Shown one piece after another: positions 1-60,101 of a stretch of DNA of 60,101 bases. How positions within the stretch are numbered: the first letter of the stretch is position 1; every line of letters begins with the position of its first letter. The stretch comes from a virus. Position numbers and translations under genes: made by a program. The notes below the pieces were generated by a model. It had not been told where the DNA came from. It made no database searches and saw only the letters and a program-made list of their open reading frames with translations. The stretch covers positions 1 through 60,101 of IMG/VR virus record IMGVR_UViG_3300044970_000208. One strand, 5' to 3'.

Positions 1-127
1 TTGCAACAGAATAAGGGGGACTGTTCAGCATCCCTTTAGCTTCAACCGCTTCTCTACTCAACAAAATATTCATATGCTTCTATATAGGTCTTCATAGCTG
101 CCTATCTTCAGATGTGTAGGCTAGTGA
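1..127. repeat. Left copy of 127-bp terminal identity
   Basis: Bases 1-127 are identical to 59975-60101. A 127-bp overlap equals a common maximal assembler k-mer, so it most likely marks a circular assembly rather than a physical terminal repeat. The first leftward gene starts inside it. Confidence 0.95.
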
Positions 128-133
128 TGAAAG

Positions 134-162
134 AGTATATAGCTAAACAACAACAAAGTAAA
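134..162 (-). promoter_or_regulatory. Candidate promoter for the leftward late operon
   Basis: On the minus strand TTTACT (157-162), a 17-base spacer and TATACT (134-139) form a reasonable sigma70-like promoter about 60 bases upstream of the first leftward start codon (position 73 in circular terms). Confidence 0.4.
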
Positions 163-1079
163 CAAAAGAAGAAAAACTAACAATCAGCTATAGTTGATGT
201 CTTCACAGTCGAAATTGCGTTAGAGGCTTTATAGACTTCATAGACTGTGTTTAGCGTTTGATGATTGTCTATAATTGTCTGTCATCACAGAGCAACATCA
301 ATTCATATCAACAACATCATCTATGCTCACTGCATTGCTATGTTGTCTATATAGCCCCTACCCCCTACACCCCATAGTTTTACTCCGATTGAAAATGTTG
401 TCAAGCGATATATTTGCATTTGTTGTTTTGTTGCAACATAGTTGTTGTAAAGACAACACTGTTGTAGATGGTACAACACTTTCACAGTCGATTTTCTGTA
501 GCGCCATAGCCTGTGTTGTCAGAAACGCTTTAATGGTCCTGTAGGGGGTTGTTGTAGGAGCAAGGTAGGGTGGTACTGACCCTGTGACGTTAATCGATTG
601 TAGGCATGCTACAGGCCGTGGGTGGGCTACATAGAATACGGATAGAGCGTTTTAGACGGTGGTGGTTAACAGGTTGAAAAAGACCCTTCCGTGGGCTTGG
701 CGGTATACAAATAGCGCCCCACCCCCTACTGGCCCACGCCCGTGCCGCACAGGGCTGCGCTGCGCTGGCGTGAATGCATAGGTATGCGCTGCTGCGCTGG
801 TGAAGAACACGCGACATATACGTTTCACCAGCCTGTAAAAATCTTCAATGAATTCAAAGACTTACACGCATATGAGAAACTGATTCAAAAACAGTTGCCT
901 GATTTAATTGGGGACAGATTAGTGCCTGTTTTTTAAGCAAATGAGAGACTATCGAATGGCGGTATACGATAGCGATTAACTATCAACCATACCCCCATCC
1001 AACGAAGTCCTGCATCACCTACGCATACAACGACAACCGACAAAGCCCCTACAATCGACAGGGTCTAATAGCCCCACAG

Positions 1080-1109
1080 TTGACAGGGCTTTTGCAAGGT
1101 CGCTACAAT
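1080..1109 (+). promoter_or_regulatory. Early promoter P1, sigma70-like
   Basis: TTGACA (1080-1085), 18-base spacer, TACAAT (1104-1109). Spacer and downstream sequence (TTGAAAGCATCGA) are shared with the promoters at 1783 and 2638, showing a duplicated promoter cassette. It drives the first small genes. Confidence 0.8.
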
Positions 1110-1139
1110 TGAAAGCATCGACGGCATCGGGTCGTCGTC

Positions 1140-1155
1140 TTACCGAAGGTAAACA
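1140..1155 (+). promoter_or_regulatory. RBS mini-hairpin 1 (TTACC-GAA-GGTAA)
   Basis: A 5-bp stem at 1140-1152 with loop GAA; the 3' arm carries the Shine-Dalgarno AAGG, three bases before the ATG at 1156. First of ten such elements, at 1140, 1326, 1529, 1843, 2943, 3163, 3383, 3844, 4032 and 4516. Confidence 0.7.
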
Positions 1156-1323
1156 ATGCAAACTACTGAAATCATCATCGCCTTGCAAAACGCAAAACTC
1201 TTCGAAGCAGCGAAGCTGCAATGTGGCAACGTTGACAATTTGTCGATGCTTGTTGCTGTAGCAACAGGAAAGGTGGCGGCATACAATGAATTGTATGATC
1301 TGTACCGTGAATTGATGGCCTAA
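1156..1323 (+). CDS. Small early protein, 55 aa, unknown
   Basis: First gene of the rightward arm, about 40 bases downstream of promoter P1. Reads MQTTEIIIALQNAKLFEAAK and ends in a helical, tyrosine-rich tail (YNELYDLYRELMA). No family recognised. The start is fixed by the GAAGG Shine-Dalgarno in an RBS mini-hairpin. The next gene begins 20 bases after its stop behind another such hairpin. Confidence 0.65.
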   Translation: MQTTEIIIALQNAKLFEAAKLQCGNVDNLSMLVAVATGKVAAYNELYDLYRELMA

Positions 1324-1325
1324 CA

Positions 1326-1343
1326 TTTCCGAAGGAAAACATC
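1326..1343 (+). promoter_or_regulatory. RBS mini-hairpin 2 (TTTCC-GAA-GGAAA)
   Basis: 5-bp stem with GAA loop at 1326-1338, followed by ACATC and the ATG at 1344. Relative to hairpin 1 one A-T pair is flipped to T-A, a compensatory change. Confidence 0.65.
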
Positions 1344-1535
1344 ATGCAAAACATCATTCTTCGCAGCGTCACCAAAGGTGACTATGTCAAACGGAAAGCA
1401 GACAGCAAAGCTGTTTACATCAAGGGCGACTACGACAGGACGACGAAGTCGTTTGAGTTGAAGGATGTCGAAGACATAAACCGCTGTGTTTACGTCAAGG
1501 CAGACAAAATCGTCGTTATCGGCTTCACTTACTGA
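1344..1535 (+). CDS. Small early protein, 63 aa, unknown
   Basis: MQNIILRSVTKGDYVKRKAD onward, with many alternating beta-type residues and charged turns, suggesting a small beta-barrel. No family recognised. Its TGA stop (1533-1535) lies inside the next RBS mini-hairpin (1529-1541), so a terminating ribosome would open the downstream Shine-Dalgarno. Confidence 0.7.
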   Translation: MQNIILRSVTKGDYVKRKADSKAVYIKGDYDRTTKSFELKDVEDINRCVYVKADKIVVIGFTY

Positions 1536-1546
1536 AAGTAAACATC

Positions 1547-1774
1547 ATGTTCATCATCATTTCCCTCACATCACTCGCCATTGCTTCCTACATGATGCAA
1601 AACGAAATTGCTTTGCAACTGAAGAAAACCTTCGGTTTTATGACAATCGGTCAAGGCTTCAAAAAGCGTCATTACACATTCACCTACAGCGAAGCTGCAC
1701 AATGGGCAGCATGCTATGATGCAGCGACTGTGTATAAGCGTGGCAACTTCGTTGCAGCAAAGCGTTTCAAATGA
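1547..1774 (+). CDS. Small early protein with N-terminal hydrophobic segment, 75 aa
   Basis: Starts MFIIISLTSLAIASYMMQNE, a probable membrane anchor or uncleaved signal, followed by a basic aromatic domain ending KRGNFVAAKRFK. Start chosen behind RBS mini-hairpin TTACT-GAA-AGTAA (1529-1541). Promoter P2 begins 8 bases after the stop. Function unknown; an early membrane-targeted host-takeover protein is possible. Confidence 0.65.
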   Translation: MFIIISLTSLAIASYMMQNEIALQLKKTFGFMTIGQGFKKRHYTFTYSEAAQWAACYDAATVYKRGNFVAAKRFK

Positions 1775-1782
1775 CCCCACAC

Positions 1783-1812
1783 TTGACAGGGGCTTTTGAA
1801 GGTCTGTATAAT
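1783..1812 (+). promoter_or_regulatory. Early promoter P2, sigma70-like
   Basis: TTGACA (1783-1788), 18-base spacer, perfect TATAAT (1807-1812). The spacer nearly matches P1. Downstream GACGGC-AATCCC-GCCGTC forms a 6-bp hairpin at the head of the transcript. Confidence 0.85.
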
Positions 1813-1842
1813 TGAAAGCATCGACGGCAATCCCGCCGTCAC

Positions 1843-1860
1843 TTACCGAAGGTAAACACC
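1843..1860 (+). promoter_or_regulatory. RBS mini-hairpin 4 (TTACC-GAA-GGTAA)
   Basis: Stem 1843-1847 with 1851-1855, GAA loop; AAGG lies in the 3' arm and the ATG follows at 1861. Confidence 0.65.
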
Positions 1861-2568
1861 ATGAAAAACGTACTCTCGATTTCCGCTGATGCAAAAACAG
1901 TCAAGGGCGAAACCCTTGGGTTTCTGACAGGTATTCTCTACCTTGCACCAGCCACAACAACCAAGTGGAACACTTGTTCAATGGCAAAAATTGCACAATG
2001 CGACAAAGCTTGTCTCTACAGTGCTGGTCGTGGAGCTTTTAGCTCTGTACAGCAAGCCCGTATTGCAAAAACTGTGCGCTTCTTCGAAGAGCGTGATAGT
2101 TTTATGGCTGACGTTGTTTTCTCGATCAAGTCGTTGATTCGCAAAGCCAGCAAAGCTGGATTGAAACCTTTGGTTCGCTTGAATGGTACATCTGACATTC
2201 GTTGGGAAACCGTAGGTTTGACAGTTGACGGTGTTGCTTATGCCAACATCTTCGATGTTTTCCCTGACGTTCAATTCTACGACTACACAAAAGACGCAAA
2301 CCGCAAGGCTTTGCCTTTGAACTATGATGTGACTTTTTCCTACAGTGGCGTTGAAGGCTTTAAGCCTTTTGTCAACAAGGCGATGGACAAGGGAATGCGT
2401 ATGGCTGTAGTGTTCCGTAGCGAAGCTACCATCCCTGCATCATTCAAGGGTATCCCGGTTGTGTCAGGTGACAAGTCTGACGTTCGTCACCTTGATGCAC
2501 AGGGTGTCGTGGTCGGTTTGTATGCCAAAGGCAAAGCCAAGAGCGATGCTACAGGCTTTGTAGTGTGA
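1861..2568 (+). CDS. Gp88/DUF7227-like conserved phage protein, 235 aa
   Basis: Single gene between promoters P2 and P3 with a terminator-like hairpin after it, so probably highly expressed early. The N-terminal part carries a cysteine cluster (NTCSMAKIAQCDKACLYSAG) and the signature SAGRGAFSSVQQARIAKT, which I recall from the Gp88/DUF7227 family found in environmental phages. The cysteines could bind metal or an Fe-S cluster. Biochemical role unknown. Start fixed by the RBS mini-hairpin at 1843. Family name is from memory and not checked by search. Confidence 0.7.
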   Translation: MKNVLSISADAKTVKGETLGFLTGILYLAPATTTKWNTCSMAKIAQCDKACLYSAGRGAFSSVQQARIAKTVRFFEERDSFMADVVFSIKSLIRKASKAGLKPLVRLNGTSDIRWETVGLTVDGVAYANIFDVFPDVQFYDYTKDANRKALPLNYDVTFSYSGVEGFKPFVNKAMDKGMRMAVVFRSEATIPASFKGIPVVSGDKSDVRHLDAQGVVVGLYAKGKAKSDATGFVV

Positions 2569-2574
2569 GACAAC

Positions 2575-2597
2575 GCTTCCCCTTCGGGGGAGGCTTT
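2575..2597 (+). terminator. Probable intrinsic terminator
   Basis: GCTTCCCC-TTCG-GGGGAGGC, an 8-bp stem (one G-U pair) with a UUCG tetraloop, followed by a short TTT. It sits 7 bases after the 235-aa gene and upstream of promoter P3. Confidence 0.6.
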
Positions 2598-2637
2598 GCA
2601 AAGTCCCTACAGCAAGCAAGGTTGAATAGCCTTGCAT

Positions 2638-2667
2638 TTGACAGGGGTTTTGCAAAGTCTGCATAAT
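2638..2667 (+). promoter_or_regulatory. Early promoter P3, sigma70-like
   Basis: TTGACA (2638-2643), 18-base spacer, CATAAT (2662-2667), then the same TTGAAAGCATCGA start region as P1 and P2. It heads the main early operon. Confidence 0.75.
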
Positions 2668-2673
2668 TGAAAG

Positions 2674-2942
2674 CATCGATGCATCGGCATCATTACAGCA
2701 ACTGTGTTGCTTTTGTTCTTTAAAAACCTAGTGTGGCGTCAGTATGGCGTCAACATGTAAAGCAAAGCATGTTGACACCTGAAATAGGCCAGCGTGATTG
2801 TAAGCACGTAACGTCTTACACTGCTCATAGCACATGAGGATGAAAATGTGCATAGGGACTACATCATGGCATCGGGGTCGGTGCTATATGATGTGGCTTT
2901 CATAAGCCTTGTGGCACAGGGTCACAGGGTTTATATCAAGCC
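2674..2942 (+). ncRNA. Structured untranslated leader with rrn-like boxB/boxA
   Basis: About 270 bases between promoter P3 and the first gene, with no plausible ORF. Hairpins: AGCAAC-TGT-GTTGCT (2697-2711), GTCAACATG/CATGTTGAC (2749-2776, 9 bp), TGTAAG/CTTACA (2799-2820), GCACAT/ATGTGC (2830-2851). Directly after the first hairpin lies TGTTCTTTAA (2714-2723), one base off the rRNA antitermination boxA TGCTCTTTAA, in the boxB-boxA order of rRNA leaders. An antitermination leader is inferred. Confidence 0.45.
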
Positions 2943-2962
2943 TTCCTGAAAGGAAACAAAAC
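2943..2962 (+). promoter_or_regulatory. RBS mini-hairpin 5 (TTCCT-GAA-AGGAA)
   Basis: Stem 2943-2947 with 2951-2955, GAA loop, ATG at 2963. Same 15-base core recurs at 3163 and 3383 and, shortened, at 3844 and 4032. Confidence 0.65.
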
Positions 2963-3169
2963 ATGCAGTGGAATCTTGAAAATCTCAATGTCACTGCTGT
3001 CTATCTTGACAGCATTCCAGTTGCTGGCATGGTGACATTGTCCCGTGTCAGATATGGTGGTGAAGTATCACATCACATCACTCTCACATCACCCATCACT
3101 GTGTATGGCACAGTGCGTGACAGCGTTATCGTTGATCACAAACACATTCAAACTATTTCTTCTTCCTGA
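2963..3169 (+). CDS. Small early protein, 68 aa, unknown
   Basis: MQWNLENLNVTAVYLDSIPV onward, beta-rich, ending VDHKHIQTISSS. Resembles short beta-barrel phage proteins but no family is recognised. An upstream in-frame ATG at 2909 is rejected because the strong AAGGA site fits 2963. Its stop (3167-3169) is embedded in the next RBS mini-hairpin. Confidence 0.65.
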   Translation: MQWNLENLNVTAVYLDSIPVAGMVTLSRVRYGGEVSHHITLTSPITVYGTVRDSVIVDHKHIQTISSS

Positions 3170-3180
3170 AAGGAAACAAA

Positions 3181-3390
3181 ATGTATACAACACGACGATC
3201 TGGTTTTGACCGTGAAGATGCCCGTCTGCATTATGCTCAGTTGCAAAGCCGCAAAGCAAAGCTTCAACATCACCTCTTCGCTCTTCAGGAAGCAAGAACT
3301 GAGGCGTACAACATGGGTGAATGGGACAGGGTTGACCGTATCCAGTTGGCTATCGATGACACATCCGATGAACTGAAAAAGCTTTCCTGA
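3181..3390 (+). CDS. Small coiled-coil early protein, 69 aa
   Basis: Highly charged and helical: an N-terminal basic stretch (MYTTRRSGFDREDARLHYAQ), then long heptad-like segments with many Gln, Lys, Glu and Leu ending DTSDELKKLS. Probably an oligomerising helical-hairpin protein. Start set by mini-hairpin 3163-3175; stop TGA (3388-3390) lies in the next mini-hairpin. Confidence 0.7.
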   Translation: MYTTRRSGFDREDARLHYAQLQSRKAKLQHHLFALQEARTEAYNMGEWDRVDRIQLAIDDTSDELKKLS

Positions 3391-3402
3391 AAGGAAACAC
3401 AC
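3383..3402 (+). promoter_or_regulatory. RBS mini-hairpin 7, 6-bp stem (TTTCCT-GAA-AGGAAA)
   Basis: The longest of the series: stem 3383-3388 with 3392-3397. The TGA of the upstream gene occupies 3388-3390, at the loop, so termination and re-initiation are tied to opening the hairpin. ATG at 3403. Confidence 0.7.
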
Positions 3403-3789
3403 ATGAAAGTATTCGTCTATTTCAATCTGCATCGCAAATGCTTCAGCATCAAGGCACTGGAAGGCCCGAAGAAGGGCCGTGTCATTGCCCATCGTGACGA
3501 TGTGTTGCTCTTCGATGGCACATTCAAGGTGTCCGAAGCTGGTCGTCAGCGTGTCCTTCGTGAACGTAAAAAGAATGTGCATGCTGGTGTTGTCGGTCAT
3601 TGGGATGAGACAGGCACTGACCTGATAAGCATTGACCGTGTCACCACCATTGGTAGGCCCGTCACCTACAACCCATACAAATACAACACCTTTGTATACT
3701 TGTACGGTGAGCATCCTGTCGGTGGTTGTCGTCTTGTGGCACTGACTGTCAACGAAAACAAACGATCTCACATCAACGTCTGGAATTGA
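3403..3789 (+). CDS. Conserved phage protein, 128 aa, unknown
   Basis: MKVFVYFNLHRKCFSIKALE onward; central basic segment GRQRVLRERKKNVHAGVVGH and a C-terminal aromatic stretch YNPYKYNTFVY. This layout recurs in many tailed phages of proteobacteria to my knowledge, always without known function. Start set by RBS mini-hairpin 7. A 9-bp hairpin follows the stop. Confidence 0.75.
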   Translation: MKVFVYFNLHRKCFSIKALEGPKKGRVIAHRDDVLLFDGTFKVSEAGRQRVLRERKKNVHAGVVGHWDETGTDLISIDRVTTIGRPVTYNPYKYNTFVYLYGEHPVGGCRLVALTVNENKRSHINVWN

Positions 3790-3825
3790 CAGCGCTTTGT
3801 AATGCTATTGTATCAGTAGCATTAC
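3786..3825 (+). promoter_or_regulatory. TTGACA box followed by a 9-bp hairpin
   Basis: TTGACA at 3786-3791 overlaps the stop of the upstream gene. No good -10 box is present; TATCAG at 3811 is the best. The hairpin GTAATGCTA/TAGCATTAC (3799-3807, 3817-3825) lies where the -10 would be and has no T tract, so an operator, attenuator or processing site is as likely as a promoter. Confidence 0.35.
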
Positions 3826-3860
3826 TGACTCACTGTCGAGTCGTCCTGAAAGGAAACATC

Positions 3861-4037
3861 ATGCGTTTAATCACCAAGAAAAACGGCATCGAAATATGGG
3901 CACAGTTTGACCAGTCTGCACAGGTCTATGAGTTGTTCTTCGACAACGAAGGGCAGACATACACTGGATGGGCTGTTGATTCCATCAAAGATGCACTGGC
4001 TGCATCGACTTACATCATCCAAGAACAACTGTCCTGA
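3861..4037 (+). CDS. Small early protein, 58 aa, unknown
   Basis: Reads MRLITKKNGIEIWAQFDQSA then beta-type residues YELFFDNEGQTYTGWAVDSI and a C-terminal helix. Small alpha-beta fold; family not recognised. The start at 3861 follows the TCCT-GAA-AGGA mini-hairpin (3844-3854). Stop TGA (4035-4037) sits in the next one. Confidence 0.65.
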   Translation: MRLITKKNGIEIWAQFDQSAQVYELFFDNEGQTYTGWAVDSIKDALAASTYIIQEQLS

Positions 4038-4048
4038 AAGGAAACATT

Positions 4049-4429
4049 ATGGGCCTCGATATGTATGCATTCACAGTGGATGCGAAAGATGTTGGTGACG
4101 CTGTCACTGATGTGGCACTGGGTGACAATGCTGTAGAGCTATTCTACTGGCGTAAGTTCAATGCTTTGCATGGTTGGATGGAAAACTTGTATCGCCTCAA
4201 AAAAGGCTTGCGAGTAAGCTTCAATTGCACTACAGTGAGATTGACCAGCGAAGACCTTGACCGACTAGAGATGGACACAGGTAATAACAAGCTTGTACCC
4301 ATCAATGGGTTCTTCTTCGGTGAGCAAACGATATATCCCGAAGACCTCGAAAGCGTTGCAACATTCGTTGCTAAAGCAAGAGAGGCACTGGCTGAGGGCA
4401 AGGCTGTGTATTACGACTCATGGTGGTGA
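4049..4429 (+). CDS. Conserved phage protein, 126 aa (MGLDMYA family)
   Basis: Begins MGLDMYAFTVDA and contains FYWRKFNALHGWMENLY, a signature of a widespread phage protein often mislabelled phosphoglycerate kinase. Ends KAVYYDSWW. No kinase motif is visible and the activity is unknown. Last gene behind an exact TCCTGAAAGGAAACA module (4032-4046). About 100 non-coding bases with two weak hairpins (GTAGC-TAAC-GCTAC; GTAACA.../...TGTTAC) follow. Confidence 0.75.
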   Translation: MGLDMYAFTVDAKDVGDAVTDVALGDNAVELFYWRKFNALHGWMENLYRLKKGLRVSFNCTTVRLTSEDLDRLEMDTGNNKLVPINGFFFGEQTIYPEDLESVATFVAKAREALAEGKAVYYDSWW

Positions 4430-4515
4430 TCGCCTTCGGCTCACGTAGCTAACGCTACAGCACCCCGTAACAGCCTTCACTGAGGGTTGTTACTGATGCG
4501 CTGTTGCATCGACAC

Positions 4516-4531
4516 TTCCGTAGGAAAACAC
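4516..4531 (+). promoter_or_regulatory. RBS mini-hairpin 10 (TTCC-GTA-GGAA)
   Basis: 4-bp stem 4516-4519 with 4523-4526; loop GTA replaces GAA. It precedes the ATG at 4532. No later gene carries the module. Confidence 0.55.
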
Positions 4532-4798
4532 ATGAAAATCGCAGACTTCATCGCCCAAAGCAAGGGCAAGTTCATCACCATCAACTTCATTAAGAAAGAT
4601 GGCACTGTCCGTAAACTGAATGGTCGCATTGGTGTTACCAAGTATCTCAAGAACGGCACAGCCACTGTCGATCTTGACAAATACCTGATCGTCTATGACA
4701 CCCTCAATGCTGGCTATCGTAGCGTCAACAAAGACACCATCGTGTCGGTGACATGTGAAGGCTTGACCATCAACAACAACGCAATGGTGACAGCATGA
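4532..4798 (+). CDS. WYL_2/Sm-like SH3-fold protein, 88 aa
   Basis: MKIADFIAQSKGKFITINFI, then KKDGTVRKLNGRIGVTKYLK and a short beta domain. The KKDGTxRxLNGR pattern matches my memory of small Sm-like/WYL_2 SH3 beta-barrel proteins of phages, thought to bind nucleic acid or act as regulators. Start behind mini-hairpin 10. It overlaps the next gene by ATGA at 4795-4798. Confidence 0.7.
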   Translation: MKIADFIAQSKGKFITINFIKKDGTVRKLNGRIGVTKYLKNGTATVDLDKYLIVYDTLNAGYRSVNKDTIVSVTCEGLTINNNAMVTA

Positions 4799-5022
4799 AA
4801 ACATACGCTGTAACAATTGTACGATCTAGCTATGTTGACATCACAGTTGATGCCAACAACAAAGATGAAGCCGAAGCACTGGCTTGGTCACAACAAGACC
4901 GTATGCAGTATGAGTGGAACCCCTCTGATGAATGGGAGACACTCAGAGTTGATGAAATTAAAACACTCGGTGAGCTTGAAGCTGAAAGCACCGATGGTTT
5001 CCGCAACCCTGAAAGAGATTGA
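4795..5022 (+). CDS. Small acidic protein, 75 aa, unknown
   Basis: MKTYAVTIVRSSYVDITVDA, then a helix-rich acidic domain (NNKDEAEALAWSQQD) typical of small phage proteins with a beta-beta-alpha core. Start ATG overlaps the previous stop, indicating coupling. No function assigned. Confidence 0.7.
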   Translation: MKTYAVTIVRSSYVDITVDANNKDEAEALAWSQQDRMQYEWNPSDEWETLRVDEIKTLGELEAESTDGFRNPERD

Positions 5023-5023
5023 C

Positions 5024-5296
5024 ATGAGCAAAACATTCACCATCACCGTCTATTCAGACCCCGGTCATGCATGGGGCAAGGTCAAGCGTGATGTGCTGGT
5101 CAACCTCGGCATTGCCGACAAGATTAGCCGCTACAGCTACCAGCGTGGCGACTATGCCTACCTTGAAGAAGACTGTGACCTGACCACGCTGTGCATGGCA
5201 CTGAACGAACGAGATACCCGTGTCAAGTTTGTTGAGAAGCGCAGCGAACGTGACAGCAAAATCAGGTCTTACGAAAGGTATGAATATGGCTTCTAA
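5024..5296 (+). CDS. Conserved phage protein, 90 aa (SDPGHAWGKV)
   Basis: Starts MSKTFTITVYSDPGHAWGKV and continues KRDVLVNLGIADKISRYSYQ, with basic and acidic clusters and a tyrosine-rich end. The SDPGHAW motif recurs in many unrelated phage genomes as far as I recall; function unknown. Start preceded by GAAAGAGAT. Its 3' end overlaps the 34-aa gene. Confidence 0.7.
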   Translation: MSKTFTITVYSDPGHAWGKVKRDVLVNLGIADKISRYSYQRGDYAYLEEDCDLTTLCMALNERDTRVKFVEKRSERDSKIRSYERYEYGF

Positions 5297-5390
5297 TGTG
5301 TGGCCGTTTCCGGCATTTCCTAACCCACTCGACACAGGCCGGAAACAACCTGTGTTTAACCCCAACAACCATGAGGATGCACCTTTGTGA
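5286..5390 (+). CDS. Short proline-rich protein, 34 aa
   Basis: MASNVWPFPAFPNPLDTGRK then QPVFNPNNHEDAPL. RBS GAAAGG lies 7 bases before the ATG inside the previous gene. The stop overlaps the GTG start of the wall hydrolase (GTGA), so it may chiefly serve to couple translation. No homologue recognised. Confidence 0.5.
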   Translation: MASNVWPFPAFPNPLDTGRKQPVFNPNNHEDAPL

Positions 5391-5857
5391 GCGTAGCGAA
5401 ACACATCCCCATCGCTGTATTCTGTGGCGCTTTGTTGCTCTCGACAGCATCATGTGAGCATCAACCAGTACCCACCGTGGCACAGGCTAATGAGTTCTGT
5501 TGCATGCTGAAGAACATCTACCACGAAGCACGAGGGGAGGGTGTTGAAGGTATGCAAGCTGTGGCACTGGTCACATTGAACAGGGCTAAGCAGCAAGGCA
5601 AGACAGTCTGCGAAGTTGTATACCAACGTAAGCAATTCTCTTGGGCAAACACTGCGAAGGGTCGTAACAAACCCCTCACAGGCAACATAGATGTTGCATA
5701 CAACGTGGCGTCAGCCGCAATGAGCGACAAGCTCATTGATATCACCTTTGGTGCCACCCACTACCACACTAAGCAGGTCAAACCTGTGTGGCGTAAGGCA
5801 CTGGACAAGGTTGTTGTTATAAACAATCACATTTTTTATAAAGGAAAAACCCAATGA
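5387..5857 (+). CDS. SleB-type cell wall hydrolase with lipoprotein-like signal, 156 aa
   Basis: Hydrolase_2 (SleB/CwlJ-like) domain over residues 37-150: YHEARGEG with the expected catalytic Glu47, LNRAKQQGKTVCEVVYQRKQFSW, and GATHYHT near the end. This family cleaves peptidoglycan glycan strands. The N terminus is a signal peptide (IAVFCGALLLSTASC) with a lipobox-like TAS-C at Cys23, suggesting an exported, perhaps lipid-anchored enzyme. It starts at GTG overlapping the previous stop and overlaps the next gene by ATGA. Placement in the early arm is odd, because a separate M15 endolysin lies in the late arm. It could act in wall remodelling, exclusion or lysis timing. Confidence 0.85.
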   Translation: MSVAKHIPIAVFCGALLLSTASCEHQPVPTVAQANEFCCMLKNIYHEARGEGVEGMQAVALVTLNRAKQQGKTVCEVVYQRKQFSWANTAKGRNKPLTGNIDVAYNVASAAMSDKLIDITFGATHYHTKQVKPVWRKALDKVVVINNHIFYKGKTQ

Positions 5858-6069
5858 CTATTCGTGACGATGACACCCCTGAGAAGGCAACACGTAGCCG
5901 AGGCCGTCCCTCATTCGCTGAGAAGGCAGAGCCTACCCTGCGTGACACCTTCTCGCTGGAGGTGATGAAGGGTGTGCTTGCCTCTGGTGTGACAGTGGAA
6001 GACCCGCTTGCACTGAGTAGGTATTGCTACAAGATTGCTGATGCACTGGTGAAGGTCAGAGATGAATAG
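5854..6069 (+). CDS. Small protein, 71 aa, unknown
   Basis: Basic disordered N terminus (TRSRGRPSFAEK) and helical C-terminal half (TFSLEVMKGVLASGVTVEDP). ATGA overlap with the wall hydrolase; its 3' end overlaps the next gene by 8 bases. No family recognised. Confidence 0.65.
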   Translation: MTIRDDDTPEKATRSRGRPSFAEKAEPTLRDTFSLEVMKGVLASGVTVEDPLALSRYCYKIADALVKVRDE

Positions 6070-6244
6070 TACTAACATAGCCTACACTGTAGGTAGGCTG
6101 CATGGGTTACGTAACATGCCTGCCTATCCACTCTTCCCCGAAGGTACTTGGGAAGCTATGCAATACAGACAAGGCTACATCGATGGTGCTGTGGCTCTGG
6201 AAGATGACATACTTAAGGAAAAGACATGGACAACGAAACAGTGA
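6062..6244 (+). CDS. Small RMF-like protein, 60 aa
   Basis: Contains a short helix pair with YRQGYIDGAVALEDDI, reminiscent of the GYxxG patch of ribosome modulation factor-like phage proteins, but too weak to assign. Overlaps both neighbours. Confidence 0.55.
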   Translation: MNSTNIAYTVGRLHGLRNMPAYPLFPEGTWEAMQYRQGYIDGAVALEDDILKEKTWTTKQ

Positions 6245-6381
6245 CAATATCCAAGAAAGAATACGAAGACTTACTCGACTCACAACTTTGGCTCGATTGT
6301 TTGGAGTCAGCGGGTGTAGATAATTGGGGTGGGTATGACGAGGCTATCAAAGAATATCGAGGTGCTAAAGATGCTGAGTGA
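6226..6381 (+). CDS. Small acidic protein, 51 aa
   Basis: MDNETVTISKKEYEDLLDSQ, then LWLDCLESAGVDNWGGYDEA. The TISKKEYEDLLDSQLWLDCL pattern is common in short phage proteins (helical, with a C-terminal WxGxDxA motif). RBS AAGGAAAAG 5' of the ATG. Function unknown. Confidence 0.7.
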   Translation: MDNETVTISKKEYEDLLDSQLWLDCLESAGVDNWGGYDEAIKEYRGAKDAE

Positions 6382-6610
6382 AATTGACATTCAAGACTTC
6401 GACGTGCTGCCAGTGCGTGAGTTGTACAAGGTGAAGCCACGTAGCTACATCAAGCTGCCGTGGATGGACGGTACAGGCATTGACGAGGTGGTGTTCTTTG
6501 ACCACATCGATGGTATGTACAGCTACTGTGTGAACATGAACAACGAAGTGATACATCTGCAAGCATGGGCAGAGGTTGCACCGCTTGTGAAGAAAGCAAA
6601 GCCCGACTAA
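6371..6610 (+). CDS. Small protein, 79 aa, unknown
   Basis: MLSEIDIQDFDVLPVRELYK onward, a beta-rich domain with IDEVVFFDHIDGMYSYCVN, then a helix. The ATG at 6371, with GAGG upstream and overlapping the previous stop region, is preferred over 6329. Ends just before the promoter at 6637. Confidence 0.65.
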   Translation: MLSEIDIQDFDVLPVRELYKVKPRSYIKLPWMDGTGIDEVVFFDHIDGMYSYCVNMNNEVIHLQAWAEVAPLVKKAKPD

Positions 6611-6636
6611 TTTGTAGGGTTTTCTGGATGGTTTAT

Positions 6637-6666
6637 TTGACAAGCCATCTGGAAAGCCTTTACACT
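6637..6666 (+). promoter_or_regulatory. Sigma70-like promoter for the DUF932 operon
   Basis: TTGACA (6637-6642), 18-base spacer, TACACT (6661-6666), 49 bases before the ATG at 6715. An imperfect dyad (GGATGG/CCATCT) spans the -35 and may be an operator. Confidence 0.65.
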
Positions 6667-6714
6667 GAAGGCCCAACTCGGCAATCATGCCACAACCTAG
6701 CAAGGAAACACATC

Positions 6715-7554
6715 ATGGCAAATCACGTCATCTTCTCCCGCAACATCGACAACTCTGCTCTGACACTTGAGCAGATTCAACACCGTGCTCCTGCTGCGTT
6801 CAGCACCACCAAGTCTGAGCGTTTGAGTGACCGTTATGTATCGCTCAATACCAGTGATGTGCTGCCCATCATGGCAGACTATGGCTACCTTCCAACACAG
6901 GCTGCACAAAAGCGTAGCCGTAAGGCCAGCACCGAGCATGCTGCCCACATGTTGGCATTCAGTCGTACCACTGACATCGTTGAAGCTGGTGACATTCGTC
7001 CCGAGATCATCTTGTACAACTCTCACGATGGCACAGGCTCAGTGAAGCTGTTTGCTGGTGCATTCCGTTTCATCTGTAGCAATGGCATCGTGGCAGGTGA
7101 TGGCTTTCAATCCCGCATCTACCACAGCAAAGCATTGACAGGCTTTGAAGAGATGTTGCGTAACACAGTGGCTACATTGCCTGATCTGATGGGCCGCATT
7201 GACAGGATGCGTGGTGTGTCGTTGTCTGTTGGTCAAGTACATGACATGGCAATTGCTGGTGTTGCTACCCGTTGGGACGACTACACAGGTCAACCCCGTG
7301 GTGCTTACGCTGTGTCACAGACAGTCAAGGATGTGATGAATGTTCGCCGTTATGGTGACGAAGGCTACGATGCATGGACTGTGTTCAACCGCATTCAGGA
7401 AGGTGTGATTCGTGGCAATGCGATGATTCGCTCCATCACTGAGACACATCCCGAAGGTGTGATGCGTAAGGCTCGACCAGTCAACTCCATCAAGGAAGCT
7501 GTGCGTATCAACACAGAACTGTGGAATATTGCTGACGAATTCGTTACTGCGTAA
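6715..7554 (+). CDS. DUF932-family protein, 279 aa
   Basis: MANHVIFSRNIDNSALTLEQ, then SERLSDRYVSLNTSDVLPIM, GTGSVKLFAGAFRFICSNGI and LSVGQVHDMAIAGVATRW. This is the usual architecture of DUF932, a domain common on phages and plasmids, often near replication or conjugation functions, with no established activity. Length fits the family. Start at ATG 6715 behind AAGGAAACACATC. It has its own promoter, so it may be needed at a higher level than its neighbours. Confidence 0.8.
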   Translation: MANHVIFSRNIDNSALTLEQIQHRAPAAFSTTKSERLSDRYVSLNTSDVLPIMADYGYLPTQAAQKRSRKASTEHAAHMLAFSRTTDIVEAGDIRPEIILYNSHDGTGSVKLFAGAFRFICSNGIVAGDGFQSRIYHSKALTGFEEMLRNTVATLPDLMGRIDRMRGVSLSVGQVHDMAIAGVATRWDDYTGQPRGAYAVSQTVKDVMNVRRYGDEGYDAWTVFNRIQEGVIRGNAMIRSITETHPEGVMRKARPVNSIKEAVRINTELWNIADEFVTA

Positions 7555-7652
7555 CGTCAATGGCCTTAACCGCTATGGGGATGCCACTGCGTGGCAGCAA
7601 TCGGTGACAGCATGGAGAGACATGCAACAACACAACAACATAGGAAATGTTA

Positions 7653-8474
7653 ATGAATCAAAACAACGCTATCGGTATGTTCATGGGTCTGTTCATCGGT
7701 GATGCACTCGGTGCGCCATTGGAATTCACTGAGCCTAACACTGGCTCCCCACTCAAGGACATGGTCGGTGGTGGTGTTCATGAGACAGCACCGGGAGAGT
7801 GGACAGACGATGGTGCTATGGCAATGGCTATTGCTGATGCCTACCTCAGCTACAAACGCTTTGCTCCCGGCATCATTGCACAGAACTTCAAACAGTGGAG
7901 AAACAATGGAACTTTCGGTACTCGATCTTATTGTTTTGATATTGGAACTACTACTGCTGAAGCGCTGAGTGCATCGTCCAACAAGCGTCCCTATGGTGGC
8001 TCTTGTGCCCTCATGACAGACGGTAACGGTGCGATCATGCGACTGGCTCCACACATACTGTTCAACCACAACAACAAGACGATGGCGATTGCTGAGTCTG
8101 TTGCTGGTGGCTTGCTCACTCACGGTACAGGTAAGTGTGTTGCCTATAGTGCTGCACTGGCTGAAGAGTTGTTCGATGGGTCTGCACCAAACAAAACCCT
8201 GTACGACAAAGGCATCAAGGAAGAGAGTGGCACAGTGATGGGCTGCTATGCATCGGCATGGCAGTCTGTTGCAGCTACATCGTCCTTTGAAGACGCTCTC
8301 ATCCACGCTGTCAACAAAGGTGGTGACGCTGATACTGTTGGTGCTGTGACAGGTATGATTGCTGGTCGCATCTATGGCTACGATGCCATCCCTCAACGAT
8401 GGATTGATGCACTGGTTGACCACGACAAGTTGTTGGCGACAGCAACTATGCTTTACAACATGGGTGATGTATGA
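7653..8474 (+). CDS. ADP-ribosylglycohydrolase, 273 aa
   Basis: ADP-ribosylglycohydrolase (DraG/ARH) fold: GLFIGDALGAPLEF at the N terminus, the metal-binding WTDDGAMAMAIADA (Thr51, Asp52, Asp53), and the C-terminal GGDADTVGAVTGMIAGRIYG (Asp225, Asp227, Thr228). All five expected metal ligands are present, so it should be active. Such enzymes remove ADP-ribose from proteins or small molecules, and in a phage could reverse host ADP-ribosylation defence or recycle NAD products. Start ATG 7653 chosen for its AGGAA spacing over ATG 7647. Confidence 0.9.
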   Translation: MNQNNAIGMFMGLFIGDALGAPLEFTEPNTGSPLKDMVGGGVHETAPGEWTDDGAMAMAIADAYLSYKRFAPGIIAQNFKQWRNNGTFGTRSYCFDIGTTTAEALSASSNKRPYGGSCALMTDGNGAIMRLAPHILFNHNNKTMAIAESVAGGLLTHGTGKCVAYSAALAEELFDGSAPNKTLYDKGIKEESGTVMGCYASAWQSVAATSSFEDALIHAVNKGGDADTVGAVTGMIAGRIYGYDAIPQRWIDALVDHDKLLATATMLYNMGDV

Positions 8475-8487
8475 CAAAAGGAACAAC

Positions 8488-8691
8488 GTGACAATCAGAC
8501 TAACCAAAGACGGCACAGCCGTTGTAGACACCGAATACTATTGGCAACCCATTGCAACATGCCCAAGGTCTGCGAAGGTGCAGCTATTGAGTGTGCATGG
8601 TGTTGCTGTGTACGGGGAGTATCATGGCAAGGAAAAGTTCTGGACACATTGGGCACCGCTACCTAAGAAACCTAAAGAGGAAACAACATGA
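8488..8691 (+). CDS. DUF551-like small protein, 67 aa
   Basis: Contains YYWQPIATCPRSAKVQLLSV and FWTHWAPLPKKP, which fits the small WxPI-(A/E)TxP...TxWxPLP pattern of DUF551-type phage proteins. GTG at 8488 with AAGGA six bases upstream is preferred; ATG 8467 is possible. Overlaps the next start by ATGA. Confidence 0.7.
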   Translation: MTIRLTKDGTAVVDTEYYWQPIATCPRSAKVQLLSVHGVAVYGEYHGKEKFWTHWAPLPKKPKEETT

Positions 8692-8897
8692 GAGACACGA
8701 TAGACATGGCCCGTGAGTCATGGATTGACGTTTACGGGCTTGGGCATGACAGAGCAAAGTTTATTGAGGCACTTAAGCATTTTGAAGCCCTTGTCCGTGC
8801 TGATGAGCGTGAGGCGTGTGCTGGATTGTGCGAAGACCACTTCTTATCTGACGGCGACTGGTGCGCCAACGCCATCCGAGCAAGGGGAAACACATGA
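8688..8897 (+). CDS. Small phage protein, 69 aa
   Basis: Ends with EALVRADEREACAGLCEDHF and CANAIRARGNT. The ALVRADEREACA...CAxAIRAR signature is frequent in short phage ORFs of unknown role. ATGA overlaps at both ends; RBS AGAGGAAAC. Confidence 0.75.
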   Translation: MRDTIDMARESWIDVYGLGHDRAKFIEALKHFEALVRADEREACAGLCEDHFLSDGDWCANAIRARGNT

Positions 8898-9982
8898 ACC
8901 TAGCCCGTTACATGCAACGTGTTGACAACGATGGTGTCGCCTACTACCGATACAACCCACCGTCTGACGCTGTCGAAGCCAACATTGTCAAGCGCATCAA
9001 GATAGGAACCAACCTTGTTGAAGCCATCAACTATTGCAACGAACAGAATGAATTGCTTGACGAGTGGAGGCAGCATCACCGCTACCTCAAGAACTTGACA
9101 GACAAGTCAACCGTCAACGATCTAACCAAGAGCTATATCAACAGTCTTGAACATAGCAGACTTGGTATAAAGACACGAGCAGACTATGCCTACTACCTCA
9201 AGCAATGGTATCAAGACCGCACAGCAGGGCAGGTGTTATTGCACACAAGGCTTGGTAGTTTGACGACACCAATGTGTCAACAAATCTATGACGCTCACGC
9301 CAGCAACAGCATCAGCTTATCCAACCATTCACTGGCTGTGTATCGTCTGTTGTTTAGCTATGCTATCCGCAATGGATTCTGCACCTTCAATCCGTTCACC
9401 AATGTCAAGCGTCAGACAGACCGACCACGCCGCACAGTGTGGACGAAGGAACACATCAAAGCTTTCATGGCTACAGCGTTCAGCAAGTATGAATGGCGAA
9501 GCATTGGCCTCATTGTGTACACAGCCTACTGTGCAGCGCAACGTCTTGGTGACATGCGTATGCTGACATGGGATAGCTATGACATCAACACAGGAGTGTT
9601 GTCGTTGGAGCAGAGCAAGCGTAGAGCTAGGGTGGCGATACCACTGCCGAAGGACTTGCAAGAGATGCTAAAGCAACAACACCTTGACCTATCATGGCAA
9701 CCCTATATAATGCCAGCTTCAACGAAGAATACACCCAAGCCCTACAGCTTGCAGCAGTTGAGCAAGGTGGGTAAGGTGGTGATGCAAGAGGCTGGATTGC
9801 CTGATGAGTTGCAGCTAATGGACCTGCGTAGGACCGCCATCACAGAGATGGTTGAAGTTGGTGTAGCTCTCACAAACGTCATGGCCCTGTCGGGTCATGC
9901 GACAGTGCATAGCCTTACGCCGTATGTCAAACACACATTGAAGAGTGCTACTGTGGCACAGGAACTGAGGGGTATGGTATGA
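8894..9982 (+). CDS. Tyrosine recombinase/integrase, 362 aa
   Basis: Phage integrase family: N-terminal core-binding helices to about residue 190, then the catalytic domain. Visible active-site residues are Arg217 (AAQRLGDMR), Lys242, Arg312 (MDLRRTA), His335 (SGHA) and nucleophile Tyr344 (TPYVKHT). The box II histidine (HxxR) is replaced by Met309, a tolerated substitution in some relatives. It sits in the early operon, coupled by ATGA to its neighbours, with no repressor, excisionase or obvious attP nearby. It may serve integration, dimer resolution or genome circularisation. Confidence 0.85.
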   Translation: MNLARYMQRVDNDGVAYYRYNPPSDAVEANIVKRIKIGTNLVEAINYCNEQNELLDEWRQHHRYLKNLTDKSTVNDLTKSYINSLEHSRLGIKTRADYAYYLKQWYQDRTAGQVLLHTRLGSLTTPMCQQIYDAHASNSISLSNHSLAVYRLLFSYAIRNGFCTFNPFTNVKRQTDRPRRTVWTKEHIKAFMATAFSKYEWRSIGLIVYTAYCAAQRLGDMRMLTWDSYDINTGVLSLEQSKRRARVAIPLPKDLQEMLKQQHLDLSWQPYIMPASTKNTPKPYSLQQLSKVGKVVMQEAGLPDELQLMDLRRTAITEMVEVGVALTNVMALSGHATVHSLTPYVKHTLKSATVAQELRGMV

Positions 9983-10128
9983 CAATCGAACACATCATTG
10001 TCGGTGCTACTGGCGTAGGCTATGCCATCGTTGGTGTGCTGCAATGGAGCAAGGGTGAACTAAGTAACGGCATGATCTGGACAGGTTATGCCTTCGCACA
10101 AATTGGACTATGGATGAACATTAAATGA
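9979..10128 (+). CDS. Small membrane protein, 49 aa
   Basis: MTIEHIIVGATGVGYAIVGV opens a glycine-rich hydrophobic helix, followed by a second (MIWTGYAFAQIGLWM). Two transmembrane segments are likely. Coupled by ATGA to the integrase and to the next gene. Function unknown. Confidence 0.65.
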   Translation: MTIEHIIVGATGVGYAIVGVLQWSKGELSNGMIWTGYAFAQIGLWMNIK

Positions 10129-10349
10129 ACACATACAACTTGCCAATTGATTGGGACGCTATGCAGAAAATCACTGCTGCTGTACTCATCGAAGACCTAG
10201 ACAGCCTACACAACGACTGGAACACAGTGTATGGGCGTGACAGAGGTATGGTGTTTTCTCTTGAACGTGAGGAAGACCTTGCCGAAATATCAAAGCACAT
10301 TCAAGCTTTCAAACTACTCATCAAATACTACGGAGGAACTGTAACATGA
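10125..10349 (+). CDS. Small protein, 74 aa
   Basis: Acidic helical protein: MNTYNLPIDWDAMQKITAAV, then DLDSLHNDWNTV and KHIQAFKLLIKYYG. The pattern (initial IDWDxxDxI, terminal ALxxVIxYY) recurs in phages near nucleotide genes. ATGA overlap with thyX. Confidence 0.7.
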   Translation: MNTYNLPIDWDAMQKITAAVLIEDLDSLHNDWNTVYGRDRGMVFSLEREEDLAEISKHIQAFKLLIKYYGGTVT

Positions 10350-10993
10350 CAACAGCAAAACTTATCTGGACAACACCTGACGCTGACAAACACATCGGCT
10401 ATTGCGCCCGTGTCAGCAACCCCGGCAACCAAGACAACCCCAACGTGGCAGGGCTGCTCAATTATTGTGCAAAGAACAACCATTGGTCTGTGTTTGAAAT
10501 GGCTAGTGCATGCATCGAAGTGTCCACCACCCGCGACATTGCACGACAACTATTGCGACACAGAAGCTTCAGCTTTCAAGAGTTTAGCCAGCGCTATGCT
10601 GATGCTACACAGCTTGGTGAGTTTGCTATTCGTGAATGCCGCTTGCAAGACAACAAGAATCGTCAGAACTCTTTACAGACAGACGACTTTGACCTGACAG
10701 TTTGGTGGGCAGCAGCACAGGCTAGGATGATTGGTGAAGCTGAGTATTTGTATGGTGAAGCATTGAAGCGTGGTATTGCAAAAGAGCAAGCTCGTGCTCT
10801 GTTGCCTGAAGGGTTGACACCGTCTAAGCTGTACGTCACTGGCACTATGCGTAGCTGGATTACGTTCTTGCAAGCACGACTTGATGTAGCCACACAGAAG
10901 GAACATCGACTGGTGGCACAGGATGTGTTGGTTGTGTTGCGTGATGTTGCACCTGTGACGGTTGGTGCTTTCTTTCCTTTGGAGAATGTATGA
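10346..10993 (+). CDS. thyX: Flavin-dependent thymidylate synthase, 215 aa
   Basis: ThyX makes dTMP from dUMP using FAD, NADPH and methylenetetrahydrofolate. The signature RHRSFSFQEFSQRY (residues 71-84) matches the RHRxxSxxxxSxRY motif exactly. Length is normal. ATGA overlaps link it to both neighbours. With NrdA/NrdB, MazG and the MazZ-like enzyme it forms a phage dNTP supply set. Confidence 0.95.
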   Translation: MTTAKLIWTTPDADKHIGYCARVSNPGNQDNPNVAGLLNYCAKNNHWSVFEMASACIEVSTTRDIARQLLRHRSFSFQEFSQRYADATQLGEFAIRECRLQDNKNRQNSLQTDDFDLTVWWAAAQARMIGEAEYLYGEALKRGIAKEQARALLPEGLTPSKLYVTGTMRSWITFLQARLDVATQKEHRLVAQDVLVVLRDVAPVTVGAFFPLENV

Positions 10994-11244
10994 CCTGCAA
11001 CTGCCATCCCCTGTCACCATTCCTGTGGCAGCAACATCCCCGACCTTCCATCTTCGCTGACGATCCCTTGTTCAAGGCAAAGAACTCAGGCAAGACCGCA
11101 TCACAGATCAGCACAGAGGTGGTCAAGCGTAAGCGTGATGAAGGCGTTGAAGTTGGCACAATCTATGGCCTCAACAGAGAACGTGACGAAGCTTTGCTGC
11201 ATGCTAAGCGCTTCCATGTTTTCAGTAAGGCTGTAGCTAAATGA
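10990..11244 (+). CDS. Small basic protein, 84 aa
   Basis: Cys-rich start (MTCNCHPLSPFLW), then KTASQISTEVVKRKRDEGVE. A short lysine and arginine helix suggests nucleic acid binding. It lies directly before the primase-helicase (ATGA overlap) and could be a replication accessory factor; no family recognised. Confidence 0.6.
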   Translation: MTCNCHPLSPFLWQQHPRPSIFADDPLFKAKNSGKTASQISTEVVKRKRDEGVEVGTIYGLNRERDEALLHAKRFHVFSKAVAK

Positions 11245-12848
11245 GCTTTATCAAAACCCATGTTGCCTGTCCTGCTTGTGGCAGCAGTGATGGTGCATCA
11301 ATCAACGCAGACGGTAGCACCTATTGCTTTGTCTGTTCAACACTCACCCCCGGTACAGAAGGAATAACAGTGATCGAACCCATTACACCAGCAGTGTCTG
11401 ACACAAGCTTCATCAAAGCATTCAACACAGGTGTGCCAGTGTCTGTGTCAGAAAGACGCATCACCAAAACAACGATGGAGAAATATGGCACTGTCCGTGA
11501 CAACGGCAAATACTACTTCCCTTATTACGACAAAGACTCTGTGTTGGTAGCAGCAAAGGTCCGACCCGTAGACCGCAAAGACTTCAGCGCTGTTGGCAAC
11601 TGGAAAGCTGCAACGCTGTTTGGTCAGAACCTCTATCCATCTGGTGGTAAATATCTAACCATCACTGAAGGTGAGTTCGATGCGATGGCTGCATTCCAAA
11701 TGACAGGATCGAAGTGGCCTGTGGTGTCCATCAGGAATGGTGCAGCTTCAGCAGTCAAGGACTGTAAGGCACAGTATGAATACATCAACAGCTTTGAAAA
11801 TATTGTCATATGCTTTGATGGTGATGATGTTGGACGGAAGGCAGCGAGAGATGTTGCTGAAATATTTGGTGCGAAATGTAAGCTCTTCAAACCAGACACC
11901 AACTACAAGGATGCGTGTGACTGGCTTGCTGATTCAAAAGAGTCTCAGTTTGTCAGTCGGTGGTGGGCCAGTGAACCGTTCACACCTGACGGTTTAATCA
12001 ATGGTAATTCTTTGTGGGATATGGTGTCCGAACCAGTTGCCAAAGCTGATTGTCTTTACCCTTGGACGGGTCTTAATACTCTTGCTGGTGGTATCCGTAA
12101 AGGTGAACTCGTAACCATCACAGCAGGTAGTGGACTAGGTAAGAGTCAGATTCTCAGAGAGATAATGTTTCATGTGCTGAACAACACAGAGGACAATATA
12201 GGTTTAATGTTCATGGAAGAGTCCGTCAAACGAACAGCGTTGTCCATGATGAGTCTTGCTGTTGATGCGCCTCTGCACCTTCCTGAAACAGTTATCACTG
12301 ATGAAGAACGACGACTGTCTTTTGACAAGACAATGGGTACTGATCGACTTTATTTCTTCCAGCATTTCGGATCAAGTTCAATTGAGAACATTGTCAATCG
12401 TGTCAAGTACATGGCTAAAGGATTGGGTTGTAAGTATGTAGCACTAGATCACTTGTCCATCATTGTTTCATCACAGGAAAACGGAGATGAAAGAAAAGCA
12501 ATTGATGCTGTGATGACTGCCTTGAGAACGCTTGTTCAAGAAACAAACATCTGTCTCTTTGTTATCTCACACTTACGTAGACCTACAGGTACAGGTCACG
12601 AGGATGGTGCATCGACTAGCTTGTCTCAGCTTCGTGGTAGTGGAGCCATCGCACAACTCAGCGACATCGTGATTGGTGCTGAACGCAATGGTCAAGCCGA
12701 TGACCCCCGTGAACGTAACACTACGCAACTAAGGGTGCTCAAGAACAGGTGGAGTGGTGACACCGGACCTGCGTGTAAGTTAATTTACAACAAAGAATCA
12801 GGAAGGATGTACGAAACATTTGACGATCCTAACGAAGACGTACTGTAA
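11241..12848 (+). CDS. T7 gp4-like DNA primase-helicase, 535 aa
   Basis: Bifunctional replisome protein. N-terminal zinc ribbon with Cys10, Cys13, Cys29 and Cys32; TOPRIM primase with TEGEFDAMAAF (Glu143) and CFDGDDVGRK (Asp193 region); C-terminal DnaB/RecA-type helicase with Walker A AGSGLGKS (about 295-302), Walker B YVALDHLSI and a SHLRRPTG switch. Both halves look intact. It should unwind DNA and prime lagging-strand synthesis for the family-B polymerase downstream. It ends in acidic NEDVL, like the ssDNA-binding protein. Confidence 0.95.
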   Translation: MSFIKTHVACPACGSSDGASINADGSTYCFVCSTLTPGTEGITVIEPITPAVSDTSFIKAFNTGVPVSVSERRITKTTMEKYGTVRDNGKYYFPYYDKDSVLVAAKVRPVDRKDFSAVGNWKAATLFGQNLYPSGGKYLTITEGEFDAMAAFQMTGSKWPVVSIRNGAASAVKDCKAQYEYINSFENIVICFDGDDVGRKAARDVAEIFGAKCKLFKPDTNYKDACDWLADSKESQFVSRWWASEPFTPDGLINGNSLWDMVSEPVAKADCLYPWTGLNTLAGGIRKGELVTITAGSGLGKSQILREIMFHVLNNTEDNIGLMFMEESVKRTALSMMSLAVDAPLHLPETVITDEERRLSFDKTMGTDRLYFFQHFGSSSIENIVNRVKYMAKGLGCKYVALDHLSIIVSSQENGDERKAIDAVMTALRTLVQETNICLFVISHLRRPTGTGHEDGASTSLSQLRGSGAIAQLSDIVIGAERNGQADDPRERNTTQLRVLKNRWSGDTGPACKLIYNKESGRMYETFDDPNEDVL

Positions 12849-12854
12849 CGATAG

Positions 12855-12899
12855 TGTTGAGTGCTGAGTTATATTATGGTATAACTTTGGCACTCAACA
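12855..12899 (+). promoter_or_regulatory. Long hairpin before homing endonuclease gene
   Basis: Outer 10-bp stem (12855-12864 with 12890-12899) and inner 7-bp stem AGTTATA/TATAACT (12867-12873, 12880-12886), loop TTATGG. No T tract, so not a typical terminator. The AAGGAG of the next gene starts at the foot of the stem. Hairpins near the RBS are known for phage homing endonuclease genes. Confidence 0.6.
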
Positions 12900-12910
12900 A
12901 AGGAGTTACC

Positions 12911-13486
12911 ATGACAAAGAGAGATCGTGCAGAGTACTACAAACAGTACTATCAGAAAAATAAAGATAGTATTAAACCAAAGCAACAGGAGATGGGGAAG
13001 ATATGGAGAGCCAAGAATAAAGAAGAGTTAAGTGAAAAAGGTAAGAAGTATTACGCAGAAAACAAAGACCGTATCTTGGAGAGAACAGGTAAGAACAGCT
13101 ATGAGAAGTATCATCAAGACCCATCAGCAGCTATACAGAAGCAGCAGGAGTGGAAAAGGAACAACATCGAAAGGTATCTTGTTCAAAGCGCCAGAGCACG
13201 GGCTAAGAAGCAAGGAGTTCCTTTTGAGATAACCCATACCGACATAGTAGTTCCACTGAGATGTCCTTACCTAGATATAGAACTGTCTCCTTTTTCGGGC
13301 TGGTCTACTCCATCATTGGATAAGATTGTTCCAGAACTTGGATACGTTAAGGGTAACGTTCAGGTCATATCAACACTAGCAAACACCATGAAAAATCAAG
13401 CATCCATTGAACAGTTATTGACATTTGCCCACTCCATAATTAGACTACACGAATCTCAGACCGAAGTGGAACAGGACGTGCTATGA
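12911..13486 (+). CDS. HNH-type homing endonuclease, 191 aa
   Basis: Lysine-rich N-terminal half (repeated KEELSEKGKKYYAENKD-like segments), then an HNH-like module: CPYLDIELS...TPSLDKIVPELGYVKGNVQVISTLANTMKNQAS. The SLDKI...GYVKGNVQVIS signature is typical of free-standing phage HNH endonucleases. Inserted between helicase and the 50-aa gene. Sequences flanking it (GACGTACTGTAACGA at 12837 and GACGTGCTATGAACGA near 13475) are near-repeats, fitting an insertion scar. AT-richer than its neighbours. Confidence 0.85.
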   Translation: MTKRDRAEYYKQYYQKNKDSIKPKQQEMGKIWRAKNKEELSEKGKKYYAENKDRILERTGKNSYEKYHQDPSAAIQKQQEWKRNNIERYLVQSARARAKKQGVPFEITHTDIVVPLRCPYLDIELSPFSGWSTPSLDKIVPELGYVKGNVQVISTLANTMKNQASIEQLLTFAHSIIRLHESQTEVEQDVL

Positions 13487-13635
13487 ACGAAGTCGAACAA
13501 TTCTGGAACGCCATAGTTAAGAAGTGGCCTACACCACAACCTAGCTACCACCAGCTAGACCCAATGGAGCAGATGATGCTGGTGCAATCGATCAACATCA
13601 TCCTTCAAATCTTGAACAACCGCGAAAGGAACTGA
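13483..13635 (+). CDS. Small protein, 50 aa
   Basis: MNEVEQFWNAIVKKWPTPQP then LDPMEQMMLVQSINIILQIL. Amphipathic helices at both ends. ATGA overlap with the HNH gene; it probably followed the helicase directly before insertion. Confidence 0.6.
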   Translation: MNEVEQFWNAIVKKWPTPQPSYHQLDPMEQMMLVQSINIILQILNNRERN

Positions 13636-13636
13636 C

Positions 13637-14110
13637 ATGAAAGCAATCATCGGTCCCTATCCAGACGATGACACAAAGCGTGTTGAAACCATCCTCCTTG
13701 ATCCCTACGACACATGGAACATGGACCACACCTTAGCCCTCATCATTGTGCCAATGCTCAAGCAGTTGAAGGCTACGAAGCATGGTGCTCCATTTGTTGA
13801 TGACGAGTATGTGCCAGAACATCTTCGCTCTACAGCAGCAGCACCTAAAGAGAATGAGTGGGACACTGACACCAACCATTTCAAACGATGGGACTATGTA
13901 CTTGATGAAATGATTTGGGCAATGGAACAGATCGCTAACGACAATGACGAAGACCTGTTCTATGACATGTCCGAGGTAAATGAAGAAGCTAACATTATGG
14001 AGCAGGTTGAACAGATCAAGTGTGACATTGAAGGTCTTCATAAACATCACGAACGTATCGCCAACGGTACTAAGCTGTTTGGTATTTTCTTTCAAAGCCT
14101 TTGGGACTAA
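13637..14110 (+). CDS. Conserved phage protein, 157 aa
   Basis: Contains YVPEHLRS, FKRWDYVLDEMIWAMEQI and a helical C terminus ending GTKLFGIFFQSLWD. The RWDYVLDEMIWA...EQ signature is widespread in tailed phages from many hosts, usually in replication clusters. Function unknown; probably an all-helical globular protein. RBS AAAGGA. Confidence 0.8.
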   Translation: MKAIIGPYPDDDTKRVETILLDPYDTWNMDHTLALIIVPMLKQLKATKHGAPFVDDEYVPEHLRSTAAAPKENEWDTDTNHFKRWDYVLDEMIWAMEQIANDNDEDLFYDMSEVNEEANIMEQVEQIKCDIEGLHKHHERIANGTKLFGIFFQSLWD

Positions 14111-14112
14111 CT

Positions 14113-14238
14113 ATGAAAACCTACGCAGAACTTGAACGTGAAGCTTACATGGCTGGCAACATAGAGTTGGCTAAGCTTTATGCTTTGCTTGATGACGCTG
14201 AGCAAGAGTTGCTTAGCCGTGAATATGGAGGCACATGA
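14113..14238 (+). CDS. Small helical protein, 41 aa
   Basis: MKTYAELEREAYMAGNIELA, then KLYALLDDAEQELLSREYGG. Two helices with leucine heptads. GGAGG inside its end is the Shine-Dalgarno for the next gene. Confidence 0.6.
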   Translation: MKTYAELEREAYMAGNIELAKLYALLDDAEQELLSREYGGT

Positions 14239-14396
14239 TGAGTGACGGTGGTAAAGGATACACACAACGACCACGCTCCATTGCTGATGAAGAGTGGAGC
14301 AGTCGATGGGATGCCATCTTCGGTAGGGATAAGCCGGAACAACCAGAGGAACAACCCAATGATAAAGTGGCTGAACAAGACGCTGATAGAAAGTGA
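14238..14396 (+). CDS. Short conserved phage protein, 52 aa
   Basis: Contains RPRSIADEEWSSRWDAIFGR and an acidic tail. This DGGKGSxxRPxS...EEWxxRWDxIFG pattern is common in short proteins of T7-like and other podoviruses. GGAGG lies six bases upstream of ATG 14238; the alternative ATG is 14235. Confidence 0.75.
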   Translation: MSDGGKGYTQRPRSIADEEWSSRWDAIFGRDKPEQPEEQPNDKVAEQDADRK

Positions 14397-14826
14397 TCAT
14401 CTATGTGCTTGCTTCACTGAGAAAGAGTATTACAAGACATTGAAGTCTTTGAATATACCCATTGCAGATTGGGACAGGTGGTTGATGCAAGATGCCTTAG
14501 CCACCACCCACTACTTCACCACTCCGAAGGGCAGCAGAGTTACCATCGTTTGTATTCCTGTTAAACCTGAAGCAGATGGTATTGATGTTGCAACATTGTT
14601 GGTACATGAAGCTGTTCATGTGGTGCAGGAATACTTCAGGTACATTGGTGAAGACAATCCCGGCAGTGAGATTGAGGCATACGCTATACAGAACACCAGC
14701 GCTCATCTGTTGAATGCATATCGTGATAGACTATTCCCGAAACCAAAGAAGGAAAAGAAAGATGGATTACATATGGGACATAGAAACGTACAAGACAGCG
14801 TTCACGTTCTCAGCGATCAGCGCTGA
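14359..14826 (+). CDS. Zinc metallopeptidase-like (HExxH), 155 aa
   Basis: Zincin signature LLVHEAVHVVQEYF (His83, Glu84, His87), followed by SEIEAYAIQN with a Glu (104 or 106) as likely third ligand, a gluzincin-type arrangement. Basic C-terminal tail (PKPKKEKKDG). Small metal-dependent peptidases of this kind are found in phage early regions with unknown targets. ATG 14359 with AGAGGA upstream is chosen over 14242. It overlaps the previous gene by 38 bases and the polymerase start by 65 bases. Confidence 0.7.
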   Translation: MIKWLNKTLIESDHLCACFTEKEYYKTLKSLNIPIADWDRWLMQDALATTHYFTTPKGSRVTIVCIPVKPEADGIDVATLLVHEAVHVVQEYFRYIGEDNPGSEIEAYAIQNTSAHLLNAYRDRLFPKPKKEKKDGLHMGHRNVQDSVHVLSDQR

Positions 14827-16831
14827 TGAGTCGCATGCTGTAGCGTTTGAATGTTCACAACGAAAGAACGAAGCTGACAAGCTGTTCAGTTTCCTTGACG
14901 AACTCAAGCGCAAGAAGCACAGGATGGTGGGCTACAACAACATAGGCTTTGACTACCCTGTGTTGCATGACCTGTTGTCGGTGCGTGACAAAGCCCTCAC
15001 CGTATCTGGTAAGGCTGTGGCTACACGAGTGTACAAGAAGGCGCAGTCCATCATTGCATCTGACGACAGGTTCGGTCACATCATTCGTGATAACCAATGT
15101 CATGTGCAGCAGATTGACCTGTACAAAATTATGCACTTCGACAACCCTGCAAGAGCTACATCGTTGAAGGCGCTTGAATTCAACATGAAAGCTGACAGTA
15201 TTGTTGACCTGCCATATGACCCGCACAGTGACTTGACGGATGATGAAGTTGAAGTGTTGCTTACATACAACATGCACGATGTGAAGATGACGTTGCAGTT
15301 CTACAAAGAATGCTTGTCACAGATCAACTTCCGTGAAGAGTTGTCTGTGAAATACAACCGCAACTTCCTCAACCACAACGACACCAAGATTGGTAAAGAC
15401 TATTTCATCATGCGTCTTGAAGAAGACATGCCGGGTAGTTGCTATCGCATTGGTAAGAAGGGTGAGCGTCATCTGAATCAGACTAAACGTGATGTCATCC
15501 ACATCAAAGATTGCCTGTTCAACTACTACGACTTCCAGCGTCCTGAGTTTCAGCTTGTGTTGCAATGGTTTGCTGCACAGTCTTTGACAGAAACAAAGGG
15601 TGCGTTGTCTGATATTGAAGAGAGCGACCTCGGTGACTTAGCCGCCTACGCTGAGATGGTGACGAAGCGTCAGAAGTGGTTCAACAAACCAAGCGATGAT
15701 GTTGTTGCTGGCTTCAAAGCTTTGCACCCAATGGGTTGGGTGTCAGAGGAAGAGTTGAAGGCTAAGAAGAAGGGTGAGAAACAATACAGCTATTGGAAGA
15801 ACTGGAAAGTTGCTACCAACTTGAACGTTGTCATCGGTGGCTTTCGTTTCGACTTCGGTACTGGTGGCATTCACGGGTCCATTGAGAGCACCATCGTTAG
15901 TGACAGTGACACTCATATGATTATTGATGCTGACGTTGCATCAATGTATCCCAACATTGCCATTGCCAATCGTGTCTACCCTGAGCACTTGTCTGAGAAG
16001 TTCTGTGACATCTATCAAGACGTTTACAACCAGCGTAAGAGCTACCCCAAAGGCAGTGCTGAGAACGCCATGCTGAAGCTTGCATTGAACGGTGTATACG
16101 GTGATAGCAACAACAAGTACAGCCCCTTCTATGACCCTCAGTACACGATGTCAATCACCATCAATGGTCAGCTTAGTCTGTGCCTGTTGGCTGAGAAGCT
16201 GATGGACATTGAAGGCTTGTCCATTGTGCAGGTCAACACTGACGGTATCACTGTGAAGCTGTCTCGTAGCAAGCGTGACCAATACGACAGAGTCTGTGAC
16301 GCATGGCAGAAGCAAGTTGGTTTGCAGCTTGAGTATGCTGAGTATTCAAAGATGATTATTCGTGACGTGAATAACTACATTGCTGTGTACACAAACGGTA
16401 AGGTCAAGCGTAAGGGCGCTTATCAGTATGAAGACTTAGGCTGGCATCAAGATCAGGGTGGACTTGTGATACCGAAAGCTGCTGAAGCCGCTATGCTTCA
16501 AGGCATTCCACTTGACGTATATATCAAGGGTCATAAGAACAAGTATGACTTCATGCTCAGGGCTAAGGTGCCACGTAGCAGCAAACTTGTGATGGTGATG
16601 GATGATGGAACTGAGGTGGTTCAACAGAACACATGCCGCTACTACGCATGCAATGCTGGTGGTGAATTGATCAAGGTGATGCCACCATTGAAGGACGAGG
16701 CTGAGCCTAGACGTATATCGATTGGTGAAGGCTACGGTATGTGGACATGTAATGATGTCAACGACTTCACATGGAAAGATGTTGACTATCAATATTACAT
16801 TGACGCTGCTGAAAAGCTGGTGATACAATGA
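14762..16831 (+). CDS. Family-B DNA polymerase with 3'-5' exonuclease, 689 aa
   Basis: N-terminal DEDDy exonuclease: WDIET (Asp6, Glu8), GYNNIGFDYP (Asp64) and YNMHDVKMT (Asp173). Polymerase motifs are of family B type: DVASMYPNIAI (motif A, Asp391), KLALNGVYG (Lys439, region III) and VQVNTDGITV (motif C, Asp494). No O-helix of family A is seen. ATG 14762 places the exonuclease motif at the N terminus with GGAAAAGAAAG upstream. It probably works with the gp4-like primase-helicase and SSB nearby. Confidence 0.9.
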   Translation: MDYIWDIETYKTAFTFSAISADESHAVAFECSQRKNEADKLFSFLDELKRKKHRMVGYNNIGFDYPVLHDLLSVRDKALTVSGKAVATRVYKKAQSIIASDDRFGHIIRDNQCHVQQIDLYKIMHFDNPARATSLKALEFNMKADSIVDLPYDPHSDLTDDEVEVLLTYNMHDVKMTLQFYKECLSQINFREELSVKYNRNFLNHNDTKIGKDYFIMRLEEDMPGSCYRIGKKGERHLNQTKRDVIHIKDCLFNYYDFQRPEFQLVLQWFAAQSLTETKGALSDIEESDLGDLAAYAEMVTKRQKWFNKPSDDVVAGFKALHPMGWVSEEELKAKKKGEKQYSYWKNWKVATNLNVVIGGFRFDFGTGGIHGSIESTIVSDSDTHMIIDADVASMYPNIAIANRVYPEHLSEKFCDIYQDVYNQRKSYPKGSAENAMLKLALNGVYGDSNNKYSPFYDPQYTMSITINGQLSLCLLAEKLMDIEGLSIVQVNTDGITVKLSRSKRDQYDRVCDAWQKQVGLQLEYAEYSKMIIRDVNNYIAVYTNGKVKRKGAYQYEDLGWHQDQGGLVIPKAAEAAMLQGIPLDVYIKGHKNKYDFMLRAKVPRSSKLVMVMDDGTEVVQQNTCRYYACNAGGELIKVMPPLKDEAEPRRISIGEGYGMWTCNDVNDFTWKDVDYQYYIDAAEKLVIQ

Positions 16832-16875
16832 CACTACTGTCCGGCACTCTTCAAGAGATTGAGAGCAAAACGTAA
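16828..16875 (+). CDS. Possible 15-aa peptide or remnant
   Basis: ATGA-coupled mini-ORF reading MTLLSGTLQEIESKT directly after the polymerase. Could be a truncated former gene or a leader peptide. Little supports it except coupling geometry. Confidence 0.2.
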   Translation: MTLLSGTLQEIESKT

Positions 16876-17026
16876 GGCTGATCTAAGCACTACTCTGTAC
16901 CTTCGCCGTTACTAGAAGGAAGTGATCACTACAGGTTCGGACTTCTCGGGGTGACAAGCCCCACCTATAAAAAGCAGGAAGCTGACCCCTGTTAAATTGG
17001 TCAGCAACAAACCAAAGGAAACTCAA
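16876..17026 (+). promoter_or_regulatory. Structured leader upstream of the SSB gene
   Basis: About 150 non-coding bases with CCTTC/GAAGG (near 16900-16920), a 10-bp palindrome AGTGATCACT (16921-16930), a GGGG/CCCC hairpin (near 16938-16955), TATAAA (near 16960), and GCTGACC/GGTCAGC (16981-17005). A promoter plus operator or an autoregulatory leader for SSB is inferred. It is not a recognisable tRNA. Confidence 0.4.
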
Positions 17027-17437
17027 ATGAGTGATAAAGTGAAACTGAAGTGCGACATTTATTGGGCACAACTCAATCGTAAGAACGAAATGTCTGATGC
17101 ATATCAGGTAAATCTGTGCAATCTTTCTGACAAGGCTGTCGCTGCGTTGGAAGACATGGGCATCTCTGTTCAGGAGAACGCTGAGAAGAAGCCTGAGATG
17201 GGTAAGTATATTACCTGCAAGTCTCAGAAGCCAATCAAAGCTTTCGATACTGACGGTGTTGACATCGTTGAAGACATTGGAAACGGTAGCAAAGCTGTGT
17301 GTATGATCAGTGCTTATAGCTGGACGTACAAGAACAAGAAAGGCGTTAGTCCTTCACTGGCTAAGTTGGTTGTCACTGACTTGGTTGTATACGAAGGTGC
17401 TAATAGTGTATCTGCTGAAGATGAGGACGTACTGTAA
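17027..17437 (+). CDS. Probable ssDNA-binding protein, 136 aa
   Basis: Beta-rich domain (VKLKCDIYWAQLNRKNEMSD; KAVCMISAYSWTYKNKKGVS; KLVVTDLVVY) consistent with an OB fold, ending in an acidic tail SAEDEDVL. An acidic C-terminal tail after an OB-like domain between polymerase and 5' exonuclease genes is the classic phage SSB arrangement, as in T7 gp2.5. Sequence is divergent, so the assignment rests on context and tail. RBS AAAGGAAACTCAA. Confidence 0.7.
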   Translation: MSDKVKLKCDIYWAQLNRKNEMSDAYQVNLCNLSDKAVAALEDMGISVQENAEKKPEMGKYITCKSQKPIKAFDTDGVDIVEDIGNGSKAVCMISAYSWTYKNKKGVSPSLAKLVVTDLVVYEGANSVSAEDEDVL

Positions 17438-17622
17438 TGCAAATCAAACTAGACCTCCACCTCGAAACTGTCAATGCTTGCCTCACAGCATTGGGTAAAC
17501 TGCCTTACGAGTTTGCTGCACAGCACATCAATGTCATTCAGCAACAAGCTGGTCCTCAGTTTGAAGCGGCACAGGCTGCTACCAAAGCTGAAGCACAAGA
17601 GCCTGCTGGTCTGAGTGACTGA
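17437..17622 (+). CDS. Small conserved phage protein, 61 aa
   Basis: MQIKLDLHLETVNACLTALG, KLPYEFAAQHINVIQQQAGP, then an Ala/Glu tail. The LxxVNxxLxALGxLPYxxxAxxIxxIQxQ pattern is shared by many small phage proteins. TAATG overlap with SSB and a one-base overlap with the exonuclease start. Confidence 0.75.
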   Translation: MQIKLDLHLETVNACLTALGKLPYEFAAQHINVIQQQAGPQFEAAQAATKAEAQEPAGLSD

Positions 17623-18320
17623 TGAAGGCATTGCTCGATAGCGATATATTCGCTTACAGAGCATCAGCAGCATGTGAGGATGAAGATGTTGATCAAGCTT
17701 GTCGATCCGTTGACAGCCTCATCATCAACACCCTCATGTGCGGTGTAGACAGATGTGGTTATGTAGATCGGTGGCAACTCTACCTCACAGGTAAGAACAA
17801 CTTCAGATACAACATAGCCGTGACAGCGCCTTACAAAGGCAACAGAGTGGACAAGGTTAAGCCTAAGCATTTAGCAGCGGTGAGACAACACTTGGTTGAC
17901 CATTGGGGCGCTGTTGTCTGTGATGGTATTGAAGCAGACGATGCCATTGCTACAGATGCTACATCCCTTGGTGACGAGGGTGTCATTGTTTCCTTGGACA
18001 AAGACTTAGATCAGGTGGAGGGATGGCATTACAACTTCATCAAGAGGGATGCCTACTACATCACACCTGAAGAAGCTGTACACAAACTGTACATGCAAAT
18101 CTTGACAGGGGATAATGCAGACAACATCATTGGCTTGAAAGGTATTGGACCAGTGAAAGCTGAGAAGATATTGGAAGGTGCTGTTGATGAATGTGAAATG
18201 TATCAACGATGTGTTGAAGCCTATGACGGTGTTGAAGAGCGTGTCATAGAGAATGCACATCTTCTTTTTCTACGTAGACATGAAGGTCAAATATGGAAGC
18301 CACCAACGCAAACAAATTGA
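17622..18320 (+). CDS. FEN/5'-3' exonuclease, 232 aa
   Basis: T7 gp6/FEN-like nuclease: LLDSDIFAYRA (metal-binding Asp), YKGNR arch, GIEADDAIAT, VSLDKDLDQ, then the helix-hairpin-helix TGDNADNIIGLKGIGPVKAE. Metal ligands are complete. Roles would include primer removal, host DNA breakdown and recombination. The end overlaps the next gene by 28 bases. Confidence 0.9.
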   Translation: MKALLDSDIFAYRASAACEDEDVDQACRSVDSLIINTLMCGVDRCGYVDRWQLYLTGKNNFRYNIAVTAPYKGNRVDKVKPKHLAAVRQHLVDHWGAVVCDGIEADDAIATDATSLGDEGVIVSLDKDLDQVEGWHYNFIKRDAYYITPEEAVHKLYMQILTGDNADNIIGLKGIGPVKAEKILEGAVDECEMYQRCVEAYDGVEERVIENAHLLFLRRHEGQIWKPPTQTN

Positions 18321-18634
18321 AACCGAATGATGTAGCTATTGTGCTGCGTCCTCACTACAAAAAAGGTGAGAAGTGGGATGGAAATTTCCAAGTGATGATT
18401 AGTGGTGTTGGCCCTGTCACTATGGACGAAGAAGACTTCGCTAGTCTTGTTCATATCGGCATGATTATTGCCGCCACTGTTCCATTGATTGATGAAGACC
18501 CTGCGCTGGCTGATCGTTTTCTTGAGAAGGTGAAGGCCATCTACAACCAATCTGCTATTGACGAACTTGAGGATGTCAAGGATGCAGAGTTTGTGTTGTC
18601 TAAGTATACGAAGACGATTGGGGGTGTGCAGTGA
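18293..18634 (+). CDS. Conserved hypothetical protein, 113 aa
   Basis: MEATNANKLKPNDVAIVLRP, KWDGNFQVMISGVGPVTMDE, then a helical C-terminal half. Starts inside the exonuclease gene in another frame; GTGA overlap with the next gene. No function recognised. Confidence 0.7.
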   Translation: MEATNANKLKPNDVAIVLRPHYKKGEKWDGNFQVMISGVGPVTMDEEDFASLVHIGMIIAATVPLIDEDPALADRFLEKVKAIYNQSAIDELEDVKDAEFVLSKYTKTIGGVQ

Positions 18635-19143
18635 CTGATAAGAATTGTGAGAATTGTTTTTACGGAGACTATTCTGCTGATGATGATCCTTGCAATAGTT
18701 GCTGTGCAGACTCAATGAATGGTAAAGACATGTACTCCAAATGGGTAGCCATTGATGTATTCAAGAACATTGACAACCACGGTGAAGCTATGGTGAAACG
18801 ACAACACAGTCCACAAGTTCATGAAGAAGATATTGTGACTGGACATATCAAAGTTGAAGGTGTCAAGTACGACAACGACAAACCTCAATGGTCTTTGCTG
18901 CCCTTCAAAGCTTTGAAAGAAGTTGTTGATGTGTTGACCTATGGCGCGAAGAAGTATGCACCAGACAACTGGAAGAAGGTGCCAAATGCTAAGCAGCGTT
19001 ACATCGATGCAGGTTTTCGTCACTTCACTGCCTATGCTGCTGGTGAAAAGCTAGACCCCGAAACTGGTAAGAGTCATCTTGCTCACGCTATGTGTTGCCT
19101 GCTATACTTGCTGGCCTTTGAAATAGGAGAAGATCGTGGCTAA
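18631..19143 (+). CDS. MazZ/DUF5664-like dATP/dGTP diphosphohydrolase, 170 aa
   Basis: C-terminal domain EGVKYDNDKPQWSLLPFKAL, VVDVLTYGAKKYAPDNWKKV and HLAHAMCCLLYLLAFEIGED matches the all-alpha MazZ-type family, which hydrolyses dATP or dGTP to the monophosphate. N-terminal CENCFYGDYSADDDPCNSCC looks like a zinc finger fusion. No PurZ is present, so a diaminopurine genome is not implied. A role in dNTP pool control fits its place among RNR, MazG and ThyX. GTG start. Confidence 0.8.
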   Translation: MTDKNCENCFYGDYSADDDPCNSCCADSMNGKDMYSKWVAIDVFKNIDNHGEAMVKRQHSPQVHEEDIVTGHIKVEGVKYDNDKPQWSLLPFKALKEVVDVLTYGAKKYAPDNWKKVPNAKQRYIDAGFRHFTAYAAGEKLDPETGKSHLAHAMCCLLYLLAFEIGEDRG

Positions 19144-19312
19144 GATTACACTCACCTTTGTTGCCGAAGTAGACAACTCAGAACTTGACAGCATCTACAC
19201 ACACGAAGACTTGCTTGTTGAAGACTTGAAAGAACATGTGACGTATGCACTGTCTCGACTGAACATTGAAGACGTATGTTTCAGGAATGTAGATGTGGAA
19301 GGACTAACATGA
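19136..19312 (+). CDS. Small acidic protein, 58 aa
   Basis: GTG start behind AGGAGA; reads VAKITLTFVAEVDNSELDSI and ends with a beta-alpha segment NIEDVCFRNVDVEGLT. ATGA overlap with the next gene. Ferredoxin-like mini-fold possible. Confidence 0.65.
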   Translation: MAKITLTFVAEVDNSELDSIYTHEDLLVEDLKEHVTYALSRLNIEDVCFRNVDVEGLT

Positions 19313-19500
19313 AGCTAACAGTTACAACAGCAGAGAACGGGTTTGTTGTTGACGTTGAGGAGCCTGAAGACAGTCATTACTACTTCGTTGCTCTTGATGT
19401 TGCTGATGTATGTGGCATCATTGAGAATCTATTGGTTGATACCAAAGATCAACTCGACATGACCAACATAGCTTTTGAAGCGGTTCACAGTGACCGTTAA
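19309..19500 (+). CDS. Small acidic protein, 63 aa
   Basis: MKLTVTTAENGFVVDVEEPE then SHYYFVALDVADVCGIIENL. Alternating beta-alpha pattern similar to small phage accessory proteins. Ends inside the start region of the HNH gene. Confidence 0.65.
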   Translation: MKLTVTTAENGFVVDVEEPEDSHYYFVALDVADVCGIIENLLVDTKDQLDMTNIAFEAVHSDR

Positions 19501-19873
19501 AGAACGCAATGGTGGTGAATGGACAGAGGCACGATTCAGAAGTTTCGTGACCTCTGCCTTACGTGCAGCGTCAAGGCGTTGGCCTCCTAAGTACAAGGCT
19601 TTGAAGGAAGCTTTCGTGGGTAGGAAGGTGAATGCTAAGACGGGTAAGCAGGCAATGCATTACCAGTGCGCTGAGTGCTCTAAACATTTCGTAGCAACAG
19701 ACGTTCAAGTTGATCACATCCATCCTGTTGTAGACCCTAAGAAGGGCTTCACTACATGGGACAACTTCATTGAACGTATGTTCTGTGAGATAAAGAATCT
19801 TCAGGTGCTATGTAAGCCTTGCCATAAAATCAAAACTGATCAAGAGAAACTTGAAAGGAAAAAGAAAGTATGA
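19490..19873 (+). CDS. HNH endonuclease, 127 aa
   Basis: Classical HNH with zinc knuckles: CAECSKHF (CxxC), VDHIHPVV (catalytic His), NFIERMFCEIKNLQVLCKPCHK (second CxxC). The basic N terminus (RSFVTSALRAASRRW) probably binds DNA. In this phage type such HNH proteins sit in replication modules and may cut host DNA, process replication forks or aid packaging. No ATG is available: GTG 19490 or TTG 19475. Confidence 0.8.
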   Translation: MTVKERNGGEWTEARFRSFVTSALRAASRRWPPKYKALKEAFVGRKVNAKTGKQAMHYQCAECSKHFVATDVQVDHIHPVVDPKKGFTTWDNFIERMFCEIKNLQVLCKPCHKIKTDQEKLERKKKV

Positions 19874-20760
19874 GCTTCCTAAAATATCAACACCTTGAAC
19901 GCTACGGTAACACCGAAGTGGAAGGCATTGAAGTGGGTACATGCTATGTCTTCCCTAAGCTGGACGGTACTAACGGTAGTGTCTGGTATGAGGACGGCAC
20001 ACTGCGATGCGGTAGTCGCAACCGTGAGCTTGCACCAAACAACGACAATGCTGGTTTCATGAACGCCATGATGGACAATGTGTCCGTGTTAACGTATGTA
20101 ATGGCGAACAACGAACATATACTGTACGGTGAATGGCTTGTGCCGCATACACTGAAGACCTACAACGACGATGCATGGCGCAAGTTCTATGTGTTCGATG
20201 TGTTTGATCGCAAGAAAGAACGACTGCTTAGCTATGACGAATACTCTGAGGGCTTGGTTGCTGCTGGTATCAACGTCATTGCCCCTATTGCCATCATCAA
20301 GAACGGTAGCATCGACCACTTTACTGAGTGTCTTAGCAAGGCACACTACTTGGTGAAGGATGGTGAAGGTAGTGGTGAAGGTGTTGTCATCAAGAACTAC
20401 GACTACAAGAACAAGTATGGTCGTCAGACTTGGGCTAAGATTGTCACCAACGAATTCAAAGCCAAGCATCACATTGCAATGGGTGCGCCTGTTGTTGGTT
20501 GTGAAATCGTTGAAGAGAAGATTGCTGCTAAGTATGTGACGCAAGCTTTGGTTGACAAGGTGGAAGCAAAGATTGTCAACGAGATGGGTGGATGGTCATC
20601 GAAATATATCCCTCGACTGATCAACACTGTGTGGTACGATGTAGTCACTGAAGAGACTTGGAACTTTGTCAAAGAGTTTAAGAATCCGAAGGTGGACTTC
20701 AAGGTGTTGTCGCATTACGTGACAGCGAAGATTAAAGAACTGAAAAAGGAACTGTTCTAA
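19870..20760 (+). CDS. Rnl2-like RNA ligase, 296 aa
   Basis: Nucleotidyltransferase ligase: motif I KLDGTNG with adenylation site Lys30, motif III ILYGEWL, FYVFDVFD, motif IV SGEGVVIKNY and motif V with RQTWAKIV. Motif spacing and length suit the T4 Rnl2/RnlB-type RNA ligase family more than DNA ligases, since no OB domain signature is clear. A repair role against host tRNA or rRNA cleavage is likely. ATGA overlap with the HNH gene; ATG of the next gene overlaps its stop. Confidence 0.85.
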   Translation: MSFLKYQHLERYGNTEVEGIEVGTCYVFPKLDGTNGSVWYEDGTLRCGSRNRELAPNNDNAGFMNAMMDNVSVLTYVMANNEHILYGEWLVPHTLKTYNDDAWRKFYVFDVFDRKKERLLSYDEYSEGLVAAGINVIAPIAIIKNGSIDHFTECLSKAHYLVKDGEGSGEGVVIKNYDYKNKYGRQTWAKIVTNEFKAKHHIAMGAPVVGCEIVEEKIAAKYVTQALVDKVEAKIVNEMGGWSSKYIPRLINTVWYDVVTEETWNFVKEFKNPKVDFKVLSHYVTAKIKELKKELF

Positions 20761-20981
20761 TGATTACTGAAGAAAAAGACCCGTGGAAAAAACGAAGTGC
20801 AGGTATGACTTGTTCAACATGTATCTGGTTTGTACCAAAGTTTGGAGATGCCCCAGTCAAACCGGAAAATCATAAGATTGTCGGGCGATGCCGCCGCCAC
20901 GCCCCCACTATGGGTGGCTATCCTGTGGTTTATATGAACGATTGGTGTGGGGATCACCGCATTGACGAGAATAAAGTATGA
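20760..20981 (+). CDS. Small zinc-binding protein, 73 aa
   Basis: Cys pattern GMTCSTCIWFVPK, IVGRCRRHAPTMGGYPVVYM, NDWCGDHRIDENK: four cysteines and nearby histidines form a probable zinc site. This CxxCxW...GRCRR.AP...DWCGDH family is common in environmental phages. Role unknown. Confidence 0.75.
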   Translation: MITEEKDPWKKRSAGMTCSTCIWFVPKFGDAPVKPENHKIVGRCRRHAPTMGGYPVVYMNDWCGDHRIDENKV

Positions 20982-21151
20982 AAATCGAACTTGAAAACTA
21001 CAGAGAAAACGAAGACGGTTCTGCCGACTTCAATGTCAGCATGGACGAAGCAGCTAAAGAGTTTCTGCTACGCTATGCTCTTATCGCTTGCATCACCGAT
21101 GCTATCGAAGCTGGTAAAGCAGCTACACCAACAACAGAGGAAACAGAATGA
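20978..21151 (+). CDS. Small acidic protein, 57 aa
   Basis: MKIELENYRENEDGSADFNV, then MDEAAKEFLLRYALIACITD. Common phage pattern with a short acidic beta part and a hydrophobic helix. ATGA overlaps with both neighbours. Confidence 0.65.
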   Translation: MKIELENYRENEDGSADFNVSMDEAAKEFLLRYALIACITDAIEAGKAATPTTEETE

Positions 21152-21462
21152 ACATCGATAGTTATCAACGGTCAGCAATGACCTTCCGTTTGCCTACAGC
21201 AGATCGTGAATATGCACTACTCAACCTAGCTGCTGAAGCTGGTGAAGTGTTGGGCAAGGCTGCTAAGCTGCGCCGAGATGGGGGCGATGTTGAACAATAC
21301 AACACAGCCATCAAGAAAGAACTTGGTGATGTGATGTGGCAGGCTGCTGCTGTTGCTCAAGACCACGGCTTTACATTGTCCGAAGTTTGTATACACAATC
21401 TGCAAAAACTGTGGGGTAGAAAAGACAATGGTACACTACAAGGTAGCGGCGACCTTCGCTGA
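21148..21462 (+). CDS. MazG-like NTP pyrophosphohydrolase, 104 aa
   Basis: All-alpha NTP-PPase: LAAEAGEVLGKAAKLRRD followed by KKELGDVMWQAAAVAQDHGF, giving the ExxE...ExxD metal-binding pattern. Hydrolyses (d)NTPs to monophosphates, supporting nucleotide pools or lowering alarmone levels. Last gene before the terminator at 21493. Confidence 0.85.
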   Translation: MNIDSYQRSAMTFRLPTADREYALLNLAAEAGEVLGKAAKLRRDGGDVEQYNTAIKKELGDVMWQAAAVAQDHGFTLSEVCIHNLQKLWGRKDNGTLQGSGDLR

Positions 21463-21492
21463 GTGATATAACTCCATCCCTTTTCCACACCC

Positions 21493-21516
21493 AAGGAGCT
21501 TCGGCTCCTTTCTTTT
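21493..21516 (+). terminator. Intrinsic terminator with UUCG loop
   Basis: AAGGAGC-TTCG-GCTCCTT followed by TCTTTT, 30 bases after MazG. It separates the replication block from the ribonucleotide reductase block. Confidence 0.8.
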
Positions 21517-21539
21517 CCACTAAACCAAGGCAGTATAGA

Positions 21540-23318
21540 ATGAAATATAAAGTTGACATCGACCTATCACGAGACAATCTTTTCGATGAACTAGGTAAGC
21601 AACGACTCAAAGAAAGCTACATGAAAGATGACGAAGTATCTCCGCAAGAACGATTCGCATTCGTATCAGCATCGTTTGCAAGCAACCAAGAACATGCTCA
21701 GCGACTCTATGAATACTCTAGTAAGCACTGGCTCAGCTATTCTACTCCTGTCCTATCTTTTGGTCGTTCTAAGCGCGGGTTGCCTATTAGCTGTTTTCTT
21801 AATTTTATGGATGATAGTGCAGAAGGTTTGGTCGATAATCTTTCAGAGACAAACTGGTTATCGATGATGGGTGGTGGTGTTGGTGTTCACGTTGGTATTC
21901 GCAACAGCGATGACAAGTCCACAGGTGTCATGCCTCACTTAAAAATCTATGACGCTAGTTCATTGGCCTACCGTCAAGGACGTACACGCCGTGGTAGCTA
22001 TGCTGCCTACCTCGATATTCACCACCCCGATATCATCCAGTTCTTGGAGATGCGTAAGCCCACTGGTGATCAGAACGTGCGTACACTGAACCTGCACCAC
22101 GGCATCAACATCACCGATGAGTTCATGAACATCATTGAACGATGCATGAAAGATGACAACGCTGACGATAGCTTCAATCTGATCAACCCTTCCAATGGTG
22201 AAGTTGTTGAAACAATATCTGCTAAGTATTTGTGGCAGAAGATTCTTGAGTTGCGTATGCAGACGGGTGAACCCTACCTCATCTACATTGACACAGCTAA
22301 CAAAGCTTTGCCGTCTTGGTTGAAAGACAAAGGGTTAAAGATTAACGGTAGCAATCTCTGCACTGAAATCTTCTTACCAACAAACGAGAACCGCACAGCA
22401 GTGTGCTGCTTGTCTTCACTGAACTTGGAATACTATGACGAATGGAAAAGCAACAAACAGTTTATCCTTGATGTTATGGAGATGCTTGATAATGTACTTC
22501 AATACTTTATTGACAATGCTCCAGACTCTATCGCCCGTGCTCGTTCTAGTGCGATGATGGAGCGAAGTATCGGTATTGGCACACTAGGCTTTCATGCTTT
22601 CTTGCAGAAGAAAGGTGTTGCCATTGATGGTGTATTGGCTAAGAGTTACAACAATGAAATCTTCAAACACATTTATAACCAGTGCGTTATTAGCGATGCA
22701 ATCTTGGTTACGTCACGAGGTGAATGCCCTGACGCGCATCTCAGCGGTATTCGTCGTCGCTTCAGTCATTGGACTGCTATTGCACCTAACGCCAGCAGCA
22801 GCCTAATCATGGGCAACACCAGCCCCTCTGTTGAACCATACCGCGCTAACGTATTCCGTCAAGACACATTGTCTGGTGCGTTCGTGTACAAGAATCGTTT
22901 CCTCAAAGCTGAGCTTGAGAAGCTTGGTATGGACGATGACGACACATGGGCATCTATCATCAGCAACGATGGGTCTATTCAGCATCTGGATGTGTCTGAG
23001 AAACTGAAGGAAGTGTACAAGACAGCAATGGAGATTGATCAGCGCTGGTTGATTGAGCTTGCAGCAGATCGTCAGAAGTACATTGATCAGGGACAATCGA
23101 TCAACCTGTTCTTCCCCGCTAATGTGTCTGTGAAGTATCTGCATAGCGTTCACTTCCTTGCTTGGAAGAGTGGACTCAAGAGCCTGTACTATCTGCGTAG
23201 TGAGAAGGTGCGTAAGGCTGACAAGGTTGGTGCTCAGATTAAGCGTCAACGCATTGAAGATGAAATTGATTTGAAACAAATTGCAGATGGTGACACCTGC
23301 TTAGCTTGCGAAGGATGA
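21540..23318 (+). CDS. nrdA: Class I ribonucleotide reductase large subunit, 592 aa
   Basis: Reduces ribonucleoside diphosphates to deoxy forms. Key residues are visible: redox Cys85 (GLPISCFLN), active-site NLCTE (Asn272, Cys274, Glu276), partner Cys289 or Cys290 (AVCCLSSLNL), radical-path YYLRSE, and the C-terminal CLAC redox tail. It is shorter than bacterial NrdA because it lacks the N-terminal ATP cone, as in many phages, so it may escape dATP inhibition. It overlaps the nrdB start region. Confidence 0.95.
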   Translation: MKYKVDIDLSRDNLFDELGKQRLKESYMKDDEVSPQERFAFVSASFASNQEHAQRLYEYSSKHWLSYSTPVLSFGRSKRGLPISCFLNFMDDSAEGLVDNLSETNWLSMMGGGVGVHVGIRNSDDKSTGVMPHLKIYDASSLAYRQGRTRRGSYAAYLDIHHPDIIQFLEMRKPTGDQNVRTLNLHHGINITDEFMNIIERCMKDDNADDSFNLINPSNGEVVETISAKYLWQKILELRMQTGEPYLIYIDTANKALPSWLKDKGLKINGSNLCTEIFLPTNENRTAVCCLSSLNLEYYDEWKSNKQFILDVMEMLDNVLQYFIDNAPDSIARARSSAMMERSIGIGTLGFHAFLQKKGVAIDGVLAKSYNNEIFKHIYNQCVISDAILVTSRGECPDAHLSGIRRRFSHWTAIAPNASSSLIMGNTSPSVEPYRANVFRQDTLSGAFVYKNRFLKAELEKLGMDDDDTWASIISNDGSIQHLDVSEKLKEVYKTAMEIDQRWLIELAADRQKYIDQGQSINLFFPANVSVKYLHSVHFLAWKSGLKSLYYLRSEKVRKADKVGAQIKRQRIEDEIDLKQIADGDTCLACEG

Positions 23319-23320
23319 AC

Positions 23321-24277
23321 ATGACACGACAATACAAAATGAATACGGAAACTACAGCGTTCCGTCCCTTCACCTACCCTTGGGCATATGACGCTTGGCT
23401 GCAACATGAACAGAGTCATTGGTTGCACAGCGAAGTGCCAATGTCTGAGGACGTTAAAGACTACAAGAAACTCAACAAAGATGAACAAGAGTTTCTGACA
23501 AAGATATTGCGCTTCTTTGTACAAGGTGACTTGGATATTGGTAGCGGCTATCACGACCATTACATCCCTGCGTTTCGTAACCACGAAATCAAAATGATGT
23601 TGAGTGGTTTTGCTGCCCGTGAAGCGTTGCATGTTGCGGCCTATGCTCATTTGATTGAAACACTTGGTCTGCCTGAGTCAACCTACAACGAGTTCTTACA
23701 ATACAAAGAGATGCTGGACAAGCATGAGTATGTGCAGCGCATTGAAGGTGCTCCAATGGCTGAGAAGATTGCCACCATCTCCGCATTCGGTGAGGGCATG
23801 CAACTATTCTCTAGCTTTGTAATGTTGCTCAACTTCGCACGTAACGGCAAACTGAAGGGGTTGGGTCAGATCATTAGCTGGTCCATCACCGACGAGACAA
23901 TGCATGCCGAAGGAATGATAAAGGTATACAGAGAATATGTTAAACATCACCAAGACGAAACGACACCTGAGCAGATTAAGAAGATTGCTCAAGAGATGGT
24001 GGATATTGAAGACAAGTTCATTGATCTTGCTTTCGGTATGTTGGAAGTTGAGAAGCTTACCAAAGAAGAAGTGAAGCAATACATTCGCTACATTGCTGAT
24101 CGTCGCCTCATCTCGATGGGCATGAAGGGTATCTACAAGATTAAGAAGAATCCTTTGCCTTGGGTTGATGGCATGCTCGGTACATCACACACCAACTTCT
24201 TTGAGCAGAAAGTGACAGACTATAGCAAGGGTGCTCAGACTGGTACATGGGATGATGTGTGGGGTAGGGCAGCATGA
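23321..24277 (+). CDS. nrdB: Class I ribonucleotide reductase small subunit, 318 aa
   Basis: Diiron/tyrosyl radical subunit. REALHVAAY carries ligands Glu101 and His104 and radical Tyr108; the second half has Glu158 (GEGM) and DETMH (Glu192, His195). All residues needed for a tyrosyl radical appear present. Start 23321 has AAGG six bases upstream; ATG 23315 overlaps the nrdA stop and is an alternative. The C-terminal DDVWGRAA may be the NrdA-docking tail. Confidence 0.95.
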   Translation: MTRQYKMNTETTAFRPFTYPWAYDAWLQHEQSHWLHSEVPMSEDVKDYKKLNKDEQEFLTKILRFFVQGDLDIGSGYHDHYIPAFRNHEIKMMLSGFAAREALHVAAYAHLIETLGLPESTYNEFLQYKEMLDKHEYVQRIEGAPMAEKIATISAFGEGMQLFSSFVMLLNFARNGKLKGLGQIISWSITDETMHAEGMIKVYREYVKHHQDETTPEQIKKIAQEMVDIEDKFIDLAFGMLEVEKLTKEEVKQYIRYIADRRLISMGMKGIYKIKKNPLPWVDGMLGTSHTNFFEQKVTDYSKGAQTGTWDDVWGRAA

Positions 24278-24456
24278 GAAACTTCACTGTCAGCTACAGC
24301 AGCCAATGCAACGTCTTCAAAGGTGTGTTGCATGTTAAAGCAAACACCATCTCTGAAGCACAGGACAAGTTCTTTGAATGGCTGCGAGAACAACCCACAT
24401 ATCCACATCTTTGGCAACTCACTTTCGAGTTCACAGAGATCGGAACTAGTCTATAA
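24274..24456 (+). CDS. Small protein, 60 aa
   Basis: ATGA-coupled to nrdB. Reads MRNFTVSYSSQCNVFKGVLH, then KANTISEAQDKFFEWLREQP: a beta-beta-alpha mini-fold. Followed at once by the hairpin 24466-24488. Function unknown. Confidence 0.65.
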   Translation: MRNFTVSYSSQCNVFKGVLHVKANTISEAQDKFFEWLREQPTYPHLWQLTFEFTEIGTSL

Positions 24457-24465
24457 TGTCCCCTA

Positions 24466-24488
24466 AGAAGCCCCATGTCGGGGCTTCT
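24466..24488 (+). terminator. Hairpin, probable terminator
   Basis: AGAAGCCCC-ATGTC-GGGGCTTCT, a perfect 9-bp stem with only a weak following T run (TC). It could attenuate transcription between the RNR block and phoH. Confidence 0.6.
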
Positions 24489-24509
24489 TCACAACCAAAG
24501 GAAGTATTG

Positions 24510-25256
24510 ATGGTTACTAAACGAAAAGCAGCACCAGCACAGGTCCACGAATCACCAGCACCAGCTACTAAAAACAATAGCTTGCGTGTACGACTCGATG
24601 ACATGGCAACGATCCAGCCCAAGACAGCAAAGCAGAAGGAATTCTTCGATGCCTATAACGCTGGTGACTACTTCATGTGTTTGCATGGTGTTGCTGGTAC
24701 AGGTAAGACTTACATTGCTCTGTACAAAGCGCTTGAAGAAGTGATGGACAAGACTAGCCCGTATAAGAAGGTCGTCATTGTTCGTAGCTCTGTGCAAAGT
24801 CGTGACATGGGTTTCTTACCCGGTGACGCTAACGAGAAGATGGAGACATTCATCCAGCCCTATCGTCAAATCTGTGCTGACCTGTTCAACCGCAAGGATG
24901 CATGGGATAGATTGTCTGAACAGGGCTACATCGAATTCATTTCGACCAGCTTCATTCGTGGCACCACCTTCACCAACTCCATCTTGTTGGCTGATGAAAT
25001 TCAGAACATGGGATTTGAAGAACTCGACACCATCGTCACTCGTGTCGGTCACACATCGAAGATCATCTACTGCGGTGACATCCGACAGACTGACTTGAAG
25101 AAGAAGGACGACAAGACAGGCTTACCAAAGTTCTTGGACATTGTGCAGGACATGAGAGAGTTCAGCAGGTTTGAGTTTGGTATGGATGATATTGTCCGAA
25201 GCAGCTTGGTGAAGAACTACATCATTGCTAAAACACTTTATGAGGATCGTCAATAA
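24510..25256 (+). CDS. phoH: PhoH-like ATPase, 248 aa
   Basis: RecA-like P-loop ATPase: Walker A HGVAGTGKT (about 59-67), VRSSVQSRDMGFLPGDANEK, Walker B ILLADEIQNM (about 158-167) and GDIRQTDL sensor. PhoH is common in marine and freshwater phages; its role in RNA or stress metabolism remains unclear. Basic N-terminal extension. Start 24510 with AAGGAAG upstream is preferred to 24456. Confidence 0.9.
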   Translation: MVTKRKAAPAQVHESPAPATKNNSLRVRLDDMATIQPKTAKQKEFFDAYNAGDYFMCLHGVAGTGKTYIALYKALEEVMDKTSPYKKVVIVRSSVQSRDMGFLPGDANEKMETFIQPYRQICADLFNRKDAWDRLSEQGYIEFISTSFIRGTTFTNSILLADEIQNMGFEELDTIVTRVGHTSKIIYCGDIRQTDLKKKDDKTGLPKFLDIVQDMREFSRFEFGMDDIVRSSLVKNYIIAKTLYEDRQ

Positions 25257-25456
25257 TGTTAGTCATTAACTTGCGACAAGGCATCGGCTTTGACATTGAA
25301 TACAACGAAGACATCTGTCACATCGTTGACACTGGTGAAACACATGACACACTGCATGCCTTCAACGGCATCATCTTGTTGTTACCCTTCATCAAAATCT
25401 ATCTCGGTGATTTCGATCAAATTGGTGAACTAATCCCGAGCAAGAAAGATGATTGA
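25256..25456 (+). CDS. Small protein, 66 aa
   Basis: MLVINLRQGIGFDIEYNEDI, then a hydrophobic stretch NGIILLLPFIKIYLGDF. Start overlaps the phoH stop; end overlaps the next start by 8 bases. Unknown. Confidence 0.65.
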   Translation: MLVINLRQGIGFDIEYNEDICHIVDTGETHDTLHAFNGIILLLPFIKIYLGDFDQIGELIPSKKDD

Positions 25457-25937
25457 GGTAGTCATCACAGGCGACATGCTTGTCACTGCCCGAGACAAAG
25501 CGGCAGAGATGGGCAGGCTGCGTAACAGCATCATCAGTGGGGCAGGCAACTTAGCTGGCTTCATAGGTGAGGCTATTGCTCAGCAGGTTATGGAAGGTGT
25601 ACTCGCTAACACCTACGACTATGACCTCATCTTGTGTAACGGTAAGACAGTGGATGTGAAAACTAAACAGACTTCTGTTAAGCCGTTAGAAACCTATGAG
25701 TGTTCTATTGCTGCTTTAAATACAACCCAAGAGTGTGACTACTATGCTTTCGTTCGTGTGAAGAATGACTTCAGCATTGGTTGGTTCTTGGGTGTGTACG
25801 AAAAACAACAGTACATGCTTGACGCAAAGTATCTGACTAAGGGTACAATTGATAGTGACAATGGCTATGTAGTTAAGAGCGATTGTTACAACCTTCCTAT
25901 CCACCAACTAAAGGAGCATACCCATGCAACCCGCTAA
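25449..25937 (+). CDS. PD-(D/E)XK nuclease-like protein, 162 aa
   Basis: NLAGFIGEAIAQQ (helix with Glu) followed by YDYDLILCNGKTVDVKTKQT: the D...(V)DVKTK strand is the core of PD-(D/E)XK nucleases. Could be the phage junction resolvase or a host-DNA nuclease. Only motifs support this; a metal-site Asp, Asp and Lys are in the expected order. Confidence 0.65.
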   Translation: MIEVVITGDMLVTARDKAAEMGRLRNSIISGAGNLAGFIGEAIAQQVMEGVLANTYDYDLILCNGKTVDVKTKQTSVKPLETYECSIAALNTTQECDYYAFVRVKNDFSIGWFLGVYEKQQYMLDAKYLTKGTIDSDNGYVVKSDCYNLPIHQLKEHTHATR

Positions 25938-26097
25938 TAAAGCCACCATCATCTTCACCGATAACAATGACGGTGGTCTTGAGATGCAAATCTTGTTTGA
26001 CCCTGAACCAGTCAACAAAGAATCCAACGCACACATCGCTGCTGTGTTGGCCTACCAATACATCACAGAGAAAGCAAGCGAAGATGAATCAGCCTGA
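25924..26097 (+). CDS. Small protein, 57 aa
   Basis: MQPANKATIIFTDNNDGGLE then MQILFDPEPVNKESNAHIAA. Pattern (TIxFxDNxDGxxxxxxxFDP...SxAHxxA) matches a common short phage protein. AAGGAG Shine-Dalgarno. Overlaps the next gene. Confidence 0.7.
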   Translation: MQPANKATIIFTDNNDGGLEMQILFDPEPVNKESNAHIAAVLAYQYITEKASEDESA

Positions 26098-26377
26098 TCA
26101 ACCTATCAAGCGCACCTCTGTCACCACGACAGACATGCAGCAGAAAACTAAGAAGGTGGAGTACTTTGTTGTGCCTGACACGACAACAACACTCTGCTTC
26201 ATGCACCTGCACTGTGGCTTTCTTATCATTGGTAAGAGTGCCTGTGTAGACCCCGCTAAGTTCAACACAGCCCTTGGTGAAAAGTATTCCTATGAGGATG
26301 CCATCAACAAGATGTGGGAACTAGAGGGCTATCTGTTGTCCAACGAACTATATGGAGATGGTTATGCAACAATTTAA
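26084..26377 (+). CDS. N4 gp49/Sf6 gp66 family protein, 97 aa
   Basis: YFVVPDTTTTLCFMHLHCGF, IGKSACVDPAKFNTALGEKY, INKMWELEGYLLSNELYG: the order and the ending (D/N)KxWxLEGYLL match the phage N4 gp49/Sf6 gp66 family of unknown function. Start at ATG 26084 inside the previous gene. Confidence 0.8.
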   Translation: MNQPDQPIKRTSVTTTDMQQKTKKVEYFVVPDTTTTLCFMHLHCGFLIIGKSACVDPAKFNTALGEKYSYEDAINKMWELEGYLLSNELYGDGYATI

Positions 26378-26537
26378 ACGACCACAACATTTACTGAGCA
26401 TTCAATTCGGTAAAGGCTTTTATGCCTTTAGTCGTGGATGGCTTGGTAATAGCTACGACCCTGACAGTTTAGCTGGTAAGGAATGGCAACGTGGATGGGA
26501 CGCTGCCTACTTTGACAACCTTGCTAAATTAAAATGA
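26364..26537 (+). CDS. Small RMF-like protein, 57 aa
   Basis: MQQFKRPQHLLSIQFGKGFY, then GNSYDPDSLAGKEWQRGWDAAYFDNL split over a short loop. The WxxGWDAAxF segment resembles ribosome modulation factor-like phage proteins. GGAG six bases upstream favours ATG 26364. Confidence 0.6.
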   Translation: MQQFKRPQHLLSIQFGKGFYAFSRGWLGNSYDPDSLAGKEWQRGWDAAYFDNLAKLK

Positions 26538-26917
26538 CATCATTCAATCGACTTCATAACATGAGGAATCCCAATCAAGGGACAGCAAAGAAGGTGTTGT
26601 GCGTATGCTCAGCAGGCTTGTTGCGTAGCCCTACATTGGCTTGGATTCTTTCTAACGAACCCTTCAACTACAATACCAGAGCAGTTGGTACATCCAACGA
26701 GTATGCTTTGATTGCACTTGACGAAGTTCAACTTCAATGGGCTGATGCTGTAGTATTTGTTGATGATGGTAATTACCGTGTTGCATGTTACGATCACGAA
26801 GAACTCATCGTCAACATGGAACATCATGTGTTGGAGATTCCTGACATTTATCAGTTCCGTCATCCCAAGCTTGTAGAGGCTGCAACAAAGCAGTTGAAAG
26901 AAGCGTTTAAGGTGTAA
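26534..26917 (+). CDS. Low-molecular-weight tyrosine phosphatase-like protein, 127 aa
   Basis: P-loop CSAGLLRSP (Cys25 to Arg31, CX5R) near the N terminus after a beta strand KVLCVC, and a downstream WADAVVFVDDGNY segment resembling the Asp-containing region. The protein is shorter than usual LMW-PTPs, and the fold is a DUF-type variant seen in phages. Could act on phosphoprotein or another phospho-ester. Last gene of the rightward arm, 3 bases before the bidirectional terminator. Confidence 0.7.
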   Translation: MTSFNRLHNMRNPNQGTAKKVLCVCSAGLLRSPTLAWILSNEPFNYNTRAVGTSNEYALIALDEVQLQWADAVVFVDDGNYRVACYDHEELIVNMEHHVLEIPDIYQFRHPKLVEAATKQLKEAFKV

Positions 26918-26919
26918 AC

Positions 26920-26951
26920 AAAAAGGGGAGCCTATGTAGCTCCCCTTTTTT
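26920..26951. terminator. Bidirectional intrinsic terminator between convergent arms
   Basis: AAAAAGGGGAGC-CTATGTA-GCTCCCCTTTTTT: 7-bp GC stem flanked by A5 and T6, so it works on both strands. It ends the rightward early arm and the leftward late arm. Confidence 0.95.
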
Positions 26952-26965
26952 ATTGTCGGTACTTA

Positions 26966-29900
26966 TCACCGACGACTTGCTAGACCACCCTTTGCCAGCT
27001 TTGGTACAAACTTTCTCACCTCATCCAATGGCTTAGTTCGTTTAGCTTCATCAGTGGCTTTAGAAATTGCAGGCTCAGTCTGCTGAAACTTCTTCAGTTT
27101 GTCTGTAAGTTCATACAGGTTCTGTGCTTTCTGCTTGGCCCCGCCAGCATCTAAGATGTCAGCAACCTCACGCATCTGTCGTTGAATACCTGAATAGTCT
27201 GCAAAGTTGTTAATTGCAGCTTGGTATTGCTGACCAAGACCGGACTTTGTAGACGTTGCTGTAGCCATATCCAGATAGCTGTTCATCAAATCTTTGATAC
27301 CAGTGTATGACATGTATGCAAGCTTCATCTTTTCTTTAGGGTCTGGAGTGGTACGAGCAAGCTTCATATACTCAGCCACAACTTCTTCTTCACCCTTCAT
27401 CGTTGCCCTACTCAGACCTTTACCACCAGTCTCCAGCACCCGAGCAACATCCTTCTCACCACTACGCAACTTAGCATCTCTACCTTTGACACGAAGCTTC
27501 TCAGCTTCCAACATCATGTCTTCTGTTTCTAAGAAACCAGCACGAGGTAGACCAATCGGACGAACAACACCGGGTGCGCCAGTGACAGCGCGAAGGATTG
27601 TGTTCATGTCTTTCCTGTCATACTTCTCAGGAGCCATGTTGATTTTGTTGAACACATAATCAGCGTATGGAATCTCGGTGACAACATAGTTCTGTGGTTT
27701 TGTTCCACCAAACGGTGTACCTCTAAATCCAAGATTTAAGTCTTTAGTGAACGAAGGAGCACCCACCATCATTTCAGAATGGAAGAACTCATCACGCTTA
27801 GATGGGTCCGTAAAGCCTGACTTCTTCAACGTGTCCACGTCTTCAGTAACACCTTGACCGTGGAACAACTTAACAGGTGGCACATCCTTATACTTCTCAC
27901 GCAGTGTTTCAAGACGTTTCTGATATTGACCAGCCATCTTCATAACATCGGCAAGCATAGAGGGGTCTTTAGGATTGAGTTCAACACCACGAGAATATCG
28001 ATAGTCACCCAACACCACACCCAACACATCGTCATCTATTGACGAAAACTTATCGTTGTTACGGAGCTTAAAAAAGCTGTCTTCGCGTGTCTCTTTGATG
28101 GCAGCAACAGCTTTGTTACGCGCAACAACACTGACATTACCAGTGATGCTATTAACATCACCAGACAAATACTTAGGATCAACACCGTATTCATCAGCAA
28201 CCGGTTCAGCCTTTCTAACCACAGCCTTACCACCAACACTGACAGGATTACCGTCCATGTCATATTCAACTTCATCCACCAAAGACTCAGCAGACTCATC
28301 AGCCTTCTTAGCAAATGGCTGTGGTGGCATCTCAGAGAACTTCAACCCTTTAGCCTGACCAGTGAAGCTATGTAGAGTGTTGGCATAGTCTTCAGGGTTA
28401 GCTACCTTCCAACTCTTCAACTGAGCAGGTGTGTACAGGTCAAGCATCGCCTCTTCACCCATGATGTAGTCTTCGTCAGCAAAGGCTTTAGAAGGCGCAG
28501 GAGCCTCTATCGCCTGTGCTGGTGGGGTAGGCATGGCTTGTTCTGTTGGTGCTGCTGTAGGGGCTGTGATAGCCTTTGGTGCAGCTTTAGCAGAAGGTGT
28601 GATAGCCTTTGGTGCAGCTTTAGCAGAAGGTGTGATAGCCTTTGGTGCAGCTTTGGTTGGTGCAGGCTTCTTAGTCAGCATGTTTGCCATCTGATCCATC
28701 ACAGGTGACGGAGCTTCGACAGGTGCGCCAGCATCTTTCCTAACTTGTTGCAACAAATTCATTGTTTCATCAAGCAATGTAGACTTACCAGTCTTCTTCA
28801 ATGCTTCTTTGGCAACAACACCACCAGCAGCAAAACCGGGTTTGTCATCCTGTACAGCCAATGGTGCTCTCTGTACAGTTTTAGCCAACTGCAAAGCAAT
28901 ACCAAACTTACGGAAGTCTGTGTCCTCAGTTAAACTTCTACCAAGTTGTTGTTTATACAAATCAGTTGTAGCCTTACGAACCTTTGGAGGCAAAGCTTCA
29001 AACTTCTTCTGTTCAATTGGAGGAACTTGTTCACGACTATAGTAGTCCTGAATAGATTCCAGTGTTGCAATGTTCTTGGCTTGTGTCTGAAGTTGTGAAA
29101 GTCGATTCTTCAACTCACCAAACTGACCTTCTCTTGAAGCGTTCTTATATTCATCGCTGCGAAGATAGGGCAACAACATAGCTTCAATGTTTTCTGCCAT
29201 GAATTTACGAGCTTGAGAGTCAACAGTTTTATCACCAGTGGTTCTGAAGACAGACTGGTAAGGAATATTAAGACGTTCAATCTCAGTTTCGATTTCATTC
29301 TTTGGAGGAACCAAAGCCAAACCTGTCATCTGCTTGAATGGACCTGTGTCGCGTGGTGCAGCCTTTTCTCGTGTTGCTGGTTGGTACTCAGGCAACGCTT
29401 GCTTCAAGATGGGAATACCCTTCTGAATAGAGCGACCAATAATCTCACCAGCACCAAGCTTTTCACCGGGCTGAGTGACAAAGATGTCACGCTGCATTGC
29501 CTCGTCCCTGTCGAATGCGCTGATCAAATCACTGAATTGATTCAATGGGACAGTGGCGCGACCAAGCCATGCACCGATAAACTCAGCACCAGACTTGCTC
29601 ATCTTATTCAAAGCAGCTTCATCGGATTCATCGCCTGTGAAGTTGGCAGAAATAGACGATGCGGCTTCACGAGCCACATCAACCATCTGACCTTGTGTAC
29701 CTACAGCTTTGAAACCAGTCAGTGCTTCAACCAAGTCTTTGGTCTTGAAGTCTTCAGGATTACCGTTGATTGTTTTGTAATAGAAGTCTGCAAGCGCAAG
29801 AGGAACGTTCAAGGGAAACAAAAACTTAGCGTCAACGGTTGTGCCGTCATCGCTCTTCATAATGTTCCAAGGAGTGTCTTGGTTTTCTTCACGATATTTG

Positions 29901-32362
29901 TACGCAGCAATGAGTGTTGCAGCACCTGTGGCTTGCTGTGCAATACGAGTTGAACCCTGCATCAACAAAGCCTGCCCTGCCTCGTCACCATTACGAAGCA
30001 TGCTGACACCTCTAATCATGTCTGCTGCACCCATACCTGCGGTAAGGCCGGGGTTGTAATGTTTCCATGTCCACTTAGTGGCGTTGACAAGGAATCGTGC
30101 AAAAGGAAATACCACAGTGCTTACAGGTCGAGCAGCTTCAACGCCTTTAACAAACGCCAGTCCCAATCCTTCTGTGGGTGTCTTGCTGAATGTGAATTCA
30201 AGAGCATCGTCAACACCTTTACGCAAGATGTCGATGGGGATATTCTTACCCTGCGCCATTGTGTCCAGCATATCCAAACCAACTTGTCGCATGTGATAGT
30301 CAATCGACGAAGCAAACACAGCACGACGAATGTAGTTGTCCATCAACACAGCAGGTGTATTCAAGATACGCACAGGAGCAATCAAGTCAGTCTGCTTCAT
30401 CTCTTCAGCAGTCGCCAACATCTTGCTCATCAGCATTGGGTTGTTCTTCAGAGCTTCTTCAGTGATGTCCTTAGACAATTCTTGTTGACCGAGATAGAAC
30501 CATGTATCGACTGTGTCATCGATAGCGCCATGTATACCGCGACCAATGTCACCCTTAACAGGACTACCACGCATTTCACCAGCAAGCTTACGACCAGTGT
30601 TGAACAGCAAAGATTCAAGACCTTCTTCAACAGCACCGTATGTAGAGTTGACACCAACACCAAATGCGTTACGCATCACCGTAGCCATGTTGGTTGTCAT
30701 GGCTGTAATCATGTTGCGGTCAGCACGATCAATGTAACCTTTCAATGTTGCCAGTGCGCCAGTTGAGGGGTCTGGTTTACCCAACAAAGCGTCAACAGCT
30801 TTGGCTGATTCAGGGTCAACCTCTCGCATCTTATTGATCATGCGGCTGATGACAGACTTGCTTTGCAGAGTACGAGCAGCGTCACTGGTAGATACACCAT
30901 ACATTGCAGAAAACTTCTCAAGAGCGTCAGTGTCTAAGCCACCAGCTTCAAGACGTGTCAGGAAGTTTGGTAGGTCTGTGCCTGCATCCTCAAGCGATTG
31001 AGTAATGACGTTGTCAGGAAGACTGTCAAAGCTTTGCAGAGTACGTTGAACTGCTTCAAAGGTTTGCTCACCCGGTTTAGGTGACATGTCAGGAATCTGT
31101 TTCCAGATAGAAGCAGCAATCAAATCAGCTTGTTTGTCTAACGAGTTCTTCACCTGCATCTGTGCGATGGCAGTGGGAGCGCCTTGTTCATCAAGCAAGT
31201 CACCACCATCATAAATGTTAGTGGTTGTTACAGCTACGTTGTCTGCGTCCTTGTCACCAGTTAAAGTGTCAGGTTTCTTAGCGATGTCGAGTTGCTTCTT
31301 ACGAGCATCAAGAATCTCATTGAGAGTGAAGTCATTACCTTTGAGAAACTTGGTAGAGCCTTTAGCAGCCAGTGCTAATGGTCCCACTTCAACAGCCAAA
31401 CTCAGAGGCGCAGTGATTGCACCAGTCAATGCAGCTTCACCAATATCAATACCTTCAGCAACTTGCTTTTCAATCTGTTCAATCTGTGGCAGCACTTGTT
31501 GTTGTTGCTCTTCAGACAACTGAGGTAACAAAGTCCTCATCTCTTTAGCAGCAGCATCAGCAACAGACAACTCACGCTTCTGTCCATACACGTTGGACAA
31601 GACGTTGGTGGAGGTTTCTGTAGCCAGTGGAGCGCCAACACCGACAGCGCCTGTCTTAGACAACACAGCCTTCTTCAATCCTTCCTGTGTTGCTTTACGC
31701 ATCAAAGGACCAGTGACAACTTTACCAACACCGAGACTAGCCACCGTTGACGGAGCGCTAACAACACCAGCCATGTAGTCTGACACAGCCCTTAATGGGT
31801 TCTGACCACCCTTACTCAAGAAGCCAGCAGTCTTATCAAACAAAGCATAAGCTTCACCAGCCTTCAACACATCTGCTGGTTTGGAATTGTTGATCCAGTC
31901 TTGCTCAGTGAAGTAGTTGATTTCGTTGGTGTTGATGAATCGCATGTGACGAGCGAAACGATCAACATAAGCTGACGCAGATTCACCCGGTTTAGGTTGA
32001 CCAGTCTTACCGAAACGCAATGAAGCGTAGTCCTGAATCTTCTTCAAGTTCTCGGGATTGGTGTACAGTTGTTCAAACGGAATAGTTTCTGTCTTAGCAG
32101 CAGTCTTATCTGCTTCACGCTTTGTTTGCTGACGAGCCAGTGCAGCCTGAGAAGCCTCAAGAACATTGAAGCCTTGAGGCTGTGCAGGAGCAGGTGTTGG
32201 CGCAGCCTGTACAGTTGGTGCTTCCTGTTGAATAGGTTGTGAAGGTGGAATGGTCTGTGTGGGTTTAGGCAGCTTCTTCAAAGCCTCTGCCATTTGTTCC
32301 TTTGACATTCCGTCAGGAAACTCAACAGGACCAACACCAATAATGTCAACGATCTGAGCCAT
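26966..32362 (-). CDS. Giant internal virion/ejection protein, 1798 aa
   Basis: Largest gene and last of the leftward arm. N-terminal Pro/Gln-rich region, hydrophobic alanine-rich segments (about 190-340), a helical core with MTTNMATVMRNAFGVGVNST and FVKGVEAARPVSTVVFPFAR, a Pro/Ala linker with three AAPKAITPSAK-like repeats (33-bp DNA repeats at 28566-28655), and a C-terminal domain from about 1490 with LFHGQGVTEDVDTLKKSGFT...GAPSFTKDLNLGFRGTPFGG. This last part loosely resembles ADP-ribosyltransferases. Ends LAKGGLASRR. Size, position and composition suit a DNA-ejection protein carried in the capsid. Confidence 0.75.
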   Translation of the reverse strand: MAQIVDIIGVGPVEFPDGMSKEQMAEALKKLPKPTQTIPPSQPIQQEAPTVQAAPTPAPAQPQGFNVLEASQAALARQQTKREADKTAAKTETIPFEQLYTNPENLKKIQDYASLRFGKTGQPKPGESASAYVDRFARHMRFINTNEINYFTEQDWINNSKPADVLKAGEAYALFDKTAGFLSKGGQNPLRAVSDYMAGVVSAPSTVASLGVGKVVTGPLMRKATQEGLKKAVLSKTGAVGVGAPLATETSTNVLSNVYGQKRELSVADAAAKEMRTLLPQLSEEQQQQVLPQIEQIEKQVAEGIDIGEAALTGAITAPLSLAVEVGPLALAAKGSTKFLKGNDFTLNEILDARKKQLDIAKKPDTLTGDKDADNVAVTTTNIYDGGDLLDEQGAPTAIAQMQVKNSLDKQADLIAASIWKQIPDMSPKPGEQTFEAVQRTLQSFDSLPDNVITQSLEDAGTDLPNFLTRLEAGGLDTDALEKFSAMYGVSTSDAARTLQSKSVISRMINKMREVDPESAKAVDALLGKPDPSTGALATLKGYIDRADRNMITAMTTNMATVMRNAFGVGVNSTYGAVEEGLESLLFNTGRKLAGEMRGSPVKGDIGRGIHGAIDDTVDTWFYLGQQELSKDITEEALKNNPMLMSKMLATAEEMKQTDLIAPVRILNTPAVLMDNYIRRAVFASSIDYHMRQVGLDMLDTMAQGKNIPIDILRKGVDDALEFTFSKTPTEGLGLAFVKGVEAARPVSTVVFPFARFLVNATKWTWKHYNPGLTAGMGAADMIRGVSMLRNGDEAGQALLMQGSTRIAQQATGAATLIAAYKYREENQDTPWNIMKSDDGTTVDAKFLFPLNVPLALADFYYKTINGNPEDFKTKDLVEALTGFKAVGTQGQMVDVAREAASSISANFTGDESDEAALNKMSKSGAEFIGAWLGRATVPLNQFSDLISAFDRDEAMQRDIFVTQPGEKLGAGEIIGRSIQKGIPILKQALPEYQPATREKAAPRDTGPFKQMTGLALVPPKNEIETEIERLNIPYQSVFRTTGDKTVDSQARKFMAENIEAMLLPYLRSDEYKNASREGQFGELKNRLSQLQTQAKNIATLESIQDYYSREQVPPIEQKKFEALPPKVRKATTDLYKQQLGRSLTEDTDFRKFGIALQLAKTVQRAPLAVQDDKPGFAAGGVVAKEALKKTGKSTLLDETMNLLQQVRKDAGAPVEAPSPVMDQMANMLTKKPAPTKAAPKAITPSAKAAPKAITPSAKAAPKAITAPTAAPTEQAMPTPPAQAIEAPAPSKAFADEDYIMGEEAMLDLYTPAQLKSWKVANPEDYANTLHSFTGQAKGLKFSEMPPQPFAKKADESAESLVDEVEYDMDGNPVSVGGKAVVRKAEPVADEYGVDPKYLSGDVNSITGNVSVVARNKAVAAIKETREDSFFKLRNNDKFSSIDDDVLGVVLGDYRYSRGVELNPKDPSMLADVMKMAGQYQKRLETLREKYKDVPPVKLFHGQGVTEDVDTLKKSGFTDPSKRDEFFHSEMMVGAPSFTKDLNLGFRGTPFGGTKPQNYVVTEIPYADYVFNKINMAPEKYDRKDMNTILRAVTGAPGVVRPIGLPRAGFLETEDMMLEAEKLRVKGRDAKLRSGEKDVARVLETGGKGLSRATMKGEEEVVAEYMKLARTTPDPKEKMKLAYMSYTGIKDLMNSYLDMATATSTKSGLGQQYQAAINNFADYSGIQRQMREVADILDAGGAKQKAQNLYELTDKLKKFQQTEPAISKATDEAKRTKPLDEVRKFVPKLAKGGLASRR
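28566..28655. repeat. 33-bp tandem repeat, 2.7 copies
   Basis: Units begin at 28566, 28599 and 28632 (GTGATAGCCTTTGGTGCAGC...). The first two are nearly exact. They encode an Ala-Pro-Lys linker in the giant virion protein. Confidence 0.9.
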
Positions 32363-32365
32363 TAA

Positions 32366-33712
32366 TTATTCCCAAGAATTTGTATTAGGGTTCCATTTGA
32401 GTGCAGGCTTAGCGGCAACGGGTGGTGCAGCAGGCTTAGCAACAGGTGCGGTCCCACCACGAGGTGTTGCAATCGGAGCAGGTGCAGCAGCGGGTGTTGG
32501 TGTTGGTGTACCACCTCTACCAACTATTTCAGGCACAACAGGTTTAATTGCTTTACCAGCGTCATCGAACCTGATGCCAGCAGACATCATAGCGTTCTTA
32601 TGCATCTCGGAGCGAGGCGTTCCATCAGGCTTTGTCATCTCTTTAATGATGGCGTTAGCAGCAATGGCATCACCTCTGCGGAACAAATCACCTTGTGACA
32701 AGTCACGCAATGTCATTGTCACATTACCCTGTGCATCGGTGTTAGTGATGAGTTGACCCGGTGGAAGCTGTTGTTCAATTGTTGTGGCCCTTGTGCGAGT
32801 TGCAACCTGAATCAAGTTGGACTGTGAAATCTTATCAGCATCTGTCTTACCTTCAGAACCCGGTGCTTTCATCAAAGCTTGACGTTGACGCAACAAAGTT
32901 GTTGCTGTTGCAGCACCTTGCTTATCGCCAGCGGCTTGCTTCTGTTGAATCTCTGTAACCAAGTCAGATTGAATCTGTGATTCTGTTTTCTTTTCAACCT
33001 TACCAATTTCCTCAATGGTGTTGATACGGGCAAGTCTTTCGCTGGCAACGTTAACAGCTTTCGGGTCATTAGATTCTTTAGCATTTAGTAATTCAACTTG
33101 TGCTTGATCTTTAAGTTCTTTGAATCCTTTAGGTTCTTGCAACACACCCATGTCAAACGTAGCGCTACCAGTTGGTCGTGCAATTTTCTCGCTAGAGCGC
33201 AATTGCTCCAATGTCATACCCATACCACGGGCATACTTCTCCATATCCGTTTCCATCCGTTTCTTACCGATACCACGGAACAATGCACCAATAGGACTAC
33301 CAGTAGCTTCAGCGGGTTCAAGAGAAGCCTTAACCTTCTCTACGATTTCGGGCAAGATTGCGGCACGTTCAGCACCAAGCGCCTTAGATTCATTTCCCTT
33401 GATGACACGAATGTAGTTGTTTAAATCAACAGACGAAGGATTCTTTGTTTTCTTAATAGCTTCAAGCGCTACAGGATTGGCAAGCAACTCATTGACCTGT
33501 TCAGGTGTAGCGTTCTTCCACATTGTTTCAATGTATTGCTTCTCAACATTCATTTTGTTTGTAAGCTCACGATTGGCTTCAGCGTTTTCTTCATAACGCT
33601 TATACAAACCATTGAAGCTGGCTTTCGCCATCTGCTTAGCATCTTCTTCGGCCTGTTCAGCGCTGGTGACAAACTGTTTAGCAGCACCGCCAAAAAACGA
33701 CAATAAACTCAT
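32366..33712 (-). CDS. Internal virion protein, 448 aa
   Basis: MSLLSFFGGAAKQFVTSAEQ, then about 300 residues of charged helices (coiled-coil) and a Pro/Ala-rich C-terminal third ending KPALKWNPNTNSWE. Lies between the 166-aa and giant genes with 3-base spacing. Likely an internal core or ejection protein by context. Confidence 0.65.
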   Translation of the reverse strand: MSLLSFFGGAAKQFVTSAEQAEEDAKQMAKASFNGLYKRYEENAEANRELTNKMNVEKQYIETMWKNATPEQVNELLANPVALEAIKKTKNPSSVDLNNYIRVIKGNESKALGAERAAILPEIVEKVKASLEPAEATGSPIGALFRGIGKKRMETDMEKYARGMGMTLEQLRSSEKIARPTGSATFDMGVLQEPKGFKELKDQAQVELLNAKESNDPKAVNVASERLARINTIEEIGKVEKKTESQIQSDLVTEIQQKQAAGDKQGAATATTLLRQRQALMKAPGSEGKTDADKISQSNLIQVATRTRATTIEQQLPPGQLITNTDAQGNVTMTLRDLSQGDLFRRGDAIAANAIIKEMTKPDGTPRSEMHKNAMMSAGIRFDDAGKAIKPVVPEIVGRGGTPTPTPAAAPAPIATPRGGTAPVAKPAAPPVAAKPALKWNPNTNSWE

Positions 33713-34212
33713 TACATCACCTCTTTATTCTTACGCGCCATCAACCCTTTAGGCTGTGCCTCTTCCATCACAGGCTCAGCAGACTCAACAGGTTCTGACA
33801 CTTTCTTGGCAAACTCACGCAACACTCGTGGATGTACTGTTGTACCCTTCACCAAGTCTTCAGTGAACTTCACAGTCTTGATGTTGTTGAAGTCAGCAAT
33901 AGATTGCAACACTTCAATGATGACAGGCATAACCAAAATGCCAGCATCCAATGTGTGTCTACCTTTATGAACACCAGTGAGCATGAATGTCTCAGCAATG
34001 GTAGCCAAAGGAATCTCAGACTCCAACGCATCTAATATGTCATTAGCAGCTTCAGCTTGCCCAAGTGCATTGATGTAACTCTTAGCAACAGAAGAAACAT
34101 CTACAACTTTAGGTGCGTTCATCCAAGGACGACCCTTCGATGGAGCCGTCCAAGAGATGCCGGGTGGTGCGATGGAAATTACATCACCAACTTTGCTTTC
34201 ATTTTCGAGCAT
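33712..34212 (-). CDS. Virion-module protein, 166 aa
   Basis: MLENESKVGDVISIAPPGIS, then helical IALGQAEAANDILDALESEI-type sequence and a basic end (LMARKNKEVM). Start overlaps the end of the 71-aa gene; end overlaps the next start. Probably a minor structural or assembly factor; not recognised. Confidence 0.6.
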   Translation of the reverse strand: MLENESKVGDVISIAPPGISWTAPSKGRPWMNAPKVVDVSSVAKSYINALGQAEAANDILDALESEIPLATIAETFMLTGVHKGRHTLDAGILVMPVIIEVLQSIADFNNIKTVKFTEDLVKGTTVHPRVLREFAKKVSEPVESAEPVMEEAQPKGLMARKNKEVM

Positions 34213-34414
34213 TTAAAATTTCCTCTTTAGCTTCACGAATACCTTGAACAATATCGGCAATAGTCTGAAGTTGATCACGCTCTTTAGCAGCAGCGCCACC
34301 TTCACCAGTCGGTGACAACAAACCTTTACGAGACTTTTTAGGTTTGCTTTGTCGTTGACGTGAAGCAATGATAGCTTCGATTTTGTCGTAATAGGTTTTG
34401 ATGTGTTGTTGCAT
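34199..34414 (-). CDS. Small basic helical protein, 71 aa
   Basis: MQQHIKTYYDKIEAIIASRQ, basic patch RQSKPKKSRKGLLSPTGEGG, then a helix. Starts two bases after the 804-aa gene stop. Possibly a chaperone or assembly factor for the internal proteins. Confidence 0.6.
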   Translation of the reverse strand: MQQHIKTYYDKIEAIIASRQRQSKPKKSRKGLLSPTGEGGAAAKERDQLQTIADIVQGIREAKEEILNARK

Positions 34415-34415
34415 A

Positions 34416-36830
34416 TTAGTTCTCGTCGTCGTCAAACAAACCTACCAATGCACCCCAGACGTTGTCATTCTCCAGAAGCTTCAGTGCAGCAGCACCGAGA
34501 TTACCAGAAGCATTAGCAGAGGCTGTGGTCTTAGCGGCTTCAACACTAGAATTAGAAGTCAAAGTGGCTTTAGCAATTTCCGTCACCCTGTCCTTCTCAC
34601 TCTCACCAGTCTTCCAAGACATCTCTAACAAGTCTCGATAGGTCTGTGATACCTGAGCATAATTAGCAGCGGAAAGGTCTGTATAGTTTTTAGCATTAAC
34701 AGCATTAGCTGCGTTGATGGCAGCAGTGTTAGCAGTAGAAACATCAGCCAAGATTTTAGCATTGGCAACGTTAATCTGCGTAGTCATGTTAGCGTTAAAC
34801 TCTTGACGTTGATTAGCCGCCTGAGCATTGAACTTGGCAATCTCGTTACCCGCTGCCATGTTAGCGACAGAGATTTTGTTAGCTTCAGTGGCATTAAACT
34901 GATTAGCCGTAAGAGCCAGTGTAGCATTAACCTTTTCAACATCAATTGCATTTGTTGCATTTGTCAGCGAAGCAGCATTAGCAGCAGCAGCATCGGACAA
35001 AATGGATTGTGAAATTTGTTGACTCTTCACTACAGCCATTTGTTGCTGGTTGTCCAAGTTCTTCAAATCTGTAGCCAAGAAAGCCTGAGCATTCAACACA
35101 GCAGCCTGTTGACGATTGTTCAGATTGGTCATGTCCATCGAAGCAATGGTAGCTGCGTTGGCAATAGTTGTTTGCTGAGCAGCACTCAAGTTCGCAATAC
35201 CAATGTCCTTCATCAACTGTGAGTTATTCAGTGCGGCAGTTTGTGCAGCAGTGAATGTGGTGTTGAGGTTGTCCGAAATACGTGCAGCATTCAAGACAGC
35301 AGCTTGTTGCTTATTGTCCAATATCTTACCCTGACGAGCAGCTTCAATCTGAGCATTAGCCAAAGCCGCTTGCTGACGATTGGAAGCGTTGCTAATATCA
35401 ACTTGCACCTGCATAGAACTATTATGCAAAGCAGCTTGTTGTAAGTTATTCAGATTGATGTTTGCCATCTCAGCATAACGAGCAGCATTAACTACAGCAG
35501 CTTGTTGTTGGTTAGACAAATTCTGTCCCTGCAACGCAGCCCTAATCTGTGTATTAGCAAGCATTGTTTGTTGCATGTTAGACAGATTCTGGCTTTGAAG
35601 AGAAAACGAATTGGTAGCGTTAGTCAAACGAGCTTGTTGTTCGTTAGACAGATTTTGAAGTTGCAAACCCTGTTGAGCAGCAGCATTAGCCAATGACACC
35701 TGCTGACGGTTATTCAGATTCTGCATACCCATTTGCTGGAACACTTGAGCGTCCTGTGCAGCAATAGGTAAAGCGCTTTCCATAGCGGCTTGGAAGATGG
35801 CAGTAGCAGCCATAGAACTACCACCCAAACCACGAGAGGCCATAGCAGCATTAGCAGCGCGAATAGCACCAGCAGCCCAAGCAGGAGTAGCACCATCGTT
35901 GAAGCTCTTCATCAACTCTGTAAGCTGTCCTTGTACAGTGGATTGTGCATCAACATTACCCTGTGCAGCAGCAGCAAGAGTGCCGTCATCAACAGTGAAC
36001 TTATCAAGACGAGCAGCAACAACTGTAGCATCAGGTGCCAATCCTTCAGCAGTAATGGCTGTAGCCTGTGCCATATCTGCTTCAGCAATCTGTGCAGGTT
36101 TGACAAGTTCTTCAGCTTTCACAACACCTTGTGCTGCCTGTACAGCAGTAGGAGCAGCAGCTTGAGCAGCCTGTGCTGTTACAACAGGCATATCTGTTTG
36201 AGCAGTGACAAGTTCACCAGCCTCTGTAGTTCTAGTGCCAGCAACTACGGGAGCTACAAATTGACTACCTACTTGTTGTTGAGTAGCTAATGCTCCTTGA
36301 GAGACAGTGCCTTGTTGTGCAGTTACCTGTGCTTGTGGTGCAACAGTTCCTGTAGCAGCTTGTTGACCAGCTTGAGCAGCTTGGAGTTCTGCTGTAGTAT
36401 CTGTAGTTGTTGCGGTTGTTGTCTTGACAGGTGTGGGTGCAGCTACTTGGGTTGTAGTAGCCGCTGGTGCAGCAGCAGCCTGTGTAGCAGCACCAGCAGT
36501 TCCGGCTTGTGCAGTCATGCCGGGAGTAATATCGGTAGTGGCGGCTGTTACAACTGGTGCTGATGCGATGGTCGGAGTAACATTGGTTTCTGTTGTACCA
36601 CCAGCGAGTGCTGCAATTGGTGTAGTAGTAGTAACAACACCACCAGCTTGATAGTTCTTTACAAGCCCACCCTTCGCCATACGTGTAGCGAACTTGTCAG
36701 TGATAGCAGCATACTTCATACCCAATGCTGGTGAGCTATTGAGGAAGTCATCGAAGCCCTGCATAGGACCATCATAACCAAGCTTACGGGCTACGATTTC
36801 CTTTTGTTTTGCTGTAAAGTTTTCAGCCAT
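34416..36830 (-). CDS. Repeat-rich internal virion protein, 804 aa
   Basis: Residues about 53-66 contain MAKGGLVKNYQAGGVV. A long Ala/Thr/Gln low-complexity region follows. From about 373 to 640 there are twelve 22-residue repeats of the form NLNNRQQAALxNAxxxAxxxx; 22 residues equal two hendecads, predicting a long helical or coiled-coil rod. C-terminal helices end NDNVWGALVGLFDDDEN. Probably part of an ejection conduit or internal core. No homologue recognised with certainty. Confidence 0.7.
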   Translation of the reverse strand: MAENFTAKQKEIVARKLGYDGPMQGFDDFLNSSPALGMKYAAITDKFATRMAKGGLVKNYQAGGVVTTTTPIAALAGGTTETNVTPTIASAPVVTAATTDITPGMTAQAGTAGAATQAAAAPAATTTQVAAPTPVKTTTATTTDTTAELQAAQAGQQAATGTVAPQAQVTAQQGTVSQGALATQQQVGSQFVAPVVAGTRTTEAGELVTAQTDMPVVTAQAAQAAAPTAVQAAQGVVKAEELVKPAQIAEADMAQATAITAEGLAPDATVVAARLDKFTVDDGTLAAAAQGNVDAQSTVQGQLTELMKSFNDGATPAWAAGAIRAANAAMASRGLGGSSMAATAIFQAAMESALPIAAQDAQVFQQMGMQNLNNRQQVSLANAAAQQGLQLQNLSNEQQARLTNATNSFSLQSQNLSNMQQTMLANTQIRAALQGQNLSNQQQAAVVNAARYAEMANINLNNLQQAALHNSSMQVQVDISNASNRQQAALANAQIEAARQGKILDNKQQAAVLNAARISDNLNTTFTAAQTAALNNSQLMKDIGIANLSAAQQTTIANAATIASMDMTNLNNRQQAAVLNAQAFLATDLKNLDNQQQMAVVKSQQISQSILSDAAAANAASLTNATNAIDVEKVNATLALTANQFNATEANKISVANMAAGNEIAKFNAQAANQRQEFNANMTTQINVANAKILADVSTANTAAINAANAVNAKNYTDLSAANYAQVSQTYRDLLEMSWKTGESEKDRVTEIAKATLTSNSSVEAAKTTASANASGNLGAAALKLLENDNVWGALVGLFDDDEN

Positions 36831-36841
36831 GTTGTTTCCTA

Positions 36842-37306
36842 TTAAGCTACTAGACCGGGCAAATACACAGTTTTACCATCTCTCTTAACTGCTGTCATCA
36901 CTTGCTTCTTAAGATTGGTAGGATCATACGATACATGTACCCAACCACTGTCAGGCACACCGGGTGTATAAAACTCAAGTATCAACTGTGTGAATTGTAA
37001 CCGTTCTTTAATGTACTCAGCAAGCTCTGCGTTAGCAACACCGGGTATCTCAATGTCAGCAGCTTGTCCTTTGCAATGATCGCTGGTCTTGCTGCCACCA
37101 ATTGAAGCATTCACTTCCGGGCTTCGATAGCCGCTATTAACTTTGACACCTTTAGCGTAATGGTCACGTATAGGTTGCAACACATTAACAACCAGTAGTT
37201 GTAAAGCTGAGATGATTTCTTGAGTAGGTTCATTGTTGAGTCCTCTGCGTAATGCTGTTTCACTCTGTGTCAATTCGTTCAAGCTGAAGTTGGGTGACAG
37301 TTTCAT
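36842..37306 (-). CDS. M15-type endolysin (L-Ala-D-Glu/D,D-peptidase), 154 aa
   Basis: Peptidase M15 family: KVNSGYRSPEVNASIGGSKT, SDHCKGQAADIE with zinc ligands His77 and Asp84, and GWVHVSY with His124. Cleaves peptide cross-links of peptidoglycan for lysis. No signal peptide, so release depends on the holin-like gene just upstream, whose end overlaps its start by ATGA. Confidence 0.9.
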   Translation of the reverse strand: MKLSPNFSLNELTQSETALRRGLNNEPTQEIISALQLLVVNVLQPIRDHYAKGVKVNSGYRSPEVNASIGGSKTSDHCKGQAADIEIPGVANAELAEYIKERLQFTQLILEFYTPGVPDSGWVHVSYDPTNLKKQVMTAVKRDGKTVYLPGLVA

Positions 37307-37713
37307 TTCTTTGCTTTCATATCCATAATCTTCTCAAGAGTACGACCACCAAAATAGAACGACATAATCAACATACCCCACTGACCCAGTAGTTCAACAT
37401 AAGCTTGGTTGGTGTTATAGTCGAATGCGCTCATCATTGCAAAGGTTGAATATGCCAGCAAGATGAAAATGAGTGTCATAGGTCTGATGTTCTTGGACAA
37501 CCAAGAGTCACTACCCATGTCGGCCTTAAGACGATCAGTCAAGTTGTTCTGCTCAGTCTTATACAGATCGGTTTCATTAGCCATTTTAGCCAACTCACCG
37601 TCCTGTGCCATCTTCGCTAAGTCAAGCTGAGCCTTTGCTTTAGCTTCAGGGTCGGGAATAAGCTTGTCAATAAGTTTACCACCTACCTCAAGTAATGCTG
37701 TTAATGGAAACAT
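37303..37713 (-). CDS. Holin-like membrane protein, 136 aa
   Basis: N-terminal helical region (LIDKLIPDPEAKAKAQLDLA), then SWLSKNIRPMTLIFILLAYS with a transmembrane helix and a second hydrophobic segment GQWGMLIMSFYFGGRTLEKI. This RP(L/M)T...GRTxEK arrangement is that of phage holin_3TMs-type proteins. Coupled to the endolysin. Confidence 0.8.
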   Translation of the reverse strand: MFPLTALLEVGGKLIDKLIPDPEAKAKAQLDLAKMAQDGELAKMANETDLYKTEQNNLTDRLKADMGSDSWLSKNIRPMTLIFILLAYSTFAMMSAFDYNTNQAYVELLGQWGMLIMSFYFGGRTLEKIMDMKAKK

Positions 37714-37714
37714 A

Positions 37715-38332
37715 TCAGTTACCTCTCTTTGTCAACATAGCGCTGGCAATCTCCAGCATGAATTTTGTTTGTTCAATATTCTGTGGAGGCTCTGCCCAAC
37801 CTACAGTGATTTGACCTACAAACTTATAGCTATCTGGAGGGACGCTGACTCGACAAGTATAGGTCACACCCTTCTCCAAATACCACAGACCCACTTCAGA
37901 CTGTGCGTAGCGATAATCACCACAAGGTATTTCATTGGTCATCAACTTAACCACATCAGAGTTGTTAGATGCGTTTTGGCTAAACAGACCAACATCAATA
38001 TCTTCAATCGTTTTGTCCCTACCTTCTTTGGTGTATGCTCTGTACAGCGTTCTACTATTGAACAATGGATTGACTTTAAAAATTGCTACCACCGTAGCAC
38101 CTGTCTTATTCAACAACATTGAACTTGCATCATCTACTCTTGAAACATTTATCTCTGGTAGCTTCTTAGATTCTTTGTAGGCATCCCGCATAAACTCTTG
38201 GTTCTGCCAAAGAAAGTATCCTACAAACGCCACAATACCCATCACAAGAATTGCAAACAACTTAAAAGGTGAGTCTACATAACCAAGAACTTTGTCCAAG
38301 GTTGTATTGGTGTTTGGCTTTTCGTCACTCAT
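37715..38332 (-). CDS. Single-pass membrane protein, 205 aa
   Basis: Hydrophobic helix at about 27-45 (FAILVMGIVAFVGYFLW), then a soluble domain with two cysteines (NEIPCGDYRY; YTCRVSVPP). N-in, C-out topology is likely. Located in the lysis cassette, so a spanin-like or anti-holin role is possible, but no spanin family is recognised. ATG overlaps the upstream TGA. Confidence 0.6.
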   Translation of the reverse strand: MSDEKPNTNTTLDKVLGYVDSPFKLFAILVMGIVAFVGYFLWQNQEFMRDAYKESKKLPEINVSRVDDASSMLLNKTGATVVAIFKVNPLFNSRTLYRAYTKEGRDKTIEDIDVGLFSQNASNNSDVVKLMTNEIPCGDYRYAQSEVGLWYLEKGVTYTCRVSVPPDSYKFVGQITVGWAEPPQNIEQTKFMLEIASAMLTKRGN

Positions 38333-38775
38333 CACAAATGCTTCATGTAAAGTACAATGCCACCAACTAGCAGCCCTGCCAAGATAATGACAGCCACACC
38401 AATAGCAATGTATTCGGCTATGTCTTCAAGCTGTTGTTTACGCCTTAGTGCTTCACGAGCAGCAGCTTCTTTAGCTTCTCTTCGTTGCCTTGCTGCTTGG
38501 GCTTGGAACTTCAACCAGTCATTCCACATACCCGGTCTACCAGCATACACCATGCGCTCACGCAGTTCTTCTTCCTGTTGACGAAGCTGATCCAGCGCCA
38601 TGAATTCTTCAAGGTCTGAACCTCCACCTTTCTTGGTAGCGTTCTCCTGAAGCTTGGCCTTATTGTCAAAGTAGTCAAAGACCCGAGAGCCAAGCGCAGA
38701 CAACTCTTTACCATTGGCTAAAGCACCTTTGATTACAGCAAAGGCTGCATTGGCTGCTGCAATTTCGGCAATCAT
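38332..38775 (-). CDS. Membrane-anchored coiled-coil protein, 147 aa
   Basis: Ala-rich N-terminal helix, long charged helix (LRQQEEELRERMV; QRREAKEAAAREALRRKQQL) and a C-terminal transmembrane segment IAIGVAVIILAGLLVGGIVL. Architecture like a minor virion or lysis protein; position between two membrane genes suggests the lysis cassette. Overlaps both neighbours. Confidence 0.6.
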   Translation of the reverse strand: MIAEIAAANAAFAVIKGALANGKELSALGSRVFDYFDNKAKLQENATKKGGGSDLEEFMALDQLRQQEEELRERMVYAGRPGMWNDWLKFQAQAARQRREAKEAAAREALRRKQQLEDIAEYIAIGVAVIILAGLLVGGIVLYMKHL

Positions 38776-38996
38776 CTATGGTTCCACCAAGTGATGACAC
38801 CCGCAACAATACCGACAATAAAGATGATTGGTTTAGCAGCCTTGGCAATCCATTCCAAAACAAGGAAGGCACCGGAGGCTGCTTCAAAGGCTTTGACAAC
38901 ACCATCGGTATTCTTGTCAATCCTATCTACTTTGGCTTCGACAGCAATGAGGCGATCATATATCTCTCGATGTGAGACTTCCACAGCGTCAGACAT
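38772..38996 (-). CDS. Small membrane protein, XhlA/holin-like, 74 aa
   Basis: Coiled-coil (HREIYDRLIAVEAKVDRIDK) then a transmembrane helix (PIIFIVGIVAGVITWWNHR). The layout matches hemolysin XhlA-type small phage membrane proteins or a second holin. Confidence 0.7.
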   Translation of the reverse strand: MSDAVEVSHREIYDRLIAVEAKVDRIDKNTDGVVKAFEAASGAFLVLEWIAKAAKPIIFIVGIVAGVITWWNHR

Positions 38997-39006
38997 GTGT
39001 TACCTT

Positions 39007-39309
39007 TCAAGCAGCCCAAGGCGTGCCAGTGGCTGTCACAGGGTTCTTCTGCAACTCAATGTTTTGAGCCAGAGCAGCTTCGGTGGCGTCTTTGTCCACA
39101 CCGCTGTCCCAACACCATTGAAGCACCTCTGCCTCTGTAACGTCTGCGTAGGGCACGGAAGAAGTGCCATCGGCCCACGAGCAGGTCGAATAGGCGGAGG
39201 CCGAGTAGTCTCCATCCACGGCGGTGCAAGTCCAGTGCGCTGTGGTGATGAAGCCGTTGGAGACTTCGTAGTCGGTTTGGGTGATTGCCCAGTTGTATGC
39301 GATGGTCAT
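39007..39309 (-). CDS. DUF7936-like protein, 100 aa
   Basis: MTIAYNWAITQTDYEVSNGF, VTEAEVLQWCWDSGVDKDAT, ELQKNPVTATGTPWA. This family commonly follows tail fibre genes in environmental phages; small beta domain plus helix, function unknown. AAAGGACTCACC RBS. Confidence 0.8.
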   Translation of the reverse strand: MTIAYNWAITQTDYEVSNGFITTAHWTCTAVDGDYSASAYSTCSWADGTSSVPYADVTEAEVLQWCWDSGVDKDATEAALAQNIELQKNPVTATGTPWAA

Positions 39310-39327
39310 GGTGAGTCCTTTTGGGGG

Positions 39328-40872
39328 TTAAATTGAAGTGATAGTTTCCCATGCCGTTGTGTAAACACAGAGCTTTGCAAGGGTTGTGTCATACACCATC
39401 AGGCCAGCAGCAGGAGAGGCAATAGCGTTCTTCTGTGTGGTGGTCATGTTGGGCATCCTCACGCCCTTGGTGGTGCTTTGAGCGTCTAGGATGGCTGATG
39501 CGTTTGGCGAATTCGTCCCAATACCTACGTTGCCGGAGGAGTCGATACGCATGCGCTCTGTGCTGGAGGTTGTATTGGAAAAAGTTAATGCGCCACCGTC
39601 TTCCGAAGTAATGCGGCCTTTTTCGCCACCAGCATTACCCAAAAAAAGAAACGCAGCATTTGTTCCGCTTCCAACCGCGTAAAAAGAACCATACCCAGCA
39701 GACCCTCGGGAGTAGACAATGCAGTTTGTATCAACTACCTCCAGTTTTGAAACCGGGTTACTTACGCCAATACCAACGTTACCGCTGGAGTCGATACGCA
39801 TACGCTCTGAAGCGCCAACACCAAACGAAGTGAAGTTCGCTGCATTTGTATCGTTGTTGTTGATGGCGAGGCCACTACCAATTAGTTTTGCAAAATCAAC
39901 AGTCGTTGTGCCTGAGTTGGCTATGTTTCTGACAATTTGCCTAAAAATTGCGCCGCCGCCCGCTGTTGTATTTACAAAATCAACATAGGTAAACGCAGCT
40001 TGATTTTGTTCGATTTGGAGTTTTGCAGCGGGCGAACTCGTCCCAATACCCAGACCTGTGCTGGTCAGGCGCATACCTTCAACGCCAGCAACCGTTGCTG
40101 CAACATTATCAGCAGCAGGGAAGAAGATACCTGTGTTGGTGTCGCCTGTGGTGGTGATCGCTGGTAATGCCTCTGTGCCAGCCTGAACCGTAGTCACGCC
40201 CGAGGCAGACAGCGTAGTGAATGCGCCTGTGTTGGCCGTTGTAGCGCCCACAGTGCCGTTGATGTTGATGGAGGCAGTACCTGTCAGGTTTGTCACTGTT
40301 CCACTGGATGGCGTGCCAAGAGCGCCACCATTCACTACAGGCGCACCAGCGGTGCCAATGTTTACCGCAAGAGCCGTTGCTACACCTGTTCCAAGGCCTG
40401 ATACGCCCGTACTGATGGGTAGCCCTGTGGCGTTGGTCAGGGTTGCACTGGTGGGTGTTCCAAGAATTGGAGTGACCAGCGTGGGAGAGGTAGACAACAC
40501 CATGCTGCCAGTGCCTGTGACAGCATTGCTCAGAGTCACGCCACCATATGTCAATGCGCCACCAAGCGTAGTTGTCCCTGCAATGTTGGCATTACCAGCC
40601 AACCACAGGTCTTTAAACTTCAACGAGCCAGAGCCAATGTCAACAGTATTGGTAGTCTTTGGAGTGACAGCAGTAGCACCAACTACCACGTCCTGTGTCG
40701 GACCCAACACAAGAATGGGAGCGCCTTCACCAGTGGTGCCGTCATGGTTGTGACCAGTGGAGCTATTGAATGCTGCTTGAATACCATCGAACTCATTGTC
40801 GAGGTCTGCGGCGTTGATGATGTTGCCATCAGCAATGTTATTAGTGGTGTCTGTACGGGTATAGCCTGCCAT
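39328..40872 (-). CDS. Tail fibre protein, 514 aa
   Basis: Starts MAGYTRTDTTNNIADGNIIN, DLDNEFDGIQAAFNSSTGHN (typical fibre N terminus), then Gly/Ala/Thr-rich triple-helix-type sequence and two near-identical SERMRIDSSGNVGIG repeats plus a degenerate third (EGMRLTSTGLGIG). The C terminus (QSTTKGVRMPNMTTTQKNAI) is a common fibre-tip motif. Host-binding fibre. Confidence 0.85.
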   Translation of the reverse strand: MAGYTRTDTTNNIADGNIINAADLDNEFDGIQAAFNSSTGHNHDGTTGEGAPILVLGPTQDVVVGATAVTPKTTNTVDIGSGSLKFKDLWLAGNANIAGTTTLGGALTYGGVTLSNAVTGTGSMVLSTSPTLVTPILGTPTSATLTNATGLPISTGVSGLGTGVATALAVNIGTAGAPVVNGGALGTPSSGTVTNLTGTASININGTVGATTANTGAFTTLSASGVTTVQAGTEALPAITTTGDTNTGIFFPAADNVAATVAGVEGMRLTSTGLGIGTSSPAAKLQIEQNQAAFTYVDFVNTTAGGGAIFRQIVRNIANSGTTTVDFAKLIGSGLAINNNDTNAANFTSFGVGASERMRIDSSGNVGIGVSNPVSKLEVVDTNCIVYSRGSAGYGSFYAVGSGTNAAFLFLGNAGGEKGRITSEDGGALTFSNTTSSTERMRIDSSGNVGIGTNSPNASAILDAQSTTKGVRMPNMTTTQKNAIASPAAGLMVYDTTLAKLCVYTTAWETITSI

Positions 40873-40903
40873 ATGTTTTCCTTAGCTAGTTAGTTATAAC
40901 GCA

Positions 40904-42883
40904 TTAGCGTCTGTCATGTGTACTATATTCAATCGTTGCAGCATCAAGAGAGAACGGTGGGTTCTGACTGTCAGAAACAAACTGAATTGAAACACTAAAG
41001 CCTGAGCCAATTAGTTGTGTCTCAAACTGTTTCGTCAGCTTATTACCATAAACTGTAGTACCATACTTAGCGCCACTGTTGCCATAGAAACCTACAGTGC
41101 CTGTCTCGTTTGACAAGTTGATAGTGGCAGGCTGAATAGACCCTGCGTTGTCAAAGTCAAGCTTCAAGTTGACAGAGGTGGTGACGCCCCCTTGCGGGTC
41201 TGTATAGAGCACCATCTTGTAGAACGTCTTACGCACACGAGGATCATTGATGTAAACAAAAGGTGTAGCAAACGAAGCGACAATGTTAGAGCCGTCAAAG
41301 CTATTACCACTCTCCATCTGATAGACAAAGCCATCACTGTGAGCAAACACCAATGTCTCTGTCTGATTGACATAGTCACCATCACAGACATAGGCTTTGA
41401 TACCAACTGTCTCAGCCCACGACATAACACCAGTGTCGTTGCCGACTGTCTGTGTACCCATGATGCCTTTGGCGCTTGATGTAGACACGCTGCTGTTATA
41501 CCCCAACAAACGGTATTGGCTTTTCTGCTTGATGACACAGCTTGCAAAAGACGAGCTAGATGCAATGAGACTTGTCATCTCCTGTTGAATAGGTTTAGAC
41601 ACCACACCCAAGTTGAAGTCGCCAACACGGTCTGTAGCGCTAAGCAGACGCAATCCTTCAGGACCGAGGAAGATGACATCACCACCAATTTCCTCAACAG
41701 TGTCAGAAGCAACACAGCCTACGTTGCGTGTAATTGGTTGCAGCACAAAGTCTTGTAAGGTGTTGCCTGTCAACTGACTGATGGTTTTATCGGTGAAGAT
41801 GATGAGGCTTTCACGAAACACGATGAGTGCAGTGATTGCTCCCCCAACATTGATGACACCAGCACCGTTGGCAGCAGAAAAGTCAGAGTCGGTGTAAGGT
41901 GCAGTGAAGGTGATGGTTTCACCTTTAGCGAAGAACATCTGATTTTTGTGATAGACAACAAACTCAGCACCAACTACATCAGACGGAGCAGAAGATAACA
42001 CTGTGAAGGTTGTACCATTCCATGTGAAAGGGAAACCATAGCCGTCAACACCTATCACCTTTTCTACAGTGGCAATGCGATACTTAGCCACACGCAACTT
42101 ACCACCATTGGCACGACTGACAGACCTCCATGTAATAGCAGCATTGTCGGCTGGACTAGATGCTAAAGCTGGATAGATCGAAATAGAAGCAGCAGTGGAT
42201 GTGACAGTCGGTACAGCCAATACGGTATACACCAAAGTAACACCAGCGATACTGAAGGTGTCACCAATCTGTGGAACGCTAGTCAGGCCGTCAACAGCCA
42301 ATGTTGTTCCTGTCTGACTACCACCATTGACCAACACAGTGCCATATACAGGCTTGTTGATTTTGGTGTAGCCTGAGCCAGTGGTGGAATAGATGTCACC
42401 GTTGCGATAGGCCAGCACAGTGCTGTTCCAAGCAACAACACCCTTGATAAGTCCTGTATGACTGGTAAAGGTGATGGCTGCTTTGTCGGCAGGGCTAGAC
42501 GCTAACGATGTTGTCAGTGTAAGCGTTGCTTGCTTGTATGTGCTGTTGTAGCTAACACCAGCAGTGGCAATTGTGTAGGTGCCTGTAACACCAGCAATGG
42601 TGAATGTGTCGCCAACTACAGGGGCAGCAAACAAGTTAGAGACAAGCAATGTTGTCCCTGTTTGGCTACCACCTTGTACCAACGGCTCACCATAAGCTGG
42701 AACGAAAGAGCTTGAGTATTTATCAAAACCTTCGATGCGGCGATAACCACCGTCCACTGAAGGCTCAAAGTTTCTTAGCAATCGTGCGCTACCGGGCGCT
42801 TGAGTACCGTGCTGTAGAGGTGACAGATTCGACACCAATCCTCCACGAAACTCGAAAGGATATGTCTGCCATTTATCAGCCAT
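40904..42883 (-). CDS. Tail tubular protein B-like/tail hub protein, 659 aa
   Basis: MADKWQTYPFEFRGGLVSNL, QAPGSARLLRNFEPSVDGGY match the N terminus of podoviral stabilisation/tail-tube B proteins. A domain of about 70 residues is duplicated (68-139 and 184-252; GGSQTGTTL...GDTF(T/S)IAGVT...LASSPAD(K/N)AAIT). Later: GGDVIFLGPEGLRLLSATDR, usual for this family. Start overlaps the tube A stop. Confidence 0.75.
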   Translation of the reverse strand: MADKWQTYPFEFRGGLVSNLSPLQHGTQAPGSARLLRNFEPSVDGGYRRIEGFDKYSSSFVPAYGEPLVQGGSQTGTTLLVSNLFAAPVVGDTFTIAGVTGTYTIATAGVSYNSTYKQATLTLTTSLASSPADKAAITFTSHTGLIKGVVAWNSTVLAYRNGDIYSTTGSGYTKINKPVYGTVLVNGGSQTGTTLAVDGLTSVPQIGDTFSIAGVTLVYTVLAVPTVTSTAASISIYPALASSPADNAAITWRSVSRANGGKLRVAKYRIATVEKVIGVDGYGFPFTWNGTTFTVLSSAPSDVVGAEFVVYHKNQMFFAKGETITFTAPYTDSDFSAANGAGVINVGGAITALIVFRESLIIFTDKTISQLTGNTLQDFVLQPITRNVGCVASDTVEEIGGDVIFLGPEGLRLLSATDRVGDFNLGVVSKPIQQEMTSLIASSSSFASCVIKQKSQYRLLGYNSSVSTSSAKGIMGTQTVGNDTGVMSWAETVGIKAYVCDGDYVNQTETLVFAHSDGFVYQMESGNSFDGSNIVASFATPFVYINDPRVRKTFYKMVLYTDPQGGVTTSVNLKLDFDNAGSIQPATINLSNETGTVGFYGNSGAKYGTTVYGNKLTKQFETQLIGSGFSVSIQFVSDSQNPPFSLDAATIEYSTHDRR

Positions 42884-43605
42884 TACTTGACCCTTTCACC
42901 GAATGCAGAAAACAAGCTTTGGTTAATGGCAGTAGAGCGCATATAGCTGACACGATTGACCAACATAGTACGCATACGTTTAATGCCTTCTTCAAACTTA
43001 CCCTTAGCTAAGTTGGCAGCTTGTTCATTACTACGAAACATGTAGGCGTGATACATAGCACCATCAATGATGACGTGTCTAAAACGCTCAGGAACAGCAG
43101 GAACGTCTGTAGTGTTTATCAAATCAACAGGGACTCGATAATACTCATACACAATTTCATAAGCCTGATCAGGGGCTGGTACAACCAACCACTCCAAACT
43201 AGGTGCATGAACAATATGTTTTGGAATAGTTAACTTAGAAGTGTCTGTTGAATATTCTTGATCAACAGCCCTCTCAAGGTAGTCTTCATATTGCATAATA
43301 GACAGCTTCACTGTGTCATTACCAAGTGTACTGTCAGCTTTGATACGGAAAGTGTCAAAGTCAATGGTGGATGTGTCAGACGGAAAAGCGTAACGAGTGG
43401 TTCCGACTGACAATACATCCTCAGTGATTACATGATTGAAGGGCCAGTCTTGACCAGCATCATAAACATCACGCAATGAAGCGTTAACAGAGTCTTTGAT
43501 TTGTGAATAGAAACCAGAAGTGTTATTGAAATTAGCAGAGGTAAGTTCGACCTCATTGAGTCGTCGATTTACTTCATTAACCAAATCGATATAATTGTAA
43601 GACAT
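42883..43605 (-). CDS. Tail tubular protein A-like/adaptor, 240 aa
   Basis: MSYNYIDLVNEVNRRLNEVE, helical N terminus, then beta-rich KHIVHAPSLEWLVVPAPDQA, YRVPVDLINTTDVPAVPERF, and C-terminal helix. Matches the gp11/head-completion adaptor type that links portal and nozzle in podoviruses. Always adjacent to the tube B gene. Confidence 0.8.
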   Translation of the reverse strand: MSYNYIDLVNEVNRRLNEVELTSANFNNTSGFYSQIKDSVNASLRDVYDAGQDWPFNHVITEDVLSVGTTRYAFPSDTSTIDFDTFRIKADSTLGNDTVKLSIMQYEDYLERAVDQEYSTDTSKLTIPKHIVHAPSLEWLVVPAPDQAYEIVYEYYRVPVDLINTTDVPAVPERFRHVIIDGAMYHAYMFRSNEQAANLAKGKFEEGIKRMRTMLVNRVSYMRSTAINQSLFSAFGERVK

Positions 43606-43606
43606 A

Positions 43607-43924
43607 TTATTGTTCCTTAATTTTCAAACGTACAACACGCTCGGCTATACTATTCCTATTGTCAGTCATTGTACAGTATATCTTATACTCAGCATTATTA
43701 GTACCAAGATTTAAATTGATAGTAGCAACATCACCACTTATAGTCTGCGATACATTCTGAAGACCGTTCACTGTTGTTGCTGGAGAAAACACTGTCTTAA
43801 CACCACTCTCATTATCTACCGACCATACAACTGAAGTGATTGTATTACCCGCCAGATACCTAGACCAATCAACACTATAGTCCAACAACTCATCTTTATC
43901 TTTACTGGGCCATTTGAATGACAT
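43607..43924 (-). CDS. Small Ig-like virion protein, 105 aa
   Basis: MSFKWPSKDKDELLDYSVDW, then beta strands ending AERVVRLKIKEQ. The WPxKDPDExLDYxxDWSxxL...I signature is common in phages for a fibre-adaptor or head-tail accessory. Precedes the tail-tube genes. Confidence 0.75.
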   Translation of the reverse strand: MSFKWPSKDKDELLDYSVDWSRYLAGNTITSVVWSVDNESGVKTVFSPATTVNGLQNVSQTISGDVATINLNLGTNNAEYKIYCTMTDNRNSIAERVVRLKIKEQ

Positions 43925-43938
43925 ATTTATTCCTTAGT

Positions 43939-46900
43939 TTATTCATCAACACTTGTTGTTCGATCATCCGAAGTTGATCGTCTTGACACGTATACTGCTC
44001 TATCTACAACGGACACCAGTCCTGTCCGTTCAGCGGAAACAGACTCTCGTGGAACATACACTGTTCTATTCATGGCAGGTACAACCAATACTCGTTCGCT
44101 AAAAATAGAATATCTAGGTACATACACTGTCCTTTTTCTATTGTATAAATCCTTTACCGCTTCGTAATCGAATCGTATAGTTGTAACAGAAATAGGACCA
44201 AACGTCACAACACTTTGTTCAATAATGTAGGACGCTGCTGTAAATTTACAGGAGTATACATCTGTCACACCTGCACTCTCCGACACAGAAAGTGTAAGAA
44301 TGCGAGCAGCTTGACTGGTGTCTGACATTGATGATGAACCAGCAAACGATGAGTTGTACACGCTACCTGCTGGACTGAACGACTCCACAGCCTGTGCAGT
44401 TTCTGCTGAAGCCGCACTGAATGTACTAGCCACGACTTGGGTTACGTCTGTGCCTTGAGCAAGTTCAGCTATTGTTGGGTTGGCCGTGTAAACATTGGTC
44501 TGGACCTCAAAGGCTGTGGCGGACTCCGCAATGTTCGGGCGTGTTGTGTTCGCGTTGACCACAGAGTCTAGTGCCGTCAGAGCTTCGTTAATTGCGCCCC
44601 CTACTGTTATGAGTGCGTTAGCCACATCAGCACCTGACACTTGCTCAGGGACAACTGCGTTAAACGCGGCAACGGCTGCAAGGACTTCAGAAGCGGTAGT
44701 GGCCTCGGACACCGACAGGTTCAAGATCAGCACCGCAGTAGCAATCTCCTGCGCTGTCGTGGCCTCCGAGATGTTGGATAAGAACAACAACCCGCCAGCG
44801 GCACTGTCCGCTATGGCTGCAAGTTCAGACACCTGCGAACTCAATACTGCTTGAGCCGCAAGCTGCTCAGAGCCTGTGGTCAATTCCGCAATGGTGGCAG
44901 ATAACGTCAGTGCTGCGCTGACAAGTTCAGAAGACGTTGCCGACTCCGCCACCGAAGCGATGAATGCGCGGAAGGCTTCTACGGCATCTGCAACCGTGGC
45001 TGATTCACTAAGAGCGCCAAGGCAGATGAACCCTGCTGCTTGCGCGTCTGCGGCTGTGATGGACTCCGACACACCAATATTTAGCGTGGCAAGGCTGCTC
45101 TGTGCGTCTGCGGATGTAGCTGACTCAATAATGAACACCGAGATGAAGGGAGCCACCACCGTGCCGTTGATGTAACTGACGGACAGATATTCCATCGTCC
45201 CGTCATTGGACAAGAAGTTTAGCCCCGTGTTGTTGCCCGCGTCCGTGGACAATAAGCCCATGTTCCACGCTGTAGGCTTTTGCAAGATGGCCTGAGTCGT
45301 GTTGGTAGAGCCAAGCTGCAACAGGTTACCCAAAGCACCACTGATTGTGAAGCTCGTGAACTCGTTGGTTGTGCCTCCAGTAAACTGGATACGGCCAATG
45401 GCTGTGTTGGTCAGACCTGCGAACTTGTTGGAGCCTGTGACAGTCAGCGTACCTGTACCGCCTTGATTCAGTGTCGGGTAGGTTTGAATGCCACCGCCTG
45501 CAAACGTCTTGGAAGATGCGCTGGTCAGGCTGATCGTGCCTGTGCCTGTGACTGTGAGGTTTGTTGATGTTGCCGCAGACCAAGGCGAAGTTCCTGCAAT
45601 TGTCCAAGTGCCAGAGCCAATTGCAACAGTTCTTGTGGTTGTCGCGCTAGTCGCAACTGAGGCTCCTGAGGAATTTAAAGTTACATTGAACCCGTTTGCG
45701 TCAAAGGTTCCTTGTGAGACTGCAAATACGGATGATGAACATAAAAACGCATCTTGAATTGTTACTGATCCAGAAGGTGTGTTTGTTCTAATGCCTTGAG
45801 TAAACGTCTTGCCAGAACTTGTAATCGTCTGGCTTCCACGCCCAGCAAAAGTCAAATCCCCTGTACCCGTCAGCGTAGTGCCAGTACCGTTGATCCAGTT
45901 GCCGTAGATCGCAGGTGTCTGCGAAACCGTTGCCAACGTCATCGTGTTGCTGGTACGGGCAGACATATCAATCGTGCCAATGTTGTAGGAGACGCTGAAA
46001 CTGGTGGTATTCCCGCTAGATGGATATGGCGTTGGACTAGAAGGGAACACAGCAATATCTTGTGCCAATGGAAACGCAGTGTTATCTGCCGCGCCTCCAT
46101 TAGTGAAAGACCAAGCGGCGTTCCAGTTTGACGATGTGGCATTCCTATAAAACACCGTCTTAGCCGCATCAAACGTAATCCCGCTGTTACCCTTGCAGTC
46201 ACCCAAGCGAGTACCACTAACAGGAGCCGCTGCACCAGCAATGGTGATGTCACGGAAATCAATGTCGGTCAGCGATGCAACAGCAGCGCAGGTCAGTGTG
46301 CGTGTTGTTCCGATGGTGTCTGACCGCACGAACGTCCGCATGGTTGCGTTGGTTCCCGCAGAGAGCGTCAGAGTGCCGTTGATGGTTTGGTTTGAATCAA
46401 CAATAAATGGCTTAATGCCTGCACTGGTACGACCTGTTACGCTCAAATTACGAAATGTGTTTTCGCCAGAAACTTGCTGCTGTGTGGCGTTTGCTCCCGT
46501 AAAACTTACGTCATAGAACGTAAGCCCTGTTGCCGCTACGTTTAAGTTGGGGCTTGTTGCAGATGACAAAACGATGGTTGATGTTCCGGCATTAAACGTC
46601 ATCCCTGTAGTAGTACCGAACTGCACCACAGAACCAGTACCACTCAGCGTCACCGTACTGCTACCCAGATTGATCGTGCGGGTGTTGCTGTTGCTGGACG
46701 ACAGGGCTGTTGCAGTGACGTTGAAGTTGTTGGTGGTGAAAGTCCCGCCAGAAATTGTTATAGAGCCTGATGATGCAAAAGCATCTTGAAGCTCGACTGT
46801 TGGCGAGCCTGTTGAAGATATTTGAATTGGGCCAACAGTTTTGCCGTTGCTTGTTATTTGCAAAGTCCCGGGGCCAACAAAAACCACTGTTCCTGTGTAG

Positions 46901-47175
46901 CTCCAAGTCATTCCTGAGCCGCAAACAAGATTTCCGTATGCTTGAACTTGGCTTGATCCAGCAAACGTCCCTGTAAACCCAGTAAAGTTGAGATTTTTAC
47001 AGGTTGCTGTTGCGGAAACCGTACAAGTCACCACGCCAGACGCACCATCAAAAAACACATCATCAGCAGACGTAGGCACAGTTTCCCCGCCAGCGCCGCC
47101 AGACGAAGCTGCCCACTTAGTACCAGCCGTAGCATCCCAGTTGGCAGTACCCCCAACCCAGTAGCGATCTGGCAT
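43939..47175 (-). CDS. Repetitive beta-helix adhesin/tail protein, 1078 aa
   Basis: N terminus RYWVGGTANWDATAGTKWAA, VPTSADDVFFDGASGVV (about 1-50), then beta-helix-like Ser/Thr/Gly sequence to about 680. Residues about 682-1000 form some fifteen 20-residue repeats of the form SESATxADxxxAxxxxLxxxV. The C terminus has three VYVxRxS units about 22 residues apart (RTVYVPRYS, RTVYVPRES, RAVYVSRRS). Large surface-exposed receptor-binding or decoration protein is likely. Confidence 0.75.
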   Translation of the reverse strand: MPDRYWVGGTANWDATAGTKWAASSGGAGGETVPTSADDVFFDGASGVVTCTVSATATCKNLNFTGFTGTFAGSSQVQAYGNLVCGSGMTWSYTGTVVFVGPGTLQITSNGKTVGPIQISSTGSPTVELQDAFASSGSITISGGTFTTNNFNVTATALSSSNSNTRTINLGSSTVTLSGTGSVVQFGTTTGMTFNAGTSTIVLSSATSPNLNVAATGLTFYDVSFTGANATQQQVSGENTFRNLSVTGRTSAGIKPFIVDSNQTINGTLTLSAGTNATMRTFVRSDTIGTTRTLTCAAVASLTDIDFRDITIAGAAAPVSGTRLGDCKGNSGITFDAAKTVFYRNATSSNWNAAWSFTNGGAADNTAFPLAQDIAVFPSSPTPYPSSGNTTSFSVSYNIGTIDMSARTSNTMTLATVSQTPAIYGNWINGTGTTLTGTGDLTFAGRGSQTITSSGKTFTQGIRTNTPSGSVTIQDAFLCSSSVFAVSQGTFDANGFNVTLNSSGASVATSATTTRTVAIGSGTWTIAGTSPWSAATSTNLTVTGTGTISLTSASSKTFAGGGIQTYPTLNQGGTGTLTVTGSNKFAGLTNTAIGRIQFTGGTTNEFTSFTISGALGNLLQLGSTNTTQAILQKPTAWNMGLLSTDAGNNTGLNFLSNDGTMEYLSVSYINGTVVAPFISVFIIESATSADAQSSLATLNIGVSESITAADAQAAGFICLGALSESATVADAVEAFRAFIASVAESATSSELVSAALTLSATIAELTTGSEQLAAQAVLSSQVSELAAIADSAAGGLLFLSNISEATTAQEIATAVLILNLSVSEATTASEVLAAVAAFNAVVPEQVSGADVANALITVGGAINEALTALDSVVNANTTRPNIAESATAFEVQTNVYTANPTIAELAQGTDVTQVVASTFSAASAETAQAVESFSPAGSVYNSSFAGSSSMSDTSQAARILTLSVSESAGVTDVYSCKFTAASYIIEQSVVTFGPISVTTIRFDYEAVKDLYNRKRTVYVPRYSIFSERVLVVPAMNRTVYVPRESVSAERTGLVSVVDRAVYVSRRSTSDDRTTSVDE

Positions 47176-47177
47176 TT

Positions 47178-47360
47178 TTACACCTCCTCAGTTGGAGGCA
47201 CTTCTTCCACAGGAGGAGCAGTCACCACAGCAATCCAGTTGTCCACACGCTGCTGCTTCATGGCTTGGATTTCTTCATCAGTGAACGCATGGTCGTCAGG
47301 CAGATGCAAGGCATCACGAAATACGCCGTGTGCTGTGTTGAATTCAAAATCAATTTTCAT
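47178..47360 (-). CDS. Small virion-module protein, 60 aa
   Basis: MKIDFEFNTAHGVFRDALHL, PDDHAFTDEEIQAMKQQRVD and a Pro/Glu tail. Common small fibre-associated or chaperone-like ORF. GGAGAATTGAC RBS. Confidence 0.7.
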   Translation of the reverse strand: MKIDFEFNTAHGVFRDALHLPDDHAFTDEEIQAMKQQRVDNWIAVVTAPPVEEVPPTEEV

Positions 47361-47369
47361 GTCAATTCT

Positions 47370-47397
47370 CCAAAAGAAACACCCGCCGTAGCGGGTG
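47370..47397 (-). terminator. Intrinsic terminator (minus strand)
   Basis: Minus-strand CACCCGC-TACG-GCGGGTG followed by TTTCTTTT. Lies after the 192-aa gene. Confidence 0.8.
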
Positions 47398-47424
47398 CTG
47401 CACCAAACTTAGGGTGACACCCAA

Positions 47425-48003
47425 TCAGGCTGCGTCGAGGGAAAATGTATAAACAACATTCAATGTGTCACCACTCACCACCACTCGGTCGCCGGGAGAT
47501 TGAAAGTCCGAAGCAGAGAACAATGTGCCCGATGTGCCAGTGTCCACACTTGCCAAGAACGCTCCAGCAACAGTGCCACCAGCGCCAGTGATGCCAAACG
47601 AGGCAGGAGAAGCTGTGTTGTTGATCACCGATGGATCAGCCGTGGTGGCTGTGCCAAACACAGCAGCTTTGCGGTTGCCAGAGTAGTCAGTGAACTCAGT
47701 CCAACCGGAGTGCGAGGCCAGCGTGTCAGCGGCAGCAATCGTGGTGCCAGAACCGGGGCCTGTGATCAGGCCAATGTACCAAGTGGTGATCTGCGTTGCA
47801 CCATCCAGATAGACCGACACCATGCTTTGCAGGCCTTGGTTAACCACCAAGTTGTGCATCTCCTCTTCCCATTTGACGTGGCCGTCAGCGCCAACGCACT
47901 GAACTTTGTATACGCCGCCAGCCTTAGCCTTAGCTTCTGGCTTAGAGCCACACACAAGTCCTGAAGATACTTTATCAGTGGATTGTGCAAGATTATTGAA
48001 CAT
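47425..48003 (-). CDS. Putative capsid-associated/fibre-like protein, 192 aa
   Basis: MFNNLAQSTDKVSSGLVCGS, VKWEEEMHNLVVNQGLQSMV, TTWYIGLITGPGSG and a Gly/Thr-rich C-terminal beta domain. NLVVNQGL..., then YIGL is common in podovirus structural proteins adjacent to capsid. Bounded by terminators. Confidence 0.7.
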   Translation of the reverse strand: MFNNLAQSTDKVSSGLVCGSKPEAKAKAGGVYKVQCVGADGHVKWEEEMHNLVVNQGLQSMVSVYLDGATQITTWYIGLITGPGSGTTIAAADTLASHSGWTEFTDYSGNRKAAVFGTATTADPSVINNTASPASFGITGAGGTVAGAFLASVDTGTSGTLFSASDFQSPGDRVVVSGDTLNVVYTFSLDAA

Positions 48004-48016
48004 AATGGTTCCTTAT

Positions 48017-48060
48017 ATTATTTAATAACAAAAGGGAGAGCCTCGCGGAAGACCCTCCCT
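48017..48060 (-). terminator. Probable terminator (minus strand)
   Basis: Minus-strand AGGGAG/CTCCCT stem (48033-48038 with 48055-48060) followed by TTTTGTTATT. It follows the 163-aa gene. Confidence 0.6.
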
Positions 48061-48079
48061 CTTGGGTCAGCCTAAAAGA

Positions 48080-48571
48080 TTAGGCCAATTGGTCGCGGTC
48101 AACTTCGTCGGCAGCAATGCGGCCATCGACGTTCATCAACACAGCCCATACACGAGCAACACCAGAAGTAGGTGCAGTGGTGGCAGTGGCAATCAACAAG
48201 TCAATAGTGTCAGCAGTAGCGCCAATCACGACAGGCTGGAAAGCAGCAGCGTTCTGTGCATAAGCACCAGCGGCAGCAGCGTCAGCATCAAAGCCGTCAA
48301 CGAACACGTCAGCGTCAACACCAGTCACGCCCAAATCGAAAGTGGTGTCGTTCGACTCGCCGCCGAGGACGGTAGTGATTTCGATACCAGCATTCAAGAT
48401 GACGGTGTTGGCGGGAACAGAGATGCACTCGATCACGTCAGTAGCAGCCAAGGCAGAACCTTTAGCAGTGGCAGCGGCAGCGAAGTCGATAACTTTATCG
48501 ACAAGGTAAGGCACGGAGCCAGCAGTGCGACCAGCGGTAGCGCCGCCAGCAAGAGTAGTAACAGTAGCCAT
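48080..48571 (-). CDS. Head decoration-like protein, 163 aa
   Basis: Ala/Gly/Thr-rich beta protein: MATVTTLAGGATAGRTAGSV, VIECISVPANTVILNAGIEI, and a C-terminal VARVWAVLMNVDGRI. Directly after the capsid gene and flanked by terminators, consistent with an abundant head fibre or cement protein. Confidence 0.7.
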   Translation of the reverse strand: MATVTTLAGGATAGRTAGSVPYLVDKVIDFAAAATAKGSALAATDVIECISVPANTVILNAGIEITTVLGGESNDTTFDLGVTGVDADVFVDGFDADAAAAGAYAQNAAAFQPVVIGATADTIDLLIATATTAPTSGVARVWAVLMNVDGRIAADEVDRDQLA

Positions 48572-48589
48572 TTTAAATTTCCTTTATGT

Positions 48590-48627
48590 GTAAATATATA
48601 AACGGGGAAGCCTTGTGAGCCTCCCCT
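48590..48627 (-). terminator. Terminator after the capsid gene (minus strand)
   Basis: GGGGAGGC/GCTTCCCC stem (48604-48611, 48619-48626; one G-U) followed by GTTTATATATTT on the minus strand. Confidence 0.75.
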
Positions 48628-48633
48628 GTTTCA

Positions 48634-49704
48634 TCAGGCAACGTTGTACTTTGCAGTCACGATACCTTCAGGGCGCAGGATTTTGCGACCATACAGGTGC
48701 ATACCGCGAACGATGTCAGCAAAGCTGTCGGGGTCACGATATGTCTCAGTCTTTGTCAACTGTTGAGCAGTTGCCACAGCAGAGTCATGACCAGCGACGA
48801 TCACGCCGAAGTTGCTGGACTGAGCAGAAGTACCGGAAGTACCGGGGCCAGTACCGATCTTAGGTGTGTTGTTCGACACATAGATACGGAAGCCGTGCAG
48901 GTTGTTCAGGATCAGGCCGTTTTGCAGACCGGAACCACCGAAGTCACCATTCAACAGGCGGCTGTCTTCGTCCTTCAACATCTCAACGAACACGGGGTCA
49001 ACGACCAACCAACGACCTTGAGTGTCAACAAACTGCTGATCCAACAGACGACCCATACGGGCAATCACGGTCAGAGGCGACACAGTGGTAGTCGAAGCGC
49101 CAGTAGCACCGGGGAAACGTGGAGCCAATGGGATGGAGTCACCAGCAGAACCAGCGCTAGTCAGGTTGCTGAAGTTGGGACGGCTCAGCTTCATGCTCGA
49201 CAACAGTTCGTCAGAACCAGCAGAGGCAACAGCTTTGGTGCCGGGGGCAGTGGTACGGGCGGTGTCGCCATTCACATGCTTGGCAGACTGAGCGTAACCC
49301 GACAGATATGCCAACACGTCTTGGTCATAGTTGTCGCGCAAACGATAGGCAGCACGGTCCGAAGCCATCTGCATGAAGTTCACATGCGAGTGAGCAGCTT
49401 CAATGTCGTCGATCTTGAAGGCGTAGTAGTTAGCCTGATCAACAACCAGAGTGAAGTCTTCGTCGTCGAGGTCTTGAGCGGTGATCTGAGTACCACGAGC
49501 GTAGGCTTGGACGCTAACCTCCGGCTCCTTGATGATTTTTACACTATCCCCCATGTTAGCGATTTCACCGAAGTAATCGCTATTGGTGATGTCTTCAACG
49601 GTAGAAGCTTTACGGAATGCAAGTTGTACTTGCTTGGAATAGATAACTGGACTGAACGAGCCATTGGGCAAATTGCCGTGGCCGACTGCGGATGGAAAAG
49701 CCAT
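48634..49704 (-). CDS. Major capsid protein, 356 aa
   Basis: MAFPSAVGHGNLPNGSFSPV, VQLAFRKASTVEDITNSDYF, GDSVKIIKEPEVSVQAYARG and DLDDEDFTLVVDQANYYAFK match HK97-fold coat proteins of environmental podoviruses. Strong AGGAG RBS (minus strand). A homing endonuclease gene separates it from the scaffold gene. Confidence 0.9.
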   Translation of the reverse strand: MAFPSAVGHGNLPNGSFSPVIYSKQVQLAFRKASTVEDITNSDYFGEIANMGDSVKIIKEPEVSVQAYARGTQITAQDLDDEDFTLVVDQANYYAFKIDDIEAAHSHVNFMQMASDRAAYRLRDNYDQDVLAYLSGYAQSAKHVNGDTARTTAPGTKAVASAGSDELLSSMKLSRPNFSNLTSAGSAGDSIPLAPRFPGATGASTTTVSPLTVIARMGRLLDQQFVDTQGRWLVVDPVFVEMLKDEDSRLLNGDFGGSGLQNGLILNNLHGFRIYVSNNTPKIGTGPGTSGTSAQSSNFGVIVAGHDSAVATAQQLTKTETYRDPDSFADIVRGMHLYGRKILRPEGIVTAKYNVA

Positions 49705-49782
49705 TTTTAAATCTCCTATAGATATATTGGCATATAGTTAAATACGCTAACACTACTACAGAGGCTGACTTCGCTAGGTGCG

Positions 49783-50361
49783 TTACTTTTCCGAAGTGCC
49801 CAACGGAAAGTACCGGGCTAACAAAACTTCAGGTGTTTCTGACAGTTTGTTGTTTTGCGTTACAAGATGACTCAGTAGTAGGAACAGTTCTTCTGTATAC
49901 TCCTGCTTCATTTTATTGATAGCTGCACAGACAAGTTGTACGTTACCGACAACATAACCCTTGCTGCTATCTACCCTGTCAAGACTTACGGTATTAAACT
50001 GGTTGGCTGTTGCAAGCAGCGGCAGTTTTGTGTAAGCACATTGACCATTCTGTTTTTCCCACAGATCAAGAACATCCTGATCTACGAGATTAAATTCTTT
50101 AGTTCGACCCCTTGCCTTTGTACAAAGATTCTTAAGGCGAGAGTCGATCTCTCTGTTATATCTTGGAACATACGATTCACTGTAGCAAGTTACCCTACGC
50201 TTGATATGTTCACTATTTTTATAGTAATAGTCTTTACTTATACTTTTAGCACATACCTTACAAGCGCTAGTTACTCCAAACTTTTTAGTCTTATCCTTAT
50301 GGAATTCACTAATCGACTTGGAAGCACCACACTGACCACATGTCTTAACAACATCATTCAT
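49783..50361 (-). CDS. HNH homing endonuclease, 192 aa
   Basis: N-terminal zinc finger CGQCGASKSISEFHKDK...SACKVC, central basic helices, HNH-like C terminus CAYTKLPLL...VSLDRVDSSKGYVVGNVQLVCAAINKMKQE. SLDRVDSSKGYVxGNVQ is the same signature as at 12911. Inserted between scaffold and capsid genes, a common target for mobile nucleases. The RBS (AGGGG) lies in a stem-loop at 50367-50418. Confidence 0.85.
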   Translation of the reverse strand: MNDVVKTCGQCGASKSISEFHKDKTKKFGVTSACKVCAKSISKDYYYKNSEHIKRRVTCYSESYVPRYNREIDSRLKNLCTKARGRTKEFNLVDQDVLDLWEKQNGQCAYTKLPLLATANQFNTVSLDRVDSSKGYVVGNVQLVCAAINKMKQEYTEELFLLLSHLVTQNNKLSETPEVLLARYFPLGTSEK

Positions 50362-50366
50362 AACGA

Positions 50367-50418
50367 CCCCTGACTAGGTTTAATAAAGGACTAGGCAGTG
50401 AGTCAGCACTGTCAGGGG
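50367..50418 (-). promoter_or_regulatory. RBS-sequestering hairpin of the homing endonuclease gene
   Basis: CCCCTGAC (50411-50418, minus sense) pairs with GTCAGGGG (50367-50374), with an inner CAGTG/CACTG stem. The Shine-Dalgarno AGGGG (50371-50367) five bases before the ATG is wholly in the stem, predicting silent translation from the long late mRNA. Confidence 0.65.
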
Positions 50419-50476
50419 AGCTACCCTTTTCGTCCTATGTAAAGTTATATCAGACTTTTTCAGCCCGTGTCAACTA

Positions 50477-51331
50477 TTATCGCGCATTGCCACTCAAGTC
50501 GTACACAAACTTACCAGTCTGCATAGCCTTCTGAATGGCTTCAACGTTCTTCTCATACTGCAAAGAACTCATCTTAGCCACTTGCGATTCGTAGATGACA
50601 CCTTCAGTGTCTACACTGGATGGGGCAGACCTGCTACCACGGGTGTTGATGCTTTCTGCTGCACCAGAAGTCTTTTTCTCCGACTTCGATTTACCAATGT
50701 TACGATCAACCTTATAAAGATCAATGGCGCGAGCAGCAGAACGAGCATCTGTATCGTTCTCATACAAAGCTTGTTGTACCCAAGCTGGTTGTTCTTCTGC
50801 CCAATTGTGGAAGTCATCGGTGTCTCGGATAGTGTCGAAGTCTGGATGCAGCTTCAACAATTCAAGTTCAGCCTTCTCTCGTGCTGTCAGTTTATCTCGC
50901 TCGTCCAAGGCTTTGAAGCGTTCATCAAGTGCTGCTGTTTGTTCTTTGGCTTTCTTGATGGCAATGGTTTCAACAATTTTCGCCACGTCTGGATAGGTCT
51001 TTGCCCATGTTGCCAGTTCTTCTTCGCTGGTCGGCAGCTTGATTTGTTGCTCGGTAGATTTTGTAAGCTGTTCTTTCAGTTCGTCAATTTGCTTCTGCAA
51101 AGCCAAAGCTTGTTGTTGTGAGTGACGACGAAGATCACCGTATCGTTTCTTGAAGCTCTTCTCTTCAGCGCTCAAGTTGCTGTCGTCTTCGACAATCTCT
51201 TCGGCTTCTGGTTTCTTCTCTTCACTGAGTTGTTTAAGCTCAGCTTCTTCTCGTTCGATTCGCTCACGATTGGCGTTGCGTTTACCAAAAGGGGCAACTA
51301 CAGTTTTCTGTTCCATTACCGTTTCAGACAT
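50477..51331 (-). CDS. Scaffolding protein, 284 aa
   Basis: Highly charged, helical, low-cysteine protein: ERIEREEAELKQLSEEKKPE, KRYGDLRRHSQQQALALQKQ, coiled-coil segments, and a C-terminal basic helix. Composition and position before the capsid gene are typical of podovirus scaffolds. The FKKRYGDLRRHxQ motif is common in the family. Confidence 0.85.
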   Translation of the reverse strand: MSETVMEQKTVVAPFGKRNANRERIEREEAELKQLSEEKKPEAEEIVEDDSNLSAEEKSFKKRYGDLRRHSQQQALALQKQIDELKEQLTKSTEQQIKLPTSEEELATWAKTYPDVAKIVETIAIKKAKEQTAALDERFKALDERDKLTAREKAELELLKLHPDFDTIRDTDDFHNWAEEQPAWVQQALYENDTDARSAARAIDLYKVDRNIGKSKSEKKTSGAAESINTRGSRSAPSSVDTEGVIYESQVAKMSSLQYEKNVEAIQKAMQTGKFVYDLSGNAR

Positions 51332-51361
51332 AAATACCTTTTAAGTTGGGGCTGCACTGTA

Positions 51362-51434
51362 GGAGACAATGTTGTCTCGGAGTCAGGTAGCCAATGATGG
51401 TGGGTGTTATTAAGTACCAGTCTGCCCACCACAG
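51362..51434 (-). other. Two hairpins between scaffold and 442-aa genes
   Basis: GAGACAA-TG-TTGTCTC (51363-51378) and a TGGTGGG/CCCACCA pair further left (about 51397-51433). No T tract follows. Possible mRNA processing or weak terminator. Confidence 0.35.
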
Positions 51435-51456
51435 ACTTTGGTATTCTGATTGTAGC

Positions 51457-52785
51457 TTATTTACGACGAGTTGCTAAGCCACCTTTAGCAAGCTGTGCTT
51501 TCTCACCAATAAACGGTGTGTACTTACCATCCGTGCCTTTACGCATAGCGAAGCCTTTGATGGGGGCATCTCTATAGATGTCACCATATTCAAAATTAAC
51601 AGGACGCCTTGAAGTACCAGAGGTAATTTCGTTTACAACAGCACCAGCACCAGCAAGACCAATCAATCTTCTTGCAAATTTCAAAGAATCTTTAGGATCA
51701 ATAGGAGCTTCATCAGGTACGTCTGAAGCAGGCTTGTTAATGAACGAATCAGGATCACCCAAGTCAGGAGCCGTTCCTGTTTTTGTAACACCAGATTCAG
51801 ACAACTCGCCTTCAGGTGTTTTCACTGTAATACCTTGACCACCACCCATATCAGTAATGTTGGGTGATGTTGGCATTTTTAAACCAAGACCATCGGTAAC
51901 ATTAAGACTGTAATCAACAGGGGATGTTCCGACTGTTGAACCAGCACCCGTAACAGGGTCAACTTTCAAACCATCAGTGGTCGGTAAAGTGACACCGCTT
52001 GTCAAAGAATAGTCAGGTTTAACATCAGCGCCTGCGCCAATTTTTGAAATGTCAAAAACATCGTCAGAAATTGCAGCACCACTACCCTGTGGTATTGCTT
52101 CATCAACAACCCTGTTCGTTATGCCACCGGGGTTTTTCTTATAGTCATCGATTGCTTTAGTAGCGTAGCTGATTGCATCGTTAATGATTGATGTAGTGAC
52201 AGCAGAACCTACGTCACCTTTACTAATCTGTGCAACCACTGCGGTATTCACTGCATTCTTTGCAACGTCTGGTAATTCGTTGAAGCCGGGAATGTCCTGA
52301 GTAATCAAAGAAACACCAGCACTAGCGCCTCCCAAAACAAAAGCAGCAAGTGGGTCTTTACCTAACAAAGCTGCTGTAGTTCCTTGAGTAACTGCTTTAG
52401 TCACAACAGTATTCAGTGTTCCTGTAATATTGCTGTTAGTCAATGTCTGACCAATTGCTTCAGCACCAACATTACCCACAAGAGGCAGGGCCGCACCAAT
52501 TACAGCAGACTTAACATCACCACCATTCAGTGTAGTGTTAATTAGTGTTTGACCAACCACCTGTGCCGCTACACCAGTTAGTCCAAGTTGAGCACCTAAC
52601 GCAGCGCCAGCACCGGGAAAAGTTACAGCAAGAGCAACAGCGGCAAGCTTTTTAGGGTCTTCGACAATTGCTTCAACAGTGTTCTTTACAGGTTGAAAAA
52701 TTTCGTCGTCAATTTTACGACCAGCACTTTCTATAACTCTGACAGGATTGAGTTCAACACCTAAGTTTTTTCTTGCCCACCCCAT
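51457..52785 (-). CDS. Membrane-active internal virion protein, 442 aa
   Basis: N-terminal amphipathic region (NLGVELNPVRVIESAGRKID), then a long Ala/Gly/Val hydrophobic part (about 45-185) with LAAVALAVTFPGAGAALGAQ, and a disordered C-terminal half ending LAKGGLATRRK. A membrane-penetrating ejection protein is plausible. The C terminus matches that of the giant virion protein. Confidence 0.6.
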   Translation of the reverse strand: MGWARKNLGVELNPVRVIESAGRKIDDEIFQPVKNTVEAIVEDPKKLAAVALAVTFPGAGAALGAQLGLTGVAAQVVGQTLINTTLNGGDVKSAVIGAALPLVGNVGAEAIGQTLTNSNITGTLNTVVTKAVTQGTTAALLGKDPLAAFVLGGASAGVSLITQDIPGFNELPDVAKNAVNTAVVAQISKGDVGSAVTTSIINDAISYATKAIDDYKKNPGGITNRVVDEAIPQGSGAAISDDVFDISKIGAGADVKPDYSLTSGVTLPTTDGLKVDPVTGAGSTVGTSPVDYSLNVTDGLGLKMPTSPNITDMGGGQGITVKTPEGELSESGVTKTGTAPDLGDPDSFINKPASDVPDEAPIDPKDSLKFARRLIGLAGAGAVVNEITSGTSRRPVNFEYGDIYRDAPIKGFAMRKGTDGKYTPFIGEKAQLAKGGLATRRK

Positions 52786-53162
52786 TACAACCTCACTTCG
52801 GCTGTAAAAAAACCACCGTCTTCTGTAATGGAAATATCAAACTCCAGCTTTGCAATCTCAAGTAGTTCGTTTATTTTAGGATTTTGATAAGTTGTTCGCG
52901 CCTTAGATGCTCCAGCTTTTTGCATCATTTTCCAAAAAGCAATATTAGCGTTCAACAAGTTCTTTGCTGTATCGGCATTAAAACTATGATGTTCAACAAC
53001 ACCGTCACCAACACCACGATAAAGAATCAATGTATTACCTTGCTGAATGATGTCACCACCAGCACGTATCTCATCATTGATGCCCGTAAGAAGACTACCA
53101 ACAGTCGTACCCGGTGGATGATTGCGTTGAGCATCAATCTCCAAAATCTCTTTAGGTGTCAT
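52785..53162 (-). CDS. Hypothetical virion-module protein, 125 aa
   Basis: MTPKEILEIDAQRNHPPGTT, GGDIIQQGNTLILYRGVGDG, helical middle, beta end. ATG 53162 with GAGGA is preferred to 53177. Common next to portal-side genes; role unknown. Confidence 0.7.
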   Translation of the reverse strand: MTPKEILEIDAQRNHPPGTTVGSLLTGINDEIRAGGDIIQQGNTLILYRGVGDGVVEHHSFNADTAKNLLNANIAFWKMMQKAGASKARTTYQNPKINELLEIAKLEFDISITEDGGFFTAEVRL

Positions 53163-53163
53163 A

Positions 53164-53547
53164 TTAGTCTTCCTCATTCATGATGGAGTCAATCTCATTT
53201 GAGAAAGCTTCATCATCCATTTCGTCTTCTTCACCGCCATGCATAGCGTCAGCGTCTTCCACTTCGTCAGCATTACCCATCTGACCAATCTCTTCCATGC
53301 GCTTCAAACCAGCTTTAGCTTTGTCACGCAGCTTCATCAACGTAGCCAAACCAATGTAACGAACCACATCAGCAGGGAAGACAAACTCGCCCTCGCTCAG
53401 CTTAGCGTCAATGTCGTCCCTCACTTCTTCTTGCAAAGAACCGGGAGGCACTTCATTGCCAGAAACTGGATCGACTGTGCCACCTTCTTGCATGACACCG
53501 CCTTCAGCAAACATAGTATTCATTTGATCAGCCAGCATTGATTTCAT
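53164..53547 (-). CDS. Acidic structural-module protein, 127 aa
   Basis: MKSMLADQMNTMFAEGGVMQ, GTVDPVSGNEVPPGSLQEEV, RDDIDAKLSEGEFVFPADVV, RYIGLATLMKLRDKAKAGLK, then a very acidic tail. The LSEGEFVxPADVVRYxGL pattern is widespread beside portal genes in environmental podoviruses. Possibly a portal chaperone. Confidence 0.75.
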   Translation of the reverse strand: MKSMLADQMNTMFAEGGVMQEGGTVDPVSGNEVPPGSLQEEVRDDIDAKLSEGEFVFPADVVRYIGLATLMKLRDKAKAGLKRMEEIGQMGNADEVEDADAMHGGEEDEMDDEAFSNEIDSIMNEED

Positions 53548-53737
53548 CCTTTAAATATTTGAGATGACGCAGTGCAGCAATAGCCCCTTGCGCCTTAAAC
53601 ACTTCTTGCAGGTCTGTCGCCTGTTCAAGTTTACGTTGTTGTTGTTCGATGTCGTAGTCAAGCTTATTAACAAAGGCATCCCATACATGAGGACTGTTCA
53701 GCATACCTTTGAGTTTTGGAAGGAACGACTTATCCAT
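53528..53737 (-). CDS. Small helical protein after portal, 69 aa
   Basis: MDKSFLPKLKGMLNSPHVWD, then DIEQQQRKLEQATDLQEVFK and GAIAALRHLKYLKDEINAG. Short helical pair. TAATG overlap with the portal stop. Found in the same place in related phages as I recall. Confidence 0.7.
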   Translation of the reverse strand: MDKSFLPKLKGMLNSPHVWDAFVNKLDYDIEQQQRKLEQATDLQEVFKAQGAIAALRHLKYLKDEINAG

Positions 53738-55818
53738 TACTGAATACCTGCTGGAGCTTGCGGAGGTGCAGCGCTAAAACCTTGCTCACCGGGTTGTGCA
53801 GCAGCACCAATACCGATGTTGCCACCGCCACCGCCCGTCATATCTGCAACGCCGGGAGGACCGCCAGCACCCGGCACAGGTGGAGCACCCGGCTCTGTCG
53901 GTGCAGCAGGAGTAGCAGGCTGCATCAACGCAGCTTGACGTGCAGCTTCTTCCATGTTGTTAGACACCTTATCAGGATCAAGGTCCATCGACTTAGCAAT
54001 CTCACGGATAATGTAAGGCATCTTAGCAAAAGGCATCAACTGAGGATTGGAAACAATCTGCATGAATTGCATCAGACGCTGACTTCTCACTTCGTTAGCC
54101 ATCAACGATTCTGTACCACGAGCATTAACTTCCAAGTCGCCTTTGATTTCAGGATCGAAGTCAAATTGCATGTTGAAGTTGAAGAATGCTTTACCCAATG
54201 GAGCAAGCAGATAATCGTCAACGTTCTTAATCACAGTCTTAATAGAGCCGCTGGCAGCATTCATCAGCATCGAAATACCAGACGCTGTACGACCAACACC
54301 ACTCACACCAGTTTGACCGTGAGCAAACGATGGCATACCTGTCGATTCATCGGCAAGCTGACGAGCCTTGTCAAACATCTGGAGGTTTTCTTGTGACACG
54401 TTAGGAAACTTCGTACCAAACAAAGCTTGACCGGGAGCACCGCCTTGACGACGAAACACCTTACCGGGATAGACGCTCATGTCTTGACCGGGGACAAGGT
54501 TGGTTTCATCAATCTCGAAAACGAGGTTGCCTGACAAGACTCCGTTGTCCACTGCCATACGCATAAAACCATTCATTAAGGTTTGAGTGTCGTCCATGTT
54601 TTCAGCGACACCAACACCTGCCAGAGAGTAGGGGTTTAGTTCGTATGGAACAGCGTAGTACGGAATCTTTGCTGGCTTAAAAGGATTCAACACAAGACGA
54701 ATAATCTTACCGTTGCAATACCAAATGTTAGCTTGTAGTTCACCATCAAACTCTTCAGGCACTTCAATATCATTCTCTTCAAGCAACTTAACATCAACGT
54801 TGCCCCAGTATTCCAACACTTCAAAGCGATCAACACCATAGTTGAGAGCGTAGTCTTTGAGAGTGTCTTCCCAATACTTCTTTGTATAGCCTTCACCGCC
54901 TGCAACGATTTCATCAATCACATTGCCACGGAAGTGAGGACGCTTCTTCAAAGCACGAAGCTGTGTGCGTGACATCTTGTGACGCTCAATGACGTATTGG
55001 CATTCGTCTGTATTGTTTGCGTCTGGGTCCCAATAGAAGTTCCACAACGAAACGTGTGACGCTTCTGGTACGGTCTTGATGGTTGGTTTGTATTCACCGT
55101 CCTCAGCCCAATTAGGATATTCTTTGTTGACAGCGAACGGACCCTTCATCACACCTGTACCAAACAACGCCATTTCAAAACCTGACAAGCGCAAATGCTT
55201 ACTGGCACCACTCTCATCAAGCTGATCGTGAATCTTTTTCTCCATTTTCTTAGCTGCCACCATAGCAGGATGGAAAGTGATGGAAGTTGGTGTGACACCC
55301 GGTCCCTTTTTCAGACCCGGCAAGTCTTTCAAGTCATCCTTCATCGCACCCAACATCTCTTCCAGCTTGTCGAGGTCAAAGTCGTTGCCAATGCTGGCAG
55401 CGCCTTCTTCACCGAACGGAATAGCTGGTGCAGCAGGTGCAGCTTTGGGGTCGAAGTGAACAGAATCAACAACACCTTCAGGTAATACTGACGGGTCAAT
55501 GCTCAGCGGAAACTTGTTGTTAGAAAACAACACATCGATGATCTGACCATAAGCCGCCAACACCTTAGTCTTTGTCACCTTCACAAATACACGAGACTTC
55601 TCTGTTGATGTGAATTGCATATCAGGACCATACAGGCCGCGATAGTTGCGGTAGGCACGTAGCCAACGTGTCTCGTCAGAGCGACGACTTTCTTCAGCAC
55701 GGCTGTAGCGCTCGTTGACGAACGCAATCAGGCCACCAGCTTTGAAGGTGTCTTCGGTTTTGGTAGAGTCGTCCAAGACAATGTTCTTGTCGCTTTGTGG
55801 TTTGTCAATAAGTGCCAT
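53737..55818 (-). CDS. Portal protein, 693 aa
   Basis: RAEESRRSDETRWLRAYRNY at the N terminus, EMALFGTGVMKGPFAVNKEY, VSLWNFYWDPDANNTDECQY, VERFEVLEYWGNVDVKLL-like core (DRFEVLEYWGNVDVKLLEEN), and GVGVAENMDDTQTLMNGFMR are typical of podovirus portals. Pro/Gly-rich C-terminal tail. Forms the dodecameric DNA channel. Confidence 0.9.
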   Translation of the reverse strand: MALIDKPQSDKNIVLDDSTKTEDTFKAGGLIAFVNERYSRAEESRRSDETRWLRAYRNYRGLYGPDMQFTSTEKSRVFVKVTKTKVLAAYGQIIDVLFSNNKFPLSIDPSVLPEGVVDSVHFDPKAAPAAPAIPFGEEGAASIGNDFDLDKLEEMLGAMKDDLKDLPGLKKGPGVTPTSITFHPAMVAAKKMEKKIHDQLDESGASKHLRLSGFEMALFGTGVMKGPFAVNKEYPNWAEDGEYKPTIKTVPEASHVSLWNFYWDPDANNTDECQYVIERHKMSRTQLRALKKRPHFRGNVIDEIVAGGEGYTKKYWEDTLKDYALNYGVDRFEVLEYWGNVDVKLLEENDIEVPEEFDGELQANIWYCNGKIIRLVLNPFKPAKIPYYAVPYELNPYSLAGVGVAENMDDTQTLMNGFMRMAVDNGVLSGNLVFEIDETNLVPGQDMSVYPGKVFRRQGGAPGQALFGTKFPNVSQENLQMFDKARQLADESTGMPSFAHGQTGVSGVGRTASGISMLMNAASGSIKTVIKNVDDYLLAPLGKAFFNFNMQFDFDPEIKGDLEVNARGTESLMANEVRSQRLMQFMQIVSNPQLMPFAKMPYIIREIAKSMDLDPDKVSNNMEEAARQAALMQPATPAAPTEPGAPPVPGAGGPPGVADMTGGGGGNIGIGAAAQPGEQGFSAAPPQAPAGIQ

Positions 55819-55875
55819 AGTTTTCCGTAAAGATGTTGCAGAGGTATAACATTGAACCTCTTAGTAGTAAATGTT

Positions 55876-57462
55876 TCAATATCCAAACACAGGGTCTGCT
55901 ACAGTCATACCAGATTTCTGAGAAGCAGGATCGAAATCAAACAATCCACTACGTGGACGGCTCATAACACCGTAGCGCAAAGCATCATAGGTGTGATCGT
56001 TGCTAACTTTGGTGTTAATGTCTTCGTTGTTTGTTTTATCAATTGGTAAAGTTGGTAAATCAGCGATGATTTGTGTGCAGGTGTTAAAGAACACCATACG
56101 AGGCGCTTCAGTGTATTGATCAACCTGCAATCTGCGGTGTATTTCGTTCTTACCTGCCACCCTACTACCAGCAGAACGGTCAGCAGGTCGCCATCTGCAC
56201 CCCTTCATAATCATTCGTTCAGCAATAGAGGGTCCAGTGTCACCACGTTTGTGCCAACATGAGCTATCCAGTACACCATAACGAATCTTTTCCTCAGATT
56301 CAGCGTTCAATATCATCACAGCCAAGTCTTCTGCCAACACTTTGCTGACATAAAGCTCTCTGTAGACAACCAAACTGTCGTCAGGTGCTACAGCAAACCA
56401 CAACACAGCGCTATGGCTACCATATCCGTAGTCACAAGACCTGAATCTGGGCCAATTTGACGGGATGGTGAAGGGTTCTACCACATGAATGGCTCTATTG
56501 AACTCCGAGAACGCTGCACCTTCAGCAATATCCCAGTTTCCTTCAAGCAATTGCTTACGTTGATGCTCCGGTAGAGACAACAACATGGTTTCGTAGTCAC
56601 CAGACTCAGCCAAATAAGGGTTGTCTGCTAGTTTTGCAGAGATGAACTTGCGCTTAAACAGAGGCAAGCCCTCTTTGCTGTGCCCTTTTGGGTACACCAG
56701 CATCTGTCCTGTATCAATATCGGTAGCATAAAAGCTTTTACCGGGCGGTGCAGGGACAATGAACATCTTCCTGACCCATTGATGACCGGGTCCACCGGGG
56801 TTGGTGGTAGCTCTCATGAATACTGGCAGGTCTGGAGCAGCAGTACGCAGACGAGAACGCATGTAGTTGTAGGCAAACGGTGTAGGCCACTGCGTCAATT
56901 CGTCCCAAGCGATGTAGGAGAACGACAAACCCTGATAACGCATAACGTCTTCATCACGGTCAAGGTAGGACATCCACAGTTTGCCACCACTTGGATGCTG
57001 CCATTGCATCTTTCTCTCACTCCATTTGATGCCGGGATATATCTTCGGATACATCTCTTGCGATTTCCAAATGAGTTCACGCAATTCTTCGGTGGTGTGA
57101 CGAAGAATGAGTCCAGAGAATTGGGGATGGGCTATGTAGCGAAGAGGATCGGCAAGAATGGCATAGCTTTTTCCACCACCTGCTGCACCACCGTACAACA
57201 CTTCACGTTCAGGAGCAGCTAGGAAAGCTGTCTGAGGACCGGGATTGGGTTTGAATATGACGTTCTCATACTCAACAGGCTCAACTATCGGTGCTGTTGT
57301 CGGAGAAGGTGGCGCTAAGTTGGACGAATCGATCACTACTGAAGAAGCTGTCTTGTCCGGTGCCTGTTCTTTTTTCGTACTCTTGCGCTTTCTTAAGGGC
57401 TTTTTCGTACCTGTCGGCAAGCTCTCGATAAGTAGAGGACTTACGTCTTTGGGACTGTTCAC
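55876..57462 (-). CDS. terL: Terminase large subunit, 528 aa
   Basis: ATPase: Walker A GGAAGGGKS (91-99), Walker B FSYIAWDE (181-188), coupling motif RATTNPGG. Nuclease: FRSCDYGYGS (first Asp, about 335), LDSSCWHKRG, and the final SNDHTYDALRYG. Lys-rich N-terminal extension (KKPLRKRKSTKKEQ). No alternative ATG before the Walker A, so the gene truly overlaps the 157-aa gene by 182 bases. Confidence 0.95.
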   Translation of the reverse strand: MNSPKDVSPLLIESLPTGTKKPLRKRKSTKKEQAPDKTASSVVIDSSNLAPPSPTTAPIVEPVEYENVIFKPNPGPQTAFLAAPEREVLYGGAAGGGKSYAILADPLRYIAHPQFSGLILRHTTEELRELIWKSQEMYPKIYPGIKWSERKMQWQHPSGGKLWMSYLDRDEDVMRYQGLSFSYIAWDELTQWPTPFAYNYMRSRLRTAAPDLPVFMRATTNPGGPGHQWVRKMFIVPAPPGKSFYATDIDTGQMLVYPKGHSKEGLPLFKRKFISAKLADNPYLAESGDYETMLLSLPEHQRKQLLEGNWDIAEGAAFSEFNRAIHVVEPFTIPSNWPRFRSCDYGYGSHSAVLWFAVAPDDSLVVYRELYVSKVLAEDLAVMILNAESEEKIRYGVLDSSCWHKRGDTGPSIAERMIMKGCRWRPADRSAGSRVAGKNEIHRRLQVDQYTEAPRMVFFNTCTQIIADLPTLPIDKTNNEDINTKVSNDHTYDALRYGVMSRPRSGLFDFDPASQKSGMTVADPVFGY

Positions 57463-57754
57463 TCTTAATCCTCTTCATCAAACCAACATGACTTATTTCT
57501 CTACCAGTCACAGTAGTGAGCCAAGCAGCAACCTGTCTCAAACTATATTGCTTCAGATGTTTCTTAGCTTTCTCCAGCGCCTCTAGTTCTAAAGGTACAG
57601 GAACAAGCCATCCATCATCAGCTTCATCAACTACATAACCAAATGGGATAGTCCTTCCCAGTCGTGGTATCTTAACATACTCTTTTGCATCTTTTGGTTG
57701 TGGGAGTATAAAGACACCGAGGCCGAAGTCGTAAGCTGTTGTAGCCTCTGTCAT
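57281..57754 (-). CDS. HTH-containing protein between TerS and TerL, 157 aa
   Basis: Contains GYVVDEADDGWLVPVPLELE and an HTH-like segment KQYSLRQVAAWLTTVTGREI followed by SHVGLMKRI. Such HTH proteins lie beside terL in environmental podoviruses. May bind pac or cos DNA or regulate. ATGA overlap with terS; 182-base overlap with terL in another frame. Confidence 0.75.
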   Translation of the reverse strand: MTEATTAYDFGLGVFILPQPKDAKEYVKIPRLGRTIPFGYVVDEADDGWLVPVPLELEALEKAKKHLKQYSLRQVAAWLTTVTGREISHVGLMKRIKSEQSQRRKSSTYRELADRYEKALKKAQEYEKRTGTGQDSFFSSDRFVQLSATFSDNSTDS

Positions 57755-58125
57755 TCTTCTTCACGTTCCTTAGCAGGCAATATCATGACACCACCTGTGT
57801 TGCTCTCTACCTGCACCTTCTCAGTCTTCACCAAACCTGCACGGTCAAGCAAGTCTTTAGCGGCTGACATCTTCTCTTTGAGGCCAAGCTCTGTAGGATC
57901 GTCAATGGCAGCAATCATAGCCACCGCAGCCTTTGGAGCCGCCATAGCAATGTAAAGCTGTGTAGCTTCAATGATCTCTTCCTTCAACGCATTGGTGAGT
58001 TGTCTGCGGCTATAGCCTTCAGAGAACCCCGCCATCTTCATAGCGTGGTTGATGTTGCCATTGGCTTCAGCAAACAACACCTCAAGGAATCGTTTCTGTT
58101 GTTCTGTAAGTTCTTTTTTAGCCAT
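57751..58125 (-). CDS. terS: Terminase small subunit, 124 aa
   Basis: KKELTEQQKRFLEVLFAEAN then an HTH region with MKMAGFSEGYSRRQLTNALK and a helical C terminus with DPTELGLKEKMSAAKDLLDR. Matches the terminase_2/small-subunit pattern (LTxKQ..F...A...AGYS..). Binds packaging site and stimulates TerL. Confidence 0.8.
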   Translation of the reverse strand: MAKKELTEQQKRFLEVLFAEANGNINHAMKMAGFSEGYSRRQLTNALKEEIIEATQLYIAMAAPKAAVAMIAAIDDPTELGLKEKMSAAKDLLDRAGLVKTEKVQVESNTGGVMILPAKEREEE

Positions 58126-58480
58126 TGTTTAAAGGGTCGTAATATTCTTCAACACTCACTGTTGCGTCCATTGTGGAGCCAGCTTCAGGTGTTACAACAA
58201 TGTAGTCACCAGCACTCAATGCCAGATAGCTACCGTCAATTTTCAGATAGTTGTAAGCAGAAACAGTGTAGCCACCAACAATGTAATATTGTTTGTTCAA
58301 GCTTTCATCATGCCATTGAATCGACACTGTCTTATTACCAGAAGTGGTGTTGGTTACAAAGAGCAACTCAACCCTAGAAGCATGATTGGGAGGACAAGTA
58401 TAGATGGTGTTGGCAGCACCAGCTACCAAGTTGGCACCAACACTACGAGTCTTTACAGCCTTACCGTTTCCGTTAGCCAT
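58118..58480 (-). CDS. Small virion-type beta protein, 120 aa
   Basis: VGANLVAGAANTIYTCPPNH, ARVELLFVTN-like (SRVELLFVTNTTSGNKTVSI), YLALSAGDYIVVTPEAGS. Classic small beta-sandwich found in head-tail modules (YxVPx...TxxxLFVTN...GD). ATG 58480 overlaps the upstream stop TGA. Confidence 0.75.
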   Translation of the reverse strand: MANGNGKAVKTRSVGANLVAGAANTIYTCPPNHASRVELLFVTNTTSGNKTVSIQWHDESLNKQYYIVGGYTVSAYNYLKIDGSYLALSAGDYIVVTPEAGSTMDATVSVEEYYDPLNNG

Positions 58481-58638
58481 CACTTCTTAGCTTTCACTTT
58501 AGCTTCAGACAACGCAATTGCTATAGCCTGCTTAGGACTCTTCACAACTTTGCCGCCTTTGCCGCTGTGTAGAGTGCCTTCTTTGAACTCACCCATCACT
58601 TTGGCAACTTTAGCGGTTTGCTTCTTTGTCTGCTTCAT
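58480..58638 (-). CDS. DUF6496-like basic protein, 52 aa
   Basis: MKQTKKQTAKVAKVMGEFKE, GTLHSGKGGKVVKSPKQAIA, IALSEAKVKAKK. Widespread basic protein (VMxEFKxGTLxSGxGxxVxxxKQAIAIALSEA). One of several Lys-rich proteins at the head of the late operon. Function unknown. Confidence 0.85.
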   Translation of the reverse strand: MKQTKKQTAKVAKVMGEFKEGTLHSGKGGKVVKSPKQAIAIALSEAKVKAKK

Positions 58639-58793
58639 TTCTTTTTAGCCTTCATAGGTTTGCCAACACCCACCATAATGGCGATGACAGGCTTACCACC
58701 CTTGCCTTCTTTGGCAAGACACTTACCAGCAGCCTTGCACTTGGCAGGAGAGGGGCAGCCTTCGCAGGGCTTGAATGTTTTCTTTGTAGCCAT
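58635..58793 (-). CDS. Small Cys/Lys-rich protein, 52 aa
   Basis: MATKKTFKPCEGCPSPAKCK, AAGKCLAKEGKGGKPV: Cys at four positions (CEGC...C...C) suggests a zinc knuckle. ATGA overlap with the next gene. Very basic. Confidence 0.7.
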   Translation of the reverse strand: MATKKTFKPCEGCPSPAKCKAAGKCLAKEGKGGKPVIAIMVGVGKPMKAKKK

Positions 58794-58794
58794 G

Positions 58795-59055
58795 TTATTT
58801 CTTCGCTTTCTTAACAGCACCACCCTTAGCCATCATTGGCTTCTTCTCAGCCATGCCACCATACATCATTTTCTTCGGAGCCTTCACAGCACCACCCTTA
58901 GCCAGCTTCACACCAGCCTTACCAGCAGCCTTCTCTTCCAGCTTCACAGCCTCATCGAGATATTGATTGCGTACATCTTGAGGCAATGTTTTGTCCTTTG
59001 CCATCTCACGCAATTTAGCAACCTTAGCTGCTGTGTTCATCTGAGCCATAGCCAT
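58795..59055 (-). CDS. Basic protein with AKGGAV repeats, 86 aa
   Basis: MAMAQMNTAAKVAKLREMAK, helical middle, then LAKGGAVKAPKKMMYGGMAE and MMAKGGAVKKAKK. C-terminal half resembles histone-like Lys/Ala tails. The AKGG motif recurs in other virion-module proteins. AAGGAAACATATC RBS. Confidence 0.75.
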   Translation of the reverse strand: MAMAQMNTAAKVAKLREMAKDKTLPQDVRNQYLDEAVKLEEKAAGKAGVKLAKGGAVKAPKKMMYGGMAEKKPMMAKGGAVKKAKK

Positions 59056-59112
59056 GATATGTTTCCTTAAATAAAAATAGAGGCCATGCCTCAACATTAT
59101 AGTTATAGCATG

Positions 59113-59346
59113 TTAACGGTATTTAGCCGTCTTCTTTGCCACACTCTTAGGCTGAGCAACAAACTGCTTACCCTTCGCCTTACCTTCACGCTTAGCCTTT
59201 GTCGTTGCTGCATACTCAGCAGAGCTTAGAGCCTTTATAGCCTTCTCAGGCAAATAACGCTCCCCCGTTTCCGACGAAGGTTTACCAGACTTTGTTGTCC
59301 ATTTCTGGTCTGTCCATTCCTTTAGAGACTTCTGTGGCGCTTTCAT
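59113..59346 (-). CDS. DUF5872-like basic protein, 77 aa
   Basis: KSLKEWTDQKWTTKSGKPSS, GERYLPEKAIKALSSAEYAA, KGKQFVAQPKSVAKKTAKYR. This is the DUF5872 arrangement (KSLxxWTxQxWxTxSGKPS...RYLP..A...L...E.AATxxxK), found in many viruses. Probably nucleic-acid associated. ATGA overlap. Confidence 0.85.
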   Translation of the reverse strand: MKAPQKSLKEWTDQKWTTKSGKPSSETGERYLPEKAIKALSSAEYAATTKAKREGKAKGKQFVAQPKSVAKKTAKYR

Positions 59347-59516
59347 TTGTAGCCTCCACCAGCAGCCTTGTATTCCTTAGCCAATAGCTGTGCCTTACGA
59401 GCGCTCCATTCGCCTGCATCACCACCTTTAGTGCCAGCTTTGATCTTCTCAAACAACGCCTTACGCATTGTTGGCTTGGTGTAGTTGCCAGCCTCATTCA
59501 CTTTAGATTTAGCCAT
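59343..59516 (-). CDS. Small basic conserved phage protein, 57 aa
   Basis: MAKSKVNEAGNYTKPTMRKA, LFEKIKAGTKGGDAGEWSAR, KAQLLAKEYKAAGGGYK. Very common signature (VNxAGNYTKPxMRKxLFxxIKAGxKGGxPGxWSARKAQxLAxxYK) in environmental phages. TAATG overlap with the upstream gene. Confidence 0.85.
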   Translation of the reverse strand: MAKSKVNEAGNYTKPTMRKALFEKIKAGTKGGDAGEWSARKAQLLAKEYKAAGGGYK

Positions 59517-59791
59517 TACCATTTCACCTTATGTGACCAATACCTAGCCGACATCTTGTCCGGTGTAGGGTCTTGAGCGTTATGCCGTGCGTAGTAGGAC
59601 TTTTTACGAGCCTTGTCCTTTTCACTGGTTGGATTGTCACCAGCGCCTTTAACACCCTGCTGACCAAAGCGAATGAGCTTCACCTTGTCACCATCCTTTG
59701 CCAACACAGCATGACTCTTTGTCGGATGATCGGGTGTTGCTTTCGGCTTGTTGTAGCCACTAAACTCTTCACTGCCTCGTTTGATTGCCAT
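59516..59791 (-). CDS. Conserved phage basic protein (FGQQGVKGAG), 91 aa
   Basis: MAIKRGSEEFSGYNKPKATP, then KLIRFGQQGVKGAGDNPTSE, KSYYARHNAQDPTPDKMSAR, YWSHKVKW. Widespread family in tailed phages (DUF6321-like by recall). ATG 59791 lies one base after the previous stop with AAAGGA upstream; 59833 is an alternative. Confidence 0.8.
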   Translation of the reverse strand: MAIKRGSEEFSGYNKPKATPDHPTKSHAVLAKDGDKVKLIRFGQQGVKGAGDNPTSEKDKARKKSYYARHNAQDPTPDKMSARYWSHKVKW

Positions 59792-59792
59792 A

Positions 59793-60047
59793 TCAATATC
59801 GTCCTTTACCTTTGCGGTCACGCCAGCCTTCATCGCGCATAGCCTTCTCTACAACATCTAAAGGGAAGTAGTAGCCTGTATGCTTTTCTAAAGCGGCTCT
59901 AACATAATAAACATCACTGTGCGGTATGTGTGTATTGTCTAAGTTGTCGCGATGTAACGCTTTAAACACTTCCGTTGCAACAGAATAAGGGGGACTGTTC
60001 AGCATCCCTTTAGCTTCAACCGCTTCTCTACTCAACAAAATATTCAT
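59793..60047 (-). CDS. First gene of the leftward arm, 84 aa, HTH-like
   Basis: MNILLSREAVEAKGMLNSPP, VYYVRAALEKHTGYYFPLDV, VEKAMRDEGWRDRKGKGRY. Helical with a basic tail. Start lies in the 127-bp terminal identity (also at position 73). Unknown function; being first in the late operon it could be regulatory. Confidence 0.7.
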   Translation of the reverse strand: MNILLSREAVEAKGMLNSPPYSVATEVFKALHRDNLDNTHIPHSDVYYVRAALEKHTGYYFPLDVVEKAMRDEGWRDRKGKGRY

Positions 60048-60101
60048 ATGCTTCTATATAGGTCTTCATAGCTGCCTATCTTCAGATGTGTAGGCTAGTG
60101 A
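59975..60101. repeat. Right copy of 127-bp terminal identity
   Basis: Exact copy of bases 1-127. Joining the two ends restores the upstream region of the leftward operon, whose first start codon is at 60047 (equivalent to 73). Confidence 0.95.

Follow-up and report, generated by a model that had tools for sequence, protein, structure and literature searches.

Ribosome-binding sites in bacteria usually avoid structure. In the phage group described here nearly all early ribosome-binding sites lie in a hairpin, and the motif continues through the coding sequence, where it costs amino-acid changes. What are these hairpins, and what maintains them? The locus that raises the question belongs to a 60,101-nucleotide stretch of viral DNA (IMG/VR record IMGVR_UViG_3300044970_000208, positions 1 to 60,101), called the window below; its early features are given on the plus strand.

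A first-pass annotation had described ten mini-hairpins over the Shine-Dalgarno (SD) sequences of successive early genes, and all ten are present where it placed them. They are TTACC-GAA-GGTAA ahead of ORF 1156 (1140..1152), TTTCC-GAA-GGAAA ahead of ORF 1344 (1326..1338), TTACT-GAA-AGTAA (1529..1541), TTACC-GAA-GGTAA again ahead of a GP88-family gene (1843..1855), TTCCT-GAA-AGGAA ahead of ORF 2963 (2943..2955) and once more at 3163..3175, TTTCCT-GAA-AGGAAA (3383..3397), TCCT-GAA-AGGA at both 3844..3854 and 4032..4042, and TTCC-GTA-GGAA (4516..4526), the last of the field. The loop is GAA in nine of them and GTA in one, and the 3' arm contains the SD at every site, both as reported. Five or six perfect pairs form at seven sites and four pairs at 3844, 4032 and 4516. 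The stems of the window do covary (TTACC/GGTAA, TTTCC/GGAAA, TTACT/AGTAA, TTCCT/AGGAA), and relatives add ATACC/GGTAT and TCACC/GGTGA. The hairpins at 1529, 3163, 3383 and 4032 contain the upstream gene's stop codon, at 1533, 3167, 3388 and 4035, respectively (ORF ends 1535, 3169, 3390 and 4037). The predicted stability of the SD hairpins at 37 C ranges from -0.2 to -3.3 kcal/mol.

The SD hairpins are part of a field of hairpins that extends from the first early promoter to the last SD hairpin (1080..4526), as delimited by triloop density. We scanned for all perfect hairpins, sorted by loop size. Between 1080 and about 2.6 kb there are 20 perfect triloop hairpins with stems of at least 5 pairs, most of them within ORFs. 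Dinucleotide shuffles of 1000-2600 give 1.95 +- 1.47 such hairpins against the 20 observed there, and the highest count in any of 200 shuffles is 9; the density is 12.5 per kb in this interval versus about 1 per kb downstream of 8 kb. For hairpins with GAA or TTC loops and at least 4 pairs, the observed and expected numbers are 15 and 0.28 in 1000-2600, and 5 and 0.31 in 2600-4600, where the GAA-loop hairpins are the SD hairpins. None occurs in 4600-8000 and the numbers are at chance level beyond, which agrees with the earlier statement that the element is absent after 4.53 kb.

The hairpins within ORFs include GCAGC-GAA-GCTGC (1207..1219), GTCACC-AAA-GGTGAC (1368..1382; -6.8 kcal/mol as RNA), three at 1402, 1440 and 1465 with loops AAA, GAA and GAA (1402..1477), AAAACC-TTC-GGTTTT (1625..1639) and GCAAC-TTC-GTTGC (1743..1755), among others, and their loops are TTC, AAA, TTT and GTA besides GAA. 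The GP88-family gene (1861..2568; profile matches to PF17338 and phrog_1617) has ten in all, namely those at 1962, 2002, 2033, 2147, 2207, 2245, 2305, 2354 and 2417 with at least 5 pairs, and one at 1902 with a loop of 5, which is outside the strict count. An intergenic hairpin with a UUCG-type loop, TCCCC-TTCG-GGGGA, is found at 2578..2591. Among words of 3-5 bases, none is wholly sequestered in the stems. As the triloop hairpins are equally striking within ORFs, the element is not SD-specific, and the SD hairpins are best read as a special case, the regular non-coding part of the wider field. The first-pass annotation had proposed a repeated control element of the immediate-early block; its repetition, covariation and confinement hold, but a role mainly as an SD or termination-reinitiation element is not supported, since the ORFs and 5' leaders contain the same hairpins.

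In the window the left edge of the field coincides with the first early promoter, as it does in the two relatives inspected there. The block has three sigma70-like promoters, TTGACA-18-TACAAT (1080..1109; 11 of 12 consensus matches), TTGACA-18-TATAAT (1783..1812; 12 of 12) and TTGACA-18-CATAAT (2638..2667; 11 of 12). Leader hairpins are seen directly past the second promoter (GACGGC-AATCCC-GCCGTC, 1823..1840) and at 2697..2711 (AGCAAC-TGT-GTTGCT). The promoter and leader modules at 1080, 1783 and 2638 are near-identical within 1.6 kb, each with a TTGACA-18-TATAAT-like promoter and then TGAAAGCATCGA, and each relative repeats its own version of the module in its early block. In two relatives, L170 (G003) and L204 (G019), several DnaA-box-like TTATCCACA adjoin the first early promoter to the left of the hairpin field, suggesting a replication origin beside this promoter.

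Using the GP88-family gene as the query, we found 80 viral loci. Thirty-seven of them, near-copies of the window included, have 4-12 triloop hairpins within the 700-base ORF, compared with about 0.7 expected. Others of comparable protein identity, for example L016, L017, L021, L033 and L035 (71-73%), show 0-2 triloops and no SD hairpin. Loop sizes of 2-6 bases are enriched in the relatives, most strongly 3 and 4. The enrichment peaks within the initial 500 bases of the GP88 gene and is near background about 4 kb downstream; the field is about 4 kb long and covers the immediate-early block only, with one such local field per genome in the full-length relatives. We surveyed translation starts anchored on an SD and a start codon alone, pairing not being a criterion, and counted consecutive pairs from a 3-4-base loop. 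At least 4 pairs are present at 138 of 158 unique early starts of the relatives (87%), at 3 of 31 later-region starts and at 0 of 9 same-place starts in non-group loci. Hence the relatives do not keep AAGGA while losing the 5' arm, the pattern that the annotation had named as speaking against the element.

The field-bearing genomes form one syntenic phage group with a gene order resembling that of HMO-2011. The group sample consists mostly of metagenomic contigs from one collection, and 32 of its 34 members on the terminase tree reach the threshold of 8 triloop hairpins per 1.5 kb, two of them narrowly (8 and 9), while MW202701 (7) and L269 (3) are below it. The trait seems to be old within the group and to have been lost since, and the two apparent losses may have swapped their early block. 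MW202701 has a GP88 gene 63% identical to that of the window and SDs without a hairpin; a CTACAG-type short-repeat array (CTACAGCACTACAGCGCTACAG) lies upstream of this gene (L214 7510-7645). HMO-2011 itself has 7 triloop hairpins of at least 5 pairs in its first kb (L303 1-1000) versus 1.24 per kb overall, a mild and unconfirmed excess, and their loop sequences differ from those of the window group. No clear hairpin field is seen in other phages with a related GP88 or DNA polymerase, and a search of bacterial genomes with the GP88 gene for the host gave no close locus. Going by its named relatives and by what is generally known of these samples, the group is probably mostly freshwater.

Three other genes of the window were noted. 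A gene of the ADP-ribosylglycohydrolase family (7650-8474; PF03747, E 5e-50) possibly removes ADP-ribose modifications. An RNA ligase family gene (19870-20757; PF09414) is of note in view of the unusual early RNA of this phage, and among the full relatives compared it has a match only in G014. A protein of 1798 aa encoded on the minus strand (26966-32362) has no Pfam or PHROG match, and its identity to the relatives is low in most genomes.

Evolution preserves the pairing even where the protein must change. Compensating changes keep the stems paired inside coding sequence: ACC-TTA-GGT, GCC-ATA-GGC and TCC-ATA-GGA are found at column 54, and GGC/GCC alternates with GGT/ACC at column 502. As the control we took hairpins that these sequences form by chance, with loops of 8-15. 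When sequences are aligned pairwise, changes in a single arm are two to three times rarer than in the control, with the weakest effect in the closest pairs, and at 78-85% identity we counted 276 compensated doubles versus 201 singles, compared with 157 versus 385 in the control; because sequence pairs are non-independent and a mild enrichment is seen for the control loops as well, we quote ratios and not p-values. The difference from hairpin-free homologs is nonsynonymous in 0.44 of stem codons versus 0.29 outside, and the synonymous difference within the clade is 0.23 for stem codons versus 0.33 outside. At one hairpin, where most homologs without hairpins have WENVPF, many clade members encode WETVGF. 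Extending a stem is favoured until 6 pairs are reached; past this length, extension is at background level. The hairpins are non-random, conserved, covarying and limited in size; they occur in the early block alone and come at a cost to the protein encoded there.

The acting molecule is quite probably the early mRNA and not the DNA, a reading that several sequence signals favour and do not prove. The start of the field at the first early promoter and the presence of hairpins in the leaders count towards RNA. Among 7-pair stems with one interior mismatch, G.U outnumbers A.C by 61 to 26, compared with 117 to 97 in the control (p = 0.014), and by 36 to 11 among 7-pair triloops alone (p = 0.006). 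The plus strand of the early block folds 2.15 kcal/mol below its shuffles, versus 0.73 later and 0.14 in non-group loci, and its windows exceed shuffles in folding slightly more than the complement does. A larger mixed set of loci, possibly with misoriented ones, was kept out of these strand claims. The triloop preferences are strand-symmetric (GAA.097, TTC.106) and G.U is not preferred in stems of 5-6 pairs, both of which are also expected of DNA. The SD stems, at their predicted stabilities, may not be strong enough to accommodate a G.U pair; all of them would be stabler in cooler water. A strand bias of GNRA tetraloops was suggestive in a first table and is not significant when these are counted as a class. 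We had also considered G.U pairs in 5-6-pair stems as a pure RNA signature and rejected this, the preference being absent.

We speculate that the hairpins armour the early mRNA, i.e. that a dense row of minimal hairpins has been selected to shield the first messages, and we put the probability of this reading at about 0.42. The immediate-early transcripts would fold into a row of hairpins with 5-6 Watson-Crick pairs and 3-4-base loops, spread across the leaders, every SD and the ORFs, and this row would protect the first phage messages, whose survival may decide the infection, against endonucleolytic attack, possibly by host RNase E/G or by a toxin- or defence-type RNase. The SDs would be held weakly closed and still be openable by ribosomes, and translational gating may be a by-product. 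Since 16% of the early bases are inside such stems, the shielding would be partial. Our second choice, which we consider unlikely, is an RNA-binding factor of phage or host that recognises the copies by shape and controls the early messages through them, in the way of a multi-copy operator (by shut-off, antitermination or recruitment). Such a reader would suit the fixed geometry of 5-6 pairs and a loop of 3-4 across stabilities from -0.2 to -6.8 kcal/mol, which points to shape over stability, and preferences for loop and closing pair do exist; but several loop sequences are tolerated, the stem sequence is free, no candidate was found, and the early proteins have few or no family matches.

The remaining explanations appear less probable. 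The hairpins could be a mutational by-product with little function, template switching having perfected quasi-palindromes where the DNA is highly transcribed or close to an origin, by described mechanisms (PMC8794818, PMC3820800). The restriction of the excess to perfect stems, the transcription of the field and the DnaA-box-like sequences at its left edge in two relatives are in line with this improbable origin. However, template switching predicts no length cap, and the stems are capped near 6 pairs; it also predicts one-arm conversion, whereas gains and losses of hairpins do not gather in one arm, the one-arm share of three-change cases being 0.24 and 0.15 compared with 0.41 and 0.24 in the control. 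Neither the lack of excess in single-mismatch decay products nor the systematic covering of SD positions is expected from it. Translational control alone, with the SD hairpin enforcing termination-reinitiation or gating the initiation of successive early genes, is quite improbable too, although SD hairpins occur at 87% of the SD-anchored early starts and four of the ten in the window contain a stop codon. The other six contain none, the predicted stability is low, and hairpins also stand ahead of genes that open an operon, which no ribosome reaches from upstream. The ORFs and leaders are full of hairpins, and neither termination-reinitiation nor SD gating can account for those within ORFs. We consider it very unlikely that hairpins or cruciforms act in the DNA of the early region, e.g. 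as extruded sites for a polymerase or nuclease in the manner of the N4 early promoters. The N4 promoter hairpins have a comparable triloop geometry (PMC4496689) and the loop preferences are strand-symmetric, but no match to a virion RNA polymerase is found in the largest window proteins, the block is under near-consensus sigma70 promoters, and the SD placement together with the G.U preference in 7-pair stems indicates RNA.

If early messages are indeed shielded, this points to a so far unrecognised pressure on these phages during the first minutes of an infection; should a protein recognise the hairpin shape, the field is a new multi-copy RNA control element. We tentatively propose a new information layer in the first-expressed genes, in which shape-defined mini-hairpins would be read by a factor or resist host RNA-targeting defence and would reshape the proteins that they overlap.

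We could not match the trait to any system described in the open-access literature or Rfam. None of 4227 Rfam covariance models matched 900-5000 at E up to 1, and a description of such a hairpin field was not found in the open-access literature, the scope of our search, which leaves subscription papers outside. The closest start-associated repeat is the SAS/ESAS of cluster K mycobacteriophages, an SD-containing repeat at the starts of many non-structural genes, sometimes with an upstream stop, whose function is likewise not known (PMC3203893). The SAS is a fixed, non-palindromic 13-base sequence, GGGATAGGAGCCC, confined to translation starts, whereas the window group has covarying free stems, e.g. 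TTCCT-GAA-AGGAA, that are dense inside ORFs too. Early SDs are also central to the T4 RegB system, where they are RNase targets and secondary structure protects such sites (PMC3014915). RegB cuts unpaired GGAG, whereas the SDs of the window group are paired and the ORFs are involved too; no RegB-like protein was found among the early genes searched.

The N4 promoter hairpins have a short stem with a C:G closing pair and a 3-base loop (5'G, 3'A), and they extrude at physiological supercoiling (PMC4496689). They resemble the present ones in the short stem, the G-N-A-type triloop and the early location. N4 has three promoters with conserved stem and loop bases and a giant polymerase, while the window group has dozens of covarying hairpins of free sequence and sigma70-type promoters; the largest window proteins have no Pfam or PHROG match to a virion-encapsidated giant RNA polymerase, a search that remote homologs might escape. 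Viral coding mRNAs with selected RNA structure (PMC6563262) share with the window group the selection for pairing within coding sequence. The window group differs from them in being dsDNA phages, in the restriction to the early block and in the single narrow hairpin geometry, which includes the SDs.

Follow-up and report, generated by a model that had tools for sequence, protein, structure and literature searches.

A hendecad-built repeat-rod protein next to the presumed ejection genes of an HMO-2011-like podophage: a candidate envelope-crossing conduit

What use might a short-tailed phage make of a long, regularly repeated protein encoded just ahead of its presumed genome-ejection genes, and from what unit is such a protein built? 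The window analysed here, which spans the whole of an IMG/VR virus record (60,101 bases), raises this question through an 804-aa protein, named REP in this work, that is encoded on the minus strand at 34416-36830. The earlier note on this DNA had the coordinates and frame of this ATG-initiated ORF right, and described in it twelve 22-residue repeats that might form an ejection tube or a length-setting rod. Other recognisable products of the window are terminase, portal, coat, adaptor, a tail protein at the place of P22 gp10, ribonucleotide reductase and DNA polymerase; holin and endolysin are followed by REP and then by three genes designated g2, g3 and g4. The closest annotated relatives of REP belong to Manatee Spring podovirus (75% identity), Roseobacter phage CRP-1 and Puniceispirillum phage HMO-2011, and on these grounds the window is assigned to an HMO-2011-like short-tailed phage; the coat of HMO-2011 is annotated as P22-type. 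HMO-2011-type phages are described as a dominant and broadly distributed marine viral group (PMC9038755).

As judged from its sequence, REP consists of a conserved helical head, a rod of about 34 hendecads and a conserved end motif, preceded by a terminal domain and a linker and followed by a variable tail (Table 1). Identity at lag 22 is 0.288 over residues 331-720, as against a mean of 0.147 and a maximum of at most 0.191 for the best lag (5-59) in 1000 shuffled sequences. The layout in 22s does run from residue 371, close to where it had been placed, and eleven units are recognisable up to residue 612; the twelfth (613-634) is degenerate and devoid of QQ, and unit 8 reads TFTAAQTAALNN, departing from the QQ/N pattern, so that the QQ and N positions once called invariant are strongly conserved only. 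Nor does the repeat stop near residue 640: it goes on in 11-residue units, with 'FNA' every 11, to about residue 733, and the conserved C-terminal motif YRD...W...ESEKDR starts where the rod stops (about residue 731-733). Gly and Pro together make up 1.4% of the rod and Ala 22%. A tandem array at the DNA level was looked for in the REP gene and none was found, the best DNA identity between unit pairs being 65%. Units within the window share a mean protein identity of 36%, as against 77-91% for orthologous units in relatives, which indicates that they are old rather than recent copies. No convincing membrane segment was found in REP, its best 19-residue window (KD 1.25) lying in the head; a membrane anchor in the C-terminal tail was considered and dropped, a tail window above KD 1.0 being present in only 29 of 80 sequences.

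Table 1. Parts of REP and the three genes that follow it (positions in the window)
Feature	Position	Strand	Remarks
REP, repeat-rod protein, whole ORF from ATG to stop, 804 aa	34416..36830	-	homologues in 26 annotated phage records and 122 IMG/VR stretches
N-terminal domain, residues 1-66, FTxKQKEIVARKxGYDGPMQxFDxF...RMAKGGxV	36633..36830	-	common to a large subset of homologues
Linker, residues 67-287, Ala/Thr/Gln/Val-rich	35970..36632	-	length and sequence differ strongly among homologues
Helical head, residues 288-370, TVQGQL..TPAWAAGA.RAA..AMA.RGLG.SSMA....AAMESALPIA	35721..35969	-	highest conservation within REP
Eleven 22-residue units of two hendecads each, residues 371-612, consensus NLSNxQQAALxNAQxxAQLDLA	34995..35720	-	
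Degenerate twelfth unit, residues 613-634	34929..34994	-	
Rod continuing as single 11-residue units, FNA/ANA every 11, residues 635-733	34632..34928	-	
C-terminal motif YRDLLEMSWKTGESEKDR, residues 731-748	34587..34640	-	conserved, ends the rod; three-residue overlap with the rod end
C-terminal tail, residues 749-804	34419..34586	-	variable, weakly hydrophobic; no clear membrane segment
g2, 166 aa, hydrophobic stretch at residues 88-106	33712..34212	-	conserved in about 77 loci
g3, 448 aa, helical	32366..33712	-	T7 gp15/P22 gp20 place and size range, an analogy of order only
g4, 1798 aa, hydrophobic segments near residues 198 and 315	26966..32362	-	T7/P22 gp16 place, IVP-D-like by order only

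The nature of the unit emerged from the relatives. REP relatives are encoded by 122 IMG/VR contig stretches, from which 80 loci were kept and joined to three annotated phages, giving 83 homologues. When these and the window protein were scanned with a 22-mer profile, the repeats were spaced by 22 (743 cases), 33 (123), 35 (50), 44 (14), 66 (7) and 55 (4), with about 16 others; the spacing of 35 corresponds to one fixed N-terminal junction at the head. Since this profile had been trained on 22-mers, rod length was also measured independently of it from end anchors, that is, from the Pro of the head ('ALPIA') to the Asp of the C-terminal 'RD' motif, leaving out three sequences that end at a contig end and one with a different tail. 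The 80 rods measure 257 (5), 268 (43), 378 (25, the window included), 455, 466 (3), 576 and 598 residues, with a single one of 269. Rod length is therefore 4 modulo 11 in 79 of the 80, across seven length classes whose agreement by chance would have a probability of about 11^-6. Likewise, 60% of pairwise gaps in rod and junction are multiples of 11, as against 7% in head and C-terminal end and 3.5% in the linker. The hendecad is therefore the fundamental unit of REP, the 22-residue period arising because alternate hendecads differ, and among relatives the rod changes only in whole hendecads. The hendecad reading of the earlier note is strongly supported by this quantisation, and the irregular repeats in homologues that it had said would speak against it were not found. 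So strict a modulo-11 rule records, with unusual clarity for a natural series, selection acting on helix register.

HMO-2011 gp25 (ADW08438) and its relatives in CRP phages, pelagiphages, phiM6, CHOED and MQM1 are homologous to REP by tblastn over head, rod and C-terminal end and keep the same lattice; they differ from the window protein in falling into other rod length classes and are annotated as hypothetical only. The sole off-lattice homologue (L071, 269 residues) has one 22-mer spacing of 23, attributable to a single-residue insertion or a sequencing error. The homologue at L027 carries a different tail with no recognisable RD motif, and the GenBank name 'huntingtin' of the Manatee Spring homologue (UOF80717; L083:7992-10583) is evidently spurious.

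Pooled repeat columns placed on a hendecad wheel (98.2 degrees per residue) revealed two hydrophobic stripes about 165 degrees apart, one made of positions 8/19, 11/22 and 15(4) and the other of 10/21, 13/2 and 17(6), with N4 and Q6 lying within them in one of the two hendecads. The broad face between the stripes (N1/N12, 5/16, 9/20) is polar or charged, and the narrow face (3/14, 7/18) carries Ser, Asn and Gln. The Asn ladder at positions 1/12 and a narrow Gln/Ser/Asn stripe do exist, as the earlier note had noticed; lining of a channel, the role it offered for them, would be a possible one. The rod has hardly any signal at the single-face harmonic (11/3) or the heptad, heptad (3.5-residue) power being about 0.3-1.1 compared with 10-19 for the strongest 11-residue harmonics, and these harmonics rule out a simple amphipathic coiled coil with one face. 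The strongest hydrophobicity period is 11/4, for which no helical face alone accounts, and which we read as the mark of N4 and Q6 inside the seams. Two-seam helices typically build barrels or multi-helix sheets instead of simple dimers or trimers, and the pattern on the wheel favours a putative multi-helix barrel over a simple coil. An AlphaFold monomer of residues 288-804, built with 44 sequences, contains helix only and no strands, at low confidence (pLDDT 60, pTM 0.27), the 11-mer zone being drawn as a single 91-residue helix (residues 628-718); no globular fold, the other outcome that would have spoken against the earlier reading, is predicted. Poor prediction as a monomer is expected if REP is an obligate oligomer, as we take it to be. 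A Foldseek search of BFVD with this model returned three significant matches, seemingly unnamed relatives of the REP family.

Searches of Pfam and PHROG with REP and its family gave no usable family, so the earlier designation as 'internal virion protein' finds no backing in homology and has gene order as its basis. The PDB sequence search also gave nothing usable, matches to KMP-11 at E 0.2-0.3 being taken as chance. The gene order itself is well kept: in most loci with enough downstream sequence REP is followed by proteins of about 150-300, about 320-650 and more than 1000 aa, sometimes with a further ORF added, and profiles seeded from the window match g2 in 77 loci, g3 in 43 and g4 in 59. 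The best conserved neighbour is g2, which is met in marine, rhizobial, Vibrio and Aeromonas phages and has no Pfam or PHROG family. This small-middle-large series downstream of tail genes resembles the syntenic late cassettes of T7 (gp14-gp15-gp16; 196, 747 and 1318 aa) and P22 (gp7-gp20-gp16; 229, 471 and 609 aa), REP standing just before the series as an extra, fourth protein. It is also comparable, by description, in order and sizes to the ejectosome of DEV (Schitoviridae), with gp73 of 17.7 kDa, gp72 of 521 aa and gp71 of 3,398 aa, where gp72:gp73 form a tube of about 300 A (PMC10925440) and no REP-like component is described. By hhalign REP has no homology to T7 gp14/15/16 or P22 gp7/20/16 (at most 1.4%), HMMER likewise linked it to no known ejection protein, and no convincing REP-type repeat array was found in these proteins; a link to T7 gp14/P22 gp7 seen by eye (Gly-Ser-Ser motifs, Asn/Gln-rich helices) failed the same comparison. 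The g3 model is of moderate confidence and had no significant Foldseek match in the PDB, and its analogy to gp15/gp20 is a tentative one. The window g4 (26966-32362, minus) exceeds its complete relatives (about 1070-1250 aa) by several hundred residues, its extra C-terminal part giving no family match. Order and sizes suggest that g2-g3-g4 could be an ejection set with REP as an additional member, but the homology searches brought no support for it; this HMO-2011-type cassette carries no database annotation.

A structural parallel for the rod comes from outside the tailed phages. phiX174 H delivers DNA across the envelope and contains the hendecads QKELTKMQLDN, QKEIAEMQNET and QKEIAGIQSAT followed by heptads, with N, Q or R at 18 of its 23 inward positions (PMC7354561). 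Like REP, this decameric alpha-helical tube (Microviridae VP2/H; PDB 4JPP) has a hendecad coiled coil with a Gln/Asn-rich stripe, and the mean helix and strand propensities of the REP rod are like those of the H tube. The two differ in that H has 3 hendecads and then 11 heptads (121 residues, 170 A) whereas REP runs to about 24-54 hendecads without any detectable heptad, and in that H belongs to tailless ssDNA phages and REP to dsDNA podophages. When the H hendecads were slid on the REP profile, the best fit had position 1 of H at REP position 7, with the runner-up 11 away; this best register brings H Gln 1 and Gln 8 onto REP 7/18 and 14/3, on the narrow face and Gln on Gln, a modest match (p = 0.0045 against shuffling, 0.055 against column permutation). 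No homology was detected between them by hhalign (probability at most 1.5%), by PHROG 1471, which none of 44 homologues matched, or by HMMER and PDB sequence searches. H has membrane segments at both ends, and these are not evident in REP. The hendecad helical rod of H has its counterpart in the 79 of 80 REP lengths congruent modulo 11, together with a helix predicted at low confidence; the likeness is one of shared design rather than membership, with an amide-lined lumen in REP suggested by the helical wheel.

Our leading, still tentative proposal, to which we give somewhat less than an even chance, is that REP is the fourth component of the HMO-2011-type genome-ejection cassette and forms an envelope-crossing conduit like the H tube. 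The rod of each chain would be one continuous helix, nearly straight or right-handed, and chains would pack side by side through the two seams into a barrel or tube instead of a two- or three-stranded coil, with the narrow Gln/Ser/Asn face turned inwards and the broader Asn/charged face outwards. REP would be packaged with the genome, leave through the portal and re-form as a conduit through the cell envelope. Literature searches returned no virion proteomics and no study on DNA passage through the envelope for HMO-2011-type phages. If REP does form a hendecad tube lined with amides, tailed dsDNA phages would have a counterpart of their own to the phiX174 principle, perhaps a convergent one. 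Against a tube counts that straight rods of 57-90 nm rival the capsid in size; MQM1, a distant relative, has a head of 70.6 nm and a tail of 9.2 nm (PMC10410586).

Straight rods, with a length close to or above the capsid width, would need some folding-back inside the head, and it is on this point that another arrangement deserves weight: REP might be a packaged internal protein kept folded back, as a helical bundle or portal ring like DEV gp72 before ejection, that organises DNA or holds ejection proteins without being a conduit. Two-seam helices fit multi-helix bundles as well, and g2-g3-g4 are already sized like a complete ejection set. We nevertheless consider this unlikely, because strict register over up to 54 hendecads exceeds the needs of bundles with turns, and because turns would tolerate other indel sizes, which are less frequent in the rod. 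Gene position would suit another role, in which REP plugs the tail with a long trimeric coiled coil as its needle or central fibre: the P22 needle gene lies between gp10 and the ejection genes as REP lies between tail/lysis and presumed ejection genes, nothing else encoded in the window was recognised as a possible needle, and gp26, like REP, is a long helical rod. P22 gp26 is a heptad trimer, whereas REP has almost no heptad signal and two seams per helix instead of one; REP shows no similarity to gp26 (no homology by hhalign), and a needle of 40-90 nm would be conspicuous on relatives described as plain short-tailed phages, all of which makes a needle quite improbable.

The AlphaFold monomer itself could be taken to favour an alpha-solenoid of stacked helix-turn units, each with a 16-residue helix, an L-S-x-x-Q capping box and a short turn, for it draws the 22-mer zone as helices of 16-18 residues with breaks of 4-6 residues at xNLSN, and position 3 prefers S/N/T/D, which are typical helix N-caps. 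This zone has a confidence of 40-75, the rod runs on into the 11-residue zone drawn as one long helix, and loops should take odd indels, whereas spacings stay on multiples of 11, 33 and 55 included; the scarcity of off-lattice indels is thus evidence against real turns in the 22-mer zone, and we hold such a solenoid to be very unlikely. An amyloid- or curli-like beta-solenoid with 22-residue coils, suggested by a likeness to curli repeats in repeat length and N/Q ladders and by a hydrophobicity peak at 2.2 residues readable as strand alternation, is scarcely credible for a rod with no predicted strands, almost no Gly or Pro, 22% Ala, a helix propensity above that for strand, and 33-residue spacings that are awkward for a 22-residue coil.

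How long, then, is the rod meant to be? The length of about 40 nm given by the earlier note holds for twelve units at 1.5 A per residue; the whole rod of the window has 378 residues and would reach about 57 nm. Since rods range from 257 to 598 residues, a universal ruler, the sense of its length-setting rod, is unlikely. Two main length alleles stand out, one of 268 residues (about 40 nm) and one of 378 (about 57 nm), and their distribution was followed on trees in which most of the few sequences of class 257 were merged into class 268. On the g2 tree the 268 and 378 classes interleave, with at least 10-12 changes, 10-11 of them forced by well-supported branches. In the trees built from the REP head and from the first 100 rod residues, the 268 class splits off with a single change (support 98/99 and 99/94) and the 378 class likewise with one change at weaker support (84/73 and 35/0). 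The classes interleave again on the tree of the last 110 rod residues plus the C-terminal motif (9 changes, 6 forced) and, weakly, on that of the N-terminal 62 residues. The simplest reading of this conflict would be that head and proximal rod behave as a cassette with two standing length alleles, swapped between lineages by recombination inside the rod, of which only in-register recombinants survive. Unit-by-unit exchange together with the two standing alleles would let rod length shift without breaking helix register.

Taken with the proposed conduit, it is tempting to speculate that a dsDNA podophage builds its conduit from a single protein whose chains each contain 24-54 hendecads, an alpha-helical DNA tube that greatly exceeds phiX174 H in length, and that discrete length alleles (268, 378) are traded between lineages as head-plus-proximal-rod cassettes by register-keeping recombination; we regard this combined statement as doubtful, if attractive. 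With natural length alleles spanning 257 to 598 residues, the control of conduit length would then become directly testable. As for the earlier note, the feature is real and its class was well guessed, its observation being confirmed and its interpretation supported in part; what is chiefly added to it here is a modulo-11 rule that holds across some 80 homologues, a pair of length alleles that look exchangeable, the pattern of two seams on each helix and the parallel with phiX174 H.

Some minor observations concern short peptides and gene borders. A 442-aa protein encoded between the portal and coat genes (51457-52785, minus) ends in ...QLAKGGLATRRK and g4 in ...KLAKGGLASRR, a near-identical C-terminal peptide in otherwise unrelated proteins that is possibly a procapsid docking signal. 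Portal-adjacent proteins (53164-53547, minus; also L091, L092 and L093) have motifs of the FAEGGVMQEGG type, similar to the MAKGGLVKNYQAGGVV stretch of REP. Short 'AxGG[LVM]' motifs are common to REP, g4 and the proteins encoded beside the portal, and might be docking peptides for the procapsid, a lead only. In some relatives an ORF of about 470-490 aa begins on the same strand within the 3' end of the REP gene (L054:5053-6924 and 6794-8257; L076:4927-6978 and 6812-8227), so that the two genes share up to about 130-170 bases, unless the start is misplaced.
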